Positions 1 to 64,000 of a DNA stretch of 64,000 nucleotides are shown here, piece after piece; position 1 is the stretch's first letter, and every line of letters starts with the position of its first letter. Origin of the DNA: Roseithermus sacchariphilus (GTDB lineage: Bacteria > Bacteroidota > Rhodothermia > Rhodothermales > MEBIC09517). The stretch spans positions 3,830,449 to 3,894,448 of the forward strand of contig CP030158.1 of the NCBI GenBank assembly GCA_003285105.1, written 5' to 3'. Made by a program: the position numbers and the translations under genes. The notes beneath the pieces are model-generated. The model was not told where the DNA came from. It worked only from the letters and a program-made list of their open reading frames with translations, and made no database searches.

Positions 1-95
1 GGCTGGAGCGCCGTTACCTGAAGGATGCCTTCACCCTCGTGCGGCAGCTCCAGTCCGCCCTGCAACAGCGGTTTCAGACCCGCCTCATCAGCTAG
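1..95 (+). CDS. C-terminal end of a probable CBS/DUF294-type signalling protein (partial)
   Basis: Only the last 30 codons are in the window, in the frame starting at base 3, with stop TAG at 93-95. The visible tail contains LERRYLKDAFTLVRQLQSAL. This resembles the C-terminal helix of DUF294 putative nucleotidyltransferase substrate-binding domains, which occur in CBS-domain proteins often encoded just ahead of a DnaQ-like exonuclease. The next gene starts on the base after this stop, so translational coupling is likely. The identification rests on a short tail and on gene order and is tentative. Confidence 0.5.
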   Translation, partial: LERRYLKDAFTLVRQLQSALQQRFQTRLIS

Positions 96-764
96 ATGCG
101 CCTCGCCCTCCAGCGGTGGTGGTACCGCCGGCGTCTGCCGCCCGGCCCCCTCCGCACGCTGCTCGAAGCCCCCCTGCCCGACCGCGCCCGCGTCGTCGCC
201 GCCACCTCGTTCCTGGCCCTCGACCTGGAGACCACCGGGCTCGATGCCCGGACCGATCAGATCGTCAGCATCGGCAGCGTCCCCATCGTCGAGGGCCGCA
301 TCCGGCTGGCCGAAGCCCGGTACCGGGTGCTGCGAATCGACGGCTCGGTGAACCACAGCGCCACCATCCACGGCCTGAGGGACCGGGACGTGCAGCACGG
401 CGAGGCCCTGGAGGACGTGTTGCCCGGCCTGCTGAACCGGCTCACCGATGCGGTCCTCCTGGCCCATCACGCCCCCTTCGATCTCGGCTTCCTGAACGCC
501 GCCTGCCGCCGGTGCTACGGCGCGCCGCTCCTCGTCCCCGTGGCGGATACGCTGACGCTGGCCCGCACCGCCCTGCACGTCCGGGGCGTGTCCGTTCCCA
601 GGGGCGGGTTCCGCCTGGCCGCGCTGCGGGCGCGGTACGGTCTGCCTCCCCTGCAGGCGCATCACGCCCTGGCCGACGCCCTGGCCACCGCCGAGCTCTT
701 CCTGGCCCTCGTCGCCCACCAGGGCGGCGCAGACCGCGTCCGGCTGCGCGACGTGCTGCGGTGA
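96..764 (+). CDS. 3'-5' exonuclease, DnaQ/DEDD family
   Basis: A 222-residue protein of the DnaQ-like (DNA polymerase III epsilon-type) exonuclease family, which removes nucleotides from 3' ends using two metal ions. The three motifs are intact: Exo I as LALDLETTGLD near residue 41, Exo II as HHAPFDLGF near 124, and Exo III as HHALADALAT near 188, giving a DEDDh active site. About 35 basic residues precede the domain. The ATG follows directly on the stop of the upstream gene, so the two are probably one operon. No polymerase-binding tail is visible, so a role as a stand-alone repair or signalling-associated nuclease is more likely than replicative proofreading. That role is inferred. Confidence 0.93.
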   Translation: MRLALQRWWYRRRLPPGPLRTLLEAPLPDRARVVAATSFLALDLETTGLDARTDQIVSIGSVPIVEGRIRLAEARYRVLRIDGSVNHSATIHGLRDRDVQHGEALEDVLPGLLNRLTDAVLLAHHAPFDLGFLNAACRRCYGAPLLVPVADTLTLARTALHVRGVSVPRGGFRLAALRARYGLPPLQAHHALADALATAELFLALVAHQGGADRVRLRDVLR

Positions 765-779
765 CGAACGGCCTCGCAC

Positions 780-814
780 GAAAACGCCCGCAGACACGGG
801 CGTGCTGCGGGCGT
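780..814 (-). terminator. Intrinsic terminator of the yceI-like gene
   Basis: A 10-bp perfect stem (784-793 pairs with 805-814) is followed on the minus strand by four T residues (783-780). It lies about 55 bases beyond the stop of the minus-strand YceI gene. It may also stop plus-strand transcription from the exonuclease, but no T run follows on that side. Confidence 0.7.
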
Positions 815-868
815 GGGATGAAAACCGGATCGACGCCGGGCGGGCAGACGCGTCGCCCGAGAGCGACG

Positions 869-1462
869 TCAGTTGGCCGTATCGGGCGTAGCCACCAGAT
901 CGAAGTGGACCACGACGTCCTTGGCCACACGCCAGGCTCCGAACATGGCCACCGGCGGCTTGATGCCGTAGGCCGTCATGTCCAGCTCGTGGCTGCCCGT
1001 GAAGCGAAGGCTGCCGTCATCGGCCCGGGTGCCCTGCACCTGCATGGCGATTTCGTTCGTCACACCGTGCAGAGTCAGGTTACCGCGGGTGTCCAGCACG
1101 AAGCCGTCGCCGTCCCCGTTCGCCGGCACCGCCTCGATGAGCGTGTAGGTGATCTCCGGGAAGGCCTCGACTTCGAGCGCGTTGTGCATGTTCTTGTCCA
1201 TGATCACACTCTTGTCGCTCACCACCTGGTTTGCGGGGATGGTCACCTGAACCTGCTGGAGTACCGGCGTCTCCGCATCGGCCAGCGTCAGCGTCCCGGA
1301 GAGTTGCTTGGCATAGACCGTCCAGTCGCTTTTGTTGGACGTACCCTCGATCCGCATCGAGCTTTCCGGCGAGATCGTGTAGGTGGTCTGCGCCGACGCC
1401 GCGCCGATGAACAGGAACGTCATCAGAACGAGCCGGCCAGCGTGCGTGAGCATTTTCTTCAT
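869..1462 (-). CDS. YceI family periplasmic protein
   Basis: A 197-residue secreted protein of the YceI-like family, a lipocalin-like beta-barrel that binds isoprenoid or other amphiphilic molecules in the periplasm. Start MKKMLTHAG was chosen because it gives a clean signal peptide (basic n-region, hydrophobic LVLMTFLFIGA core, cleavage after ASA); a longer open frame upstream lacks such a start. The mature part shows YceI features: TYTISPESSM at the front, then SDKSVIMDKNMHNALE, FPEITYTL and LTLHGVTNE, ending with VVVHFDLVATP. It stands alone, divergent from the Gfo/Idh gene. The exact ligand cannot be told from sequence. Confidence 0.93.
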   Translation of the reverse strand: MKKMLTHAGRLVLMTFLFIGAASAQTTYTISPESSMRIEGTSNKSDWTVYAKQLSGTLTLADAETPVLQQVQVTIPANQVVSDKSVIMDKNMHNALEVEAFPEITYTLIEAVPANGDGDGFVLDTRGNLTLHGVTNEIAMQVQGTRADDGSLRFTGSHELDMTAYGIKPPVAMFGAWRVAKDVVVHFDLVATPDTAN

Positions 1463-1819
1463 GATCGAGCGAGCATCTGGCGAAACGAATGAACGTGGAG
1501 GAGGCGGGGCTGCGCCAGGACGCAGCAGCCTCGCCCGTCGGAACGACCCCTGAAGTACCGGCGGGCCGCCGTTTGGTTCGCCCCCCGGCCGATCCTCCGG
1601 GAGCCAGCATACGACGTGCGCGCGCGACGGGCTGTAAGGATTTCCCGGCACCCGATCCCATGCGATTGCCTACGGAAGCCTTTTCATCGTTGCAAGAAAT
1701 TTTATAATTGCGGAGTTTGGGACACTGGCAATCGACCCCGGCCACAGAGGCCCCGCCCCGGCGCCGGGTTGTTTGTACCATCACCGTTCAGCCCCCCTTA
1801 TTCAGCAGCAGGAAGCATC
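1463..1819. other. Divergent intergenic region between yceI and the first Gfo/Idh gene
   Basis: A 357-base gap without a credible gene. It must hold promoters for both divergent genes. The only clear AT-rich patch is around 1680-1712, described separately as a candidate promoter for the plus-strand gene. No riboswitch-like fold or repeat was recognised. Confidence 0.6.
1681..1708 (+). promoter_or_regulatory. Candidate sigma70-type promoter for the Gfo/Idh lipoprotein gene
   Basis: TATAAT at 1703-1708 is preceded after 16 bases by TTTTCA (1681-1686), four of six matches to TTGACA. It is the only AT-rich hexamer pair in the gap and points to the gene starting at 1820. Bacteroidota often use different promoter consensus sequences, so this is a weak call. 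Confidence 0.3.
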
Positions 1820-3235
1820 ATGAAACACCGGAAGAAGATCACCCGAACGCCCGACCCCTCGCGCCGCGACTTCATCCGCAAGGGCGCCGTCGCCGCCACG
1901 GCCATGATTGCGGGCTGTTCGCCCAAGGCCGCCGAGCAGGTCGTGGACACGGCCAGCCGCACCGCCCCGGCGACGGGCGCCGTGCTCGGCGCCAACGACC
2001 GTCTGGTCGTTGGCTTCGTGGGCGTCGGCGGGCAGGGCTACAACGCCCACCTGCGCAGCGTCGTCAACCTGAACGACGATGGCTCGCCTCGGCACGAGTA
2101 TGACTACAACGCCGTGGGCGTGGCCGCGTGCGACGTCTTCACCAAGCGCCGGGACCGGGCCGTCGAAACCCTCAAGATGGGCCTCGAAACCCGCGGCATG
2201 AGCGGCTACTCGGCCGAAGGCTACGACGACTACCGGCGGCTCCTGGAGCGCGACGACATCGACGCCGTCTTCATCGGCACCGTGGACCACTGGCACACCC
2301 GCGTGGCGCTCGACGCCCTGGACGCCGGCAAGCACGTCTACTGCGAAAAGCCGATGACGCGCTACCTCATGGAGGCCTTCCAGATCCACGACAAGGTCAA
2401 GGAGACCGGCAAGACCTTCCAGATCGGCTCGCAGTACTGCACCGAGGGCAAGTGGCACAAGGCCGCCGAGCTCATCCGCGCCGGGCAGATCGGGCCGCTC
2501 GTGCTGGCGCAGGACTCCTACATGCGCAACAACCCCGACGGCGAGTGGAACTACGAGATCGACCCGGATCTCAATCCCGAAACGTGTGACTGGGACACCT
2601 GGCTCGGGCCGGTGTCGGACCGCCCCTTCAGCGCGGACCACTACCATCGCTGGCGCAAGTACTACCCCTACTGCGCCGGTATCCTCGGGGACCTGCTCGC
2701 CCACCGCATCCACCCGCTGCTCATCGCCACCGGGAATCCCGAGTTTCCCACCCGCGTGGCCTGCATCGGCACGCGCAAGATCACCCCGGACCGCGACGTG
2801 CCGGACAACACGCAGCTCCTGGCGGAATTCCCGAGCGGGCTGTGCATGATCATCACCGGCTCGACGGTCAATGAGCAGGGGCTCGGCCAGGTCATCCGCG
2901 GCCACGAGGCGACGCTCTACTTCAGCGGCAACACGCTGGAGATGCGCCCCGAACGCCCCTTCGCCGACCTGGTCGACCGGCAGCAGTTCGACAACATCGA
3001 GCCCGGGGTGAGCATCCCCGCGCACATCGCCAACTTCTTCGAGTCCATCCGGGAGAACAAGGCGCCGAACGGCAACATCGACGTGGCCATCCGCTGCCAG
3101 ACCATCATCTCGATGGCGGAGATGTCCGAACGGCTCGGCGAGATGCTCTACTTCGACCCGACGACGCGGAAGCTGACGACGGGCAGCGGCCGGGAGATCG
3201 AACCGATCACCTACGGCACGCTGGAGCTCTCCTGA
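1820..3235 (+). CDS. Gfo/Idh/MocA family oxidoreductase, Tat-exported lipoprotein
   Basis: A 471-residue NAD(P)-dependent oxidoreductase-like protein. The N-terminus has a twin-arginine motif (PSRRDFIRKG) followed by a short hydrophobic stretch and the lipobox MIAGC, so export folded and lipid anchoring are predicted. The Rossmann part starts at VGFVGVGGQGYNAH (about residue 70), and the sugar-oxidoreductase signature YCEKPMT supplies the conserved Lys. The rest is the usual alpha/beta C-terminal domain with HRIHPLLIATG. Start ATG 1820 has AGGAAG just upstream; the longer frame starting at 1616 is not credible. Such exported family members are common in Bacteroidota and Planctomycetes, usually with unknown sugar substrates. 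A strong terminator follows. Confidence 0.93.
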   Translation: MKHRKKITRTPDPSRRDFIRKGAVAATAMIAGCSPKAAEQVVDTASRTAPATGAVLGANDRLVVGFVGVGGQGYNAHLRSVVNLNDDGSPRHEYDYNAVGVAACDVFTKRRDRAVETLKMGLETRGMSGYSAEGYDDYRRLLERDDIDAVFIGTVDHWHTRVALDALDAGKHVYCEKPMTRYLMEAFQIHDKVKETGKTFQIGSQYCTEGKWHKAAELIRAGQIGPLVLAQDSYMRNNPDGEWNYEIDPDLNPETCDWDTWLGPVSDRPFSADHYHRWRKYYPYCAGILGDLLAHRIHPLLIATGNPEFPTRVACIGTRKITPDRDVPDNTQLLAEFPSGLCMIITGSTVNEQGLGQVIRGHEATLYFSGNTLEMRPERPFADLVDRQQFDNIEPGVSIPAHIANFFESIRENKAPNGNIDVAIRCQTIISMAEMSERLGEMLYFDPTTRKLTTGSGREIEPITYGTLELS

Positions 3236-3255
3236 TCCCGCTTCGACCGACCCCG

Positions 3256-3293
3256 GGGGGTTTCGCACGTCCGCCGTGCGAAACCCCCTTTTT
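3256..3293 (+). terminator. Strong rho-independent terminator after the Gfo/Idh gene
   Basis: A perfect 14-bp stem (3256-3269 with 3275-3288), a five-base loop, then five T residues. It lies 20 bases after the stop at 3235 and separates this gene from the ApbE gene. Confidence 0.92.
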
Positions 3294-3325
3294 GTTAGAT
3301 CCGACGTGTTCGTGGCACCGATGCG

Positions 3326-4327
3326 ATGGCCTTCGTGCGTGTAGCCTGCCGGGCGATGGCGACCCGGTTCGAGATGGCGCTCTACGGGGATGACCCGGTC
3401 CGGCTGCGTGCGGCGGGCGAGGAAGCGCTCGCCGAGATCCAGCGGCTGGAGGCGCAGTTGAGCTTTTACCGGCCCTCCAGCGAGATCAGCCGGATCAACC
3501 AGCGGGCGGCCGAGGGTCCCGTGCGCGTGGAGCCGGGCCTGTTCCGCCTGCTCCTGACGGCCCGGCGGCTGCACGCCGACACCGGGGGAGCCTTCGACGT
3601 GACGGTGGCGCCGTTGATGCGTTGCTGGGGCTTCGTCAACGACACCGGACGGCGGCCGGAGCCGGATGCCCTGGCCGCGGCACGCGCGCGTACGGGCATG
3701 CACCTCGTCCGGCTGGACGAGGCGGCCTTCACCGTTGCCTTCGCCCGCCCCGGCGTGCAGATCGACCTGGGCGGCATCGGCAAGGGCTATGCCCTGGACG
3801 AGGCGGCGCATCTCCTCCGCGAGGCTGGGATCTCCCGGGCCCTGCTCCACGGCGGCACCAGCACGGTCGTGGCGCTGGGTACGCCCCCGGATGCCCCGTA
3901 CTGGACCATCGCCATCGCCCGCCCCGGCGTGCAGACCGCTGAACCGGAGGGCGACGACCTGCTGGCGCAGGTGCACCTCGCCGATGCCGCGCTGTCCGTC
4001 TCCGCCGTGTGGGGCAAAGCCTTCGAAGTAGACGGCACCGTCTACGGGCACGTCCTGGATCCGCGCCGGGGCCGGCCCGTCGAGGGCGCCGTGCTGGCCG
4101 CCGTCGTGTGCCCGTCGGCCACGGAGGCCGATGCCCGATCGACGGCCCTGCTCGTGGAGGGCCGGGCCGGCCTCGACCGTCTGGCCCGGCACACCCCCCC
4201 GCTCCAGGGGCTCGTCGTCGACCGTGCGGCAGGGGATCGGGGCGGCACGCTCCACCGGGTCGGTGCGCCGTCGCAGGAGGGGCGTGGTGGCCCGGTCATC
4301 ACCCTCCACCCGTCTGCCGCGCCATAG
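3326..4327 (+). CDS. apbE: FAD:protein FMN transferase (ApbE family)
   Basis: A 333-residue ApbE-family enzyme, which moves FMN from FAD onto a threonine of target proteins such as redox-pump or fumarate-reductase-like subunits. Family features are in order: MATRFEMALYG at the start, LSFYRPSSEISRIN near residue 50, TGGAFDVTVAPLM near 92, the IDLGGIGKGYALDEA motif near 150, and EADARSTALLVEG near 270 where the metal site lies. No signal peptide or lipobox is present, unlike many ApbE proteins, so it should act in the cytoplasm unless the start is wrong. No obvious flavinylated partner is encoded next to it. It sits between two Tat-type Gfo/Idh genes, downstream of a strong terminator. Confidence 0.92.
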   Translation: MAFVRVACRAMATRFEMALYGDDPVRLRAAGEEALAEIQRLEAQLSFYRPSSEISRINQRAAEGPVRVEPGLFRLLLTARRLHADTGGAFDVTVAPLMRCWGFVNDTGRRPEPDALAAARARTGMHLVRLDEAAFTVAFARPGVQIDLGGIGKGYALDEAAHLLREAGISRALLHGGTSTVVALGTPPDAPYWTIAIARPGVQTAEPEGDDLLAQVHLADAALSVSAVWGKAFEVDGTVYGHVLDPRRGRPVEGAVLAAVVCPSATEADARSTALLVEGRAGLDRLARHTPPLQGLVVDRAAGDRGGTLHRVGAPSQEGRGGPVITLHPSAAP

Positions 4328-4493
4328 ATTTATTGCCGACAAGCCTCTATTTTGGAGCGCATTGCGAAAAGGACCGGTGGGGCTCCCACTCACCAGCGCT
4401 CCGACGCCCCCGGGGATCACAGGCTACCCGTCCACTTTCCCCCCGCCCCTCATCATCCATCATTCCATCGACCAGGTTCATCCGACCGATTCC

Positions 4494-5792
4494 ATGAAGC
4501 AGAAGAACCCCCTGTCGGCCTCGCCGGACACCCCTTCGCTGAGCCGGCGTGCCTTCCTAAAAAAAAGCTCCCTGGCCACGCTGGTCGGGGTCTCCAGCGG
4601 CGTCTTCGAGATCCGGGCGGCTCCGGCCGAGCCGCCTCGCACCGTTGAAGACCCGATCCGCATCGGGCTGATCGGATTCGGCGAGTGGGGCCGGGAGATT
4701 GCGGCCACCCTCACGCGCATGGAGCAGGCCCAGCTGGCCGCCGTCTGCGACACCTACGATGTCATGCTGCGCCGCGCCGAACGATCCGTGCCCCAGGCCG
4801 CGCGCTACACCGACTACCGGGCCGTTCTGGACGACCCGGACATCCAGGCCGTCGTCATCGCCACGCCGACGCACCTGCACAAGCAGATCGTGCTCGACGC
4901 CTTCGAGGCGGGCAAACACGTCTACTGCGAGGCGCCGATGGCGCACACCGTGGATGATGCCCGCGAGATCGCCCGGGCCGCGCGGGCGGTGGAAGACCGG
5001 CTGATCTTCCAGGTCGGGCTGCTGCACCGCTCGGATCCTCAGTACCGGTCCGTGTTCGGCTTCATCCGCAGCGGCGCCATCGGGCGGTCGGTCATGACGC
5101 GCTCGCAATGGCACGCGAAGCAGAGCTGGCGACGCACCTCTCCCAACCGCGAACGCGAACGCGCGCTCAACTGGCGGCTGGACCCGGAGCTCAGCACCGG
5201 CATCATCGGCGAAGTCGGTGTGCACCAGCTCGACACCATCTTCTGGATCCTTCAGGAACGCCCCGAGGCCGTCCACGGCTTCGGCCAGGTCATGCTCTGG
5301 GACGACGGCCGCGAGGTGCCTGACACCATCCAGGCCGTGCTCCGCTTCCCCGGCAAGGTGCACATGATCTACGATGGCACCCTGGCCAGCTCCTTCGACG
5401 GGCAATACGACATGTTCTACGGGAGCGACAGCACGATCATGCTGCGCGACCAGAAGGCGTGGATGTTCAAGGAGGTCGACGCCCCGATGCTCGGGTGGGA
5501 GGTCTATGCCCGGAAAGACAAGTTCTACACGGAGACGGGCATCGCCCTCGTCGCCAATGCGACGAAGCTGGATTCCCTGAGCCTCAGCCCGACGGACCCC
5601 ATCCCGGGCCAGGAAACGCCGCTCTGGTATGCGATGGCAGAGTTCCTGGAGAACAATGCCTTCGGCCCCTATCCGCCGGCGGCCAATTACCAGGTGGGCT
5701 ACGAGGCCACGGTGGCTGCCATCAAGGCGCACGAAGCCACCATGCAGGAAACGTCGATCACGCTCGACGAAACCCTGTACGACATCGGCTGA
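4494..5792 (+). CDS. Gfo/Idh/MocA family oxidoreductase with Tat signal
   Basis: A 432-residue exported Gfo/Idh-like protein. The start at 4494 gives a Tat signal (LSRRAFLKKSSLATLVGVSS); earlier in-frame codons read through non-coding sequence. The nucleotide-binding motif is IGLIGFGEWGREI near residue 59. The position of the usual EKP motif reads VYCEAPMAHT, so the Lys normally involved in catalysis is Ala. This variant occurs in some exported members and may mean a changed or lost redox role. The C-terminal domain has GEVGVHQLDTIFWIL. It is about 55 bases longer-spaced from ApbE than an operon usually needs, and it ends in a good terminator. Confidence 0.9.
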   Translation: MKQKNPLSASPDTPSLSRRAFLKKSSLATLVGVSSGVFEIRAAPAEPPRTVEDPIRIGLIGFGEWGREIAATLTRMEQAQLAAVCDTYDVMLRRAERSVPQAARYTDYRAVLDDPDIQAVVIATPTHLHKQIVLDAFEAGKHVYCEAPMAHTVDDAREIARAARAVEDRLIFQVGLLHRSDPQYRSVFGFIRSGAIGRSVMTRSQWHAKQSWRRTSPNRERERALNWRLDPELSTGIIGEVGVHQLDTIFWILQERPEAVHGFGQVMLWDDGREVPDTIQAVLRFPGKVHMIYDGTLASSFDGQYDMFYGSDSTIMLRDQKAWMFKEVDAPMLGWEVYARKDKFYTETGIALVANATKLDSLSLSPTDPIPGQETPLWYAMAEFLENNAFGPYPPAANYQVGYEATVAAIKAHEATMQETSITLDETLYDIG

Positions 5793-5815
5793 CGCGTTCG
5801 CCCGGCTGCTGCGCC

Positions 5816-5849
5816 GCCCCGGTCGTCACCCGACGGCCGGGGCTTTTTT
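5816..5849 (+). terminator. Rho-independent terminator after the second Gfo/Idh gene
   Basis: GCCCCGG (5816-5822) pairs with CCGGGGC (5837-5843), with an inner CGTC/GACG extension, then six T residues (5844-5849). It lies 24 bases after the stop at 5792 and overlaps the end of the convergent response-regulator gene. Confidence 0.85.
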
Positions 5850-6319
5850 CATACGTCGCCGGGCGTACGGCCTGTGCCCGGCGTGCACGCCGCCAGCACG
5901 GCGGCCAGCTGGTCCTGCCGAACGGGCTTGCTCAGGTAATCGTCCATCCCGGCATCGAGGCACCGCTGCCGGTCCCCGGACAGGGCATTGGCCGTGATCG
6001 CGACGATACGCGGCTGGCGCTCGGGCGGCAGAATCCGGCGGATCTCCTCGGTGGCCTGCAGGCCATTCATCTCGGGCATCTGCAAATCCATCAGCAGCAG
6101 ATCGTATCGCTGGCGCTGAACCGCCTCCACCGCCTCCCGCCCGTTCACCGCCACGTCGGCGTCGTACCCGAGCTTCTTGAGCATGAGCAGGGCCACCTTG
6201 CGGTTGACCAGGTTGTCCTCGACGAGCAGAATGCTCAACGAGGATGTCTTCTTGTCCGAGTGTGGATCCTCGTCCAGATGCGCCATGCGCTGTAGAGTTT
6301 CATTCCCATACATAGCCAT
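5849..6319 (-). CDS. Stand-alone response regulator receiver (REC) protein
   Basis: A 156-residue single-domain CheY-like receiver. It has the acidic pocket LLVEDN, the phospho-acceptor Asp in LLMDLQMPEMNG, the switch Thr region VAITANAL, and the conserved Lys in YLSKPV. No output domain follows, so it probably acts as a phosphorelay intermediate or binds a partner. Its sequence is closest in style to the receiver domains at the ends of hybrid histidine kinases. Start MAMYGNETLQ (6319) was chosen; ATG 6313 or 6283 are possible, and the frame further upstream runs into the tRNA terminator region. No kinase is adjacent. Confidence 0.88.
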   Translation of the reverse strand: MAMYGNETLQRMAHLDEDPHSDKKTSSLSILLVEDNLVNRKVALLMLKKLGYDADVAVNGREAVEAVQRQRYDLLLMDLQMPEMNGLQATEEIRRILPPERQPRIVAITANALSGDRQRCLDAGMDDYLSKPVRQDQLAAVLAACTPGTGRTPGDV

Positions 6320-6492
6320 CACGCGTACCAGAAGTCCGGTACTCAACCGCACAGATGTCCGAGCGTCCGGGGCAGAGTATCGGCAGCAGGTCGCGGCGGT
6401 TAACCCGATGGCGGCGACCCGCTTCCTGGCTTCGGCGATGACGGAACTCCGGCGATGGCGATAGCGGTGGTGGGGAGGCGCCATCGGCCGGG

Positions 6493-6527
6493 AAAAGCAG
6501 AGAGCCCCGGGCAACCGTGCCCGGGGC
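6493..6527 (-). terminator. Terminator downstream of tRNA-Thr
   Basis: A 10-bp perfect GC-rich stem (6504-6513 with 6518-6527) and a short T run (TTTT, 6496-6493) about ten bases beyond the stem lie just past the 3' end of the minus-strand tRNA. Confidence 0.7.
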
Positions 6528-6536
6528 CCTTCGGAG

Positions 6537-6609
6537 AGCCAACGACCGGACTTGAACCGGTGACCTGCTCATTACGAGTGAGCTGCTCTACCAGCTGAGC
6601 TACGTTGGC
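6537..6609 (-). tRNA. tRNA-Thr (anticodon CGT)
   Basis: Read on the minus strand, the sequence folds as a full cloverleaf. The acceptor stem GCCAACG pairs with CGTTGGC. The D arm is GCTC-AGCTGGTA-GAGC and the anticodon stem is GCTCA/TGAGC with loop CTCGTAA, giving anticodon CGT (reads ACG, threonine). The variable loop is AGGTC and the T arm is ACCGG-TTCAAGT-CCGGT. The discriminator base is T and the CCA end is not encoded. A terminator follows. Confidence 0.96.
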
Positions 6610-6825
6610 CTGCTCTTGCGTTAGGGCCGCAAAAGTACGGTCGATTCCACGCCCTGTCAAGCAGCAGGATCCCCCTATCCACCGGCTCGCATAGAGCCCT
6701 TCTCGTCCTCATCTTTTTTTCATGCTCTCACACCCCGCTCCCGCGGGCGGTCCCTGGCATCTCGACCGCCTCGTAGGCATCTTGATCCGCCCCCCATCTC
6801 CCTACACGCCTGATTCCAGCCCCGC

Positions 6826-8340
<1,515 letters not shown>

Positions 8341-8491
8341 ATCCCGGCGCGGCGTCCTCCCATTTAACCTTTTGAACTCGTACCCTGTCCCACGCACCCC
8401 GCCGCCCCGGTGCGGCGGGCACAACCGGCATCGAGGCCGGCACCCCGCCGGCCCCCGTTCGACGCCCCCTTCATCAAACAGGACCCACGAT

Positions 8492-8824
8492 ATGGAAGCG
8501 CCTGCTCTGAACATCGAATACCACAGCGACACGCATGAATTCACCGATGCGATGAAGGAGAAGGTGGAACGCCGCATTCGGAAGCTCATGCGCGGGCACA
8601 AGGACATCACCGGCGCCTCGGTCGCGGTGGAACGCCATGTGACGCCTCAGCAACACAACAAGGAATACCGGGTGCGCATCGTCCTCTACTTCCGCCCGGA
8701 CAACATCGCCGCCGTCAGCAAGGCAGACACCCTCAACGCCGCCCTGCAGGATGCGCTGGAAGCCGCCGAGCGGCAGGTCCGCGAACACCGCGATAAGCTG
8801 AGGGAACGCTGGAAGCGTGCCTGA
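8492..8824 (+). CDS. hpf: Ribosome hibernation-promoting factor, short form (HPF/YfiA)
   Basis: A 110-residue protein of the HPF/YfiA (sigma-54 modulation) family, which binds the 30S subunit in the mRNA/tRNA channel and helps form inactive 70S or 100S ribosomes when growth stops. The single domain runs from LNIEYHSDTHEFTDAM through VERRIRKLM to the basic tail QVREHRDKLRERWKRA. The second, dimerising domain of the long form is absent. Start ATG 8492 is the family start; the larger frame overlapping the peptidase end is a shadow. It is followed by a strong terminator. Confidence 0.93.
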   Translation: MEAPALNIEYHSDTHEFTDAMKEKVERRIRKLMRGHKDITGASVAVERHVTPQQHNKEYRVRIVLYFRPDNIAAVSKADTLNAALQDALEAAERQVREHRDKLRERWKRA

Positions 8825-8869
8825 TCCCCCGGCTCCAGGCCGAGGTGCAGACACCCCACAGGCCATAAC

Positions 8870-8918
8870 GCCGTCGAGCCGCCCGGACGACCTCTCCGGA
8901 CGGCTCGACGGCTTTTTT
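8870..8918 (+). terminator. Rho-independent terminator after hpf
   Basis: A perfect 12-bp stem (8870-8881 with 8901-8912) with an inner TCCGGA/CCGGA pairing in the loop, followed by six T residues. It is placed 45 bases after the hpf stop. Confidence 0.92.
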
Positions 8919-8974
8919 GCGAGCCACGCCGACCCTGCAACGGCACCAGACAGGGCGACGGGGTTCCGCACACG

Positions 8975-9556
8975 CTAACGAAGGTACCGCAGATCGAACG
9001 TCGGTTGTGAGGCGGTGGGAAGCGGACGCCGGGTGCTCTTCTGCATACGCGTACCGCGCTGAATCAGCAAACGGTGCCGCAACAGCAGGAGCATATGTTC
9101 CTTCGCCACTTCGCTGCTGAGGCCCTGCCGGTCGGCCACCTGAAAGAACTCACCGAACAGGAACGAGTCGGGCAGCTGGTCGAAGAGACGCAGGGCCTGC
9201 TCGGGAATGGCGGGAGGCACATCGGCCACCTCCGGGGCGGCCGGTACATCGAGATCGCGATACAGACGGGCGACCGTGGCCTCCTCACGCAGCGTCTGAT
9301 TCTCCCGAAGCAGGCGCTCTCGCTCATCGGCCCATTGCGCCTTCTCCTGCCGAAGGGCCTGATGCTCGTGGCGCACACGCTCGTGCTCGGCCTTCAGGCG
9401 CTGGTGCTCGGCCTCCAGGCGCTCGTGCGCCTCGCGCCGGGACTGCTGTTCCTGATGCAGTCGCTCGTTCTCAGCCGCCAGACGCAGGATCTCCGATGTC
9501 AACCAGTCCAGCCGTTCCCGAAGATCGCTGCAAAAGGCCTTTAGCTCATCGTTCAT
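8975..9556 (-). CDS. Coiled-coil protein with a winged-helix-like C-terminal region
   Basis: A 193-residue protein not assigned to a named family. After MNDELKAFCSDL, residues about 12-95 form a long charged coiled coil with repeating Glu-His/Leu-Lys-Ala-Glu-His units (RLKAEHERVRHEHQALRQEK). The C-terminal 75 residues contain LRLFDQLPDSFLFGEFFQVA and then KEHMLLLLRHRLLIQRG. This reads like the helix-turn-helix seen at the end of many Bacteroidota primase-type or replication-associated proteins (a trigger helix, then a second helix, then G-x-x-x-K). Start 9556 was chosen over a longer frame to 9592. It is divergent from the DAHP synthase gene. A structural or DNA-binding role is inferred only. 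Confidence 0.7.
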   Translation of the reverse strand: MNDELKAFCSDLRERLDWLTSEILRLAAENERLHQEQQSRREAHERLEAEHQRLKAEHERVRHEHQALRQEKAQWADERERLLRENQTLREEATVARLYRDLDVPAAPEVADVPPAIPEQALRLFDQLPDSFLFGEFFQVADRQGLSSEVAKEHMLLLLRHRLLIQRGTRMQKSTRRPLPTASQPTFDLRYLR

Positions 9557-9731
9557 GCGTGGATTCGTTCCAGAGATCCGGGGGGACAGCAACAGGGAGG
9601 TGGCTCCCCGGGGGTTGAAAATAACGGATTACTACCCTGCATGCACGCCCTTTTGCCTGATCCGCCGTCATTTTCTCCCCCCCGACGTCTGATTCCTCGA
9701 CGCCCGCATGGTGTGCTTCCGGGACGTCGGG

Positions 9732-9753
9732 CGGCTGAAACCTTTTTCAGCCG
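9732..9753 (+). promoter_or_regulatory. Small hairpin in the leader of the DAHP synthase gene
   Basis: CGGCTGAA (9732-9739) pairs with TTCAGCCG (9746-9753) around a six-base pyrimidine-rich loop, about 90 bases before the gene start at 9845. There is no downstream T run. It could be part of a leader structure or have no function. No tryptophan- or phenylalanine-rich leader peptide was found. Confidence 0.25.
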
Positions 9754-9844
9754 ATCCCGGAGGCCGGACCGGCTGAACCTTCCCCGAGCGTCCGGCGTTC
9801 GGTGCGATCCCCTCCGTTACGATTCCGCCTCCCTCCACGATCCC

Positions 9845-11194
9845 ATGCCCTCGCTCATCCATGCCCCGTGGCACCCGGCCTCCTGGCAGGAGCGCCCCGC
9901 CCGGCAACAGCCCGAGTACCCCGACCCCGTCGCCGTCGAGCGGGTGCTGGCCGAACTCTCCTCGCTGCCGCCTCTGGTGACCGCCTGGGAGATCGAACGG
10001 CTCAAGACGATGCTGGCCGAGGCCGCCGCCGGGCGCCGCTTCGTGCTTCAGGGGGGCGACTGCGCTGAGCGGTTCGAGGAGTGCCGTCCCGACCTCATCG
10101 CCGACCGCCTCAAGATCCTCCTGCAAATGAGCCTGGCGCTGGTCTACGGCCTTCGCCTCCCGGTCGTGCGCATCGGGCGCTTCGCCGGGCAGTATGCCAA
10201 GCCCCGTTCCTCGCCCACCGAAACACGCGGCGGGCTGACGCTGCCCAGCTACCGCGGCGACCTCGTCAACCGCCCCGGTTTTTCCGTGCCGGAGCGCACC
10301 CCCGATCCGAAGCGCCTCCGCGAGGCCTACACCTACTCCGTCCTCACGCTGAACTACGTCCGCGCCCTCACCGAAGGCGGCTTCGCCGACCTGAACCATC
10401 CCGAAAACTGGAACCTCGACTTTGCCCGGCACGACGCGCTGGCCGACGAGTACCACCGCATGGTCCGTGCCATCCGAGACGCCATCGACTTCATGGAGGT
10501 CGTCACCGATGCCCCGCTGGGCGACCTGGAGCGCGTGGAGTTCTTCACCAGCCACGAGGCGCTGCACCTGCGCTTTGAGCAGGCGATGACCCGCTTCGTG
10601 CACCCGCAGGGGCGAACGTACAACCTCTCCACCCACTTCCCCTGGATCGGCAAGCGGACGGCGCATCCCGACGAGGCACACGTCGAATACGCCCGCGGCC
10701 TGGCCAACCCGATCGGGCTCAAGGTGGGCCCGGACCTTTCGCCTTCGATGTTGATGGATCTGATCCGGATACTCGATCCGGACGAGGAGCCGGGCCGGCT
10801 CACGCTCATCCACCGCTTCGGCGTCGAGGCCATCGAAGCGTGCCTGCCTCCGCTCATCGACGCCGTGCAGCGATCAGGGCGAACGGTGCTGTGGATGTGT
10901 GACCCGATGCACGGCAACACCCTGACCACGGACCTGGGCATCAAAACCCGGCACTTCGAACACATCGTCGGCGAACTGGAACGGGCCTTCGACATCCACG
11001 GCGCCATGGGCTCCCGGCTCGGCGGCGTGCACTTCGAACTGACCGGAGAGAACGTCACCGAATGCCTCGGCGGCGCCCGCGGCCTCGAAGAAACCGACCT
11101 GGAACGCGCCTACAAGTCGGTGGTTGATCCGCGCCTGAACAACGAGCAGGCGCTGGAGATGGCCCTGCGCATCGTCCGCAAACGACGCCGCTGA
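9845..11194 (+). CDS. 3-deoxy-7-phosphoheptulonate synthase, class II
   Basis: A 449-residue class II (plant-type) DAHP synthase, joining phosphoenolpyruvate and erythrose-4-phosphate in the first step of aromatic amino acid synthesis. Recognised motifs include [12 protein letters not shown] near residue 62, [15 protein letters not shown] near 106, [13 protein letters not shown] near 237, [10 protein letters not shown] near 294, [10 protein letters not shown] near 350 and [18 protein letters not shown] near 396, which supply the metal and substrate residues. Length matches the family. The start at 9845 was chosen because the upstream extension from 9641 is low-complexity and unlike the family. 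It is a single-gene unit, followed by EttA on the same strand. Confidence 0.96.
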
Positions 11195-11281
11195 CCTCGC
11201 CGACGAGGGACGAACCCGGGGCCGTTTCCCCGCTCGCCCTCCAGGCTGTCCCCTTTCCACCCGACCCCGACCGGATCTCCC

Positions 11282-12955
<1,674 letters not shown>

Positions 12956-13050
12956 AGAACGTTTGCCGGTTGAACGTTGAACGTTGGGGGCCTCGGCGCC
13001 GCCGTTCCGTGGCCCGGATGAGTATCGCCTCCACGTCTCCCGCGCACGCC

Positions 13051-14038
13051 TCACCGGTCGAGCGGGCTGCGGACCGTGGTGCCCCGGTTCAGCACGTGCG
13101 TGTAGATCTGCGTCGTGCGCACGTCTTTGTGGCCGAGTAGCTCCTGGACGGTGCGGATGTCGTAGCCCGCTTCGAGCAGGTGCGTGGCGAAACTGTGGCG
13201 GAAGGTATGCGGCGTGGCCGGCCTGGTGGTTGGCTTGCCTCGCGGCTCGCTTGACGTGTTTCTGGATGAACGATGCCGACAGATGGTGGCGGCGCTCGAC
13301 CCCGCTGCGGGGGTCCATGGAGCGCTGACAGGAGGGGAACACGTACTGCCAGGCCCACTCGGTTGGTGCGTTGGGATACTTTCGTGCCAGGGCGTTCGGC
13401 AGGTAGACGGCCCCGTAGCCCGCCTCCAGATCCTGTTCGTGCAGGACGCGTGCGTGCCGGAGTTGCCGCTGTAGCGGCTCGTGTAAATGCACGGGCAGCA
13501 TCGTGACGCGGTCCTTAGCTCCTTTACCCCGGCGGACGGTGATCTGGCTGTAGTGGAAGTCCAGGTCCTGCACGCGCAGGCGCAGGGCTTCCGAGAGGCG
13601 GAGGCCGGAGCCGTAGAGCAGGCTCGCCACGAGACGTGGGACGCCTTCCATGTGCTCAAGGATGCGTATCACCTCCGCGCGCGAAAGCACCAGCGGCAGG
13701 CGCTCTGGCTGTTTTGCTCGAATGAAGGAACCGAAGGCATCGAGGTCTAACCGGAGCACCTCGCGGTAGAGAAAGACGAGGGCGTTGAGCGCCTGGTTTT
13801 GCGTTGAGGCCGCGACATTACGTTCCAGGGCGAGGTAGTCGAGGTAGCGGCGCACCTGCGCAGCCCCGAGGGAGGCGGGGTGGCGCGTGCCGTGATAGCG
13901 GATGTAGCGCTTGATCCAGCGCAGGTACGCCTGCTCGGTAGAATACGCCAGGCCGCGACGGCGGCAGGCCGTGCGTACCTGGTCGAGCAGTTTGGGAGCA
14001 GACGCAGGGCGGGGAGTAGCTTTTTCCATGGAAGGCAT
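13051..14038 (-). pseudogene. intI: Integron integrase (IntI-type tyrosine recombinase), frameshifted
   Basis: Two overlapping minus-strand frames together give one full integron integrase. The first frame (14038 down to about 13228) has the SAM-like N-domain, the box I Arg in [11 protein letters not shown], the Lys in RGKGAKDR, and the IntI-specific extra segment ([20 protein letters not shown], then [11 protein letters not shown]). The second frame resumes at [17 protein letters not shown] and carries HxxR, LLGHKDV and the nucleophile Tyr in TQIYTHVL, ending at stop 13051. The break near 13228 is a net -2 (or +1) change in an AACCACC context. Unless it is a sequencing error, the product lacks HxxR and the catalytic Tyr. 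It is transcribed away from the cassettes, as in integrons. Confidence 0.9.
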
Positions 14039-14492
14039 GGTATCTTGGGCCCTACGTGGAACGTACCAGGTTTCTTGCCAGACCCACCTAGTGCTGCGTC
14101 AAGCCTGTTCTGACAGGTTCTGCGCGGTCCGTTCGCCCGCCGGCGGCGTTCCCGAATCTTGCCGTAGCTCTGGCTACGCCGCGGTTCGGCGCCTTGCCGG
14201 CGACCAAACAGCCGCGCGCATGAACTCGTCATTTCATACTTGACGCAGCACTAGGACACACCTATAACCTTCTACCATGGTGGATACCGTCCGCTTTTGC
14301 CGCATACGATACGTTGGAGCAAGCCGCTGTGATTGCGCGATTTGCCTGGCGAATTGTCCTGAGCAATACGTGGATGGCGTCCGCTGAATACATGTTATAC
14401 CGCTTTTCCAACGGACGGTGACGGAGGGTTGTCACCCTATCTCAATATCTTCTCTGCATCTTTCACACACCCGCCTCCTGTATCAATCGATT
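14039..14492. other. Integron attI/leader region between intI and the first cassette gene
   Basis: A 454-base stretch without a gene. It contains the intI promoter side (14039-14086, with TACGT and ACGTA arms around GGA), a MITE-like insertion (14088-14254), and a presumed attI segment (14255-14400). The attI candidate holds a near-direct repeat (GTGGATACCGTCCGCT at 14279-14294 against GTGGATGGCGTCCGCT at 14370-14385) and ends in CATG-TTATACC, where G/TT at 14394-14396 is a plausible crossover. Confidence 0.55.
14088..14254. mobile_element. MITE-like element with CTAG-flanked 12-bp terminal inverted repeats
   Basis: A 17-bp perfect inverted repeat (14087-14103 and 14239-14255) bounds a 167-base non-coding, GC-rich, hairpin-rich segment. 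Both ends carry CTAG (14088-14091, 14251-14254), which could be a target duplication, leaving 12-bp ends TGCTGCGTCAAG/CTTGACGCAGCA. There is no open frame long enough for a transposase. An internal CGTAGC/GCTACG hairpin is also visible. It lies inside the integron leader. The parent insertion sequence is not in this window. Confidence 0.7.
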
Positions 14493-15191
14493 ATGGCACG
14501 TTGCACAGCCCCAGTCCGAGGTCATCGTACAGCCAGCGGAGCTGCGAATTGCCCTGTGTGTGGTCCGCGGTCGCGTTACAGGTCTCGGTCCTACTACTCC
14601 TCACCCGTCCCCCAATACCGGAGCAGTAGAAGCGTGTCGTCGTCTAGCGGCGGTACGTCGGGCCGGTCTTGGGGTGGGGGCTCTGTGTCTTACACGCCTA
14701 CCCAACGGCGTACGCTTGAACCTATTCGCCGCGAGGCCGAGAAGCAGGCAGTATCCCACCCTGAGCGCCGTGACCTATTCCTTTGCCACGCTTGGGCTGA
14801 CCGGAAAGGTGCCGCAAAGGAGTTGCACGACACGCTGGAGTCTCTTGACGCGACCGTCTGGTTCAGCGAGAAGGATGTCGGCCTCGGCAAGTCGCTACTT
14901 CGTGAGATCGACAGGGGCCTGCGGATGAGTCGAATCGGCATCGTGCTGGTAACCCCGGCGCTGCTCAAAAGCCTTGAGGCCGAGGGAATCGCGGACAAGG
15001 AACTATCCGCATTGCTCGCGACCGACCGAGTCATCCCCGTTGCCCACGGTACGACGTTTGAGGAACTTCGGGAAGTCAGCCCATTGCTCGCCTCGCGTTC
15101 CGGATTGAGCAGTGAGGGCTCGTCTCTGAAAGATGTCGCCGCCATGATCGCGGACACAGTGCGTGTCAAGGACCCGACCTGCACGGTATAA
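14493..15191 (+). CDS. TIR domain protein (first integron cassette gene)
   Basis: A 232-residue protein. The N-terminal 20 residues (MARCTAPVRGHRTASGAANC then PVC) look like a short zinc-binding knuckle, followed by a Ser/Tyr/Arg-rich linker to about residue 85. A TIR domain follows (about 90-210): RDLFLCHAWADRKGAAKEL, then VWFSEKDVGLGKSLLREI with the BB-loop and the acidic residue usual in TIR NADases, then IGIVLVTPALL. Bacterial TIR proteins often cleave NAD in anti-phage defence, and a similar role is possible but not shown here. Start ATG 14493 was preferred to GTG 14418 because homologous proteins begin with this Cys-rich segment. It is the first gene after the presumed attI. Codon use is less GC-rich than in flanking host genes. 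Confidence 0.8.
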   Translation: MARCTAPVRGHRTASGAANCPVCGPRSRYRSRSYYSSPVPQYRSSRSVSSSSGGTSGRSWGGGSVSYTPTQRRTLEPIRREAEKQAVSHPERRDLFLCHAWADRKGAAKELHDTLESLDATVWFSEKDVGLGKSLLREIDRGLRMSRIGIVLVTPALLKSLEAEGIADKELSALLATDRVIPVAHGTTFEELREVSPLLASRSGLSSEGSSLKDVAAMIADTVRVKDPTCTV

Positions 15192-15270
15192 TCATACCGC
15201 CTCGCCGTGACGCACCGATGAAACTCTGCCAGTCATCGACTTTGCCACCCTCGGCAAACCCGTATCCACT

Positions 15271-15567
15271 ATGAGCTACCTCGCCTTCTGCACGTTCGAC
15301 CTCAAGAACGCGAGCCGACAAGACTACGACAACGCTTACTCTGACCTCAAGCAGATTGGACTTGAGCGAGTCGTGGTTGCCAGTAATAACAACAATGTGG
15401 TAATCCCAACGACTTCAGCAATGGGTGAATTCAATGGAGAGTCTGTGGGATCGGTGCGTGACTTCGTGCGGGACAAAGTCAAAGCGGCGTTCAAGGCTCG
15501 CGGCTTAACCTCTGAAATCTTCGTGGTGGTAGGTGGCAATTGGGCTTGGGGCTCTACCACTACCTGA
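15271..15567 (+). CDS. Small hypothetical protein, integron cassette region
   Basis: A 98-residue protein without a family name I can give. It starts MSYLAFCTFDLKNASRQDYD, has a predicted beta-alpha-beta-beta-alpha-beta pattern (YLAFCTFDL, DYDNAYSDLKQIGL, RVVVAS, FVRDKVKAAFKARGL, EIFVVVGGNW) and ends GNWAWGSTTT. The pattern suggests a small ferredoxin-like fold, superficially like Cas2/VapD-type proteins, but no catalytic signature is visible. It lies 79 bases after the TIR gene on the same strand and 74 bases before the KTSC gene, and may share a promoter with them. The gaps on both sides lack a complete attC. Confidence 0.6.
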   Translation: MSYLAFCTFDLKNASRQDYDNAYSDLKQIGLERVVVASNNNNVVIPTTSAMGEFNGESVGSVRDFVRDKVKAAFKARGLTSEIFVVVGGNWAWGSTTT

Positions 15568-15641
15568 CCCTAGCCACTCAGCGGAATAACTCAGGGTATA
15601 TCGTCTGCGGACACTCGACCCTCCCACAACCCTAGAACATC

Positions 15642-15869
15642 ATGGAACGCTATAGGAATCTCGGCGGCGACTCGGGCATTTCCGCCTATGAGATCGGCCC
15701 CGACTCGATTACGGTGCAGTTCAAAGGCGGAGCCACGTACCTCTATACAAACCAGAGTGCTGGCAGTGCCAACATTGACCATATGAAGCAGCTAGCGCGG
15801 GCTGGCCAGGGGCTCAACAGCTTTATCAGCCGCGTGGTCAAGAAGGGCTACGCTAGGAAGCTGCGGTAG
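15642..15869 (+). CDS. KTSC domain protein, integron cassette region
   Basis: A 75-residue single-domain protein of the KTSC family, named for a conserved Lys-Thr-Ser-Cys pattern and found in small bacterial proteins and beside RNA- or phage-related genes; the biochemical role is unknown. Here the domain reads ISAYEIGPDSITVQFKGGAT, then YLYTNQSAG, ending in VKKGYARKL. The start ATG 15642 is the only good one. An attC site begins 35 bases after the stop, so this is the last gene of its cassette. Confidence 0.8.
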   Translation: MERYRNLGGDSGISAYEIGPDSITVQFKGGATYLYTNQSAGSANIDHMKQLARAGQGLNSFISRVVKKGYARKLR

Positions 15870-15903
15870 CCAAATCAAATGGCAGGGTAGGTCCAGCGTA
15901 AGG

Positions 15904-16030
15904 GCGGTATAACCAGCCAGTCCAGCGGACAAAGGGCTTGACGGCCCTACCTGTTTTCGCTGCTGGCGATTCCATAGCTTCACTGAAAAAACCATTGGCC
16001 CTTTGCCGCTGACCGGCGGGCCGTTATGCG
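15904..16030 (+). repeat. attC site 1 of the integron (intact)
   Basis: R'' is GTATAAC at 15907-15913 and R' is G/TTATGC at 16023-16029. The L arms pair: AGCGGACAAAGGGC on the left against GCCCTTTGCCGCT on the right, with one unpaired A on the left arm, the extrahelical base that sets strand choice in folded attC recombination. Arm lengths (24 and 25 bases between R and the inner end of L) match on both sides. Total length about 127 bases, within the usual attC range. The next cassette begins at TTATGC, 16024. Confidence 0.85.
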
Positions 16031-16105
16031 GAAGGAAATCGAGAAGTATACAGGGCACTCTATACCCTCAATTCCAAAATCCGCCCTAGACAAGCAGGTG
16101 ATGAC

Positions 16106-16519
16106 ATGAACACCAGAAATGGCCGGATTGCTACCGCTGTATCAATCGTCTCCCTACTGCTCGCCGGGTGTACAATCCCAACGAAAGAAGCGAATGAGCA
16201 AGCCATTCTGCATGTTCACGTTCAGGCCTACTTCGACAATGAGGAAGTGCGAGTGGAACTCAACGATGAACTCGTCTTCAACCAACGCGTCCGGTCAACG
16301 CGGGCTGGATATGCAGAGATCATCGAGACGGGCGAGCCTGCCTTCATGGAGTTTGCAGTAGCGCCAGGAACACAACAGCTCCGTCTCTGGGCAGAGGGTG
16401 TACTTCGCGTCGATACTACCTTTGCGGTGCAAGACACGCTATGGATTGGGCTGGGACGGCATTATGATCGTCCAGAAGTGATCATCCACATTCGTAGAAA
16501 GCCTTTGACGTACTTGTAG
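16106..16519 (+). CDS. Small lipoprotein, integron cassette gene
   Basis: A 137-residue predicted lipoprotein: basic start MNTRNGR, hydrophobic IATAVSIVSLLLAGC with lipobox Cys at about 22, then a soluble beta-rich domain (HVHVQAYFDNEEVRVELNDE, EFAVAPGTQQLRLWAEG). No family was recognised. The gene fills one cassette: its left edge is the G/TT of attC 1 and its attC 2 begins 11 bases after the stop. Base composition is lower in GC than the host genes around the integron. Surface or secreted proteins of unknown role are common cassette cargo. Confidence 0.75.
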   Translation: MNTRNGRIATAVSIVSLLLAGCTIPTKEANEQAILHVHVQAYFDNEEVRVELNDELVFNQRVRSTRAGYAEIIETGEPAFMEFAVAPGTQQLRLWAEGVLRVDTTFAVQDTLWIGLGRHYDRPEVIIHIRRKPLTYL

Positions 16520-16529
16520 CTGGAAAGCC

Positions 16530-16624
16530 GCATAACCAGCGCATCAACGCGGACGCAGGGCTGTCGGCGTTTTCCCGACCAACATTGCTGTCGCTCGTGA
16601 TTGTTGCTATGTTGAACGAAACTA
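16530..16624 (+). repeat. Left part of attC site 2, split by IS630
   Basis: R'' GCATAAC is at 16530-16536, followed by the left L arm (CGGACGCAGGGC, 16550-16561) and a central GTCGGCGTTTTCCCGAC hairpin (16563-16579). The site is interrupted at the TA at 16623-16624. The matching right arm GCCCTGCGCCG and R' GTTATAT lie at 17672-17703, beyond the insertion. The left arm again has one extra A relative to the right arm. This stretch shares AGCGCATCAACGCGG and the central hairpin with attC 3. Confidence 0.8.
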
Positions 16625-16633
16625 TAGCGTAGG

Positions 16634-17236
16634 TCAATAATGTTGAGGCAGGAAGCCGCAGTGCTGGAACCATCCCGCGGCATCCGCCGCCGTCACCTGC
16701 TCGGTGGCATACTCCACGGCCTCCAGCAGCGCTTCCGCCGTGTCCGCACAGGCCTTCTTGATCAGATGCTTCAACTTCGACCACAGCAGTTCGATCGGAT
16801 TGAACTCCGGACTGTAGCGCGGCAGCGGCCGGACGCAGGCGCCCCGCGCCTCGATCTGTTCGACCAGGTCCGGTGCCTCGTGGATGCGCGCGTTGTCCCA
16901 CAGCACGATGTCGCCCGGCTTGAGTACCGGCAGCAGGTGCTGCTGGATGAACCCGCGGAAGTGCCAGCGCCGCACCGTGCCGGTATGCATGGCCACCGTG
17001 CCGGCTCCATCAAAGCCCAGCCAGCCCAGCAAGCTGACGCGTTTTCCCTGCCGCAGCGGGGCCTGACAGACCAGGCGCTCGCCCCGAGGCGCATAGCCGT
17101 AGGCCAGGCGCATGCCCTGGATGACTCCGCTTTCATCAACGGCTTTGATCCTGGTCGCATCGACCGTACCGAGCCAGTCGCGGAAGGCGGCCCGCTCGGC
17201 TACGACGTCGGGGCGCTGTTGCTGCGCGGCCTGCAT
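16634..17236 (-). CDS. IS630 transposase, DDE catalytic part (orfB)
   Basis: A 200-residue RNase H-fold DDE domain. First Asp in KAVDESGVIQG (about residue 34), second in IVLWDNARIHE (about 112), and the Glu in PEFNPIELLWSKLK (about 147), which is the IS630-type D-D-E spacing. It has its own ATG at 17236. A run of eight A residues on the coding strand just upstream, inside the end of orfA, would let ribosomes slip by -1 and make an orfA-orfB fusion, the usual active transposase of this group. Confidence 0.9.
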   Translation of the reverse strand: MQAAQQQRPDVVAERAAFRDWLGTVDATRIKAVDESGVIQGMRLAYGYAPRGERLVCQAPLRQGKRVSLLGWLGFDGAGTVAMHTGTVRRWHFRGFIQQHLLPVLKPGDIVLWDNARIHEAPDLVEQIEARGACVRPLPRYSPEFNPIELLWSKLKHLIKKACADTAEALLEAVEYATEQVTAADAAGWFQHCGFLPQHY

Positions 17237-17589
17237 CGTCTTTTTTTTCGCGTCAGGCCCAGTCGCGCCCGGACCCGGCCCATCGTGCGGCGGCTGACCC
17301 GACGCCCGGTGTGCTCGGTGAAGCGCTGGGCCAGTTCATCCTGTGTCAGGTCGGGCTGGGCCTCAATCCAGGAGCGGACGAGGGCCTCGTCGGCCTCAGT
17401 TAGCAGCCGTCGGGACCCGCCGGGTTTTTTCGGCTCGAGCGAGCCGCTCTGCCGGGCCTGGCGAATGACGCGGTCGACGGAAGCCTTGCCGACGGCAAAG
17501 CGCTGGGCCAGGTCGGCCCGGGAGCCTTCGCCGCGCTCATAGGCACGGGCGATGCGCCACCGTAGATCGGTGGAAAGGGGAGCGGGCAT
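17200..17589 (-). CDS. IS630 transposase, DNA-binding part (orfA)
   Basis: A 129-residue N-terminal part with two helix-turn-helix segments: LRWRIARAYERGEGSRADLA with FAVGKASVDRVIRQ, then DLTQDELAQRFTEHTGRRVS. It ends ARLGLTRKKRRC before a short out-of-frame tail. The A8 slippery run is at the Arg-Lys-Lys-Arg codons, so a -1 shift leads into orfB in the right register. The start at 17589 lies 73 bases inside the right terminal repeat. Confidence 0.9.
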   Translation of the reverse strand: MPAPLSTDLRWRIARAYERGEGSRADLAQRFAVGKASVDRVIRQARQSGSLEPKKPGGSRRLLTEADEALVRSWIEAQPDLTQDELAQRFTEHTGRRVSRRTMGRVRARLGLTRKKRRCRPRSNSAPTS

Positions 17590-17664
17590 CAGAGTAGCCA
17601 GAGCAAAAGGAATGGATACAGAGTCAGACTGAAGATAACATCAACCGCGATGACCTACGCTATA

Positions 17665-17703
17665 CCCGTAGGCCCTGCGCCGGTTATGCCGGGGCCGTTA
17701 TAT
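17665..17703 (+). repeat. Right part of attC site 2, split by IS630
   Basis: It holds the right L arm GCCCTGCGCCG (17672-17682) and R' as G/TTATAT (17697-17703), giving the same 25-base arm spacing as attC 1. An alternative R', GTTATGC at 17683-17689, pairs perfectly with R'' but gives unequal arm lengths, so it is less likely. The HicBA cassette begins at 17698. Confidence 0.75.
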
Positions 17704-17770
17704 CGCCTGAAGAACCTGGCTCCCGCGAAAGCGTCTCATCTTTCGGCTAACACCTTCTGGAGAGACAGCT

Positions 17771-17986
17771 ATGCGCAACGAGTTCACCGCCATCATCGAG
17801 CAAGACGAAAACTGGTTTATCGCCTATTCGCCTGAGATTCCAGGGGCCAACGGCCAAGGCCGAACGAAGGACGAAGCACTTGAGAGCCTACGCGAGGCGA
17901 TTTTGCTGATCTTGGAAGACCGGCGAGAAGACGGCTTGCGCGGGGTGCCACCAGAGGCCACCCGAGAGACGGTTGTGGTGGAATGA
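17771..17986 (+). CDS. hicB: HicB-family antitoxin
   Basis: A 71-residue short HicB-type antitoxin, lacking a separate DNA-binding domain. It has the partly degraded RNase H-like fold: FTAIIEQDENWFIAYSPEIP, then GANGQGRTKDEALESLREAI. HicB neutralises the HicA ribonuclease. A good ribosome site GGAGAGAC precedes the ATG, and the stop overlaps the toxin start as ATGA. The order antitoxin-toxin is one of the two found for this family. It sits in a cassette between attC 2 and attC 3, a typical place for toxin-antitoxin pairs, which help hold cassette arrays in chromosomes. Confidence 0.92.
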   Translation: MRNEFTAIIEQDENWFIAYSPEIPGANGQGRTKDEALESLREAILLILEDRREDGLRGVPPEATRETVVVE

Positions 17987-18174
17987 AACGGAACGCGCTG
18001 CTGAAGCATTTGCGCAAGCATGGCTGTTATCTCAAGCGCGAAGGCCGATCTCACTCGCTATGGACGAACCCTGAGACGGGAAAAGTAGAAGCAGTTCCGC
18101 GTCACACGGAGATCCCGGATTTGCTGGCGAGGAAGATCTGTCGGGCGTTATCGGTGCCAGAGATCGCGCGCTGA
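17983..18174 (+). CDS. hicA: HicA-family toxin (mRNA interferase)
   Basis: A 63-residue HicA toxin with a double-stranded-RNA-binding-like fold: KHLRKHGCYLKREGRSHSLW, with the catalytic His of GRSHSLW and the HTEIPDLLARKICRAL helix. It cleaves mRNA when free of HicB. The full domain is present, so it may be active. It overlaps hicB by four bases (ATGA), and attC 3 begins six bases after its stop. Confidence 0.92.
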   Translation: MKRNALLKHLRKHGCYLKREGRSHSLWTNPETGKVEAVPRHTEIPDLLARKICRALSVPEIAR

Positions 18175-18320
18175 AAGGCGGTACAACAAGCGCATCAACG
18201 CGGCCCCAGAATCGGTCGGCGTTTTCCCGACCGCCGCTGCTCCGCGTCGGCGTTTCCGCTACATTGAACGCAGGTGCTTCGCAGGCTTCAGGCCGATGAG
18301 CGCTGGGCCGCTATGCGTTC
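18175..18320 (+). repeat. attC site 3, terminal and probably degenerate
   Basis: R'' GTACAAC is at 18181-18187. The left arm AGCGCATCAACGCGG (18189-18203) and central GTCGGCGTTTTCCCGAC are shared with attC 2. The right arm GGCCGATGAGCGCT (18291-18304) pairs only partly. Where R' is expected the sequence is GCTATGC (18310-18316), with C in place of the first T of the invariant GTT. This is the last site of the array; host sequence starts within about 40 bases. The changed core suggests that recombination here is weak or lost. Confidence 0.7.
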
Positions 18321-18356
18321 GCTACTATCGCAAGTTGGTGCGCTGATCGGCCGGGT

Positions 18357-19043
18357 TCAGCTACCCAGGCGGATCCCCTGGACCTTCACGACGTCCCGCA
18401 CGCGCTGCCGGTCCAGGTTGCGGACGTACAGGAGCGGCGGGCGCGGCCGCGCGATAAAGTCGCCGCTGCGGGCTTCATAGCCGAAGCGGACGGTATAGGT
18501 GAGGCCGCGGTAGGTGACCAGGCTGTCCTCCAGCAGCGGCTGTCCGTTGAAGCTGACGAGGCGATACGGCAGCGGCACCTCGAGCCGGGCGAGCACCTCC
18601 GCCGGCAGCGCCAGCGAATCGGGCGGCAACGCCTCGGTCGGCGGCCTGCCGGGCTCGGCGGCGGGAAGGCCCAGGCTGTCGCGCAGCGCCTCAGGCAACG
18701 CCCCGAGGTCCGGGCGGAAGCCGAGCACGATGTCTTCGGCGAAACGCACCTGCACCTCATCCGGTCGGACGACCTCGGCCAGGCCGGGGGTCTTGCGCTG
18801 GATCAGGATCACGCGCTCGTAATCCTGCACCTCGTTGACGACGGCGCGGCTGCGGGTGATGGCGCTGCGCGCACGTACGGAGGTGTGTTCGAGCGTCACC
18901 GTGTCGCCCAGGTACAGCTGGATGTACGGCAGCGCCTCGATGGGCAGGTTGAGCTCCTCGGGCGTGTTCGTGTGTACGACGGCCATACGGGAGCAACCCG
19001 CCAGCAACAGCGCGATCGACAGCAGGGCCACCCACCCCGGCAC
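18357..19043 (-). CDS. Predicted lipoprotein of unknown function
   Basis: A protein of about 228 residues with a hydrophobic start and lipobox (VALLSIALLLAGC), then a mostly beta and Pro/Glu-rich soluble part. It has a repeated idea of short beta strands (YIQLYLGDTVTLEHTSVRAR, YERVILIQRK, PPLLYVRNLDRQRVRDVVKV). No family was recognised. The start is uncertain: no ATG lies near the signal sequence, so GTG at 19043 or 19031 is proposed; a longer ATG frame to about 19170 would put 40 odd residues ahead of the lipobox. It borders the integron's last attC at its 3' end and is divergent from the sulfatase gene. Confidence 0.65.
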   Translation of the reverse strand: MPGWVALLSIALLLAGCSRMAVVHTNTPEELNLPIEALPYIQLYLGDTVTLEHTSVRARSAITRSRAVVNEVQDYERVILIQRKTPGLAEVVRPDEVQVRFAEDIVLGFRPDLGALPEALRDSLGLPAAEPGRPPTEALPPDSLALPAEVLARLEVPLPYRLVSFNGQPLLEDSLVTYRGLTYTVRFGYEARSGDFIARPRPPLLYVRNLDRQRVRDVVKVQGIRLGS

Positions 19044-19170
19044 ACGGGGGGACAGGGTCGAGGGCGTCGAGCGTGTCTGCACTTGTCCTGCGGTCGGTGT
19101 ACTTTTCGGGGTGTGGTTCGGCCTCTCCGGTATCGTCCGTCCTCCGCCATCATTTAGCCCGCTTCCGGTC

Positions 19171-20595
19171 ATGCCCGCCTCTCTTCGCCCGATGCCGGCG
19201 CGGCTCCTGCCGGCGCTGCTCCTGCTGCCGGTGCTGCTCTCGGCCTCGGGTCGTCTCCCCATACAGGAGGCCCCGCCCAACATCCTCGTCCTCGTCGCCG
19301 ACGACCTGGGCTGGTTCGACAGCGGCCCGTACGGCAACCCCGTCGTCCGCACGCCAAACCTGGATCGGCTCGCGGCCTCCGGCCTCCTTGTGGATCAGGC
19401 CTTCCTGACGATCGCCCAGTGCAGCCCGTCGCGCATCTCCATCCTCTCCGGCCGCTATCCGCACCAGACCGGCGCGGAAGACCTGCACATGCCCATGCCG
19501 GATTCCATCCGGATCCTGCCCGCCTTCCTGAAACGACGCGGCTACTTCACCGGCCACCTGCGCAAACGGCACTACGGCCCGCACGCCGACCGCCAGTTCG
19601 ACTGGTACGACGAGTGGGAGACGCGCAGCCCGGACACCTTCGGCCGGTTCCTGGACGAGGCGGGCGACCGGCCGTTCTTCCTGTGGGTGGGCTTCTCCGA
19701 CCCGCACCGGCCGTACCAGGAGGGCACGCTGGAGACGCCCCACGATCCCGCCGACGTGATCCTCCCCCCTCACCTCGTCGATGCCGCCGGGACACGGGCG
19801 GACCGGGCTCAGTACTACGATGAGATCGGGCGGATGGACGGGCACGTCGGACGGTTCCTGGACGAACTGGAGGCGCGGGGACTGCGCGACAACACCCTGG
19901 TCGTCTTCCTGAGCGACAACGGCGCCCCCTTCCCCCGTGAGAAGGGCACGGTCTACGACGCCGGCATCCGCACCCCGCTCCTGTTCTCCTGGCCGGCCGT
20001 CATCCCCCCCGGCAGCCGCTACGGCGGGCTGGTCAGCGTGATCGACCTGGCCCCGACGCTGCTGGACGTGGCCGGCCTGGAGACGCCCGCGTCGATGGCC
20101 GGAAGGAGCCTCCGCCCGATCTTCACCGACCCCAGCACCCCGGGCCGCGAGTATGTCTTCGCCGAACGCAACTGGCACAACTGCGACGAGCACATCCGCG
20201 CCGTCCGCACCGCCCGCTTCAAGCTGATCCTGAACGCGTACACGGAGCTTCCGCTCTGCACCCCGGCCGACGCCAGCAACAGCCCGTCGTGGTTCGACCT
20301 GCAGAAGGCTCGCGCCAGCGGAACGCTGACGCCGGCCCAGGCCCGCCTGTTCGAGGTGCCGCGGGCGCGCGTGGAGCTCTACGACCTGGAAAACGACCCG
20401 AACGAGTACGTGAACGTCGCCCACACCTACGTCTACGCCGAGGTGGCGCGCGACCTGGCCCGGGTCCTGGATGCCTGGATGAAGGATACGCACGACTTCT
20501 CCCCGCTCCAGCGCCGGCGCCCGGACAACACCGACCGGATCACCGGCGTCAAGTTCACCCGGGACATCCCCCCGATGTACGCGACCGATCGCTGA
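19171..20595 (+). CDS. Sulfatase, N-sulfoglucosamine sulfohydrolase-like
   Basis: A 474-residue secreted sulfatase. An N-terminal signal (ARLLPALLLLPVLLSASG) is followed by the alkaline-phosphatase-fold start NILVLVADDLGW and TPNLDRLAASG. The formylglycine motif is CSPSR, of the Cys type, needing an anaerobic or FGE-type maturase encoded elsewhere. Further matches to the SGSH (heparan N-sulfatase) subfamily are GRMDGHVGRFLDELEARGL, VVFLSDNGAPFP, and WELYDLENDPNE-like VELYDLENDPNEYVN near the end. It likely removes sulfate from marine or host polysaccharides in the periplasm. A Gfo/Idh gene follows after 56 bases, suggesting a shared sugar pathway. Confidence 0.92.
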   Translation: MPASLRPMPARLLPALLLLPVLLSASGRLPIQEAPPNILVLVADDLGWFDSGPYGNPVVRTPNLDRLAASGLLVDQAFLTIAQCSPSRISILSGRYPHQTGAEDLHMPMPDSIRILPAFLKRRGYFTGHLRKRHYGPHADRQFDWYDEWETRSPDTFGRFLDEAGDRPFFLWVGFSDPHRPYQEGTLETPHDPADVILPPHLVDAAGTRADRAQYYDEIGRMDGHVGRFLDELEARGLRDNTLVVFLSDNGAPFPREKGTVYDAGIRTPLLFSWPAVIPPGSRYGGLVSVIDLAPTLLDVAGLETPASMAGRSLRPIFTDPSTPGREYVFAERNWHNCDEHIRAVRTARFKLILNAYTELPLCTPADASNSPSWFDLQKARASGTLTPAQARLFEVPRARVELYDLENDPNEYVNVAHTYVYAEVARDLARVLDAWMKDTHDFSPLQRRRPDNTDRITGVKFTRDIPPMYATDR

Positions 20596-20651
20596 GCCGC
20601 CTCCCGTCTGCCCCTTTCCCCCGCCGCCCCTCCGACCGAGGGCTTTTGCCG

Positions 20652-21680
20652 ATGCCCGATCCCGTTCGCTTTGCCATCCTCGGCCCCGGTGTCGTGGCCG
20701 AGTTCCACCGGAAGGCCATCGAGGCCAACGCCGAATGCGGTGCCGTGCTGGCCGCCGTCGCCCACTACGACCCCGCCCGCTTCGATGCCCTCTCCGCCCG
20801 CTTCGGGGTGCCCTGCCGCCACGAAGCCGACGTGCTGGCGGACCCCGCCATCGACGCCGTCATCCTCTGCACTCCGAGCGGCCTGCACGCCGGGCAGGCC
20901 ATCGCTGCCGCCGAGGCCGGCAAGCACGTGCTGGTGGAAAAACCCCTGGCCCTCACCACGGCCGAGGCGGACCAGATGATCGCCGCCGCCGAGCGCGCCG
21001 GGGTCCGGCTCGGCGTGGTCTTCCAGCGCCGCGCCGAGCCGCTCTACCAGCGGATCCACCAGGCCCTGTCCGCCGGCGACCTGGGGGACCTCACGCTGGG
21101 CGTCGTGACCATGCCGTACGTCCGCAGCCAGGACTACTATGACTCCGGGGCCTGGCGCGGCACCTGGGCGCTCGACGGCGGCGGCGTGTTGATGAACCAG
21201 GGCATCCACCTCATCGACCTGCTGACCTGGTACCTCGGCGACCCGGTCACCGTCCATGCCATCGGGGGCACCCTGGCGCGAGACATCGAGGTCGAAGACA
21301 CGGCGGTCGCCGCGCTGCGCTTTGCCGGGGGGGCCCTCGGGACGATCAGCGCCACGACCACGGCGGCGCCGGGCTTTCCGCACCGCCTGGAGCTGTTCGG
21401 CACGCAGGGTGGCATCCAGGTCGAGGGCGAGCAGGTCGCCCGGTGGCACCTGGCCGACCCCGCTCGGGCCACGGTGCCCCCGCTCCCGCCCGGCGAGGCC
21501 GCCGGGGCCGGAGCCGGCGGCGACCCGCGCGGCATCGCGCTGACAGGGCACATCGGCATCATCCGCGACTTCGTGGAGGCCGTGCGCGAGAACCGCCCCC
21601 CGCTCGTGGACGGCCGCGAAGGCCGCCGCAGCCTCGCCACCATCGAGGCCATCTACCGGGCGGCGGGCCTCCGCTCCTGA
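20652..21680 (+). CDS. Gfo/Idh/MocA family oxidoreductase (cytoplasmic)
   Basis: A 342-residue NAD(P)-dependent sugar or inositol dehydrogenase-like enzyme. Rossmann motif FAILGPGVVAEFH at the start, the catalytic signature VLVEKPLALTTAEA near residue 95, and the C-terminal domain with GGGVLMNQGIHLIDLL. No export signal is present, unlike the two family members earlier in the window. Members with this start and GGGVLMNQGIH often act in UDP-N-acetylglucosamine-derived or other sugar-nucleotide oxidation. Placement between a sulfatase and surface-polysaccharide membrane genes fits a carbohydrate role. Confidence 0.92.
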   Translation: MPDPVRFAILGPGVVAEFHRKAIEANAECGAVLAAVAHYDPARFDALSARFGVPCRHEADVLADPAIDAVILCTPSGLHAGQAIAAAEAGKHVLVEKPLALTTAEADQMIAAAERAGVRLGVVFQRRAEPLYQRIHQALSAGDLGDLTLGVVTMPYVRSQDYYDSGAWRGTWALDGGGVLMNQGIHLIDLLTWYLGDPVTVHAIGGTLARDIEVEDTAVAALRFAGGALGTISATTTAAPGFPHRLELFGTQGGIQVEGEQVARWHLADPARATVPPLPPGEAAGAGAGGDPRGIALTGHIGIIRDFVEAVRENRPPLVDGREGRRSLATIEAIYRAAGLRS

Positions 21681-21694
21681 CTCCGTCCGCTCCG

Positions 21695-23353
21695 ATGGGC
21701 GACCCTCGCCCCCTTCCGTCTCGCCGAACCGTGCGCATCCTCCACGCCCGCCTGCTCCCGCCCGCGCTGGTGACGGCCCTGGCGCTGGTGCTCTACCTGC
21801 TGCGCTTCTCGTACGACTATGCCGCCAGCGACCAAGACGAGCTGATTCCCTTCCTGCTGCACCGCCTCGACCCGTCGCTCTTCGCCCACGACTGGTTCGT
21901 GCAGACGCAGGCGGGGTCGTTCAACGTGCGTACGTACGTCGTCCTGCTGCTGCACGGGCTGGCCCGGGTGCTCCCGGTGTGGGCCGCCGTCCTCACCCTG
22001 TACGTGGCCGCGTGGACGCTGATCGCGACGGCGCTCTACCACCTGGGGCGGCTGCTCACCGGCGACCGCCTGGCGGCGGCGCTGACGGTGATCGCGGCGA
22101 CGGTCCTGACGCCGCAATGGACGCTGGGCGGCAACGACCTGGTGCACCGGATGTTCGTGCCCAGCATGCTGGCGTGGGGACTGGGCCTGTGGGGGCTGGG
22201 GCAGGCTCTGCGGCACCGCACCGCACCTGCCGCGCTCCTGCTGGGCCTGGCAACGTGGGCGCAGGCGCTCGTGGGGCTGCAACTGGCGGGGCTGACGGGG
22301 CTGATGCTCCTGGCAGACCGACGGAGAGCCTCCCCGCAACGCCGCCACGGGCCGGCTCGTTTCGCCGCGCTGTATGCCCTGACGGCCGCTCCCGCGGTCG
22401 TGCCCCTGCTGGTCCTCCAGTACGGCCCGCCGCCGCCGGGCGCCTCGCCCGACGACCTTTTCTACATCCAGGCCGTCTTTCGCACGCCGCACCATTACCT
22501 GCCCTCGGCATTCCCCCGTCGCGCGCTGCTCCGGTTCGGTCTGCTGCTCGGGCTGGGATCGGGCGCGCTGGCCTGGCTCCACCGGCGCGGGCAGGTCCGC
22601 CACGTCCGCCGCCTCGGGGTGCTGCTCCTGGCGATGGCCGGGCTGTGCCTGCTCGCCGTCGTTTGCACCGAACTCCGCCCGGTGCTGGCCGTGGCCGAAC
22701 TGCAACTGTTCAAGACGACGGTGCTGGCGAAGGTAATCCTGCTCATCGGGATCGCCCGGGTCGCGGCGCAGTTGCTTCCGGCACGGCTCCGCCGCCTGCC
22801 CGACGCGCTGCGTGGCTCCCCCCGACGCAGCGGCACGGCCGCGGCGGTCCTCGCGGCGGTGGCGCTGCTCCTGATGCTCCGGCCGACGGACGGGACGGCG
22901 CTCCCCCGCGTGCCCGGCGCGCCCCGTGCCGTCGAGTCCTGGGCGAAGACCGCCACGCCACGGGACGCTGTCTTTGCCGTCCCGCCCTCCGACGACCGCT
23001 TCCGCAGCCGGGCGCAGCGTGCCATCGTGGTCAACTTCAAGGCATTCCCGCACCAGGACGCCGCGATGCTCGCGTGGTTCGAGCGGCTACAGGCCCTCGC
23101 CCCGATCGGCCGCCCTCCCCGGGGCGGTGCGGCGATCCTCGACGACCTGGACCGGGCCTTCGAGCACCTCACCCTGGCCGAACTCCTCCCGCTGAGCCGG
23201 CGCTACGGCTTCACCTACGTGCTGCGCCGTACCCCGCTGCCCCTGAAGCCGGTCTATGCCGATCCCTCGGTGCGGGTCTACCGGCTCCCCGACGACGCTC
23301 ACCTGCCGGAGCCATCTCACCTGCCGGAGCCATCTCACCTGCCGGAGCCATGA
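21695..23353 (+). CDS. Polytopic membrane protein, DUF6798-like
   Basis: A 552-residue membrane protein with about ten hydrophobic segments in its first 430 residues and a soluble C-terminal domain. It starts near ALVTALALVLYLLRFSYDYA and has an acidic early loop (ASDQDELIPFLL) as seen in GT-C-type glycosyltransferases and the related DUF6798 proteins. The soluble part contains WAKTATPRDAVFAVPPSDDR. The last residues are a threefold HLPEPS repeat. Its stop overlaps the start of the flippase gene. A role in surface polysaccharide or lipid glycosylation is inferred from the fold and neighbours; no catalytic motif can be named with confidence. Confidence 0.7.
   Translation: MGDPRPLPSRRTVRILHARLLPPALVTALALVLYLLRFSYDYAASDQDELIPFLLHRLDPSLFAHDWFVQTQAGSFNVRTYVVLLLHGLARVLPVWAAVLTLYVAAWTLIATALYHLGRLLTGDRLAAALTVIAATVLTPQWTLGGNDLVHRMFVPSMLAWGLGLWGLGQALRHRTAPAALLLGLATWAQALVGLQLAGLTGLMLLADRRRASPQRRHGPARFAALYALTAAPAVVPLLVLQYGPPPPGASPDDLFYIQAVFRTPHHYLPSAFPRRALLRFGLLLGLGSGALAWLHRRGQVRHVRRLGVLLLAMAGLCLLAVVCTELRPVLAVAELQLFKTTVLAKVILLIGIARVAAQLLPARLRRLPDALRGSPRRSGTAAAVLAAVALLLMLRPTDGTALPRVPGAPRAVESWAKTATPRDAVFAVPPSDDRFRSRAQRAIVVNFKAFPHQDAAMLAWFERLQALAPIGRPPRGGAAILDDLDRAFEHLTLAELLPLSRRYGFTYVLRRTPLPLKPVYADPSVRVYRLPDDAHLPEPSHLPEPSHLPEP
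23298..23351 (+). repeat. 18-bp tandem repeat, three copies
   Basis: The unit CACCTGCCGGAGCCATCT is present three times, the last ending in ATG instead of ATCT. It codes HLPEPS at the end of the membrane protein, and its GGAG-CCAT part also forms the ribosome site and start of the flippase gene. Copy-number change would alter the protein tail but keep the downstream start. Confidence 0.85.
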
Positions 23354-24837
23354 TGCCGCGTCTCCGCCACCGGTTCGGCCATCTCTTTTCGGAGCGCGGC
23401 TTCCGCGGCCCCGTGCTGACGTTGCTGTCGGGCTCCACGGCCGTCATGGGCCTTGCCTACGTCGCACAGCCGATCCTGCGGCGGCTCTACACCCCGGCGG
23501 CCTTCGGGCTGATGGACGTGTTCGTGTCCATCGTGGGGATCCTCATGACCTGCGCCTCGCTGCGGTACGAGGATGCCCTGATGCAACCGGAGGAGGACGA
23601 CGAAGCCGCCTCGCTGTGGTGGCTGGCGCTGGTGTTGATGACCGGGTTCACCCTGCTCACCGCCGTGGCTGCGCTGTGGAACGAGCCGCTGGCGGCGTTC
23701 CTGGGCGAGCCGGCGCTGGCCCCCTGGCTGCTGCTGGTCGCCCCCGCGCTCTTCGCCGTGCGCCTGAGCAAGCTGGCCGAGCTCTGGCTGACGCGCGCGC
23801 TGCGGTTCCGCACCATCACCGCCGCACAGATGGCGCAGACGCTCGCCATGCTGCTGGTGCGGATCGGCGCGGGACTGCCGCCGCTCCGGGCCGGCACGGG
23901 CGGGCTCGTGGGCGGATACCTGGCCGGCTACCTCATCGCCGGCGGCGTGCTGCTGCGGCAGGTCTGGCGGACGAGCCGCCCCGTGCTGTCCACGGCCTTC
24001 CGCCCCGCCCGGATGGTCGCCCTGGCGCGGCGGTTCCGTCGCTACCCGCTCTTCTCGATGCCGGCCACGCTCCTGAGCGCCGTCCTGATGCGGCTCCCCT
24101 TCTTCCTCCTGCTCTACTACTTCGACGAGACGGTGGTGGGGCTGCTGGGGCTGGCCTTCGTGGCGCTGGCGACGCCGCTCGGGCTCGTGGGCAATGCGGT
24201 GGCGCAGGTGTTCTTCGTGAAGGCCGCCGAGGCCCGCCGCGACGGCACGCTGGGCCGCCTCTCCGCGGCCGTGCATCAGCGGCTGGTGGCCCTCGGCATG
24301 TTCCCGACGCTGGCGCTGCTCGTGGCCGGGCCGGAGCTGTTCGCCTTCGTCTTCGGCGAGGCCTGGCGGACGGGTGGCGTCTACGTGCAGTACGTCGGGC
24401 CGTGGCTCTACCTGGCCGCCGTGGCCGCTCCCCTCACCCGGCTCTTCGACGTGCTGGAGCGGCAACGTGCCGACCTGCTCCTGAGCCTCCTGATGTTCCT
24501 CGTACAGGGCGGCGCGCTCGTGGCCGGCGGCCTCTCGGGCGACGTGCTGCGCACCCTGCTCTACGCCGGAGTCGCCGGTGCAGCCATGCGGCTGATCCAG
24601 GTGGACGTCCTGCTGCGCGCCGCCGGCGTGCCCGTCGGGCCGGCCTGGCGGCCGTACCTGCGCTACGGCCTGTTCAGCCTGCCCTTCCTCCTGCCCCTGG
24701 CGCTCGTCGTGCCGCTGGCTCGGGGCTGGCTGACGGCCGGCACGGCCCTGCTGTGCGGCCTCGGGTACGCCGCCCTCGTCGTCCACCGCGACCGCCTGCT
24801 GGAACGCCGCCCCGCCCCCCCGACGCCACCCGCCTGA
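23350..24837 (+). CDS. Polysaccharide flippase, oligosaccharide/MATE-like (Wzx-type)
   Basis: A 495-residue polytopic membrane protein of the polysaccharide-biosynthesis (Wzx/RfbX) exporter family, which moves lipid-linked glycan units across the inner membrane. It has around a dozen hydrophobic helices; the family start region TLLSGSTAVMGLAYVAQPIL and RLYTPAAFGLMDVFVSIVGI is clear. Start is ATG 23350 (or 23353), overlapping the TGA of the preceding gene, with GGAG just upstream. Together with the polytopic gene before it, it suggests surface glycan assembly. The downstream hairpin at 24862-24887 has its T run on the minus strand and so serves the convergent gene. Confidence 0.88.
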   Translation: MMPRLRHRFGHLFSERGFRGPVLTLLSGSTAVMGLAYVAQPILRRLYTPAAFGLMDVFVSIVGILMTCASLRYEDALMQPEEDDEAASLWWLALVLMTGFTLLTAVAALWNEPLAAFLGEPALAPWLLLVAPALFAVRLSKLAELWLTRALRFRTITAAQMAQTLAMLLVRIGAGLPPLRAGTGGLVGGYLAGYLIAGGVLLRQVWRTSRPVLSTAFRPARMVALARRFRRYPLFSMPATLLSAVLMRLPFFLLLYYFDETVVGLLGLAFVALATPLGLVGNAVAQVFFVKAAEARRDGTLGRLSAAVHQRLVALGMFPTLALLVAGPELFAFVFGEAWRTGGVYVQYVGPWLYLAAVAAPLTRLFDVLERQRADLLLSLLMFLVQGGALVAGGLSGDVLRTLLYAGVAGAAMRLIQVDVLLRAAGVPVGPAWRPYLRYGLFSLPFLLPLALVVPLARGWLTAGTALLCGLGYAALVVHRDRLLERRPAPPTPPA

Positions 24838-24854
24838 ACCGCTCCGTCCATCCG

Positions 24855-24887
24855 AAAAAAAGCCGGCCTCTGGATGCAGAGGCCGGC
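24855..24887 (-). terminator. Terminator of the bacilliredoxin gene
   Basis: An 11-bp perfect stem (24862-24872 with 24877-24887) is followed on the minus strand by seven T residues (24861-24855). It is placed 28 bases beyond the stop of the minus-strand gene, and 17 bases after the convergent flippase. Confidence 0.92.
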
Positions 24888-24914
24888 TTCAGAACCGCGG
24901 TCGGGGCGTTACCC

Positions 24915-25427
24915 TCACAGGATCGAACGGAAGGTGGAGGGCAACCCCTCGTGACGCGATGCCGGAGCATCGGGGCGCTCCGGCTCGTCCCCGGCGGCCG
25001 CATCGGTGCCGCAGTACTTCTCGAAGGCCTGCACCAGATCCGCCGCGATGGCGCTTGCGCTGCGCCCCTCGATGTGGCGACGCTCGACGATGTAAACCGG
25101 ATCTCCGTCCTTGAGCAGAGCCATGAACGGCGACGAAGGCGGAATCCCCATCAGGTGCTCACGCATGCGGGCCGTCGCCTCCAGGTCCTGCCCCGCGAAC
25201 ACCGTCACGTAGCGGTCCGGCTGGACGGGTGCCTGCATCGCCAGGGCGACGGCCGGGCGGGCGTTAGCCGCCGCGCAGCCACACACCGAGTTGATGACGA
25301 CCAGCGTCGTCCCCGTTTCGGCGGCCTCCAGCGCGCGCTCGACCTCCTCGGCCGTTCGCAGTTCCTGGACGCCCAGCCGGGTCAACTCCTCGCGCATGGG
25401 GTGGACAAGTGCTTCGGGATAAGGCAT
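24915..25427 (-). CDS. BrxA/BrxB family bacilliredoxin
   Basis: A 170-residue thioredoxin-fold protein of the bacilliredoxin (YphP/YqiW, DUF1094) family. The redox site CGC is in NSVCGCAAANARPA near residue 47, and the domain continues to PVYIVERRHIEGRS. These proteins exchange mixed disulfides with bacillithiol in species that make it, otherwise their partner is unknown. The last 35 residues (GTDAAAGDEPERPDAPASRH) are an extra, disordered tail. Start ATG 25427 is the first Met. A terminator follows. Confidence 0.92.
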   Translation of the reverse strand: MPYPEALVHPMREELTRLGVQELRTAEEVERALEAAETGTTLVVINSVCGCAAANARPAVALAMQAPVQPDRYVTVFAGQDLEATARMREHLMGIPPSSPFMALLKDGDPVYIVERRHIEGRSASAIAADLVQAFEKYCGTDAAAGDEPERPDAPASRHEGLPSTFRSIL

Positions 25428-25560
25428 ATCGCGTAGTCCTCTTCTTCAAACGGATGAGACAGGTCGGCGGGGCGCACCGGGCGTGTGCCCGCGCGGGGGG
25501 AAGAAACGACCCGTTCCGGGCTTTGATCCGGCACGGACCGGCTGCAACGGCGGCCCTGCT

Positions 25561-25917
25561 CTACCGGCGCGGCAGGTGCCGCAGCTCCCGGGCCAGGTCG
25601 TCCGGCTCCACGCCCCAGGACGACTCCGGCACGGCCGGGCGGTAGGTGTCCAGCGCCTGCTCGGCGGCTTCCCGCCATCGCCTGCCCAGGGCTGCCGTGG
25701 TCGCCTGCACCTGCTCCTCGAGCGCCGTCAACTGCGCGTCGAGTTGCTGGAGCCGCTGCTGAAGCCGCTCCTCGACCCGGCTCCCCTGCGCCCGGGTACA
25801 GTCCGCGATTTGCTTCCGGAGCGCCCGCCCCGACGTCGGGGCAACGAACAGACCGGCAACCAGACCGCCGGCAAAGGCGGCGGCCGTCGAGATCCAGAGG
25901 GTCGATGTACGTGGCAT
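25561..25917 (-). CDS. YtxH domain protein
   Basis: A 118-residue membrane-anchored protein: a single N-terminal helix (STAAAFAGGLVAGLFVAPTS) then the YtxH signature SGRALRKQI, followed by a charged coiled-coil (VEERLQQRLQQLDAQLTALE). YtxH proteins are small, general-stress associated membrane proteins of unknown function. Start MPRTST at 25917 was chosen over an upstream Met at 25962 because it puts the helix at residue 6. It is on the same strand as, and 133 bases before, the bacilliredoxin gene. Confidence 0.82.
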   Translation of the reverse strand: MPRTSTLWISTAAAFAGGLVAGLFVAPTSGRALRKQIADCTRAQGSRVEERLQQRLQQLDAQLTALEEQVQATTAALGRRWREAAEQALDTYRPAVPESSWGVEPDDLARELRHLPRR

Positions 25918-25945
25918 CGCTTCGTGACCGGCTGGTGGTTCATCG

Positions 25946-25995
25946 CACGATGCAGCGAGCACTCCCGGCGCCGCTGCGCGGTCCTCTGCATCGTG
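25946..25995. repeat. 10-bp inverted repeat upstream of the YtxH gene
   Basis: CACGATGCAG (25946-25955) is matched by its perfect complement at 25986-25995, 30 bases apart, in the gap between the mutase stop and the YtxH start. No T run follows on either strand, so it may be an operator or a weak terminator rather than an intrinsic terminator. Confidence 0.45.
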
Positions 25996-26061
25996 TACCT
26001 TTCGTCGCCCCTGCAGTTTCGGAGGAGGACCGAGTTCATCGTTTCATCAGCGACTACCCGG

Positions 26062-29000
26062 CTACATGTTGCGGCGGTACTGGCCGCCGACCTCGAACAG
26101 CGCGTGAGTGATCTGCCCCAGCGAGCAGACCCTGACCGTCTCCATCAGCTCCTCGAACAGGTTGCCGCCAGTCCGGGCCACCTCCTGGAGGCGGGCCAGG
26201 GCCGCCGGGGCGGCGTCGGCGTTTCGCCGGTGGAACCGGCGCAGGCCGGCCAGTTGCTGCTGCTTCTCCTCCTCCGTCGAGCGCATCAGCCCCACCGGCC
26301 CATCCCCGGCCTCCGGTGTATCCGGCCCCAGGAAGGTGTTGACACCGATGATGGGCAGCTCCCCGCTGTGCTTGCGCTGCTCGTAGAGCATCGATTCCTC
26401 CTGGATCTTCCCCCGCTGGTACATACTCTCCATCGCCCCGAGCACCCCGCCGCGGTGGTTGATGCGCTCGAACTCGTGCAGCACGGCTTCCTCGACCAGA
26501 TCCGTCAGCTCGTCGATGATGTAGCTGCCCTGGAGCGGGTTTTCGTTCTTCGCCAGCCCGAGCTCCCGATTGATGATGAGTTGGATGGCAATGGCCCGCC
26601 GGACGCTCTCCTCGGTCGGGGTGGTGATGGCCTCGTCGTAGGCGTTCGTGTGGAGGCTGTTGCAGTTGTCGTAGATCGCCATCAGCGCCTGCAGCGTCGT
26701 CCGGATGTCGTTGAAGGCGATCTCCCGGGCGTGCAGGCTCCGGCCGGAGGTCTGGATGTGGTACTTGAGCTTCTGGCTGCGCTCGCCCGCGCCGTACTTC
26801 TCGCGCATCGCCACCGCCCAGATCCGCCGGGCCACGCGCCCGATGACGCTGTACTCCGGGTCCATCCCGTTCGAGAAGAAGAACGACAGATTGGGGGCGA
26901 AGGCATCGACCGGCATCCCCCGGCTCAGGTAATATTCGACGTAGGTGAAGCCGTTGGCCAGCGTGAAGGCCAGCTGGGTGATGGGGTTGGCCCCGGCCTC
27001 GGCGATGTGATAGCCGGAGATCGAGACGGAGTAGAAGTTGCGAATCTGATGGTCGATGAAGTACTGCTGGATGTCGCCCATCATGCGGAGCGCGAACTCC
27101 GTCGAGAAGATGCAGGTGTTCTGCGCCTGATCCTCCTTGAGGATGTCCGCCTGGACGGTGCCGCGCACGACGCGCAGCGCGTCGGCCCGGATGCGCTCGT
27201 AGGCCTCGGCCTCCAGCACGCCCCAGTCGACCAGGTCCGCCCCGGTGCAGCCGAGCAGCCCGAGGCCGCTGCCGTCGTGGCCCGGCGGCAGCGCTGCCTC
27301 GCGCCCCTTCGGGCCGTAGGGGACGTAACGCGGCCGCTGTTCACCCAGTCGGCTTGCAATAACGGCTTCCGCCGCCTCCCATCGCCCCTGTTCCCGCAGC
27401 CACCGCTCCACCTGCTGGTCGATGGCCGTGTTGAGGAACATGGCGAGAATCATCGGCGCGGGGCCGTTGATGGTCATCGACACGCTGGTGGCCGGGTCGC
27501 ACAGATCGAAGCCGGAATACAGCTTCTTCATGTCGTCGAGCGTACAGACCGAGACGCCGGCGTTGCCGATCTTGCCGTAGATGTCCGGCCGCTCGTCCGG
27601 GTCGAAGCCGTAGAGGGTGACCGAGTCGAAGGCGGTGGAGAGCCGCCGGGCCGGCATGCCGGCCGAGACGAGATGGAAGCGGCGGTTGGTGCGCTCCGGG
27701 CTGCCTTCGCCGGCGAACATGCGGGTCGGGTCTTCTCCCTGACGCTTGAAGGGAAACACGCCGGCGGTGAAGGGGAAGAAACCGGGCAGGTTTTCGAGCA
27801 GGGCGAAGCGCAGCCGCTCGCCGGGGTCTTCGGTCCGTGGCAGCGCCACCCGCGGGATGCGGGTGCCGGCCAGCGAGGTATGGAAGAGCGGCACCGTGTG
27901 GTCCCGCCCGCGCACGGTGTAGGTGAACGTCTCGTTCCGGTACTGCGCCGCCAGGTCGTCCCAGTGGGTGAGGATGTGCTTGCAGCGCGCATCCAGCCGA
28001 TCCCACCAGTGCTGCTCCATCGTCGCCAGGCGCTCCTCGAGCAGCGCCCGGTCCTCGGGGTCCCAGGCGGCCACCTGCGCCCGCGCCCCCCGCGCCTGCC
28101 CCCACTTCCGGGCGACGCGCACCTGCTCCTCCGCCCAGTCCCGGTATGCACGGACCGTCTCGACGATCTCGCCGAGGTAGCGCTCCCGGGCCGGGGGGAT
28201 GATGGCCTGCCCCACCGGATCGATCGCCTCGGGGACCGCGCCGGCATACACACGGGACGCCCGGCCGAAGGCGTGGGACCGGTTCAGCGCGTCGAGCAGC
28301 GCCAGGTAGAAACGGGTCACGCCCGGGTCGTTGAACCGCGAGGCCATCGTCGGAAACACCGGCATCTCCTCCGAGGCCCGGTCGAAGGCGGCCCGGTTGC
28401 GCTGCACCTGCTTGCGGACGTCGCGCAGGGCATCCTCGCTCCCCTGCTTCTCGAACTTGTTGAGCACCACGAAGTCCGCCACGTCCAGCATCCCGATCTT
28501 CTCGAGCTGCGTGGGCGCGCCGTAGTCCTGCGTCATGACGTAGACGGACAGGTCGCACAGGTCGGCGATCTCGGTGTCGCTCTGCCCGATCCCGGCCGTC
28601 TCCAGGACGATCAGGTCGAAGCCCGCGGCGCGGCAGACGCCGATGGCCTCGCGGAGGGCGCGTGAGGTGGCCCGGTGGGCCTGCCGTGTGGCGAACGAGC
28701 GCATGTAGACCCGGTCCGCATGCTCGCCGTAGAGGGCATTCATGCGGATGCGGTCGCCCAGGAGCGCGCCCCCCGTCCGCCGCCGCGTCGGGTCGACGGA
28801 GAGGATGGCGACGTGGAGGTCGTCGAAGTCCGTCAGGAAGCGGCGGACGAGTTCGTCGGTGAGGGTGGACTTGCCGGCGCCGCCGGTCCCGGTGATGCCG
28901 ATCGTGGGTGCGGTGGGGACGGCTCCGTTCGCGGCGGGCAGGGGTTCCGGTTCGCCCCCGGCCAGCACGGGTTCGGGCTGTGCGGCGCGCTGCTCCACGG

Positions 29001-29526
29001 CCGTCAGCCGCCGGGCCAGCGCGATCGGGTGGCCCACGCGCGGTTCGGCCTCGGCGTCCTTCCAGGCCCGCGAGGTCGGGAAGTCGCACAGCCGGAGCAT
29101 CTCGTTGACCATGCCCTGCAGGCCCATGCGCAGGCCGTCCTCGGGGGAGAAGATCCGGGCGATGCCGTGGGCTTCGAGCTGCTCGATCTCGTCCGGGACG
29201 ATCACGCCACCGCCACCGCCGAAGATCTTGATGTGCCCGGCGCCCCGCTCCTGCAACAGGTCGTACATGTAAGTAAAGTACTCCATGTGCCCCCCCTGAT
29301 AGGAGGACACGGCGATGCCCTGCACGTCTTCCTGGATGGCCGTATCGACGACCTCCTGCACGGAGCGGTTGTGTCCCAGATGGATCACCTCGGCGCCGCC
29401 GGCCTGCAACATGCGGCGGATGATGTTGATGGCCGCGTCGTGCCCGTCGAAGAGGCTGGTGGCCGTGACGAAGCGGATGGGATAGCGGGGCGTGTAGCGG
29501 TCAGCTTCCATGAGGCGGTCGGGCAT
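26062..29526 (-). CDS. icmF: Fused isobutyryl-CoA mutase (IcmF)
   Basis: A 1154-residue, B12-dependent acyl-CoA mutase fused to its G-protein chaperone, interconverting isobutyryl-CoA and n-butyryl-CoA. Order: B12-binding domain at the N-terminus ([18 protein letters not shown], with base-off ligand His), MeaI-type GTPase ([12 protein letters not shown] near residue 215), then the TIM-barrel mutase domain. At the two substrate-reading positions the residues are Phe (in AGVFPFKRQ, where methylmalonyl-CoA mutase has Tyr) and Gln (in [11 protein letters not shown], where it has Arg), which fits isobutyryl- rather than methylmalonyl-CoA. Its start overlaps the end of the phosphopantetheinyl transferase gene; ATG 29511 is an alternative. 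Confidence 0.95.
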
Positions 29527-30247
29527 CTCGTCGAAGATCGGGGCGGGTCGTGCGGGGCGCGTCCGCCGTGCCCGGTTCCAACGACGCAGGCCGAGCCGGG
29601 GTTGCCGGCCCGTCGGGGAAGGCCACGGCCAGGTAGGCGCCGTCCAGTTCCACGTACCGCGCCTGCCAGGTGCCCCGCCCCTCGACGGCGACCACGGCAG
29701 CCTGCGCGGCGGGGTCGACGGCCAGCTGCAGGGTACGCGGCGAGAGCCGGAGCCCCGTGCGCAACGCCTTGAGCGTGGCCTCCTTCAGGGTCCAGCACAG
29801 GATCAGTGCCTCGTCCCGCGGCATCGGCAACCGCTCCAGCAGGGCATACTCCGACGCGTGCAGCAGGTAGCGATGCAGATTCGGATGCCGCGGGCGGACG
29901 TGTTCCAGGTCGACGCCGAGCGGCCGGTGGCCGGCGGCCGCCACGGCGCGGTCGCCCGAGTGGGCGATGGACACGTAGAGCGCCGGGGTAGACGGCGCCG
30001 CCACCACCGGCGCTCCGTCCGGGTCGACGCGCAGCGGCACGGCCGTCGGATCCAGGGCGAGGCGGTGTGCGAGCAGCGTCCGGGCGGCCACACGGCCCAG
30101 CAGGAACGCGCGACGGCGCCCGGCATGCGCGAAGCCGGCCATGCGCGCCCGCTCGTCGGCCGAGAGCATGGCCTGCCACACCGGCTCGTGGCCCGCGTCG
30201 TACGTGAGGTGCCGGAGGCTGATGTCCGGCGGCAGGTCCGGAGGCAT
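29501..30247 (-). CDS. 4'-phosphopantetheinyl transferase, Sfp type
   Basis: A 248-residue Sfp-like enzyme that transfers the phosphopantetheine arm from CoA to carrier proteins. It shows the usual motifs: a front segment [18 protein letters not shown] near residue 95, the metal site GVDLEHV near 110, and [12 protein letters not shown] near 151 with the W-x-x-K-E-A signature. Length matches the double-domain Sfp type rather than AcpS. Its stop lies inside the start of icmF, so the two are co-translated; no synthase gene is next to it, so a general carrier-protein role is likely. Confidence 0.9.
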
Positions 30248-30268
30248 GACGGATCCGGGGTGAAGACG

Positions 30269-30300
30269 AAAAAAGGCAGCAGGGTTGTACGCCTGCTGCC
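30269..30300 (-). terminator. Terminator of the superoxide dismutase gene
   Basis: A 9-bp perfect stem (30275-30283 with 30292-30300) followed on the minus strand by six T residues (30274-30269). It lies between the superoxide dismutase stop (30336) and the phosphopantetheinyl transferase start (30247). Confidence 0.9.
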
Positions 30301-30335
30301 TTCGTTCCGTTCGGAACCCTGCGGTGGACGAGGGA

Positions 30336-30950
30336 TCAGCCGAGGGCGGCCTCGTAGTTTTTCGCTACGGCGTCCCAGTTGACCACATTCCACCAGGCCT
30401 GGATGTAATCGGGCCGGCGGTTCTGGTAGTGCAGGTAGTAGGCATGCTCCCAGACGTCCAGGCCCAGGATCGGGGTGTGGCCCTGCATGTAGGGGCTGTC
30501 CTGGTTGGCCGTGCTGTAGACCTGGAGCTTGCCGTCGCCGTCCACCACGAGCCAGGCCCAGCCGCTGCCGAAGCGGTTGCCTGCGGCCTCGGAGAACGTC
30601 TTTTTGAAGGCCTCGAACGAGCCGAAGGTCGCGTCGATCGCCTCGGCCAGGCGGCCGCTCGGGGTGCCTCCGCCGTTCGGGGACATGATCGTCCAGAACA
30701 GGCTGTGGTTGGCGTGCCCGCCGCCGTTGTTACGCACCGCCGTGCGGATGCTCTCCGGCACCGCGTCGATGCCGCGCAGCAGATCCTCGATGCTCTTGGC
30801 CTGCAGGTCGGCATGGCCTTCGAGGGCGGCATTCAGCTTGTTGACGTAGCCCTGGTGGTGCTTCGTGTGGTGGATCTCCATCGTCCGCGCATCGACGTGC
30901 GGCTCGAGCGCGTCGTAGGCATAGGGCAGATCGGGAAGTGTATGAGCCAT
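30336..30950 (-). CDS. Superoxide dismutase, Fe/Mn family
   Basis: A 204-residue cytoplasmic superoxide dismutase, converting superoxide to oxygen and hydrogen peroxide. Metal ligands are in [13 protein letters not shown] (His near residue 27), [11 protein letters not shown] (near 80) and the signature [13 protein letters not shown] (Asp/His near 166). The [11 protein letters not shown] and GSGWAWLV stretches favour Mn or cambialistic use, but the metal cannot be fixed from sequence alone. Start ATG 30950 is the family start. The gene has its own terminator and follows nuoN after 223 bases. Confidence 0.96.
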
Positions 30951-31173
30951 GTCGGTCCTCTGGATGGGTTTGGGTGAGGGTGATGAAGGACGGACCGCAC
31001 CGCCCGGCGGCCGGCCCGGGATACATACGAGCAACCCCCGGGCACGGGTTTCTCCCATCTCCTCCAACCGCTACGTCCTTCACCCGACGGTTACCCGCAC
31101 CGGGCACTGCACCGAGCCCCCGCGCCGGGTTCCCATGGCAGGAAAGCGCCCCGGGCGACGGGGTTTCCGGCGG

Positions 31174-32673
31174 TCAGGGCAGCAGCGCCATCGACGCGCC
31201 GGGCCCGGCGAAGAACGACGCCGTCGTCTCCAGGATGCCGCCCGGCCGGACGCCGAAGTAGAGGAGCAGCACCACGCAGACGATCAGCACGGCGGCCGAG
31301 GTCACCGGCACGGCGAACACGCGGTCCTGCACGGCGGCCGCTTCCGGCTCGTCCTCGGGCGAGCGCATCCAGAAAACGTAGAGCACGCGCAGGTAGTAGT
31401 AGGCGGACACCGCACTCGCCAGCACGCCGACGATGACCAGCCACGTCAGCCCCGCCTCCACCGCGGGGGCGAACACGGCCACCTTGCCCCAGAAGCCGCC
31501 CAGCGGTGGGAAGCCGACCAGCGCGAACATGAAGACCACCATCGTGGCCCCGAGCAACGGCTTCCGCGGCCCGATGCCGGCCAGCGAGTTGAGCGTCTGC
31601 GTCTGCCCCTCCTTGCCGTCCCACTCCAGGAGCGCCATCACCCCGAACGCCCCGATGTTCATGATCGAGTAGACGAGCAGGTAGAACAGCGCGCCGGCAT
31701 AGCCCGCCGGCGTCCCGGCGGCCAGGCCCACCAGCACGTAGCCCGCGTGCGCGATCGAGGAGTAGGCCAGCATGCGCTTCACGTTCTGCTGCGCAATCGC
31801 CAGCACGTTCCCCACCACCATCGTCAGCACCGCGATCACCGCCAGCACCATCGTCCACCGCTCCGGCGGCAGCGCAGCGTAGAGCACCAGGATCAGCGAG
31901 GCAAACGTGGCAGCCTTGGTCGCGGTGGACATGTAGGCCGTCAGCGTGGTCGGGGCGCCCTGGTACACGTCCGGCGTCCACATGTGGAACGGCGCGGCGC
32001 TGACCTTGAAGAGGAAGCCGACCAGCAGCAGCCCCACGCCGGCCCAGAACATGACGAGGTTCTCGCCGGCCGCCAGCCCCTCGCTCATCCGCGCCAGGTC
32101 CATCGTCCCGGTCGCGCCGTAGAGCAGCGCGATCCCGTAGAGGAAGAAGCCCGTCGAGAACGCGCCCAGGAGGAAGTACTTCAACGCGCTTTCCGTGGCG
32201 CCTTCGTCTTCGCGCACCAGCCCCGTGAGGATGTACAGGCTGATCGACATCGTCTCCAGGCCGACGAACACGGCCACGAGGTTGTTGGCCGTGCCGAGCA
32301 GCATCATCCCCACCGTCGCAAACAGGATGATCGCATAGACCTCCCCGTGGGCGTGCCGGATCTCCCGGAGATAGGGCACCGACAGGATGATGCTCAGCAG
32401 CGCCCCGATCAGCACGACGATGTTGACGAACGCGGCAAAGCCTCCCGTCCGCACCATGCCGTACCAGGCGGTACCGGGGGCGTCTCCCAGCGCAAACAGT
32501 TCCCAGACGATCGCGACGCCCAGCGCCACCACTCCGGCCCACGGAATACCGGGGGCGTTGTTGCGAAAGGCATCCCATACCACGAGCGCGAGCGCGACGA
32601 GGGCGACGAGCACCATCGAGAACGTCGCGACCAGATCGGCCGGCAGCGAGGCGTAGATGTTGGTCAGATCCAT
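31174..32673 (-). CDS. nuoN: NADH-quinone oxidoreductase subunit N
   Basis: A 499-residue polytopic membrane protein, one of the three antiporter-like proton-pumping subunits of complex I. The conserved core is visible: SLYILTGLVREDEGATESAL, LVGFLFKVSAAPFHMWTPDV (with the pumping-channel Lys), and MLAYSSIAHAGYVLVGLA. About 14 helices are expected for the family. It is the last gene of the nuoJ-N cluster, 46 bases after pcd. The 223 bases after it lead to superoxide dismutase; a weak GC hairpin is present but no clear terminator. Confidence 0.97.
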   Translation of the reverse strand: MDLTNIYASLPADLVATFSMVLVALVALALVVWDAFRNNAPGIPWAGVVALGVAIVWELFALGDAPGTAWYGMVRTGGFAAFVNIVVLIGALLSIILSVPYLREIRHAHGEVYAIILFATVGMMLLGTANNLVAVFVGLETMSISLYILTGLVREDEGATESALKYFLLGAFSTGFFLYGIALLYGATGTMDLARMSEGLAAGENLVMFWAGVGLLLVGFLFKVSAAPFHMWTPDVYQGAPTTLTAYMSTATKAATFASLILVLYAALPPERWTMVLAVIAVLTMVVGNVLAIAQQNVKRMLAYSSIAHAGYVLVGLAAGTPAGYAGALFYLLVYSIMNIGAFGVMALLEWDGKEGQTQTLNSLAGIGPRKPLLGATMVVFMFALVGFPPLGGFWGKVAVFAPAVEAGLTWLVIVGVLASAVSAYYYLRVLYVFWMRSPEDEPEAAAVQDRVFAVPVTSAAVLIVCVVLLLYFGVRPGGILETTASFFAGPGASMALLP

Positions 32674-32719
32674 GCGTAGGTACGATTAACCGCCCTGGCG
32701 GACGCGCGCGGTCCCGCCG

Positions 32720-33016
32720 TCACACCCAGGCGAACGATTCGATGGCGTTGGCAAGCTTCACGTCCCGATCCGTCACCCGGTTGCCCGCATCGTGCGTGGT
32801 CAGCCGCAGCGTCACCCGGTTGTACACGTTGGTCAGTTCCGGATGGTGGTTCAGCTCTTCGGCGTAGAAGGCCAGGCGCACGATGAAGCTCACGGCCGCG
32901 CGGAAGTTGCTGAGGACGTACGTCTTCGTCAGCGCATCGGCCTCGTAACGCCACCCGGGCAGCTCCTGCAGGGCCTCCCGGACCTGCGCTTCGGTCAGCG
33001 GAGTCGGTGTAGCCAT
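32720..33016 (-). CDS. 4a-hydroxytetrahydrobiopterin dehydratase (pterin carbinolamine dehydratase)
   Basis: A 98-residue full-length PCD/DCoH-like enzyme. It dehydrates pterin-4a-carbinolamine, which regenerates pterin cofactor after aromatic hydroxylation. The active-site run is AEELNHHPELTNVYNRV with two adjacent His, then LTTHDAGNRVTDRDV. It lies inside the complex I genes between nhaD and nuoN, a placement I recall being reported for Rhodothermus marinus. No pterin-dependent hydroxylase is present in this window, so its relation to complex I is unclear; the name rests on clear motifs. Confidence 0.94.
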   Translation of the reverse strand: MATPTPLTEAQVREALQELPGWRYEADALTKTYVLSNFRAAVSFIVRLAFYAEELNHHPELTNVYNRVTLRLTTHDAGNRVTDRDVKLANAIESFAWV

Positions 33017-33068
33017 GATGCCGGTGGGATGGGGATGGACGAGAAGGCGAACACGGCGGGCCGGTGCC

Positions 33069-34619
33069 TCAGGTGGGCAGGACCCAGCCGCTGTAGAACA
33101 CGACGTAGATGATGAAGTAGATCGGGATCAGGATCGGGATCGAGTACTTGACGATGTACCCGAAGAAGGACGGCGTCTCCACCCCGTTCTCCTCGGCGAT
33201 GGCCTTCACCATGAAGTTGGGCGCGTTGCCGATGTAGGAAAGCGCTCCGAAGAACACCGCCGCTACCGAGATCGCCTGCAGGAATACGATCGAGTGATCG
33301 CCTCCCTGCGTGACGCCGTTGGCGAAGGCCGTCACCTCGGCCGGCACGTTCACGTCCATGCCGAACTTGCCCATCGCCGCGGAGAGGAAGTTGAGGTATG
33401 TCGGCGCGTTGTCCAGGATGCCCGAGAGCATGCCCGTGCCCCAGTAGAAGACGTCGACGTGCAGGGAATCCGCGTTTTCCTGCGCAAACTGGCTGATGAG
33501 CTGGAGCGCCGGCTGCATCGTGGCGAAGATCCCGAGGAACAGCCAGCCCACCTCCCGGATGGGCTCGAAGGTAAAGTCGTTCTTCTTGAGCACCTCCCGG
33601 TCGGCCAGCCGGTAGGCCAGGAACGCCACGGCGATCATGATGACCTCCCGGATCCCGAAGGGCAGGTGGAACAGCTCGTGCAGGTTCGGCACCCAGGCAA
33701 AGACGTTCGGGTCGATGAACACCGAGGCGATGATGACGGCCACCCAGGCGAAGTTCTTCACTCCCTCCAGCTGCACCGTCGGCTGGGAGGGGTCAGGATC
33801 CGGGCTGACGGCCTTGTTGCGGCTGTCGAGCACGTAGAAGACGGCCAGGATAATGAGGGTGGTCGGCAGCCAGATGAGGAAGACGTGCGTGATGGTCCAG
33901 AAGAAGGGCACCCCGCGCAGGAAGCCCAGAAAGAGCGGCGGGTCCCCGATGGGCGTCAGCGCACCTCCCACGTTGGCGACGAGGAAGATGAAGAAGACGA
34001 TGTGGTAGGCCTTCAGCCGGTTGGCGTTGAGCCGCATGTACGACCGGATGAACAGCATCGCCGCACCCGTCGTGGCGATCAGGTTGGCGATCACCGAGCC
34101 GGCAAAGAGCAGGATCACGTTGTTGACGGGCGTCCCGCGGGCGTTCACCTTGAGGTAGATCCCGCTGGCGGCAATGAACAGCGAGGCCACCAGGGCGATG
34201 AAGGAAATGTATTCCTCGATCGCGTGGATCATCGGGGTGTAGGCGCCCATCCCGAAGATGTAGTACGCCGCCGTCACGAGCCCGAGCGCCACGGCGTACT
34301 TCGGGTAGTGATGATGCCAGTGGTGGGCGTAGAACAGCGGCCCCGTGGCAATCATCAGCAGCAGGATCACGAACGGGGCGACGAGCCAGGCGGGCGGGGT
34401 CGGCCCTTCAGCCGGAGCCAGCATCGCCGGCAGCACCGGGGCCGCCGGCGTGGCCGAGACGGTTTCCACCGGGGGCGTTCCGGCAGCCTCGGCGGCGTCG
34501 GCGAGCGCCGGCCGGACGCCGGCCAGGAAGAGCAGCAACACCGCGGCCAGGAAGGCCATCATCGCCGGGCGGCGGGCCGGCAGCGCGGAGACATCAGGGG
34601 TGGCGTGGCGGTAGTTCAT
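33069..34619 (-). CDS. nhaD: Na+/H+ antiporter, NhaD type
   Basis: A 516-residue membrane protein of the ion transporter superfamily that includes NhaD and ArsB. The first 45 residues include a hydrophobic, signal-like segment (MMAFLAAVLLLFLAGVRPAL) and then a low-complexity Ala/Pro/Val stretch. The NhaD signature LTPIGDPPLFLGFLRGVPFF is intact, as are HIVFFIFLVANVGG and the C-terminal KAIAEENGVETPSFFGYIVK. It should exchange cytoplasmic sodium for protons. It sits between nuoM (36-base gap) and pcd (52-base gap), so it is likely transcribed with complex I subunits. Confidence 0.93.
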   Translation of the reverse strand: MNYRHATPDVSALPARRPAMMAFLAAVLLLFLAGVRPALADAAEAAGTPPVETVSATPAAPVLPAMLAPAEGPTPPAWLVAPFVILLLMIATGPLFYAHHWHHHYPKYAVALGLVTAAYYIFGMGAYTPMIHAIEEYISFIALVASLFIAASGIYLKVNARGTPVNNVILLFAGSVIANLIATTGAAMLFIRSYMRLNANRLKAYHIVFFIFLVANVGGALTPIGDPPLFLGFLRGVPFFWTITHVFLIWLPTTLIILAVFYVLDSRNKAVSPDPDPSQPTVQLEGVKNFAWVAVIIASVFIDPNVFAWVPNLHELFHLPFGIREVIMIAVAFLAYRLADREVLKKNDFTFEPIREVGWLFLGIFATMQPALQLISQFAQENADSLHVDVFYWGTGMLSGILDNAPTYLNFLSAAMGKFGMDVNVPAEVTAFANGVTQGGDHSIVFLQAISVAAVFFGALSYIGNAPNFMVKAIAEENGVETPSFFGYIVKYSIPILIPIYFIIYVVFYSGWVLPT

Positions 34620-34655
34620 GCAGCGTGACGCAAGGACCGGTTCGAGCGAAACGAA

Positions 34656-36257
34656 TCAGGGAGCGGGGGTGGACGGAGCGGCCACTTCAAACTGCGTACC
34701 GTCGAAGGTAGCGGCCATCGCCTCGGCGGCCTCGGCGGCCTCCAGCACCGCCGCACGCTTTTCCTCGATGCGATCGAGCAGCGAAGCCGCCGCCGGCTCG
34801 CTCACCTTCAGGAACGAATGCGGGAAGAAGCCCAGCACGAACATCAGCACGGCCAGCGGGGCCAGCACCAGCACCTCACGCGGGTTCAGATCGGGCAGGG
34901 TGCGGTTGGCCTCGTGCGTGATCTCTCCGAAGAACGTGCGGTAGATCATCCAGAGCAGGTAGACCGCCGCCAGGATCACGCCCGTCGTGGCCAGAGCCAC
35001 CAGCACCGGCCCCCCGGTGTAGCTGCTCTGGAACGAGCCGATCAGGATGAGAAACTCGCCCACGAACCCGTTCAGGCCGGGCAGGCCAGCCGAGGCCAGC
35101 GCCGAGAAGACCATGAAGAAGCTCAGCACCGGCGCCACGCGCGCAATGCCGCCGAAGTCGGCCATCAGCCGGGAATGACGCCGTTCGTAGAGCATCCCGA
35201 CGATGAGGAAGAGCGCGCCGGTCGAGAGGCCGTGGTTGATCATCTGGATGAGGGCCCCCTGCAGCGCCTCCAGGTTGAAGGCGAACAGCCCGAGCACGAC
35301 GAAGCCCAGGTGACTCACCGACGAGTAGGCCACGAGCTTCTTGGCGTCGGGCTGCACCCGGGCCACCAGCGCCCCGTAGATGATGCCGATCACCGCCAGC
35401 ACGGCGAACAGGACGCTGTACTCCTGTGCGGCATTCGGGAAGAACGGCAGGCAGAACCGCACGAGGCCGTACGTACCCATCTTCAGCAGGACGCCGGCCA
35501 GGATCACCGAGCCGCCCGTCGGCGCCTGCACGTGCGCATCGGGCAGCCACGTATGCAGCGGGAACAGCGGCACCTTGATCGCAAAAGACAGCGCGAACAG
35601 GAAGAACAGCCACGTCTGCATCCCCAGCGGGACGTCGTAGGCCAGCAGCTTGAAGTAGTCCGTCGTGAAGACGCCGCCGTTGACCGCGTTGCCCGCCGCA
35701 TAGCCGAGGTAGATGATCGCCACGAGCATCAGCAGGGAGCCCACGAGCGTGTAGATCACGAACTTGACGGCGGCGTAGATCCGGTTCTCCGATCCCCAGA
35801 TGCCGATGATGAAGTACATCGGAATCAGGGTCAGCTCGAAGAAGATGTAGAAGAGGAACAGGTCGTACGAGGTAAAGACGCCGGTCACGCCCGTCTGGAG
35901 CAGCAGGACGAGGGCGTAGTAGCCCCGGTGCTGCTTGCCGATGTAGGTCCACGACCCCAGCACCACGATCGGGCCGAGCAGGGTCGTCAGCAGCACGAGC
36001 AGCAGGTTCAGCCCGTCGATGCCGACGACGTACTTCACGTCCAGCCACTCCGGGAACCACCCGCTCAGCACGTCGACCATCTGCGGCACGGCCGGATCGG
36101 CCGCCGGATCGAAGCCCGTCCAGAGCAGCAGCGACACGAGGAAGGTGACCGTGGTGGTGACGAGCGCCGTCCAGCGAATCGCCGACACACCGCGCACCAG
36201 CAACAGCGCGAGCGCTCCGAGGAGCGGCAGGAAGATGACGATGGAGGTGATGGGCAT
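34656..36257 (-). CDS. nuoM: NADH-quinone oxidoreductase subunit M
   Basis: A 533-residue complex I antiporter-like subunit. Core motifs present: FFELTLIPMYFIIGIWGSEN (with the channel Glu), FAIKVPLFPLHTWLPDAHVQ (with channel Lys), and KLVAYSSVSHLGFVVLGLFA. It ends in a longer soluble tail (about 30 residues, Ala/Glu-rich) than is usual. Start ATG 36257 matches the family. Positioned 73 bases after nuoL and 36 before nhaD. Confidence 0.97.
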   Translation of the reverse strand: MPITSIVIFLPLLGALALLLVRGVSAIRWTALVTTTVTFLVSLLLWTGFDPAADPAVPQMVDVLSGWFPEWLDVKYVVGIDGLNLLLVLLTTLLGPIVVLGSWTYIGKQHRGYYALVLLLQTGVTGVFTSYDLFLFYIFFELTLIPMYFIIGIWGSENRIYAAVKFVIYTLVGSLLMLVAIIYLGYAAGNAVNGGVFTTDYFKLLAYDVPLGMQTWLFFLFALSFAIKVPLFPLHTWLPDAHVQAPTGGSVILAGVLLKMGTYGLVRFCLPFFPNAAQEYSVLFAVLAVIGIIYGALVARVQPDAKKLVAYSSVSHLGFVVLGLFAFNLEALQGALIQMINHGLSTGALFLIVGMLYERRHSRLMADFGGIARVAPVLSFFMVFSALASAGLPGLNGFVGEFLILIGSFQSSYTGGPVLVALATTGVILAAVYLLWMIYRTFFGEITHEANRTLPDLNPREVLVLAPLAVLMFVLGFFPHSFLKVSEPAAASLLDRIEEKRAAVLEAAEAAEAMAATFDGTQFEVAAPSTPAP

Positions 36258-36330
36258 AGGGATCGCGATGGAAGATCAGGGCGTGCGTCGCGGGCACCGG
36301 TCCGCCGGTCCCCGCGCGGGCCGGACTCGT

Positions 36331-38325
36331 TCAGGCGAAGAGGATGAGAGAGATCACGAGGAGGGCACCGAAGACGATGGCAAGGGCGTAGTTCTGCACG
36401 ATGCCGGTCTGCATGTAGCGCAGGCCCCGGCTGATACCGGCGGTCAGGGCCGCCACGCCGTTGACGGCGCCGTCGACCACGTACCGATCGAAGGCGGCCA
36501 GGCCTCGCTCGGAGAACCGCATGAGCGGCCGCACCACGAGCCGGTCATAGAGCTCGTCCCAATAGTACTTGCCTTCCCAGGCGCGGTAGAGCCCGCCCAG
36601 CTTCGCCCGCAGGTGCGCGTCGTACGCCAGCCCGTCGGTCCTGTACTTCGCCCGGGCGAAGAGCCACCCCGCGAAGGCGATCCCCGCGCCGAGCAGGATC
36701 AGCCCCCACTCGATCGCCAGGAAGCCCTCGCCGTGCGGAGCCAGCACCGGCTCGGCCACCGGCCCGCCGTAGGGTTCGCCCAGCCAGTGGTGGATCAGGT
36801 TCCACTCGCCGTGCGCGATGACCCCGGGCAGCCCCAGGAAGCCCCCCACCACCGACAGGCCCGCCAGCACCCACAGCGGCACCGTCATCGTCCAGGGCGA
36901 CTCGTGCGGGTGTACCTGATCGGCCAGCGGCCAGCGCTCCTCGCCCTCGAAGGTGAGGTAATAGGACCGTGCCATGTAGAAGGCCGTCAGCACCGCTGTG
37001 AGAAGCCCCACGATCCACACGAACCAGGCGTAAGCATGGCCGTCGTAGCCGTATTCGAACGCCTTGAACAGGATCTCGTCCTTCGAAAAGAAGCCGGCCA
37101 GCGGCGGGATACCCGCAATGGCGAGCATCGCGATGAAGTACGTGCGGCTCGTGGCCGGCATGTACTTCTTCAGCCCCCCCATCGTGCGCATGTCCTGCGG
37201 GTCGATGTGCTTGCCCGTCTTGTGCTCCACCTCGTGCTCGACGTGGTGCATCGCATGGATCACCGAGCCGGAGCCGAGAAAGAGGCAGGCCTTGAAGAAG
37301 GCATGGGTCATGACGTGGAAGATCGCCACGAAGAAGGCCCCCACGCCCGCCGCCATGAACATGTAGCCGAGCTGCGAGACCGTCGAGTACGCCAGCACCT
37401 TCTTGATGTCGTTCTGCGCGATGGCGATCGAAGCCGCCATGATCGCCGTCAGCGCCGCCACGACGGCGATGACGACCATGATGTCCGGCGCGGCCAGGAC
37501 GACCGGCGAGAGTCGCGCGAGCAGGTAGAGGCCGCTCGTCACCATCGTGGCCGCATGGATCAGGGCAGACACCGGCGTCGGACCGGCCATGGCGTCGGGC
37601 AGCCAGACGAAGAGCGGGATCTGCGCGCTCTTGCCGGTAGCGCCGATGAAGAGCAGCAGCACGATCCAGTTCAGCGTGGCCTCGGGGATGGCGCCCCCGC
37701 CTTCGGTGATGGTCGTGAAGTCGAGCCCGCCGAGCTCCCGGAAGAGCAGGAACATCGCCACCAGGAAGGCGAAGTCGCCGATGCGGTTGACGATGAACGC
37801 CTTGTTGGCCGCCGCGCTGTTCTTCAGGTTCGTGTACCAGAACCCGATGAGCAGGTAGGAGCACACCCCGACGCCCTCCCACCCCAGGAAGAGCACCACC
37901 ATGTTGTCCCCCAGCACGAGGTTCAGCATGGCGAAGATGAAGAGGTTCAGGTAGGCGAAGAAGCGCCAGAAGCCGGAGTCGCCGTGCATGTAGCCGACGG
38001 CGTAGAGGTGGATGAGCGCCCCGACCCCGGTCACGATCAGCCCCATCACGAGCGACAGCTCATCGATGCGGTAGGCGAAGTGCACCTCCAGGTCGCCCGC
38101 CACGATCCACGGGAAGAAGTCGACGATCACCGGCTGGCCCGGCTCGTACCCCAGGAACAGGATCAGGACGAGGACGAACGGGATGGCGACGACGGCGGTG
38201 GCAACCGCCCCGATCAGCGGCTCGCGCGTGCGCAGGGCCGGCAGGAACAGGGGCAGGATCCCGTTGAACACCGCCCCGGCCAGCGGCAGCAGCAGGATGA
38301 GTTGGACCAGTAGAGCAGCGTCCAT
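36331..38325 (-). CDS. nuoL: NADH-quinone oxidoreductase subunit L
   Basis: A 664-residue complex I subunit, the distal pump. Motifs: LGWEGVGVCSYLLIGFWYTN, KSAQIPLFVWLPDAMAGPTP, and KKVLAYSTVSQLGYMFMAAG. The C-terminal part has the long amphipathic (piston-like) helix region and final transmembrane helix (VQNYALAIVFGALLVISLIL). Length and domain order are standard for NuoL. Start is ATG 38325, 89 bases after nuoK. Confidence 0.97.
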   Translation of the reverse strand: MDAALLVQLILLLPLAGAVFNGILPLFLPALRTREPLIGAVATAVVAIPFVLVLILFLGYEPGQPVIVDFFPWIVAGDLEVHFAYRIDELSLVMGLIVTGVGALIHLYAVGYMHGDSGFWRFFAYLNLFIFAMLNLVLGDNMVVLFLGWEGVGVCSYLLIGFWYTNLKNSAAANKAFIVNRIGDFAFLVAMFLLFRELGGLDFTTITEGGGAIPEATLNWIVLLLFIGATGKSAQIPLFVWLPDAMAGPTPVSALIHAATMVTSGLYLLARLSPVVLAAPDIMVVIAVVAALTAIMAASIAIAQNDIKKVLAYSTVSQLGYMFMAAGVGAFFVAIFHVMTHAFFKACLFLGSGSVIHAMHHVEHEVEHKTGKHIDPQDMRTMGGLKKYMPATSRTYFIAMLAIAGIPPLAGFFSKDEILFKAFEYGYDGHAYAWFVWIVGLLTAVLTAFYMARSYYLTFEGEERWPLADQVHPHESPWTMTVPLWVLAGLSVVGGFLGLPGVIAHGEWNLIHHWLGEPYGGPVAEPVLAPHGEGFLAIEWGLILLGAGIAFAGWLFARAKYRTDGLAYDAHLRAKLGGLYRAWEGKYYWDELYDRLVVRPLMRFSERGLAAFDRYVVDGAVNGVAALTAGISRGLRYMQTGIVQNYALAIVFGALLVISLILFA

Positions 38326-38414
38326 ATCGTGGGAGTCGGGTTACGCGTCGGGAGGTTCCGCGCGGGCCGGCCCGGGCGCCGGGGGCACCCACCGTCCGCC
38401 CCGGAACCCGAAAC

Positions 38415-38720
38415 TCAGTACTTGAACAGGTGGAACTCGTTGACGTCGACGGTGACCTTCTTGCGGAACAGCGCGATGATGATCGCCAGACCGATGGCCG
38501 CCTCGGCCGCGGCCACGGCCATCACGAAGAAGACCAGGATCTGCCCGGCCACGTCGCCCATCGCCTGGCTCAGCGCCACCAGGGTGAGGTTGACCGCGTT
38601 GAGCATCAGCTCGACCGACATCAGGATGACGATGGCGTTGCGCCGCATGAGCACGCCCAGCACCCCGATCACGAACAACACGGCGCTGAGCGACAGATAC
38701 CAGTTCAGGGTGATCTCCAT
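38415..38720 (-). CDS. nuoK: NADH-quinone oxidoreductase subunit K
   Basis: A 101-residue three-helix subunit of complex I. The conserved membrane Glu residues are in [18 protein letters not shown] and [20 protein letters not shown]. Starts [19 protein letters not shown], ends with the usual basic tail. It lies 68 bases after nuoJ. Confidence 0.96.
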
Positions 38721-38788
38721 CTCGGGATGAGCAAACGTGGCGGGTGGGGACGACGGAGGAAACGGGGGGTCGGGATCGACGCGGGACC

Positions 38789-39298
38789 TCAGACGAAGCG
38801 GCGCTTGGCCAGCATGACGGCCCCGATGGTGGCCACCAGCAACAGCAGGCCGATGACCTCGAACGGCAGGGCGTACTCGGTGAACAACGCACGGGCCAGC
38901 ACCTGCGCCGAACCCGTCGCCACCGCCTCCTGCGCGGCCGGCGGGTGCGGCAGCACATCGAAGCTCATCGCCACGATGTAGACGAGCTGCGCCAGCACGC
39001 CCATGCCGAGGATGAAGGCCGCGCCTCGCTTCCAGTCGATGTCCTCACGGCGCGGCAACTCGGCCAGGTTGAGGAGCATGATCACAAACAAAAACAGGAC
39101 CATAATGGCCCCGGCATAAACAAGGATCTGAATGATCCCGATGAACTGCGCGTTGAGGGTCAGGTACAGCCCGGCGATACAGAATAGATTGAGCACGAGC
39201 CAGAGGGCGCTGTTCACCGGGTTGCGCGCGATGAGCATCCCGAGAGCGGCCGCAATGGCGACGATCGCGAGCAGAAAAAAAAGCAGTTGCGCTACCAT
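38789..39298 (-). CDS. nuoJ: NADH-quinone oxidoreductase subunit J
   Basis: A 169-residue five-helix complex I subunit. It has [20 protein letters not shown], then the pi-bulge helix motif [20 protein letters not shown], and two final helices after a soluble loop. The start MVAQLLFF at 39298 was chosen; the larger frame to 39412 adds a non-conserved polar leader. It is the first gene of this cluster on the minus strand; the genes for the peripheral arm (nuoA-I) are not in this window. Confidence 0.95.
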
Positions 39299-39804
39299 AA
39301 ACCGGGGGCGGTCAACAGGATCGGGGGACGGTCGGTGGCCGCGTTGACTACACAAAAATCGAAGGTACCCATTGCCGGTACCGACAGCAATCAAAAATCC
39401 CGTTAAGCACACGCCTGCGGCGCGGCGACCGGCATTCCGGCCGGCGGCCCGACGAGCAGGGGGCGTTCAGGACGGCGCGAATATACAACTTCGCCAATAC
39501 AAAACCCCCCGGGACGAGCGCTTTCTGCAGACGGCCGGCCCCGGCGCCGGCGGCGTTTCGCACGCAGGGCACGCAGGGCTCCTCTCGATGCTACGACGAC
39601 CGCCGGCGGCATTTCCTTCGGAAACCCGGCCCCCCCGTTCCACGGTTCTGGCCCCCCGATGGCGTCGGGGATGACGGTTGCCCGGGCACCAGGGGTTCAT
39701 CCGCCCTGTGCGGTGAAGGCCTACCCCGGTGAGCCCGAATACGCGAAGAGGGCATCCCCTCCAGGAGATGCCCTCTTCAGCGCGTGCCGCAGCGGATGCC
39801 AGGC
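39299..39804. other. Intergenic region upstream of nuoJ
   Basis: About 500 bases with no credible gene. It should contain the promoter of the nuoJ-N cluster on the minus strand; the only AT-rich patch is around 39477-39506 (TATATT on the minus strand) but no good -35 partner was found. It also holds GGTACC-N7-GGTACC (39363-39381) and a 9-base tandem CACGCAGGG pair (39561-39578), plus the hairpin at 39745-39778. Confidence 0.5.
39745..39778 (-). terminator. Hairpin after the GAF-domain gene, possible terminator
   Basis: A 12-bp perfect stem (39745-39756 with 39767-39778) with a ten-base loop, 27 bases beyond the minus-strand stop at 39805. No T run follows on either strand, so it would be a weak or rho-assisted terminator. 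Confidence 0.5.
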
Positions 39805-40326
39805 TCAGAGCGCTTCCACCGTCAGCGACGGGGCCGGCCGGGATTCTTCCCGCTGGAGCTCGTCCATGATCATCTGGGCAAACTCCTCCAGCAGCGCCCG
39901 GTGTCCCCGGCCCAGCTCCCGGGGCTGCGCGTCGGCAATGACCAGCGTGCCGATGACGTGCCCGGCGCGCGTGCGCAGCGGAGCGCCCGCATAGAACCGG
40001 ATGTTGGGCTCGCCGAGCACCAGCGGATTCCGCATGAAGCGCGGGTCCTGCCGCGCATTGGACACGACGGTGACGCCGCGTTCCAGCATCGCATGTGCAC
40101 AGAGCGACAGACGGCGGTCGATGGGCGGCAGGTGCACCCCGTAGCAGGCGTTGAAGCGCTGCTGGTTGATGTCGATCATCGTGACGAACGCCATCGGCAC
40201 CTCGAAGGCACCGGCTACGATCTCGACCAGATGCCGATGGTGGGGGCGCTGCCACTTCATGCGGGCTTCGTACGTGCGAACCGCCTGCAGGCGCTGCACT
40301 TCGTCGGTGGGTAGTGGGGGAATCAT
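39805..40326 (-). CDS. GAF domain protein
   Basis: A 173-residue stand-alone GAF sensor domain. It matches the type found at the front of Bacteroidota and cyanobacterial signalling proteins: VPMAFVTMIDINQQRFNACY, LSLCAHAMLERGVTVVSNAR, then RFYAGAPLRTRAGHVIGTLV. It may bind a small molecule or, in light of its short form, act as a redox or nucleotide sensor with a separate partner. Start MIPPLPTDEVQRLQ (40326) was chosen because the domain's helix begins there; the frame continuing to 40581 reads through low-quality sequence. Nothing adjacent suggests the output. Confidence 0.82.
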   Translation of the reverse strand: MIPPLPTDEVQRLQAVRTYEARMKWQRPHHRHLVEIVAGAFEVPMAFVTMIDINQQRFNACYGVHLPPIDRRLSLCAHAMLERGVTVVSNARQDPRFMRNPLVLGEPNIRFYAGAPLRTRAGHVIGTLVIADAQPRELGRGHRALLEEFAQMIMDELQREESRPAPSLTVEAL

Positions 40327-40708
40327 ACGTGCGAGGTGTTGCGAAACGGACGCGCAACGGGTAGGGGTAGGACCGCGTCCGTTCTCTTGGTGGTGGGAAA
40401 CGACGAACGCACTGGTAAGCGCCTCACTGCTGGATAACGAAAAGATTATCCCGATTCGGGCGCGGCGGAAATTTAAAGGTGATTTGCGCCTGAGGCTCAT
40501 CCTTCCGCCTCCTGTTGGCGCGCCCAGCGGCCCGCGTTCCCGTCCGCCTTTTCTCCCTGCTCTGGTGCGATCATCCCACAAAAAACCGCTGTGCCCCCCT
40601 ACCAGCGGAGCACAGCGGCATGGTATCGTTGGATTGCGCCATGAGCGCGAACCGCTCCCGCGAGCGGATCAAGGCCCATAGCAGGATGACGACAGGACGG
40701 CGCGCCCG
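40327..40708. other. Intergenic region between the M20 peptidase and GAF genes
   Basis: 382 bases without a credible gene. It contains the terminator of the M20 gene (40580-40618) and, nearer the GAF gene, a somewhat AT-richer stretch (40400-40490) that may hold its promoter. No specific promoter hexamers could be called. Confidence 0.5.
40580..40618 (-). terminator. Terminator of the M20 peptidase gene
   Basis: A 9-bp perfect stem (40586-40594 with 40610-40618) followed on the minus strand by six T residues (40585-40580), 91 bases beyond the M20 gene stop. Confidence 0.85.
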
Positions 40709-42163
40709 TCAGCGATCCGTGGCCGGAGGCAGCGGCGGGTCCTGGTCCGGCGGGATGGGCGAGACGTACGGGGCCCCGCCGGTCTGCTCCTCGAAGAAGG
40801 CTTTCGCCGCGGCCAGCACCTCGGGCCGGGTCAGCAGGTCGGCCCCGGTGAGGGCGATGACCTTCGCCGCCACGACGGCCCCCTTCACCCCGGCTTCGGT
40901 GCCGTGGCAGGCCGTCGTCGCCCAGCTGTGCCACGGGATGTTGGCCGCCGCCGTGGTCACGCTGAACCCGACCGTCGGCGCGATGTAGCTCACCTCGGCG
41001 ACATCCGTGGACCCGCCGCTCGGCGGCTCCGGCTCGGGCTCGAGCAGGTGCAGCTCGTCGTCGAACCCGCTCTGCTCGACCTCCAGGAACGCCTGCAGCT
41101 CCCGCGCAAACGCCTGCTCGGCCTCCGTGAACCGGGGCGGCCCCACGAGCTTCATGTTGACCTCGACCAGCTCCTGCAGGGGACGGTTCAGGTTATACTC
41201 GTGCACCCCGGTGATCAGAAACACCCGGTGCTCCGTCCCGGTCGCCAGCGCCGCACCTTCCGCGATCTTGAGGATCCGCTCGTAGTACTGCTCGACGCTC
41301 TCCCGGTCCACGTCGCGCACGTAATACCACACCTTCGCGTATTCCGGCACCACGTTGGGCGCTTCGCCCCCTCGCGGGATCACGTAGTGGATGCGCGTGG
41401 TCGGCTTGACGTGCTCCCGCATCAGGTTGACGCCGTAGTTCATCAGCTCCACGGCATCGAGGGCGCTGCGGCCGTTCCACGGGTCGGCGGAGGCGTGCGC
41501 GGCCTGACCGAAGAACTCGACCTCGAAGTTGTTCATGGCCCGTCCGGGCTGGTTGCGCACGCCCGTCTCCGTGCCGGGATGCCACTCGACGACGGCGTCG
41601 AGCCCATCGAAGACGCCGGCCTTTGCCATGTAGACCTTCCCCACGACGGTTTCCTCCGCCGGCGTGCCGTAGAGCACGACGGTGCCGGGCAGGTCGTGGG
41701 CCTGCATGGCGCGTTTGATCGCCATCGCCCCGACGACCGAAGCGGCACCGAACAGGTTGTGGCCGCACCCCTGCCCGCTGGTCACGCCATCCTCCCGCGG
41801 GGCGCGATGCGGGACAGCCGCATTGCCGACGCCGGGCAGGGCGTCGAACTCGGCCAGCACGCCGATGCGGGGGCTCCCGCTGCCGTAGGTGGCCACGAAG
41901 GCCGTGGGCATCCCGGCCACGCCCCGCTCCACCGTAAAGCCCTCGGCCTCCAGCACGCCGGCCAGCAACGCGGCCGAGTCGTGCTCCTGCAACGCCGTCT
42001 CGGCATACCGCCACAGCTCCATCGAGAGGCGCCGGACCTCCGGCTCCAGCGTCGTGACCGCCTCCAGCGCGGTCTGTTTCTCGGGGGGAAGGTCCTGTGC
42101 ACCGGCCGTCACGGCGGTGCCGGCCAGCAGGCATCCGACCATCAGCAGGGTTCGTGTCTTCAT
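40709..42163 (-). CDS. Secreted M20 family metallopeptidase / amidohydrolase
   Basis: A 484-residue zinc amidohydrolase of the M20 family (p-aminobenzoyl-glutamate or acyl-amino-acid hydrolase-like). Signal peptide MKTRTLLMVGCLLAGTAVTA then AGAQ. Metal-site runs: ARIGVLAEFDALPG-like IGVLAEFDALPGVGNAAV, SGQGCGHNLFGAASV, GTPAEETVVGK, and PWHSWATTACHG near the C-terminus. The dimerisation (lid) domain has RAMNNFEVEFFGQAAHASAD. A strong ribosome site (GGAGGAG) precedes ATG 42163, which decides the start. It likely cleaves amide bonds of small exported substrates; the exact one is unknown. Confidence 0.9.
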   Translation of the reverse strand: MKTRTLLMVGCLLAGTAVTAGAQDLPPEKQTALEAVTTLEPEVRRLSMELWRYAETALQEHDSAALLAGVLEAEGFTVERGVAGMPTAFVATYGSGSPRIGVLAEFDALPGVGNAAVPHRAPREDGVTSGQGCGHNLFGAASVVGAMAIKRAMQAHDLPGTVVLYGTPAEETVVGKVYMAKAGVFDGLDAVVEWHPGTETGVRNQPGRAMNNFEVEFFGQAAHASADPWNGRSALDAVELMNYGVNLMREHVKPTTRIHYVIPRGGEAPNVVPEYAKVWYYVRDVDRESVEQYYERILKIAEGAALATGTEHRVFLITGVHEYNLNRPLQELVEVNMKLVGPPRFTEAEQAFARELQAFLEVEQSGFDDELHLLEPEPEPPSGGSTDVAEVSYIAPTVGFSVTTAAANIPWHSWATTACHGTEAGVKGAVVAAKVIALTGADLLTRPEVLAAAKAFFEEQTGGAPYVSPIPPDQDPPLPPATDR

Positions 42164-42231
42164 CGCTCCTCCGCGTGGATAGGGTGGGTAGATCGTGGAA
42201 CGCCGAGGCCGGATGCTTCCGCCCCTCATGC

Positions 42232-43932
42232 TCACGGCACCGCGCCCGCTGCCTCGCGCGTCAGGCGGTCCAGGATGCTCGCCAGCAGCGCCTCCACCGT
42301 CATGCCGGGGTGCCACGAAATCTGGTGGGCGTCCTCCCGATGCACGTACATCCAGTGCGCCAGAATCCGGACCTCGTCGACTTCCTTTTTAAGATAACGC
42401 TCCGGCTCGACCTGTGTCGTGCCGAACCACTCGGCCAGTTTCCCTTTCAGCGCGTCCACGTCGGGCGAGGCGGGGCGGCGGGGCATCGTCACGGTATCGA
42501 CCAGGCGGCCGTAGCGAACCAGGAAGAGTTGCACGCGGTGAGGCTCCAGCCCGGGCTGCAGGAGCACGGCATGGTGATCCAGCACGGAGGCGGCGATGCA
42601 CTGCTGCTTTTCCTGGAGACGCCGCAGCCGGTGCAGCCCGTCGCGGTAGCGGGCAGCGGCCTCGAAATCCAGGGCCCGGGCGGCCCGGTGCATGGCCTCC
42701 TCGATCCGCTGCTGCACGGACGTGTCGCGCCCGGTCAGGAAGGCGCGCACCTGTTCGACCTCCCGGGCGTAGTGCTCGGCCGCCGCGCCGCCTTCACAGG
42801 GCGCGCCGCAGCGATCCAGCTCGGCATAGAGGCAGGCCCGGCCGCGGGCAAAGGTGTCATCGTCGCACTCCCGCAGCTTGAAGAAGCGGTGGATCAGATC
42901 GACCACCTGCTCGGCCTGCCGCCGGCCGCCGAGCGGGCCGAAGTACTCCGCCCCGTCGTTGCGCAGGTAGGACGTCCAGCTGACCCGCGGGAACGGCTCG
43001 GTGGTATCCAGGCGGATGAAGGGGCGGCTGCGCTCGTGCCGGAGGGCCCGGTTGAAGCGGGGCTGATGCGCCTTGATGAGGCGCGACTCCCGCAAGAGCG
43101 CGGCCAGTTCGGAGCCCGTCTCTTCCCAGGCCACGTCACGCACGGCCTCGACGAGCCGGCGGATGCGCGGCGGGTGGGCCTCGATGGCGGTGAAATAGCT
43201 ACGCACCCGGTCGCTCAGCCGCCGGGCCTTGCCGATGTAGAGGATCGCACCCCGCCGATCTTTCAGGAAATAGACGCCCGGCCGGGGCGGCAGAGCCGGC
43301 AGCACCTCTTCCCGGATCCGGCGCAGGTAGGCCGGCTCCCGGCGGCCCGCGGCGCGGGCATAGGTGCGATGCTGGAAGGCCAGCAGGTCGTCGAGCGTCT
43401 CCAGTTCATGCTCCCCGGCGAGTTGCTCCAGGAAGCGCAGGAGCACCTGCGCCGTCGCCTCCGCATCGCCCAGCGCCCGGTGGCGGCCGTCGATGGTGAT
43501 GCCGTAGAAGGCGGCCACGCTGCCGAGGCCCTTCGAGCGCAGCCCCGCCAGCAAGCGCCGGGCCAGCCGCAGCGTACACAGCACCGGGTTCGCCAGTGCC
43601 GGTGCGCCCATCCGCTCCAGCTCGGCGTTGATGAAGCCGAGGTCGAACGGGGCGTGATGGGCCACGAAGACGGCCTCGCCCAGGAAGTCGAGATACGCCG
43701 GGAAGACCTCGGCGGCCACGGGCTGGTTGAAGACCATCCCGGTGGTGATCCCGGTGATCTCGGTGATGCGCCGCGGGATGGAGCGCTCGGGGTTGATGAG
43801 CTGGGAGAAGCGATCCACCACGGCACCGCCCCGCACCTTCACCGCAGCCAGTTCGATCACCCGGTCGGCTCCGGCCTTGCCGCCGGTCGTCTCGGTGTCG
43901 GTGACGACGAAGGTAACGTCCTGGAGGCGCAT
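42232..43932 (-). CDS. Exonuclease (DnaQ-like) fused to GIY-YIG endonuclease with UVR domain
   Basis: A 566-residue fusion. Residues 1-180: DEDDh exonuclease (FVVTDTETTGGKAGADRVIE, HHAPFDLGFINA, HRALGDAEATAQ). Residues about 210-300: GIY-YIG nuclease with GVYFLKDRRGAILYIGKAR, as in the N-terminal half of UvrC and in Cho. Then a UVR-like coiled segment (IEEAMHRAARALDFEAAARY). This arrangement is known in some bacteria as DNA polymerase III epsilon-related/UvrC-like proteins and suggests a repair nuclease that both incises and trims. UvrC's RNase H-like and HhH domains are missing. Start ATG 43932. Confidence 0.92.
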   Translation of the reverse strand: MRLQDVTFVVTDTETTGGKAGADRVIELAAVKVRGGAVVDRFSQLINPERSIPRRITEITGITTGMVFNQPVAAEVFPAYLDFLGEAVFVAHHAPFDLGFINAELERMGAPALANPVLCTLRLARRLLAGLRSKGLGSVAAFYGITIDGRHRALGDAEATAQVLLRFLEQLAGEHELETLDDLLAFQHRTYARAAGRREPAYLRRIREEVLPALPPRPGVYFLKDRRGAILYIGKARRLSDRVRSYFTAIEAHPPRIRRLVEAVRDVAWEETGSELAALLRESRLIKAHQPRFNRALRHERSRPFIRLDTTEPFPRVSWTSYLRNDGAEYFGPLGGRRQAEQVVDLIHRFFKLRECDDDTFARGRACLYAELDRCGAPCEGGAAAEHYAREVEQVRAFLTGRDTSVQQRIEEAMHRAARALDFEAAARYRDGLHRLRRLQEKQQCIAASVLDHHAVLLQPGLEPHRVQLFLVRYGRLVDTVTMPRRPASPDVDALKGKLAEWFGTTQVEPERYLKKEVDEVRILAHWMYVHREDAHQISWHPGMTVEALLASILDRLTREAAGAVP

Positions 43933-43982
43933 GCCGCAGCGTCGGTCAGGAGGGCGAGGGCGAGCCGGGCGGCAGAGATCGA

Positions 43983-45341
43983 CTAGCGAGCGTCGCCCAC
44001 GGCCCGGGCCTGGAGCGCGGCGCTGAGTGCGTCGAGGTCGATCTCCAGGAGGCGGGCCAGCATCCGGCCGATGTCGGTGTTGTCGAGGTGGCCGGAGAAG
44101 GCCTCGCTGCCCGGTCCGAAGGCGTACAGGTTGACGTCCACCGCCGTGTGGCCGCCCGTGGTCCAGCCGATGAGGGCCCGGCGGCTGATGACGTCGGACA
44201 GCGCGGCCGCCAGCCGCCCCGGGTCGTCGAGGGCTACCTCGATGCGCGCGCCCTCCTGGTAGGTCAGATCCTCGATGCCGGCCATGTCCCGCATCACCTC
44301 CGCGATGGGCCGGCCGTCCTCCCGCAGCGCGGCGACCATCGGCTCCAGCGAATGCGTCAGGCGTGCCAGCACCTCCGGGCGCCAGGCATACTGGCCGTCG
44401 CGGCCCAGCGTCAGGCCGCCGGTTTCATGGTCGGAGGTAGCCAGGACCAGCGTGCCGGGGGTGTCGGCGGCATAGGCCAGCGCCACGGCCACGGCCGCGT
44501 CGTAGGCCAGGATGTCGTGCAGGTGGCCGGCCGGGTCGTTCCCGTGCGCGGCATGGTCGATGCGGCTGCCCTCCACCATGAGGAAGAAGCCGTCCGGGTC
44601 GTCGTCGAGCAGGTCGATGGCCTTGCGCGTCATCTCCGCCAGGCTCGGCTCGGCAGCGGCATCCCGGTCGACCTCGTAGGCCATGTGGCTGTCGCTGAAG
44701 AGCCCGATGGCAGGGGTGGCTGTGAGTGCCTCGAAGCCGGCGCGGTCCGTCACCACATGGTAGCCGGAGGCGGCCGCCTCGGCCAGCAGGTCGCGCCCGT
44801 CGTCGCGGCGTCCTCCCTGGTCCGTCGGCAGGAACTGCTGCTTCCCGCCACCGAAGAGCACGTCGATCCCCTGCCCGATCTGCTGGAGGGCAATCTCGTT
44901 CTCCAGGCTGCGGCTGGTCACGTGCGCCGAGAAGGCCGCCGGCGTGGCGTGGGTGATGCGGCTCGTGGCGACGAGCCCGGTGGCCATGCCCCGGGCCTCG
45001 GCCCCTTCGAGCAGGGTGGCCACGGGCTGCCCGTCGGCGTCGACGGCGATGGCACCGTTGTAGCTCTTCACCCCGCAGGCAAACGCCGTGGCCCCCGCGG
45101 CCGAATCTGTCACCAGGCTGTTCGTCGCATAGGTCTGCACGCTGCCCACGAGGTGCGCGTCGAGCGCCAGCTGCTCCTGCCCCGCGGTAGCCCGCAGATA
45201 ATCCCGCGCCAGGGTGAAGCTGGCCGGACCGCACCCGTCGGCGATGAACAGGATCACGTTGCGCGGCCGCTCCTGCGCCTGCGCCGGCAGGCTCCAGCAC
45301 ACGCCGATCAGCGCGGCCATGACGACGAGCCACCGACGCAT
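43983..45341 (-). CDS. Alkaline phosphatase
   Basis: A 452-residue periplasmic PhoA-fold alkaline phosphatase, releasing phosphate from monoesters. Signal MRRWLVVMAALIGVCWSLPA, then QA. Catalytic Ser in LVTDSAAGATAFACG, metal ligands in FIADGCGPAS, HATPAAFSAHV, VEGSRIDHAAHGND and LATSDHETGGLT, and the final His in TTGGHTAVDV. All the usual metal residues are there. Start 45341 was chosen from the signal; ATG 45395 (eight bases after the upstream gene's stop) would extend the front by 18 residues. It probably follows the GWxTD gene in an operon. Confidence 0.92.
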   Translation of the reverse strand: MRRWLVVMAALIGVCWSLPAQAQERPRNVILFIADGCGPASFTLARDYLRATAGQEQLALDAHLVGSVQTYATNSLVTDSAAGATAFACGVKSYNGAIAVDADGQPVATLLEGAEARGMATGLVATSRITHATPAAFSAHVTSRSLENEIALQQIGQGIDVLFGGGKQQFLPTDQGGRRDDGRDLLAEAAASGYHVVTDRAGFEALTATPAIGLFSDSHMAYEVDRDAAAEPSLAEMTRKAIDLLDDDPDGFFLMVEGSRIDHAAHGNDPAGHLHDILAYDAAVAVALAYAADTPGTLVLATSDHETGGLTLGRDGQYAWRPEVLARLTHSLEPMVAALREDGRPIAEVMRDMAGIEDLTYQEGARIEVALDDPGRLAAALSDVISRRALIGWTTGGHTAVDVNLYAFGPGSEAFSGHLDNTDIGRMLARLLEIDLDALSAALQARAVGDAR

Positions 45342-45401
45342 CCCCCCTGACGCGCTCCGGCCCGATGCACGATCCAGATGAAAAATCTCGGTCATCAGTC
45401 T

Positions 45402-47684
45402 CTAGTAAAGGATGAGGTCACGGGACCGACTGGCCTGGCGACCGGTGAGTTGGTCCGTGACGGTTATGGTGAGTGTGTAGCGGCCGGGGTCGAGGCTCGA
45501 CACATCGAGCTGGCCGACCTCGACGGGCGAGGCCTCCGTCCCCGTGGCCGGGCTCTCGACCGACAGCACGGTGCGGCTCCGGCCGAAGAGGCGCCCCAGC
45601 AGGCCCCGGCGCTGCGGTGAGCGCAGCGTATACTCGATCGAGTAGCGGGTTTGATCCTGGGCGTCGAACGTCAGATGGTACACCTCGAAAAATAGCCCGA
45701 TGGGCTGCGCGCGGGCGAAGGCGCCGGTGGGGTTGGGCGTCACCGCCCAGCCGCCGCGCGCGAAGGCACGGCCGGTTCCGGCCGGACGGATGTCCGAGGC
45801 CGGCAGGATGTCGCTCATCTGCAGCGTACCCGCGCCGTAGTCCGGCACCGCCAGATCGAAGCGCTGCCCGCCGACGAGCGGCGTGCCTTCGGGCAGGACG
45901 TGGAGCGCGACGTGGTACGAATCCGGCGCTGCAGTGAGGCCGAAGTGTCCGAGGGTCGCGCTGCCGGGCGGCTGCGGCAGGCGGAGCCGGACGTCCCGGC
46001 GCTGCTCCTCGACGACCCGCCACGCCCGGTCGTGCAGGGCCACGCCCGTCTCGATGGTCACCGCCGGCTGCTCCCCCACGTGCTCCACGACGCGATCCAC
46101 CGGGAAGGCATAGAAGACCTCCACCGCCGTCTGCCCCTCCGGGGCGCGAAAGGTGGCCACCAGGGGGCGCAGGTCCAGGGCCTGCACGCTGTCCGCCCAG
46201 CGATGCCGGTCCGTGGCCAGGGCCGCGTCGATGGACGCCTGGGTTTGCAGGCGCATCTCCATCTGACGCGTCGGCTCGATGACGCGGGGGTTGTAGAGCG
46301 GCCCCCACTCGATGCGGTCCTCCAGAGCGCGGAAGGTACCCACGTCCGGCACCATGCGCCAGTTGCCCCCGGCCAGGCTGGCGAAGTGGATGATCATCTC
46401 GGGATGGGCCGCCGTGGCATGGTAGCGCCAGGACTCCACGGTGAGCGGCTCCTGCACGCTGCCGAGCCGGCGCTCGGTGAAGAGGGCGTCATGGTCGTTG
46501 GAGATGGTGACGACCACCTCGTCTGCCGGGCCGTGGCGGAGGTAGATGAAGCCCTTGTCGTTGTATTCCCGGTTGAGTTCGAAGACCCGGTTGAAGGACA
46601 GCTCCCGGAAGCGGTCGGGGTTGTTGAACTGAGCGCGGGGGCCGTAGTGGGCGAAGTGCGCGTCCGCATACCGGAGGCGGCGGTAGTGTTCCACCAGGCG
46701 CACGTTCCAGGCGGCGGCGGGCATGGGATCGCGGCGGGCCCAGACGGCCCGGAAGAAGGCCTGATACGCCTCCGGCGAGGCCAGCGTGTCGAAGGCGACC
46801 CGTTCGTCCTCGCGCAGGATGTACTTGACGTCCTCGAACACGAGCAGGGCGTCCGCCCGGCTCTGGATGCTCTGGACGGCCTGCCAGAACGGGGCCTCGA
46901 CGGCCTCGGGGTCGTTCTCCCCGGCGTGGATGCGTGCCAGGGCAAGGTGGATGGGCGCCCGGGGTATCGTGCGGACGTCGGCCAGCAACGCCCGGAACAT
47001 GGCCTCGGCCCGGGCCTCGTCGCCGTGCCGACGTTGCCATTCGGCCTGGAAGAAGCGGGCGATCTCGGTGGATTGATCGCGGAGCCAGGCCTCGGCCTCG
47101 GACGGGTGTTCGACGACGTAGAGGGTGTAGAGGCGGAAGAGGCCGGCGTAGGGCTCGGCCGCCTCGGGCCGCAGCGCCATCTGCCGGTGCGCCAGGTGAA
47201 AGGCCCGCTCCCAGTCCCCCCGGTACTGCTCCAGGAGCGCGTACTGGTAGAGAACGTCCCGGTACGTGGAGTCCCGGGCCAGCACCCACTCGAAGTGCCG
47301 CTCGGCGTCGCGCCAGTTGATGCGCTCCTTGATGAGCCGGACGGGCGTACGGAAGCGCCCCAGCTCGCGGTCCACGATGGCGCGGTAATAGTGCGCCTCG
47401 ACGTTCTCCTCGTCACGCTTCAGGACGTCGTTGAAGCGGCCCCCGGCGGCGGACCAGTCCCCCTCTGCCGCGGCCAGGCGGCCCAGCGCCAGGTAGGCGG
47501 GCACGAGGTCCCGGTCGGCCTCCAGTGCCCGCTCGTAGGCGACGGTCGCGCCGCGTACGTTTCCCTCGGCCAGCAGCGCATCGGCCTTTTCGAGCAGCAC
47601 GCGCGCCCGGGCCGGGTTGCGTTGCGCCTCGGCCGGGGCCGGGAGCAGGATCAAGAACAGCAGAGCAGGCAGAAGACGTCGCAT
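45402..47684 (-). CDS. GWxTD domain protein with TPR region
   Basis: A 760-residue secreted protein. Signal MRRLLPALLFLILLPAPAEA. Residues about 30-290 are helical repeats of TPR type (ALLAEGNVRGATVAYERALE, DAERHFEWVLARDSTYRDVL). Around residue 370 is the GWxTD-type segment (FELNREYNDKGFIYLRHGPA, DEVVVT), then a beta-rich C-terminal half. GWxTD proteins are widespread in Acidobacteria, Bacteroidota and relatives, with no established function; the TPR suggests protein-protein contact in the cell envelope. An alternative upstream Met lies at 47720. It probably heads an operon with the alkaline phosphatase gene. Confidence 0.88.
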   Translation of the reverse strand: MRRLLPALLFLILLPAPAEAQRNPARARVLLEKADALLAEGNVRGATVAYERALEADRDLVPAYLALGRLAAAEGDWSAAGGRFNDVLKRDEENVEAHYYRAIVDRELGRFRTPVRLIKERINWRDAERHFEWVLARDSTYRDVLYQYALLEQYRGDWERAFHLAHRQMALRPEAAEPYAGLFRLYTLYVVEHPSEAEAWLRDQSTEIARFFQAEWQRRHGDEARAEAMFRALLADVRTIPRAPIHLALARIHAGENDPEAVEAPFWQAVQSIQSRADALLVFEDVKYILREDERVAFDTLASPEAYQAFFRAVWARRDPMPAAAWNVRLVEHYRRLRYADAHFAHYGPRAQFNNPDRFRELSFNRVFELNREYNDKGFIYLRHGPADEVVVTISNDHDALFTERRLGSVQEPLTVESWRYHATAAHPEMIIHFASLAGGNWRMVPDVGTFRALEDRIEWGPLYNPRVIEPTRQMEMRLQTQASIDAALATDRHRWADSVQALDLRPLVATFRAPEGQTAVEVFYAFPVDRVVEHVGEQPAVTIETGVALHDRAWRVVEEQRRDVRLRLPQPPGSATLGHFGLTAAPDSYHVALHVLPEGTPLVGGQRFDLAVPDYGAGTLQMSDILPASDIRPAGTGRAFARGGWAVTPNPTGAFARAQPIGLFFEVYHLTFDAQDQTRYSIEYTLRSPQRRGLLGRLFGRSRTVLSVESPATGTEASPVEVGQLDVSSLDPGRYTLTITVTDQLTGRQASRSRDLILY

Positions 47685-47805
47685 GGGCCGGCGTGCATCG
47701 CGATGAAGCGCCTCGCCCACCGGAACAGGGGCCCGGCAGGCGGCCCGGTTCTTACGCCCTCATCCCGACGGCCGTTCTCTCCCGCCCCTCGCCGCATGGC
47801 GCCGC

Positions 47806-48018
47806 TCAGGCCGTTTCCTCTTTCTTGGCCGTCGAGAGCCCCAGCGGCACGTACAGCGGGCAGGTGCCCACCAGGCTCGTCAGCAGGAAGACGACGGCGA
47901 GGATGCCAAGGATCAGCGCCGCGGTGCCGGTGATCTGGCCGGTGAAGTAGAGAACGCCGATGACGATGGCGACGACCACACGCAGCACACGGTCGATGGT
48001 GCCCATGTTCTTTCTCAT
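47806..48018 (-). CDS. DUF2892 (YgaP-type) inner membrane protein
   Basis: A 70-residue protein with two transmembrane helices (RVLRVVVAIVIGVLYFTGQI, TAALILGILAVVFLLTSLVG) and the family ending GTCPLYVPLGLST. The Cys-Pro of GTCPLY is the DUF2892 hallmark. Function unknown; in other proteins the module is fused to rhodanese. A strong ribosome site GGAGGGG precedes ATG 48018. It follows a Crp/Fnr regulator gene, a pairing that suggests regulation by it; a palindrome is in between. Confidence 0.93.
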   Translation of the reverse strand: MRKNMGTIDRVLRVVVAIVIGVLYFTGQITGTAALILGILAVVFLLTSLVGTCPLYVPLGLSTAKKEETA

Positions 48019-48118
48019 GATCCCCTCCGGTGGATTGTGGATGGATGGGTGGATGGCCCCGGCCGGGTCGGCCCAGGCGGGCTGACGGCAACATACGGCC
48101 CTCCGGCGGCGACTGTCT

Positions 48119-48131
48119 GTGACAATGTCAC
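48119..48131. promoter_or_regulatory. Palindrome, candidate Crp/Fnr-type operator
   Basis: GTGACAATGTCAC is a perfect 13-base palindrome (six-base arms round a single A), about 100 bases before the DUF2892 start and just past the regulator gene stop. The TGTGAC half-site and its mirror resemble sites of CRP-family proteins, though with a shorter spacer than E. coli CRP sites. It is the natural candidate for autoregulation or control of DUF2892 by the adjacent regulator. Confidence 0.5.
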
Positions 48132-48141
48132 CGTCCCGTCA

Positions 48142-48834
48142 TCAACGGCCGTCCCGCCGGGCCACCTCGCGCAGGGCGTCCGCATCCAGCACGTACACCG
48201 CCCCCCGCGCCAGGCGGACGGCCCCGGCGTGCTCGAAGTCCTTCAGCAAGCGGCTGACCACTTCGCGCGCGCTGCCCAGATCCGCGGCGATGGCCTCGTG
48301 GGTGCGATGCAGCACCGCCTCCTCCCCCTCCGGCGGCAGCGCGTGCAGCAGATAGGCCGCCAGCCGGGCATCCAGCCGGCGGAAGGTGACTTCCTCCACG
48401 ACGGCGATCACATCCCCCAGCCGCCGCGCCATCAGCCGGAACACGTACTCCCGCCAGCCCGCGACCTGCTCCACCCAGCGACGAAAGACGGGCGCCGGAA
48501 TCAGCAGGGCCTCGACGGGCGTCTCGGTCACGGCGAAGGCCGGAAACGGCTCCTCGCCCAGGATGCACGTGGCCGTGAGGATGCAACTCTCGCCCGGCTC
48601 GATGCGGTAGAGCGTGATCTCCCGGCCCGACTCGCCCGTCTTGTAGACGCGGGCCGTCCCGGCCGTGATCAGCGCCAGCCCCGGGCACCGATCGCCCTCC
48701 ATGCAGATGAAGCGTCCCGGCTCCAGGCGGACCGCCCGCCCCTCGCGGGCCAGCGCCCGACGCACCTCGGGCGGCGCCTCCCGCAGAAACGGGAACGCAG
48801 CGAGAACCTCTTCGATGGGAACGGATGTCGCCAT
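48142..48834 (-). CDS. Crp/Fnr family transcriptional regulator
   Basis: A 230-residue regulator: cyclic-nucleotide-binding-type beta barrel (LEPGRFICMEGDRCPGLALI, then ESGREITLYRIEPGESCILT, through VEALLIPAPVFRRW), a dimerisation helix, and the Crp-type winged helix (HEAIAADLGSAREVVSRLLK). There are no N-terminal iron-sulfur Cys as in Fnr, so it may sense heme, NO or a nucleotide; this is inferred. It is followed by the DUF2892 gene, and begins six bases after the pseudouridine synthase stop, so it may be co-transcribed with it. Confidence 0.92.
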   Translation of the reverse strand: MATSVPIEEVLAAFPFLREAPPEVRRALAREGRAVRLEPGRFICMEGDRCPGLALITAGTARVYKTGESGREITLYRIEPGESCILTATCILGEEPFPAFAVTETPVEALLIPAPVFRRWVEQVAGWREYVFRLMARRLGDVIAVVEEVTFRRLDARLAAYLLHALPPEGEEAVLHRTHEAIAADLGSAREVVSRLLKDFEHAGAVRLARGAVYVLDADALREVARRDGR

Positions 48835-48840
48835 GACCGA

Positions 48841-49545
48841 TCAGGACGAGCTCGACCGGACGCGCTCCAGCCAGTCCGTCCAGACGTCGGGCACCGCCTG
48901 CGCCCAGGACGGTGGCGGCGAGGCGATCCACGCCATCCGTTCCTTCGTCGTCGGGTGGTCTATGGCCAGCCGGTAGCTGTGCAGCGCCAGGTGGCGGCCG
49001 TCCAGCACGCGGCGCGCACCGTAGCGCACGTCGCCGAGGATCGGGTGCCCCCGGTGGGCGCACTGGACGCGGATCTGGTGGGCGCGGCCGGTGTGTAGCG
49101 CCACCTCGACGAGCGTGCACCCGCCGGTGGAAGCCAGCGCCTGCCAGTCCAGCACGGCGCGCCGGGCATCCTCCGCCCCGGCGTGCACGACGTGCACGTG
49201 GCGGTTCCGCTTCGCCAGATGATCGACCCACGTGCCACGGCCGGCGAGGTGGCCTTCCACCAGCGCGAGGTACCGCTTTTCCGGTGTGCGCTCCCGGAAC
49301 TGCTGCGAGAGCCGCCGCGCCGCCTTCGAGGTCCGCGCCAGCACCATCACCCCGGAGGCCGGCCGGTCGAGCCGGTGGACGAGCCCCAGGAACACGTTGC
49401 CGGGCTTCTGGAACCGTTCCTTGAGGTAGGCCTTGCCGAGGGTGAGCAGATCCGCATCGCCCGTGTGATCCGCCTGCACGAGCAGCCCGGGCGGCTTGTT
49501 GACCACCATCAGATGATTGTCGAGGTAGAGCAGCTCGAACGTCAT
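48841..49545 (-). CDS. RluA-family pseudouridine synthase
   Basis: A 234-residue RluA-like enzyme, isomerising uridine to pseudouridine in rRNA or tRNA. Starts with LLYLDNHLMVVNKPPGLLVQ, has the catalytic Asp in VHRLDRPASG (near residue 58), and the GRAHQIRVQCAHRGHPILGD run. No S4 domain is present, so it is the short RluA/TruC-type. The start overlaps the YjbR gene stop by four bases (ATGA). Confidence 0.94.
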   Translation of the reverse strand: MTFELLYLDNHLMVVNKPPGLLVQADHTGDADLLTLGKAYLKERFQKPGNVFLGLVHRLDRPASGVMVLARTSKAARRLSQQFRERTPEKRYLALVEGHLAGRGTWVDHLAKRNRHVHVVHAGAEDARRAVLDWQALASTGGCTLVEVALHTGRAHQIRVQCAHRGHPILGDVRYGARRVLDGRHLALHSYRLAIDHPTTKERMAWIASPPPSWAQAVPDVWTDWLERVRSSSS

Positions 49546-49895
49546 CGCCCCAGCGCCTCGCGGTCGGCGCGCCGCAGCCCCCGCACGACCAGCTCGTAGG
49601 AGTGGTCGATCAACGCCCGGACCAGCTCCGGGGGCAGCGAGCCGTCCAGCATCACCGTGTTCCAGTGCGTCTTGTTCATGTGGTACCCGGGCCGCACGGC
49701 GTCGTACCGCTCCCGCAGCTCGACGGCGCGGGCGGGGTCACACTTCAGGTTGACCCCGGGCGGCAGCCAGGTGAGGTTCGTCAGCGCGAACATCTTGCCC
49801 TTCACCTTGAAGACGAGCACGTCCTCGCCGAAGGGCAGCTCTTCCGTGGCTCCTGTTTTGGCGAGGCAGTACGCTCGCAGCGCGTCCAGATGCAT
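49542..49895 (-). CDS. MmcQ/YjbR family protein
   Basis: A 117-residue protein of the MmcQ/YjbR (CyaY-like fold) family. It starts MHLDALRAYCLAKTGATEEL and contains PFGEDVLVFKVKGKMFALTN, YHMNKTHWNTVMLDGSLP, typical of the family. These proteins are often annotated as DNA-binding, but the role is not settled. It overlaps the downstream pseudouridine synthase by ATGA, so they are translationally coupled. Confidence 0.93.
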   Translation of the reverse strand: MHLDALRAYCLAKTGATEELPFGEDVLVFKVKGKMFALTNLTWLPPGVNLKCDPARAVELRERYDAVRPGYHMNKTHWNTVMLDGSLPPELVRALIDHSYELVVRGLRRADREALGR

Positions 49896-49921
49896 GCGTC
49901 GAGGGAAGGCAAGGAGCAGGG

Positions 49922-50761
49922 TCAGGCGGTGCCGGCCAGATGGATGTCGTCGGCATCGGCGAAGCGCAGGAGCAGGTCCTCCAGGATGGCCTGCTCGGTG
50001 GCCCGGCGCTTGTGCAATTTACACACGTAGCGGATGGTCAGCACCAGCTTGCTCTCGCGCACGCCGAGGTACACCCGTGGCGTCGGGTCCACGAAGATGA
50101 TCTCCTCCCGGGCCATGCGGATGCTCTCGATCTCGCCGGGCTTGAAGCGGTAGGTGTGCGCCTCGGCCACCTCGGCGGCCAGCGTCCGCGCGCGCTGCCA
50201 GTTGCTGCCGACGGTCAGTTCCAGCGTGAGTTCGTTCCAGATCAGGGATTCGCCGCGGGTGTAGTTCGCCACGGGCTGCGTCAGGATCAGGCTGTTGGGC
50301 ACCTTCACGACGCGCCCGGTGGCCTCATCCCCGCCCACCCACTGCCCGATCTCGGCGATGGAGAAATAGAACGGCCCCGTCTCGATCACGTCCCCGGCGA
50401 ACGTGCCGACCTGGATGCGATCGCCCACGTCGAAGAGCTGTCGCCAGAGGATGATGCCGTAGGCGACGCCGTTGAGGATCAACTCCTTCGAGACGATCAC
50501 CAGCGCGGCCGCGACCAGGCTGAGCAGGGTCAGGATCGACTGGAACCACTCGAACCACAGCCGGACGATCAGCAGCAGCGCGGTGATGGAGATGACGTAG
50601 CTGACCGTCTGCCGCCACACGTAGCGGTCGTGCAGCCGGGCGACGCGCTTGTTGATCAGCCGATAGGCGAAGTAGCGAAACAGGGACAGCACCAGCAGCA
50701 CGACGATCGTGCCGATGATCTTCCCCTGCGGGTTTTCGAGGAGATGAGCGACCTCGTCCAT
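49922..50761 (-). CDS. Mechanosensitive ion channel, MscS family
   Basis: A 279-residue small MscS-type channel with three N-terminal helices (IIGTIVVLLVLSLFRYFAYR; the third, pore-lining region LSLVAAALVIVSKELILNGV) and the beta domain (FDVGDRIQVGTFAGDVIETG, RVVKVPNSLILTQPVANYTR). It should open under membrane tension in low-osmolarity shock. The helix-3 glycine pattern of E. coli MscS is only loosely conserved. It is 45 bases after hemE on the same strand. Confidence 0.92.
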   Translation of the reverse strand: MDEVAHLLENPQGKIIGTIVVLLVLSLFRYFAYRLINKRVARLHDRYVWRQTVSYVISITALLLIVRLWFEWFQSILTLLSLVAAALVIVSKELILNGVAYGIILWRQLFDVGDRIQVGTFAGDVIETGPFYFSIAEIGQWVGGDEATGRVVKVPNSLILTQPVANYTRGESLIWNELTLELTVGSNWQRARTLAAEVAEAHTYRFKPGEIESIRMAREEIIFVDPTPRVYLGVRESKLVLTIRYVCKLHKRRATEQAILEDLLLRFADADDIHLAGTA

Positions 50762-50806
50762 ACGGGGTGTTGAGCGATGAGGCGGGGAATCGATCCGGTG
50801 GCGGCG

Positions 50807-51865
50807 TCACGACGTACGCCGGGAGAAGGCATGCACGGCCTCCACGAACACGGCGGCATGGGCGGGGTCGTGATCGGGATGCATGCCATGCCCCAGGTTG
50901 GCGATGTGGCCAACCGGCCCGAAGGCCTCCAGCATACGCCGCACCTCGGCCCGGATCACGTCGGGCTCGGCATAGAGGATGCAGGGGTCCAGGTTGCCCT
51001 GGAGCGCGGCCCGCGTGCCCACGATCCGGCGGGCCTCCCGCGGGTCCATCGTCCAGTCCAGCCCGATCACGTCATAGGCCGAGTCCGCCAGCGCGTCGAG
51101 GGCATAGAACGCGCCCCGTGCGAAGACGATGCAGGGCACCTCCGGGTGCACCGCCTTGACGCGGTCGGCGATGGCGCGCAGGGGCGGCAGGGCGAAGGCC
51201 GCAAAGGCCTCCGGGCTGAGCAGCCCCGCCCAGCTATCGAACACCTGCACCGCCTGCGCGCCGGCGTCGATCTGGGCAATGAGGAACTCGGCACAGACCT
51301 CGGCGATGCGATCGAGTAGAGACCGGCTGGCCTCGGGATGGCGGTAGAGCCAGGTCTTCGACGCCGAGAAGGTCTTGCTGCCTCCCCCCTCGATCATATA
51401 GGCCATGAGGGTCCACGGCGCGCCGCAGAAGCCAATGAGGGCCGCCCGGCCTTCGAGCGCGTGCCGCGTCCGCGTCAGCGCCTCCATGACGTAGCCGAGG
51501 TCGCGGCGGACGTCCGGGTCGGCCAGCCGCGCCAGATCGGCCGGGCCGGCCAGCGGCTCGGGGAAGTGCGGGCCCTTGCCCTTGACCATCTCCACCCGCA
51601 ACCCCAGGGCCTGCGGGATGACGAGGATGTCGGAGAAGATGATGGCTGCATCCAGCGGAAACCGGCGCAGCGGCTGCAGGGTGACCTCCGTGGCCAGCTC
51701 CGGCGTGCGCACCACCTCGAAGAAGGCGTCCATGGCCCGCAACGCCCGGTACTCGGGCAGGTAGCGCCCGGCCTGCCGCATCATCCAGACCGGCGTGTAC
51801 GGCACCGGCTCTCGCCGTGCCGCTCGCAGAAACGTGTCGTTCTTCAGGGGCGGGAAATCGGACAT
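50807..51865 (-). CDS. hemE: Uroporphyrinogen decarboxylase
   Basis: A 352-residue HemE, removing four carboxylates from uroporphyrinogen III to give coproporphyrinogen III in heme synthesis. It has the N-terminal signature PVWMMRQAGRYLPEYRALR and IIFSDILVIPQALG with the catalytic Asp, then GFCGAPWTLMAYMIEGGGS and LGHGMHPDHDP at the end. Length is normal. Start MSDFPPLKNDTF at 51865; the open frame runs on upstream through the heptamer array as a Ser/Pro/Gln/Lys repeat, which is unlike HemE and judged untranslated. Confidence 0.96.
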   Translation of the reverse strand: MSDFPPLKNDTFLRAARREPVPYTPVWMMRQAGRYLPEYRALRAMDAFFEVVRTPELATEVTLQPLRRFPLDAAIIFSDILVIPQALGLRVEMVKGKGPHFPEPLAGPADLARLADPDVRRDLGYVMEALTRTRHALEGRAALIGFCGAPWTLMAYMIEGGGSKTFSASKTWLYRHPEASRSLLDRIAEVCAEFLIAQIDAGAQAVQVFDSWAGLLSPEAFAAFALPPLRAIADRVKAVHPEVPCIVFARGAFYALDALADSAYDVIGLDWTMDPREARRIVGTRAALQGNLDPCILYAEPDVIRAEVRRMLEAFGPVGHIANLGHGMHPDHDPAHAAVFVEAVHAFSRRTS

Positions 51866-51870
51866 GCTTC

Positions 51871-51961
51871 GGGCTTTGGGCTGTGGGCTTTGGGCTGTGG
51901 GCTTTGGGCTGTGGGCTTTGGGCTGTGGGCTGTGGGCTTTGGGCTGTGGGCTTTGGGCTGT
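51871..51961. repeat. Heptamer tandem array, 13 copies of GGGCTKT
   Basis: Thirteen back-to-back 7-base units, mostly alternating GGGCTTT and GGGCTGT (91 bases), directly upstream of hemE on the minus strand (first unit six bases before the start codon) and between hemE and the dienelactone-hydrolase gene. The two unit types alternate except for one GGGCTGT doublet at 51920-51933. It could be a slippage-prone regulatory tract at the hemE ribosome-binding region. Confidence 0.93.
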
Positions 51962-51986
51962 GGGCGCCAGCCAGCAGCCAGAAGCC

Positions 51987-52014
51987 AAAAGGGGCACCCC
52001 TGCAAGGATGCCCC
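51987..52014 (-). terminator. Terminator of the dienelactone hydrolase-like gene
   Basis: GGGGCA (51991-51996) pairs with TGCCCC (52009-52014) around an inner CCT/AGG pairing, followed on the minus strand by four T residues (51990-51987). It lies 65 bases beyond the stop at 52080 and just before the heptamer array. Confidence 0.75.
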
Positions 52015-52079
52015 TGGCGGCTCGACAGGGCGAGCCGATGATACGGCTACAGAGCGCCGATGTCCCGGCGTGGGCGCGA

Positions 52080-52970
52080 TTACATCGCTTCTTCCTCGTC
52101 CACGCCGTAGAGATGTTTCCGGAGGAAGGCGGTCGTCTCGTTCCAGGCGCTCTCGGCGGCTTCCGGGACGTAGTTCTGCCCGGTCGGATTGGCGAAGGCG
52201 TGCCCGGCATCGTCATAGATGCGCACTTCCACGTCCTTGCCCAGCTCGTGCAGCGTGGATTCGAACGCCTGCACGGTTTCCACCGGGATACTCTGGTCGT
52301 CGGCGCCGAAGATGCCCAGGATCGGCATGGAGAGCGTCGCCAGCGCATCGCGGTCCGTGGTGAGGCGGCCATAGTAGATCACCGCGGCGTCCAGCTCCTC
52401 CGGCAGGGCCAGCGCGGTGTTGAGCGACATCGCCCCGCCGAAGCACCAGCCGATGGAGGCGATCTTCGGCGCGCCCACTTCGTCGCGCAGGTAGGTATAG
52501 GCCGCCACCAGATTGGCGACGGCGCTTGCCTCGTCCTGCGTCGCCTGCCGCATGAGCGCCATGGCCTGCTCGGGGGCGTCGGCCACCGAACCGCCGTAGA
52601 GGTCGACGGCCAGCGCGCGGTACCCTTCCCCGGCGAGGCGCCGCGTCATGGCCTCGATGTTGTCGTTGAGCCCCCACCATTCGTGGATGACGATGAGCGC
52701 GGGCATCTCGTCGGCACTCGCCAGCCCCAGCGCCCGGGCGACCGAGTCAGGCCGGGCCGGTTCGGCGTAGTAGCCGGTGAGGGCTTGCCCGTCCAGTTCC
52801 CCGTACACCACGGTGCGGGCTTCGACCGGGAAGATGGGCTCCTGCACGATGGGCGTGGGATCGGTGGTGTCGTCGGCGTGCTGCTCGGCCATCTCGCCGG
52901 CATAGTCGGAACGCTGGCTGCATCCGGCCAGCAGCGCGAAGCTCAGGAGAAATAAAAAGAGGGATCGCAT
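52080..52970 (-). CDS. Dienelactone hydrolase family lipoprotein
   Basis: A 296-residue alpha/beta hydrolase, predicted as an outer-envelope lipoprotein: signal LFLFLLSFALLAGC with lipobox Cys near residue 17, then an acidic linker. The DLH-type catalytic Cys is in IASIGWCFGGAMS, the Asp in ILGIFGADDQS and the His in DDAGHAFAN. It hydrolyses ester or lactone bonds; the natural substrate is unknown. Start ATG 52970; the frame extends upstream to 53129 but without a signal, so the shorter start is chosen. Confidence 0.92.
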   Translation of the reverse strand: MRSLFLFLLSFALLAGCSQRSDYAGEMAEQHADDTTDPTPIVQEPIFPVEARTVVYGELDGQALTGYYAEPARPDSVARALGLASADEMPALIVIHEWWGLNDNIEAMTRRLAGEGYRALAVDLYGGSVADAPEQAMALMRQATQDEASAVANLVAAYTYLRDEVGAPKIASIGWCFGGAMSLNTALALPEELDAAVIYYGRLTTDRDALATLSMPILGIFGADDQSIPVETVQAFESTLHELGKDVEVRIYDDAGHAFANPTGQNYVPEAAESAWNETTAFLRKHLYGVDEEEAM

Positions 52971-53143
52971 GGTCGTTGAACGATGGGTGATGGGTGAGGT
53001 CTGTCTGTGGGATGTGCTACCACGTACCGGCAAGCCCCGCCTCATGTTCGAGGCTTCGAAGAAACGAACGCCCACGGTTCGAACCTTGTTACGATGCCCG
53101 TCGTTGAGGGCGCAGTTCGTCGTGCTCACCGGCCAATCGCCCG

Positions 53144-53797
53144 ATGGAACCGCCCCCGTCCGACGCCATCCCGTACCGGGCTGAGTTGCTGCGCAAGGCT
53201 ATCCACCTGCTCGCGCTCGTCATCCCGCTCGGCATGACGCTGCTCGGGAAGGCGACGGCGCTGCTCGTGCTGGTCCCGCTGACGCTGCTGGCGCTGACGG
53301 CCGACGTCCTGCGCGTGCGCTCCGAGGCGTTCGCCCGCTTCATCCGATGGGTCTTCGGCTACCTGATGCGGGCCGAGGAGCAGCCGCCCGTCGGCGGCCC
53401 CGTGGCGATCAACGGGGCTACGTGGGTGCTCGTCTCGGCCACCCTCCTGCTCCTCGTCTTCCCCCTCCACATCGCCGTGGCGTCCTTCGTGATGTTCATG
53501 ATCAGCGATGCCGCGGCGGCGCTGATCGGCCGGCGTTTCGGGCGGCACCGCTGGGGCGGGACGAACCGCACGGTGGAAGGCTCGCTCGGCTTCCTCGCCG
53601 CAGGCCTCGGCGTCGTCGCGCTCCTGCCGGGCATCGTCTTCTGGACGGGCGCCGTCGGTGTCGTCCTGGCCTGCCTGGCCGAGATCCCCTCCGGCCCGCT
53701 GAACGACAACGTTCGCGTCCCCCTCGTGGCGGCCACGGTGCTGTTCCTGCTGGAACGCTTCGCCCTCGGCCACGACGTGGCGCTGTTCTTCGGCTAG
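53144..53797 (+). CDS. Polyprenol/dolichol kinase-like membrane protein
   Basis: A 217-residue membrane protein of the CTP-dependent polyprenol/diacylglycerol kinase (Sec59-like) and phosphatidate cytidylyltransferase group. It starts YRAELLRKAIHLLALVIPLG and has the loop FMISDAAAALIGRRFGRHRW followed by GGTNRTVEGSLGFLAAG, the CTP-binding pattern. Several hydrophobic helices follow. It likely phosphorylates an isoprenoid alcohol or a lipid. It is the first plus-strand gene after a divergent gap with the dienelactone hydrolase gene. Confidence 0.88.
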   Translation: MEPPPSDAIPYRAELLRKAIHLLALVIPLGMTLLGKATALLVLVPLTLLALTADVLRVRSEAFARFIRWVFGYLMRAEEQPPVGGPVAINGATWVLVSATLLLLVFPLHIAVASFVMFMISDAAAALIGRRFGRHRWGGTNRTVEGSLGFLAAGLGVVALLPGIVFWTGAVGVVLACLAEIPSGPLNDNVRVPLVAATVLFLLERFALGHDVALFFG

Positions 53798-53830
53798 ACG
53801 CGGCAGGCGGAAAGGTTATCGGTCGCCCCC

Positions 53831-53865
53831 CATTCCGCATTCCGCATTCCCCATTCCGCATTCCC
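53831..53865. repeat. Heptamer tandem array, five copies of CATTCCS
   Basis: Five 7-base units (CATTCCG or CATTCCC) in a row, 33 bases after the kinase-like gene stop and about 75 bases before the GntP gene. It has the same period as the array near hemE but a different unit. Confidence 0.85.
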
Positions 53866-53940
53866 CCGGCGGTTGCCGTTCGTGGCGGGCCATCGTACCC
53901 TTTTCCGGTTCGTGATCGTTCAAGCCATCCCTCCGCCTCG

Positions 53941-55308
53941 ATGAGTAGCGGTCCGTTCTTGCTCGTGCTCCTGGTGGGGGCGATCCTGTTTCTGATCGTC
54001 GCCACCAGCCGTTTTCGCCTGCATCCGTTCCTGGCGTTGCTGGTGACGGCCTACGGGCTGGGGCTGCTGGCCGGGCTGCCGGGTGCGGAGACGGTCCGGG
54101 CGCTGACGCAGGGCTTCGGGAGCACGATCGGCTACATCGGCATCGTGATCGTCGCGGGCACGATGATCGGGGCGATCCTGGAGCGGAGCGGCGGGGCGAT
54201 GGTGATGGCCGAGGCCGTGGTGCGGTGGGTGGGGCAGGCCCGCTCGGCGCTGGCGATGGGCTTCACCGGGGCCGTCGTCTCGGTGCCGGTGTTCTGCGAT
54301 TCCGGCTTCGTGATCCTCTCGCCGCTGGCCCGCTCGCTGGCGGCCCGGTCGAACACGTCGCTGGTCGTCTACGCGGTGACGCTGAGCATGGGGCTCTACA
54401 CGACGCACGTGTTCGTCCCGCCCACGCCGGGTCCCATCGCCGCCGCGGGCGAGCTGGGGGCAGACATCGGGCTGATGATGCTCTTCGGGCTGGTCGTCGC
54501 CGTACCCGTCCTTCTGGCGTCCTACGCCTTCGCCCGCTACATGGGCCGCCGTATCTACCTCGACCCCCGCGCGGCCAAGGCGACCACCGAGGCGATGACC
54601 GACGCGCCGGCGACCGACAGGGGCGCCCCGCCGTCTCTGGCCGCCGCCTTCGCGCCGGTGCTCGTGCCGGTGCTCCTGATCGCGCTGCGCTCCGTGGCCG
54701 ACTACCCGACCCGTCCCCTGGGCACGGGGTGGTGGACGGATCTGCTCCTCTTCCTGGGCGACCCCAACACGGCGCTGCTGCTGGGGGTGGCGCTGGCGAT
54801 GGGTACGGCGCGCCGCCACGGCCGGGAGGTGCTGGCCGCCTGGGTCGGCGACGGGCTCCGGACGGCCGGGACGATCATCCTGATCACCGGCGCGGGCGGC
54901 GCCCTGGGGAGTGTGCTCCGTGCCACGCCCATCGGCGACTACCTGGCGGCCTCTCTGTCCACGCTGGGCCTGGGGTCGTTCGGCATCCTGCTGCCGTTTC
55001 TCGTCGCCGCTGCCCTCAAGACCGCCCTCGGCTCGTCCACCGTTGCCATCATCACGACGGCCCCGCTGGTGACGCCCCTGCTCGGTGCCCTCGGGCTCGA
55101 CGCTCCGCTGGGGCTGGTGCTGACGGCCCTGGCCGTCGGCGCCGGGGCGATGACCGTGTCGCACGCCAACGACAGCTACTTCTGGGTGGTGAGCCAGCTC
55201 TCGGGGATGGATGTGGCGCAGGCCTACCGGCTCCAGACCCTCGGCTCGGCCGTCGCGGGCGGCACGGGGATCCTGACGATCCTGCTGCTGCGGTTTCTGT
55301 TGCTCTGA
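53941..55308 (+). CDS. GntP family permease
   Basis: A 455-residue transporter of the gluconate:proton symporter (GntP) family. Conserved stretches are FGSTIGYIGIVIVAGTMIGA near residue 58, FTGAVVSVPVFCDSGFVILS near 107, THVFVPPTPGPIAAAGELGA near 158, and AMTVSHANDSYFWVVSQLSG near the end. Around 12 helices are expected. The substrate is a sugar acid or similar (gluconate, glycerate, or an aldonate). Start ATG 53941. A lipase gene follows on the same strand. Confidence 0.93.
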   Translation: MSSGPFLLVLLVGAILFLIVATSRFRLHPFLALLVTAYGLGLLAGLPGAETVRALTQGFGSTIGYIGIVIVAGTMIGAILERSGGAMVMAEAVVRWVGQARSALAMGFTGAVVSVPVFCDSGFVILSPLARSLAARSNTSLVVYAVTLSMGLYTTHVFVPPTPGPIAAAGELGADIGLMMLFGLVVAVPVLLASYAFARYMGRRIYLDPRAAKATTEAMTDAPATDRGAPPSLAAAFAPVLVPVLLIALRSVADYPTRPLGTGWWTDLLLFLGDPNTALLLGVALAMGTARRHGREVLAAWVGDGLRTAGTIILITGAGGALGSVLRATPIGDYLAASLSTLGLGSFGILLPFLVAAALKTALGSSTVAIITTAPLVTPLLGALGLDAPLGLVLTALAVGAGAMTVSHANDSYFWVVSQLSGMDVAQAYRLQTLGSAVAGGTGILTILLLRFLLL

Positions 55309-55381
55309 GGCAGTCCCACCCGGGCCTCGGCACGCCTCCTTAGCCCGCAGGGCGCCGAACCTCCGGGCCGTCCGAGCGTGC

Positions 55382-56278
55382 ATGAAGGTCTGGACCCCGT
55401 CTCATCCGTCCCGGCCTGCCGTGACCCATCTCGCCCTCACCGCCGTCCAGCGCCTCACCGGCCTGGAGCCCTTCCCCCAGCCGCCCGTCATCCCCCTCCG
55501 CCTGCCCGTCGTGCTGATGCACGGCTTCGGGCTGCTGGCCGTGATCCGCCGCAAAGGGCATCTGCACGATACCGCGATGCACCTGCGTGCGCACGGCGTC
55601 CGGGCCTACGCGCCCAATGTGGCCCCTTACGAAACCATCGCCACCCGGGCGGCGATGTGGGCGGAGCGCATCCGGCACGTGCTGGCCGAGACGGGCGCGC
55701 CGAAGGTGCACCTGATCGCCCACTCGATGGGCGGGCTCGACGCCCGCTACCTCATCAGCCGCCTCGGCTTCCACCCGCACGTCGCGTCGCTGACGACCAT
55801 TGCCACGCCGCACCGCGGCACCGCCATCGCCGACGTCGTGCTACAGCAGCCGGAGCGCCTGCGGGACTGGGCCGCCGAGATCGTCGACTGGCTGGGCGCA
55901 AACGCGCTGGCCGACGGCACCTCGAACGTCCGGCAGGCCGTCCATGAGTTGACCCCGGCGTACGTCGAGGGCACCTTCAACCCGAGCACGCCGGATCACC
56001 CGGACGTGCGCTACGCGTCCTATGGAGGCCAGGCCGGCAAGGGCACCTCGACGCCGATCAACCCGTTTCTGAAGCCGCTGAACGTGCTGCTCTACCACCG
56101 CCAGGGCGTCAACGACGGGTACGTCCCGGTGTCGAGTGCGCAATGGGGCACGTACCGCGGCACCCTGGAGGCCGACCACCTCCGGCAGATCGGCATCCAG
56201 ATGGGTTCCGGCGGGTCGTTCGATGCCGGCGCATTCTTCGCCTCGCTGGTCCGGCACCTCGCGGCGGAAGGCGGCTGA
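55382..56278 (+). CDS. Lipase/esterase, alpha/beta hydrolase
   Basis: A 298-residue hydrolase with a bacterial triacylglycerol-lipase pattern: oxyanion stretch PVVLMHGFG near residue 43, nucleophile HLIAHSMGGLDARYLISRLG (Ser near residue 120), TTIATPHRGTAIADVV, and NDGYVPVSSAQWG with the Asp, then a catalytic His in EADHLRQIG. No signal peptide is seen, so it may be cytoplasmic or surface-associated by other means. Convergent with the deacetylase gene 34 bases away. Confidence 0.9.
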   Translation: MKVWTPSHPSRPAVTHLALTAVQRLTGLEPFPQPPVIPLRLPVVLMHGFGLLAVIRRKGHLHDTAMHLRAHGVRAYAPNVAPYETIATRAAMWAERIRHVLAETGAPKVHLIAHSMGGLDARYLISRLGFHPHVASLTTIATPHRGTAIADVVLQQPERLRDWAAEIVDWLGANALADGTSNVRQAVHELTPAYVEGTFNPSTPDHPDVRYASYGGQAGKGTSTPINPFLKPLNVLLYHRQGVNDGYVPVSSAQWGTYRGTLEADHLRQIGIQMGSGGSFDAGAFFASLVRHLAAEGG

Positions 56279-56311
56279 GGGCCGCGCCGGCCGCACGGCC
56301 ACGCCTCCGGC

Positions 56312-57760
56312 TCATCGCCCGAGGGACTCGCCCAGCCAGCTTTCGAGCGCCGCGCGCAGGCTCAGCAGGGCCGCCCCCTGGCGGACCGCTTCGTCGAGGG
56401 TCTCGGTGAAGTGCTGCCCCCAGCCGGGGTGGTCGAGGTCGTCCCAGATGGCGTTGTGCCAGAGCATCACGGCCACCCCGCCGAAGCGGCGGCAGGTCGC
56501 CAGCAGCTCGTCCGTCACGCGGCGCGCCTCCTCCGAGGTCAGGAAGCGCCGGTTGAACAGCGTGCCTTCCATGAGCACCAGTGGCATCTCCCAGAGGTCC
56601 AGCGGCCGGTTGGCCTCGACGTCGAAGACCTGGAACGGCAGGCACGTCCCGTGCCGGAACCCTTCATGCTCTGCAAAGCCGAGGGTCGAGTCGATCCGAA
56701 AGCCGGCGGCCTCGTAGAGCCGGGCGGTGACGGGCGCGAAGCGGAGGTAATGCGAACGCACGGAGACGGGCTCCTCGCCGATCCAGCCGGCCAGGCGGGC
56801 CCGTTCCTCCGCCACATACGCCGGATGGTCACAGGCGAAGTAGCTCGGGTGGAGGCCGACCTCAAAGCCGTGGCGGCGAAAGTCCCGGAGGCAGCGGCGC
56901 AGGAACGGTCCTTCGCGGTAGGGCACGTCGTAGGCCCCGCGGGCGGCGGTCTTCAGGAAGAACGTGGCCGTCCCTCCCCGCTGCCGCGTCTCCTCCATGA
57001 GCCGCACCAGGGCGGTGCGATAGGGGTCCCCCGGCGTGAGCCAGTCCGCCAACCCGCGGGCCAGGCGCCGCGCCCGCACGGCCACCGCCTCGCGACGGCG
57101 GTTGAGGAGGGCGTGCTGCACGACCTCGCGGTAGAGGATGCCGGGCCGCCACTTGCGCAGGGCGTCGACGTCGTGCGTCGGGCAGAAGGCCCAGCCGGCG
57201 CCGTGCCAGGTGCGGGGACGGATCGGCACGCCCCGCGCTGCCAGGTCGACCGCCAGGCGGAGGCGATAGGCGTCCACCACGGGGCGGGTGGTCGTGCCGA
57301 GCCGGGCCTGCAGCGAGGCGGCATGGGGAAACCGCCCGGAGGCATCCCGCTCGCGCACCACGTGCTCCTGCCAGCCGGAGAGCCAGAAGAACGCCGACGC
57401 GATCCAGTCCGGCTCCGCCGCCGTGCCGAACAGCAACGGCCATCGCTCCCCGTCGACCTCGATCCAGTCCGCGGGCCGGGCGAGCGGCGTGCGGGCGTCG
57501 AAATAGGCCGGGGCCTCGGGGCGAAGCGGCACGCGGAGCTGCGTCGGCGGCACGGCATCGGGGTCGGGGCCGTAGTACAGGCCGGGCGCGGCCAGGTCGT
57601 CCCGCCCCACCCAGACGGGATCGATTCCGAGGGGCAGCAGTAGCATGCGCAGCGCGTAGCGGGCGCGGTCCGCATACGGTGCGGGCGCCTCGACGCAGCA
57701 GGGCAGGCGATACGGTGAACCGGGAAACGGCACGAGGCCCTCCACCATTCGGGGGATCAA
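56312..57760 (-). CDS. Polysaccharide deacetylase family protein (DUF7033-like front)
   Basis: A 482-residue protein of the NodB-related type found in Bacteroidota. The first 200 residues form a separate domain (WLSGWQEHVVRERDASGRFP near 130). The deacetylase part begins with the motif FCPTHDVDALRKW (near 190), with the metal His-x-Asp, and includes TATFFLKTA, HGFEVGLHPSYF and MLWHNAIWDDL. It probably removes acetyl groups from a cell-surface sugar polymer. Start ATG 57760. Confidence 0.87.
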   Translation of the reverse strand: MIPRMVEGLVPFPGSPYRLPCCVEAPAPYADRARYALRMLLLPLGIDPVWVGRDDLAAPGLYYGPDPDAVPPTQLRVPLRPEAPAYFDARTPLARPADWIEVDGERWPLLFGTAAEPDWIASAFFWLSGWQEHVVRERDASGRFPHAASLQARLGTTTRPVVDAYRLRLAVDLAARGVPIRPRTWHGAGWAFCPTHDVDALRKWRPGILYREVVQHALLNRRREAVAVRARRLARGLADWLTPGDPYRTALVRLMEETRQRGGTATFFLKTAARGAYDVPYREGPFLRRCLRDFRRHGFEVGLHPSYFACDHPAYVAEERARLAGWIGEEPVSVRSHYLRFAPVTARLYEAAGFRIDSTLGFAEHEGFRHGTCLPFQVFDVEANRPLDLWEMPLVLMEGTLFNRRFLTSEEARRVTDELLATCRRFGGVAVMLWHNAIWDDLDHPGWGQHFTETLDEAVRQGAALLSLRAALESWLGESLGR

Positions 57761-57944
57761 CGACCGGGGCGAAGGTTACACATTTCGCCGGGCAAGGTCG
57801 AGGCTCCACCGGGACCCGACGCACCGGAGGCCGGATTTCCCCGCTGCCGCCCACACGACCCTCGACCCACCCCCCTTCACGCATCGACCATCGAGGTACG
57901 CCCGGCTGCCTCGCGGTTCCCCTCCTCGAACGCCTCGCGTCTCC

Positions 57945-59243
57945 ATGGCGGAAAGCCGATTCAAGATCTTCTCCGATCCGGTGCACGGGTTCATCTCCGT
58001 GCCCAAGAACCTGATCCTCGACCTGATCCAGACGCCGCAGGTGCAGCGGTTGCGGCGCATCCGGCAACTCGGCGTGGGCCATCTCGTCTTCCCCGGGGCC
58101 GAGCACACCCGCTTCGGCCACGCGCTCGGCGCCATGGCGCTCATGCACGACGCCCTGGCCAGCCTCTCCGAAAAGGGGACGGAGATCACCCCGGACGAGT
58201 ACACCGCCGCGCTGGCGGCGGCGCTGCTGCACGACATCGGCCACGGGCCCTTCTCCCACACCCTCGAACATGAATTGATCGAGGGCTTTGCACACGAAGC
58301 CATGAGCCGCGTCTTCCTCACCCGGCTCAACGAGCGCTTCCACGGCGCGCTGGACCTCGCCATCGCCATCTTCGACGACGCCTACCCCCGGCCTTTCTTC
58401 CACCAGCTCGTCTCCAGCCAGCTCGACATGGACCGGCTGGACTACCTGCGCCGGGACTCGTTCTTCACGGGCGTCGTCGAGGGCCGCGTCGGCGTCGACC
58501 GGATCATCAAGACGCTGCGGGTGCATCCCCTCGACGGGGGGCCGGACGCCGAGATCGTGATCGAGTCGAAAGGCATCTACGCCGCGGAGAACTTCATCCT
58601 GGCGCGCCGCCTGATGTACTGGCAGGTCTACCTGCACAAGACCGTGCTGGCCGGCGATCAGCTGCTGCGCGCCATCCTGCGCCGCGTCCGGCAACGCCTC
58701 CAGGCAGACGGCCTCGACCTCGGCGGGTCGGAGGCGCTGCTGTTCTTCCTGCGCCGGACGGTACGCCACGACCAGATCGACCGGCCGGACGTCGTGCAGG
58801 CCTTTGCCGCGCTGGACGACACGGACATCCTCTTCAGCCTGAAGCAATGGATGCGGAGCGCCGACCCGATCCTGGCCGACCTCTCGCGGCGCTTCATCGA
58901 GCGCGACTTCTTCCGCGTGACGTTCCTGCCCGAGCCGCCGTCGGCGGCGATGCTGGATGCCTGGCGCGGGCGCATCGCCGACTGGCTCGTGCGGCAGGGA
59001 CTGGCTTCGCCGTCGCAGGCCGCAGCGGACGCCGCGTACTACCTCATCCTCGACCGCTCCCGCCACGCCGCCTACGAGCGAGCCGAGGCCGGGATCCGCG
59101 TGCTTGGACGCGACGGAGTCGTCCGCGAGCTCTCGGAGTCGACCGACACCTCGGCCATCGCCACGCAGACGCACTCGGTCATCAAGCCCTACGTGTGCTA
59201 TCCGCGCGACGCCGCGCTCGCCGACGTCCTCCCCACCTGCTGA
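57945..59243 (+). CDS. HD domain phosphohydrolase
   Basis: A 432-residue HD-superfamily enzyme, of the type related to SAMHD1 and bacterial dGTPases. The conserved parts are KIFSDPVHGFISVP at the front, the metal His in EHTRFGHALGAM, LLHDIGHGPFSHTLEHELI (the HD pair near residue 102), and SSQLDMDRLDYLRRDSFFTG with the fourth ligand. It likely cleaves nucleotide phosphates, such as dNTPs, in the cytoplasm; the actual substrate is not fixed. The histone-deacetylase-like gene starts eight bases after its stop, so they may be one operon. Confidence 0.93.
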   Translation: MAESRFKIFSDPVHGFISVPKNLILDLIQTPQVQRLRRIRQLGVGHLVFPGAEHTRFGHALGAMALMHDALASLSEKGTEITPDEYTAALAAALLHDIGHGPFSHTLEHELIEGFAHEAMSRVFLTRLNERFHGALDLAIAIFDDAYPRPFFHQLVSSQLDMDRLDYLRRDSFFTGVVEGRVGVDRIIKTLRVHPLDGGPDAEIVIESKGIYAAENFILARRLMYWQVYLHKTVLAGDQLLRAILRRVRQRLQADGLDLGGSEALLFFLRRTVRHDQIDRPDVVQAFAALDDTDILFSLKQWMRSADPILADLSRRFIERDFFRVTFLPEPPSAAMLDAWRGRIADWLVRQGLASPSQAAADAAYYLILDRSRHAAYERAEAGIRVLGRDGVVRELSESTDTSAIATQTHSVIKPYVCYPRDAALADVLPTC

Positions 59244-59251
59244 GGCCCCCC

Positions 59252-60277
59252 ATGACGACCGCGTTCGCCACGACGCCCTCTCACGCCCGCCACGCCCGGC
59301 CCGGGCACGTCGAACGCCCCGAACGCCTCGACGCCGTGCTCACCCGGCTACGGGCCGATCCGGCCTGGAATGCCCTGCAGCACGTGGCCCCGCTGCCCGT
59401 CGGCCTGGACGTGGCCCGGCTCGTCCACTCTGACGCCTACCTCCGGCGGCTCGTCGAGGCCTCCCGCGAGGAGGCGGCGCTCGACCCCGACACGTACACG
59501 ACCCGCAACAGCGTGGCGGTGGCGCTGGAGACGCTGGGCGCTGTGCTGGCCGTGACGCAGGCGGTTCTGGAGGGCCGGACCACCTGCGGCTTTGCAGCCA
59601 CGCGCCCGCCGGGCCACCACGCCACCCCCGATCGGGCCATGGGGTTTTGCCTGCTCTCCAACGTCGCCCTCGCGGCCCGCTGGGCGGAGGTTCACTTCGG
59701 GGTCGAGCGGACGTTGATCGTGGACTTCGACGTGCACCACGGCAACGGCACGCAGGAGGTGTTCTACGAGGACCCGGACGTCCTCTTCCTGAGCGTGCAC
59801 CAGCATCCGCTGTATCCCGGCACCGGCGCCGCCGGCGAGATCGGGCACGGGCGTGGGGAAGGCACCACGGTCAACGTGCCGCTGCCCCCGCGCACCGGGA
59901 GGCAGGGCTATCTCGACGCCTTCCGGCGCCTCCTGGAGCCGGTCGTCGCCCGCTTCCGCCCCGAGTGGATCCTCGTCTCGGCCGGCTATGACGCCCACTG
60001 GCAGGACCCTCTCGGCAGCATGCATCTGGACGCGGCGGCCTTCGGAGCCTTGATGCAGGAGGTCATGGCCTGGGCCGACGCCCACAGCGACAGGCGGCTG
60101 GTGGCCATCCTGGAGGGCGGCTACCACGCCGACGCCCTGGCCGACTCGGTGCAGACGACCGTCCGCGTGCTGCTCGACCCGGAGGCCGGAGCCCGCGACG
60201 CCGCCGCGGACGCCCCGGACGACGCCGTCGACGTCCGCGGGCTGATCCGGGACCTGGCTCACCTGCACGGGGTGTAG
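59252..60277 (+). CDS. Histone deacetylase-like amidohydrolase
   Basis: A 341-residue class II-type HDAC-like amidohydrolase, acting on acetylated amines or polyamines in bacteria. Catalytic and metal motifs: TRPPGHHATPDRAMGFCL (His pair near residue 118), LIVDFDVHHGNGTQEVFY (Asp-His pair near 156), LVSAGYDAHWQDPLG (Asp near 243), EGGYHADAL. Start ATG 59252 fits the family start MTTAFATTPSH with HxxxxGHVERPER. Closely follows the HD gene; convergent with mobA. Confidence 0.94.
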   Translation: MTTAFATTPSHARHARPGHVERPERLDAVLTRLRADPAWNALQHVAPLPVGLDVARLVHSDAYLRRLVEASREEAALDPDTYTTRNSVAVALETLGAVLAVTQAVLEGRTTCGFAATRPPGHHATPDRAMGFCLLSNVALAARWAEVHFGVERTLIVDFDVHHGNGTQEVFYEDPDVLFLSVHQHPLYPGTGAAGEIGHGRGEGTTVNVPLPPRTGRQGYLDAFRRLLEPVVARFRPEWILVSAGYDAHWQDPLGSMHLDAAAFGALMQEVMAWADAHSDRRLVAILEGGYHADALADSVQTTVRVLLDPEAGARDAAADAPDDAVDVRGLIRDLAHLHGV

Positions 60278-60291
60278 ACCGCGCTCGGCCG

Positions 60292-60852
60292 TCAGCCGGG
60301 CGTATCGGAGGGATGGTTGACGTTGAGGAGCACGTCGTCGGGCAGCCGCACGAACCGCACCGGGTCGAGCGCCGCCAGCAGGTCGTGCAGGGCCAGCCGG
60401 CGGGCGGCGAGATGCGCCTCGGCCACGTCCCGCACCGCGCGATGGTAGCAGGCACAGAGCGGCTGCGGGCGGCCGTCCCCACCCCGGGCAACGACCGCCG
60501 CCGTCCCCGGCCGCGCGGCGTCGATCAGCGCGTGCAGCGCATCGGCCCGCAGGAGGGGCAGATCACAGGCCACCACCAGCAGCCACTCCGCTTCCAGCCG
60601 TTGCAGGCCGGCCACCACCCCGGCCAGCGGCCCGGCTCCCGGCACGGCGTCTATCACGACCGGCACGTCCGGCCCGAGGGGGCGGTCGGCCGGATCCCGG
60701 ACGCTGACCCAGACGGGCGCCGCCACGGCCGCCACGGCGTCGTGCACGCGGTGGATCATGGCACGGCCCTGCACGAGGTGCCGGCGCTTGTCGGAGCCGA
60801 AGCGGCGGCTGGCGCCGCCGGCCAGGATCAACCCGGTCGGTCGCTCCGTCAC
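60292..60852 (-). CDS. mobA: Molybdenum cofactor guanylyltransferase (MobA)
   Basis: A 186-residue nucleotidyltransferase that adds GMP to molybdopterin to make the dinucleotide cofactor. It has the P-loop-like LILAGGASRRFGSDKRRH at the front, VACDLPLLRADAL near residue 93 with the metal Asp, and LCACYHRAV. The C-terminal VNHPSDTPG reads NVNHPSD where N-T-P/E-D is usual. Its start overlaps the upstream decarboxylase-like gene by ATGA. Confidence 0.9.
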   Translation of the reverse strand: MTERPTGLILAGGASRRFGSDKRRHLVQGRAMIHRVHDAVAAVAAPVWVSVRDPADRPLGPDVPVVIDAVPGAGPLAGVVAGLQRLEAEWLLVVACDLPLLRADALHALIDAARPGTAAVVARGGDGRPQPLCACYHRAVRDVAEAHLAARRLALHDLLAALDPVRFVRLPDDVLLNVNHPSDTPG

Positions 60853-61169
60853 GCTTCGTTGGGCTCGAGGACGTCTTCGATCCAGGAGAGGGCCGTCATC
60901 ATGCTCGGGAAGCCCAGGGTCGTCGTGGCCAGGAGCGCGGCATGACGCAGCTCGTCCGGCGTGCAGCCGGCGTCGAGGGCCTTGCGGGCGTGGGCGTGCA
61001 CCGCGCCCGCCTGCTTCATCCCGATGGCGATGCCCAGCTTCACGAGCTGCGCCGCCTTCCGGTCCAGCGGCCCGGCCTGCATCGTGGCGCTGCCCAGCCG
61101 CTGGTAGGCCTCGCCGACCTCGGGGTACGCCGCCAGAAACTCACGGAATCGTTTGGGAGGTTGTGACAT
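60849..61169 (-). CDS. Carboxymuconolactone decarboxylase / AhpD-like protein
   Basis: A 106-residue all-helical CMD-family protein: KRFREFLAAYPEVGEAYQRL, AAQLVKLGIAIGMKQAGAVH, ALDAGCTPDELRHAALLATT. The Cys-x-x-Cys of AhpD peroxidase partners is absent (only one Cys, in DAGCTP), and a conserved HAHARKAL His run is present as in many uncharacterised short members. Function is therefore open. Start ATG 61169; overlaps mobA by four bases. Confidence 0.9.
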   Translation of the reverse strand: MSQPPKRFREFLAAYPEVGEAYQRLGSATMQAGPLDRKAAQLVKLGIAIGMKQAGAVHAHARKALDAGCTPDELRHAALLATTTLGFPSMMTALSWIEDVLEPNEA

Positions 61170-61290
61170 GGGTCGACAGGTTGATCCAGAATCATCCTGG
61201 CGCAGAAGGTAACGGTCCTCCCAGCCTGATACAACACCCGGGGTTCTTCCCCCGCAACGTCGACCATCAGGCAACCGGCCCGCCCCAGTA

Positions 61291-62083
61291 ATATGCCCCC
61301 TGGTCATCGCCATTCCAACTCGATTCCCATAGGTTAAAACTCGATTTTTTATAGCTTTATTCTTTTGGAGTAACGTGCGATTCCTTCGTTGTAGGCAGCA
61401 ATACTTGCCGGGTTATTCTTATCATATAAAGGATTCTGCTTCTGAAGCTCTGTCAGCTCAACACCATGTTCCTTCAGGAATTCCAACCATTCTTTATGAA
61501 GCGCAAATACTGCCGAAAAATGCGGTCTTTCATTACTATTAAGCGCTTTTTCTTGCACATGCCTGTTGTGAACAAGTATAAAGAAGCGAGATCGAAACAG
61601 AATATCGACAATACCCATATCAATTACCTTATTATCGATCAAGAGCTTGATTCTTTCAAAAAAAGTTAGGTAGTAAAAGATATCGACAAGATCGGATATA
61701 TTCTGAGGCCCTGGCGAATCAGATGTTCAATCTTCTCCGGAAATCAATTTCTTATGCACATGTATGTATTGCGATATGTCTTTTTCCAGACTACTTATAA
61801 ATTGAGCCTGGGACACCCTTCTCGCTTGTCGTATTTGAAAGCCAAGAAATGGTATCGCGACGGCAGCCACGATGACCCCTAATCCCAAGAGGATTAATTC
61901 AATGGTTTGTATGTCCACTCTCTTTTCTAAATAGGTTTCCATATACGCATTACGGGAGCGATCAGCCGCCCAAGGCTAACGGCACGACCTCGATTGAAAG
62001 CAACGCGACACCAACGATAAAAGCAAACAAGACCGCACAGCTTTAGGTAAGCTGCATTGCGGAGTTATACTGATATGCCCCCT
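61291..62083. mobile_element. AT-rich island between 11-bp direct repeats
   Basis: ATATGCCCCCT occurs at 61291-61301 and again at 62073-62083, bounding about 770 bases that are plainly poorer in GC than all flanking host genes. Inside lies one minus-strand gene with an in-frame stop. No transposase, integrase or terminal inverted repeat is seen, so the mechanism of arrival is unknown; the direct repeats could be a duplication from a lost insertion or from illegitimate recombination. Confidence 0.6.
61349..61942 (-). pseudogene. Membrane-anchored protein gene interrupted by an in-frame TGA
   Basis: The two frames 61727-61942 and 61349-61642 are in the same register, and the codons between them stay open apart from one TGA at 61729-61727. 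Read through, this gives a 197-residue protein: a short front (METYLEKRVDIQ), one helix (ELILLGLGVIVAAVAIPFLG), then a soluble helical part (FQIRQARRVSQAQFISSLEK, ISDLVDIFYYLTFFERIKLL, FSAVFALHKEWLEFLKEHG). The TGA is most simply a mutated TGG (Trp). Such one-helix DUF4760-like proteins are common around mobile elements and of unknown role. Base composition is foreign to this genome. Confidence 0.75.
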
Positions 62084-62300
62084 ACCACCTGGCGGCCATC
62101 TTCTGCGATCGCCCTCCATCCCCGACCTCGCGTAGCTCATTTCCTTACGCGGAGTTGGGGATTCTGCTGTCAACGCACCGCGGCTGAGGTGGCGATACTG
62201 TCGGTGAGGAACCGGCTGAGCAGCGCTTTGAGCAGCGCTTGACGTTGTTTCCACACCGCCGCGCTTCTCGCGTTATCATGACAGCATCGAGGACGCCGTT
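61943..62300. other. Intergenic region between the AT-rich island gene and the stress protein gene
   Basis: About 360 bases. The first 130 belong to the AT-rich island; after the direct repeat at 62073 the sequence returns to high GC. It contains a short tandem GAGCAGCGCTTT/GAGCAGCGCTTG pair (62217-62240). No gene or clear promoter was found, though the stress protein gene's promoter must lie here. Confidence 0.5.
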
Positions 62301-63134
62301 ATGAAGCCAATCCAGACGATTCTCGTCCCGACGGATCTGTCGGAGGATGCCATGGATGTGCTGGCCCTGGCCATCGACCTCGCCCGCCGGCACGGCGCCG
62401 CCGTTCAGGTGATGTACATCCGCCGGGCGCTGGAGGACGATGCCTGGAGCCCGCTGCGGCTCTCTCCCGAGCAGGCCGTGCTACGGGAGTCGCCCGAAAA
62501 GATGCTGCGGGATCTGATCGACCGCCAGCTCCGGGGCCTCCGCACCGACGAGGTGCAGGTCACGGTCGACGCACCCCACAGCCACTCGGTAAGCGCCGGC
62601 ATCCTGCGCCAGGCCCGGGCGGGCGAGGTCGACCTCATCGTTATGGGCCTCCCGGGCCGGCGGGGCCCGACGCGGCGACGCCCGGGCCACACCGTGCTCG
62701 CCGTCGTGCGAGAGGCCCCGTGTCCCGTGCTGGCCGTCCCCCCCGGCGGCCTCCCGCCGAGTGCCGCCTTCGAGCGCATCGTCGTCGTGGCCGACCCCGC
62801 GGAGGCGCATGGACCGGCCGTGACGCTGGCGGAAGCCCTGGCGACGGCGTACGAGGCACGGCTGGCGGTGCTGCCCCCGGCCGAAGACACCCCGGTGGCC
62901 GACCGCTACGGAGCTGGACCGGAGGCATGGCGGGAGGTCGCCCGCACGCAAGAAGCCGACCTGCTGGTCGTGCATCTGCCGGACGCCAGCGGAGACGACC
63001 CGACCACCGCCATCGCCTCCCTCCTGAGCGAGGCCTCCTGCCCGGTGCTGATCGTTGGCCCGACCGTCCAGCCCCATGCGGCGCCCACCGGGTCGTCCGT
63101 CGCGCGGGAGGCCGCCGGAACGGCCTCCGGCTGA
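62301..63134 (+). CDS. Tandem universal stress protein
   Basis: A 277-residue protein with two UspA-type domains. The first runs from TILVPTDLSEDAMDVLALAI to VLAVVREAPCPVLAVPPGG, with an ATP-binding GLPGRRGPTRRRPGHTVL region (pattern G-2x-G-9x-G). The second is shorter and more divergent (ERIVVVADPAEAHGPAVTLA to SEASCPVLIVGPT). Universal stress proteins raise resistance to starvation and other stress by unclear means. Start ATG 62301. Confidence 0.9.
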   Translation: MKPIQTILVPTDLSEDAMDVLALAIDLARRHGAAVQVMYIRRALEDDAWSPLRLSPEQAVLRESPEKMLRDLIDRQLRGLRTDEVQVTVDAPHSHSVSAGILRQARAGEVDLIVMGLPGRRGPTRRRPGHTVLAVVREAPCPVLAVPPGGLPPSAAFERIVVVADPAEAHGPAVTLAEALATAYEARLAVLPPAEDTPVADRYGAGPEAWREVARTQEADLLVVHLPDASGDDPTTAIASLLSEASCPVLIVGPTVQPHAAPTGSSVAREAAGTASG

Positions 63135-63271
63135 CGCACGCCGGCTTCGGGACGATCCGGGGCCGCTGCCGGCACCATCGCCCAGAGCAGCCCGACCCAG
63201 ATCGTCAGGCACAGCCGCAGCCGGGGCGGGGCCTCCCGGGGCGTCCGGGGTGGCTCGATGCGCCGTTGCAT
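62906..63271 (-). CDS. Possible small secreted or membrane protein, overlapping the stress protein gene
   Basis: A 121-codon minus-strand frame starting eight bases after the stop of the upstream outer-membrane-like gene. AGGAG lies five bases before the ATG, and the first 40 residues hold a hydrophobic helix (RLRLCLTIWVGLLWAMVPAA). Its 3' two-thirds is antisense to the end of the universal stress protein gene, which has the stronger coding signal, so this may be spurious or a gene whose proper stop has been lost. Confidence 0.25.
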   Translation of the reverse strand: MQRRIEPPRTPREAPPRLRLCLTIWVGLLWAMVPAAAPDRPEAGVRQPEAVPAASRATDDPVGAAWGWTVGPTISTGQEASLRREAMAVVGSSPLASGRCTTSRSASCVRATSRHASGPAP

Positions 63272-63279
63272 GTGCGCTC

Positions 63280-64000
63280 CTACAGGACGAGTCCCACCCG
63301 GAGGCTGTGCTGCCGGGCGCCCTGATCGACCGAGGCGGCGTGCAGTCCCCCGAAGGCATCCCGGACGGCCGACATCGAGCCGGCATACCACTGGTGCGCC
63401 CGGTACGTGTAGCCGGCGGCCAGCCCCAGCTCCGAGCCCAGCACCCGGTGGATCCGCACTTCCAGGTCGATGTCGGTCGTCCGCGTGAACCGCGTGGCGC
63501 TGAGCTCCTGCTCGGCGTCGCGGGTGCCCCCCAGGGTGGTCAGCCACGTGGCACGGACCTGCCCGCGACGCCCCACGAGGGGAAGCCCCGGCGGGCTCTG
63601 GAGCCGCACGCTGCCGCCGGCCCCGACGCCCGTATGGACCAGATGCAGCCCCCGCACCCGGCGGGCACCCGGACCCAGCGGCGAGGTATCCACCTGCAGG
63701 CCCTGGTACGCCAGATGCAACCGGAGCGGGACGGACACCTGCACCGGATCGTCCGAACGGGTGAGATACAGGTTGTCCCCCGTCAGCAGCGACAGATCGA
63801 GGTAGCGCTGCCCCGGCCGCTGCCGGGCGACGTCCGCCGCGCGGGTGCCGAACGACAACGTCGTCCGGCTTTTCTCCCCCCGCACCACCAGCGACGTCGC
63901 AGGGCCGGCATAGCCGTAGACGAAGTTCGAGTCGCCGCGGGCGAAGAAAAATTCCGCCTGATTCTGTCCGATGGTGATGCTCGTGAACGGACGAGGCGGC
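63280..64000 (-). CDS. Probable outer-membrane beta-barrel protein (partial, 5' end outside window)
   Basis: The last 240 codons of a longer minus-strand gene; the frame is open to the window edge. The sequence is a series of alternating polar/hydrophobic strands (TTLSFGTRAADVARQRPGQR, PVQVSVPLRLHLAYQGLQVD, QVRATWLTTLGGTRDAEQEL, ELGLAAGYTYRAHQWYAGSM) ending in a hydrophobic C-terminal residue (SLRVGLVL), as in outer-membrane barrels. No family name can be given. Identification is by pattern only. Confidence 0.6.
   Translation of the reverse strand, partial: PPRPFTSITIGQNQAEFFFARGDSNFVYGYAGPATSLVVRGEKSRTTLSFGTRAADVARQRPGQRYLDLSLLTGDNLYLTRSDDPVQVSVPLRLHLAYQGLQVDTSPLGPGARRVRGLHLVHTGVGAGGSVRLQSPPGLPLVGRRGQVRATWLTTLGGTRDAEQELSATRFTRTTDIDLEVRIHRVLGSELGLAAGYTYRAHQWYAGSMSAVRDAFGGLHAASVDQGARQHSLRVGLVL

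Follow-up and report, generated by a model that had tools for sequence, protein, structure and literature searches.

The segment at positions 14394-16029 is probably a single integron cassette fused from three cassettes, those of a TIR-domain protein, a 98-residue protein (p98) and a KTSC-like protein, in which the TIR protein most likely acts alone and the other two are unrelated passengers; we place the probability of this reading at about two in three. The segment lies within a window of 64,000 nucleotides, positions 3830449-3894448 of the 4.8 Mb single-contig genome of Roseithermus sacchariphilus, and its features are listed in Table 1. An initial sequence-only reading had proposed either that the three genes form a multi-gene defence cassette or that they are a group of cassettes whose internal attC sites have been lost. 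The layout on which that proposal was built is as described: the three open reading frames are co-directional, separated by gaps of 79 and 74 bases, and no full attC precedes the one that follows the KTSC-like gene. Both gaps nonetheless contain short attC-like remnants.

Table 1. Coordinates of the integron integrase gene, the proposed composite cassette and the neighbouring cassettes in the window.
Feature	Position	Strand	Basis and remarks
intI, integron integrase gene	13054-14038	-	Two frames, split near 13200; catalytic HxxR...Y part in the second frame
MITE-like element	14087-14255		About 168 bases; terminal inverted repeats CCTAGTGCTGCGTCAAG/CTTGACGCAGCACTAGG; separates intI from the array
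Start of proposed composite cassette, R'-type core GTTATACCGC	14394-14403	+	Exact reverse complement of the attC1 R'' box
TIR-domain protein gene, 232 aa, ThsB-type	14493-15191	+	PADLOC PDLC00424, Pfam TIR_2, family alignment
attC scar 1, R''-like ACGGTATAAT overlapping R'-like ATCATACCGC	15183-15200	+	Motif scoring; hairpin noted
p98 gene, 98-aa ferredoxin-fold protein, phrog_22820	15271-15567	+	
attC scar 2, R''-like GCGGAATAAC, 4-base spacer, R'-like GGTATATCGT	15581-15604	+	Motif scoring
KTSC-like protein gene, 75 aa	15642-15869	+	Relatives occur on their own or as domains within phiKZ-type virion proteins
attC1	15904-16029	+	R'' 15904-15913, R' 16023-16029; sole complete attC of the proposed composite cassette
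Second cassette, putative lipoprotein	16106-16519	+	attC2 from 16528
Third cassette, HicB-like/HicA pair	17771-18174	+	Followed by attC3, R'' from 18177

The integrase gene is divided between two frames, of which 13232-14038 matches NCBIfam TIGR02249 over profile positions 1-253 (1.4e-101) and 13054-13659 matches the same model over positions 256-314 (3.5e-30). Because intI is frameshifted, cassettes in the array probably no longer move unless integrase activity is supplied in trans; the frameshift near 13200 may be a sequencing error. Copies of the MITE-like element are present at seven genomic places with 95-100% identity. Between 13.0 and 19.5 kb the top-scoring attC-like site is attC1, with a score of 14.7; the control, made up of the rest of the window, peaks at 12.3. 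The idea that attC1 forms an unusually stable hairpin was rejected, as its fold is no more stable than those of shuffled sequences (z -1.13). The attC2 site of the lipoprotein cassette is broken by an IS630-type transposase gene that lies in two frames at 16528-17700, and the third cassette gave Pfam matches to HicA_toxin (1.7e-8) and HicB_lk_antitox (2.9e-4; below cut-off). An Rfam search over the window returned one tRNA and nothing else.

Each of the two gaps holds an R''/R' pair in the correct order with 16 of 20 matches when scored with the array's own motif, compared with 10-12 in the leaders of the three cassettes. Scores of this size are rare in genomic windows (P 0.0013 and 0.0002 for the first and second gap) and in Markov sequences (P 0.0008 and 0.0002); permuted motifs reach them in 0.135% and 0.045% of cases, and in 0 of 20,000 for both gaps jointly. 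The scars are imperfect, with 8+8 and 9+7 matches to the boxes of 10, and the stop codon of the TIR gene falls inside the first of them. Because R''/R' scars occupy both gaps, a three-way fused cassette is the simplest reading of the segment. We infer that the fusion came about when attC sites that once followed the TIR and p98 genes lost their stem-loop bodies, which would have left the R''/R' scars behind. With attC1 alone remaining, the three genes are predicted to be mobile only as a block, and read-through from upstream would express them together. Fused cassettes that arose by partial or total attC loss are co-transcribed and excised as a unit (PMC4670013). As in the fused blaGES-1/aacA4 cassettes, there is no complete attC between the genes, a short remnant is kept and a complete attC stands at the end (PMC4670013); unlike that two-gene example, the segment contains three genes, belongs to an environmental chromosomal integron and carries no resistance gene, and its scars retain both R''-like and R'-like boxes.

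Of the seven copies of the 10-mer GTTATACCGC in the genome (4.8 Mb), two are the cassette start and the R'' box of attC1. Complementarity between start and R'' was considered as proof of a single cassette and is weakened by the finding that attC1, attC2 and attC3 match the start equally over 12 bases (10 of 12 each); only the contiguous 10-base run sets attC1 apart. A two-gene cassette in another genome (G096, locus L071), whose second gene encodes a KTSC-like protein 89% identical to that in the window, likewise starts with a sequence, GTTATACGGCC, that is the reverse complement of its own R''. The gap between its two genes scores only 13, which shows that a cassette can hold several genes and yet lack a clear scar. 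Separate-cassette states of the genes were found elsewhere for p98 (loci L003 and L006), and the KTSC-like gene was found in the two-gene cassette just described; none was found for TIR.

The distribution of the three genes was evaluated in 394 genomes of the phylum. Full-length TIR relatives are confined to G000, G235 and G308, p98 was found in G000, G224 and G360, and the KTSC-like gene is present in 16 genomes that include G000 and none of the other four just named. No other genome among the 394 pairs any two of the three, and neither TIR nor KTSC-like genes were found near p98 relatives at eight loci. Since co-occurrence is absent both from the 394 genomes and from the surroundings of the eight p98 loci, the trio is not a conserved unit in the sample searched, in which the three genes never occur together elsewhere. 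The proposal of a functional defence trio is not supported by this distribution, nor by the finding that p98 is a lone cassette in two of the eight loci. The other proposal, of cassettes that have lost their internal attC sites, is supported by the paired R''/R' scars in both gaps and by the autonomous p98 cassettes.

Multi-gene defence cassettes do exist, and a shared strand, short gaps and a single complete attC would be expected of a true three-gene defence operon, one designed cassette in which the TIR protein is the effector and p98 and the KTSC-like protein serve as sensor or regulator. In such an operon the KTSC-like protein could take part in phage sensing, given its likeness to phiKZ-type virion proteins: it shares about 50% identity with one section of a phiKZ-like virion structural protein (L097:2501-2710). 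The absence of co-occurrence in the 394 genomes and around the eight p98 relatives, the travel of p98 as a cassette by itself, the solitary state of TIR relatives and the attC scars in both gaps all argue against such an operon, which we regard as highly improbable.

The two smaller proteins would, under the preferred reading of three fused cassettes, be unrelated passengers. p98 matches phrog_22820 (1.6e-17) and no family in Pfam, NCBIfam or PADLOC; relatives in eight genomes with 60-67% identity establish it as a real family. The ferredoxin-like label that the protein was initially given agrees with its AlphaFold model, a beta-alpha-(beta)-beta-alpha-beta fold with mean pLDDT 83, and with its nearest PDB folds in Foldseek, which are dimeric ferredoxin-like proteins and Cas2 (weak matches; best E 1.9e-3, TM about 0.5). 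The predicted fold and a conserved Asp after strand 1 resemble Cas2 and small ferredoxin-like proteins; unlike Cas2, p98 lacks a sequence-level match, and the PADLOC Cas2 model reaches one p98 relative only (E 0.019). A PDB profile search with p98 gave chance hits only, which leaves the Cas2 likeness on the weak fold matches. Plasmid and phage searches with p98 returned no matches. At L003 (1093-1544) the p98 relative is the lone gene between two attC sites, at L006 it is likewise a lone cassette, flanked by attC sites of its own in an array that contains many, and at L004 the next attC lies about 330 bases downstream of it. The L003 contig is recorded as Paenibacillus dendritiformis, and the integron cassettes there could be foreign or contaminating DNA.

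The third protein belongs to a real family, with relatives at 45-89% identity that are also found on plasmids, and the KTSC label itself is weak: the window protein does not match Pfam KTSC (PF13619), and the model reaches 2 of 12 relatives with a best E of 0.061, not above the cut-off.

Pfam TIR_2 matches the TIR-domain protein at 3e-13 and the PADLOC ThsB model PDLC00424 at 3.5e-90 over residues 1-224, a full-length profile match. An alignment of 16 sequences from Actinomycetota, Pseudomonadota, Bacillota and the window's own phylum places the family start at 14493 (MARCTAP), and CTAPxxGH, CPxC, FLCHAW and KELSxLL are common to all 16. The protein consists of an N-terminal CTAPxxGHR...CPxC motif, a Ser/Gly/Tyr-rich linker and a TIR domain with KELSALL, whose Glu170 is conserved in 16 of 16 aligned sequences and is the putative catalytic glutamate on the basis of motif likeness rather than structure. 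Cys4, His11, Cys20 and Cys23 may bind zinc as an N-terminal zinc knuckle. PDB comparison returned TIR domains that include the NADase AbTIR and those of other bacterial TIR proteins; a single-sequence AlphaFold model of the protein (pLDDT 50) was set aside.

Homology to ThsB lends good support to the suggestion that the TIR protein by itself is a defence effector, and a one-gene, NAD-consuming defence protein is the most likely description of it. We infer its NADase activity, its trigger and its role in defence: upon infection the protein would assemble and consume NAD, by analogy with SpbK (PMC12847820). SpbK is a stand-alone TIR protein of Bacillus subtilis that functions as a one-gene NADase defence (PMC12847820), and the TIR protein of the window resembles it in being a one-gene TIR protein with proposed action by NAD cleavage; it differs in its N-terminal CTAP...CPxC region and linker, and the likeness is drawn at the level of the TIR domain.

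The likeness to Thoeris ThsB, which extends over the full PADLOC profile (PDLC00424) and to the Glu in the KEL motif of the TIR domain, raises the alternative that the protein is an orphan ThsB whose product, an ADP-ribose-type signal, acts on a ThsA-like effector encoded elsewhere in the genome, since the signal that activates ThsA in Thoeris is made by ThsB (PMC11204291). A Thoeris system also has a ThsA effector (SIR2-SLOG or TM-macro), and none was detected here: the SIR2-associated STALD model (PF18185) and the ThsA_Macro model (PF20016) are both without a match in the genome. The same models match four and three other genomes, respectively, of the 394 in the phylum, so their silence in this genome carries weight as far as these two types of ThsA are concerned. 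The relatives of the TIR protein are mostly solitary, and no ThsA annotation stands beside them in the plasmid regions inspected; the single macro-domain neighbor, in Agrobacterium, is part of a DarT pair. We consider an orphan ThsB of this kind unlikely. The protein may instead signal to an effector unlike ThsA, which is the main alternative to direct NAD consumption.

The contexts of the TIR relatives are consistent with a gene that functions by itself. In most of the plasmid regions inspected the full-length relative is a solitary gene, and the 3.9 kb plasmid pCM59 carries a TIR relative, mobV, two replication genes and nothing else. No relative was found in a cassette context, and a viral-contig search with the TIR protein gave no matches. 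The plasmid-borne state of most relatives would also fit a non-defensive protein that serves in plasmid maintenance or competition or is linked to housekeeping, or one that is a decayed passenger here. A housekeeping link is suggested by G308, where a full-length relative is located between the genes for the small and large subunits of ribonucleotide reductase in the order nrdB-TIR-nrdA (L073:3537-7013), and by a Cereibacter plasmid in which a relative adjoins another ribonucleotide reductase gene. These are just two such contexts among those inspected, and the open reading frame in the window is intact with every invariant motif kept, which argues against decay; we regard this explanation as unlikely.

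Fused cassettes and ThsB-type TIR proteins are both known kinds. A literature search found no direct match for integron TIR or solitary ThsB cassettes. For integrons, decay of internal attC sites can mimic a multi-gene defence cassette, which bears on how operons and defence systems within them are called automatically. For the TIR proteins, a widespread ThsB-type family that usually occurs without ThsA is a candidate one-gene defence system. Tentatively, and at somewhat less than even odds, the solitary family marked by CTAPxxGHR...CPxC may constitute a so far uncharacterised one-gene system against phages (or plasmids), independent of ThsA, for which small plasmids and, in this genome, an integron cassette serve as vehicles of spread.
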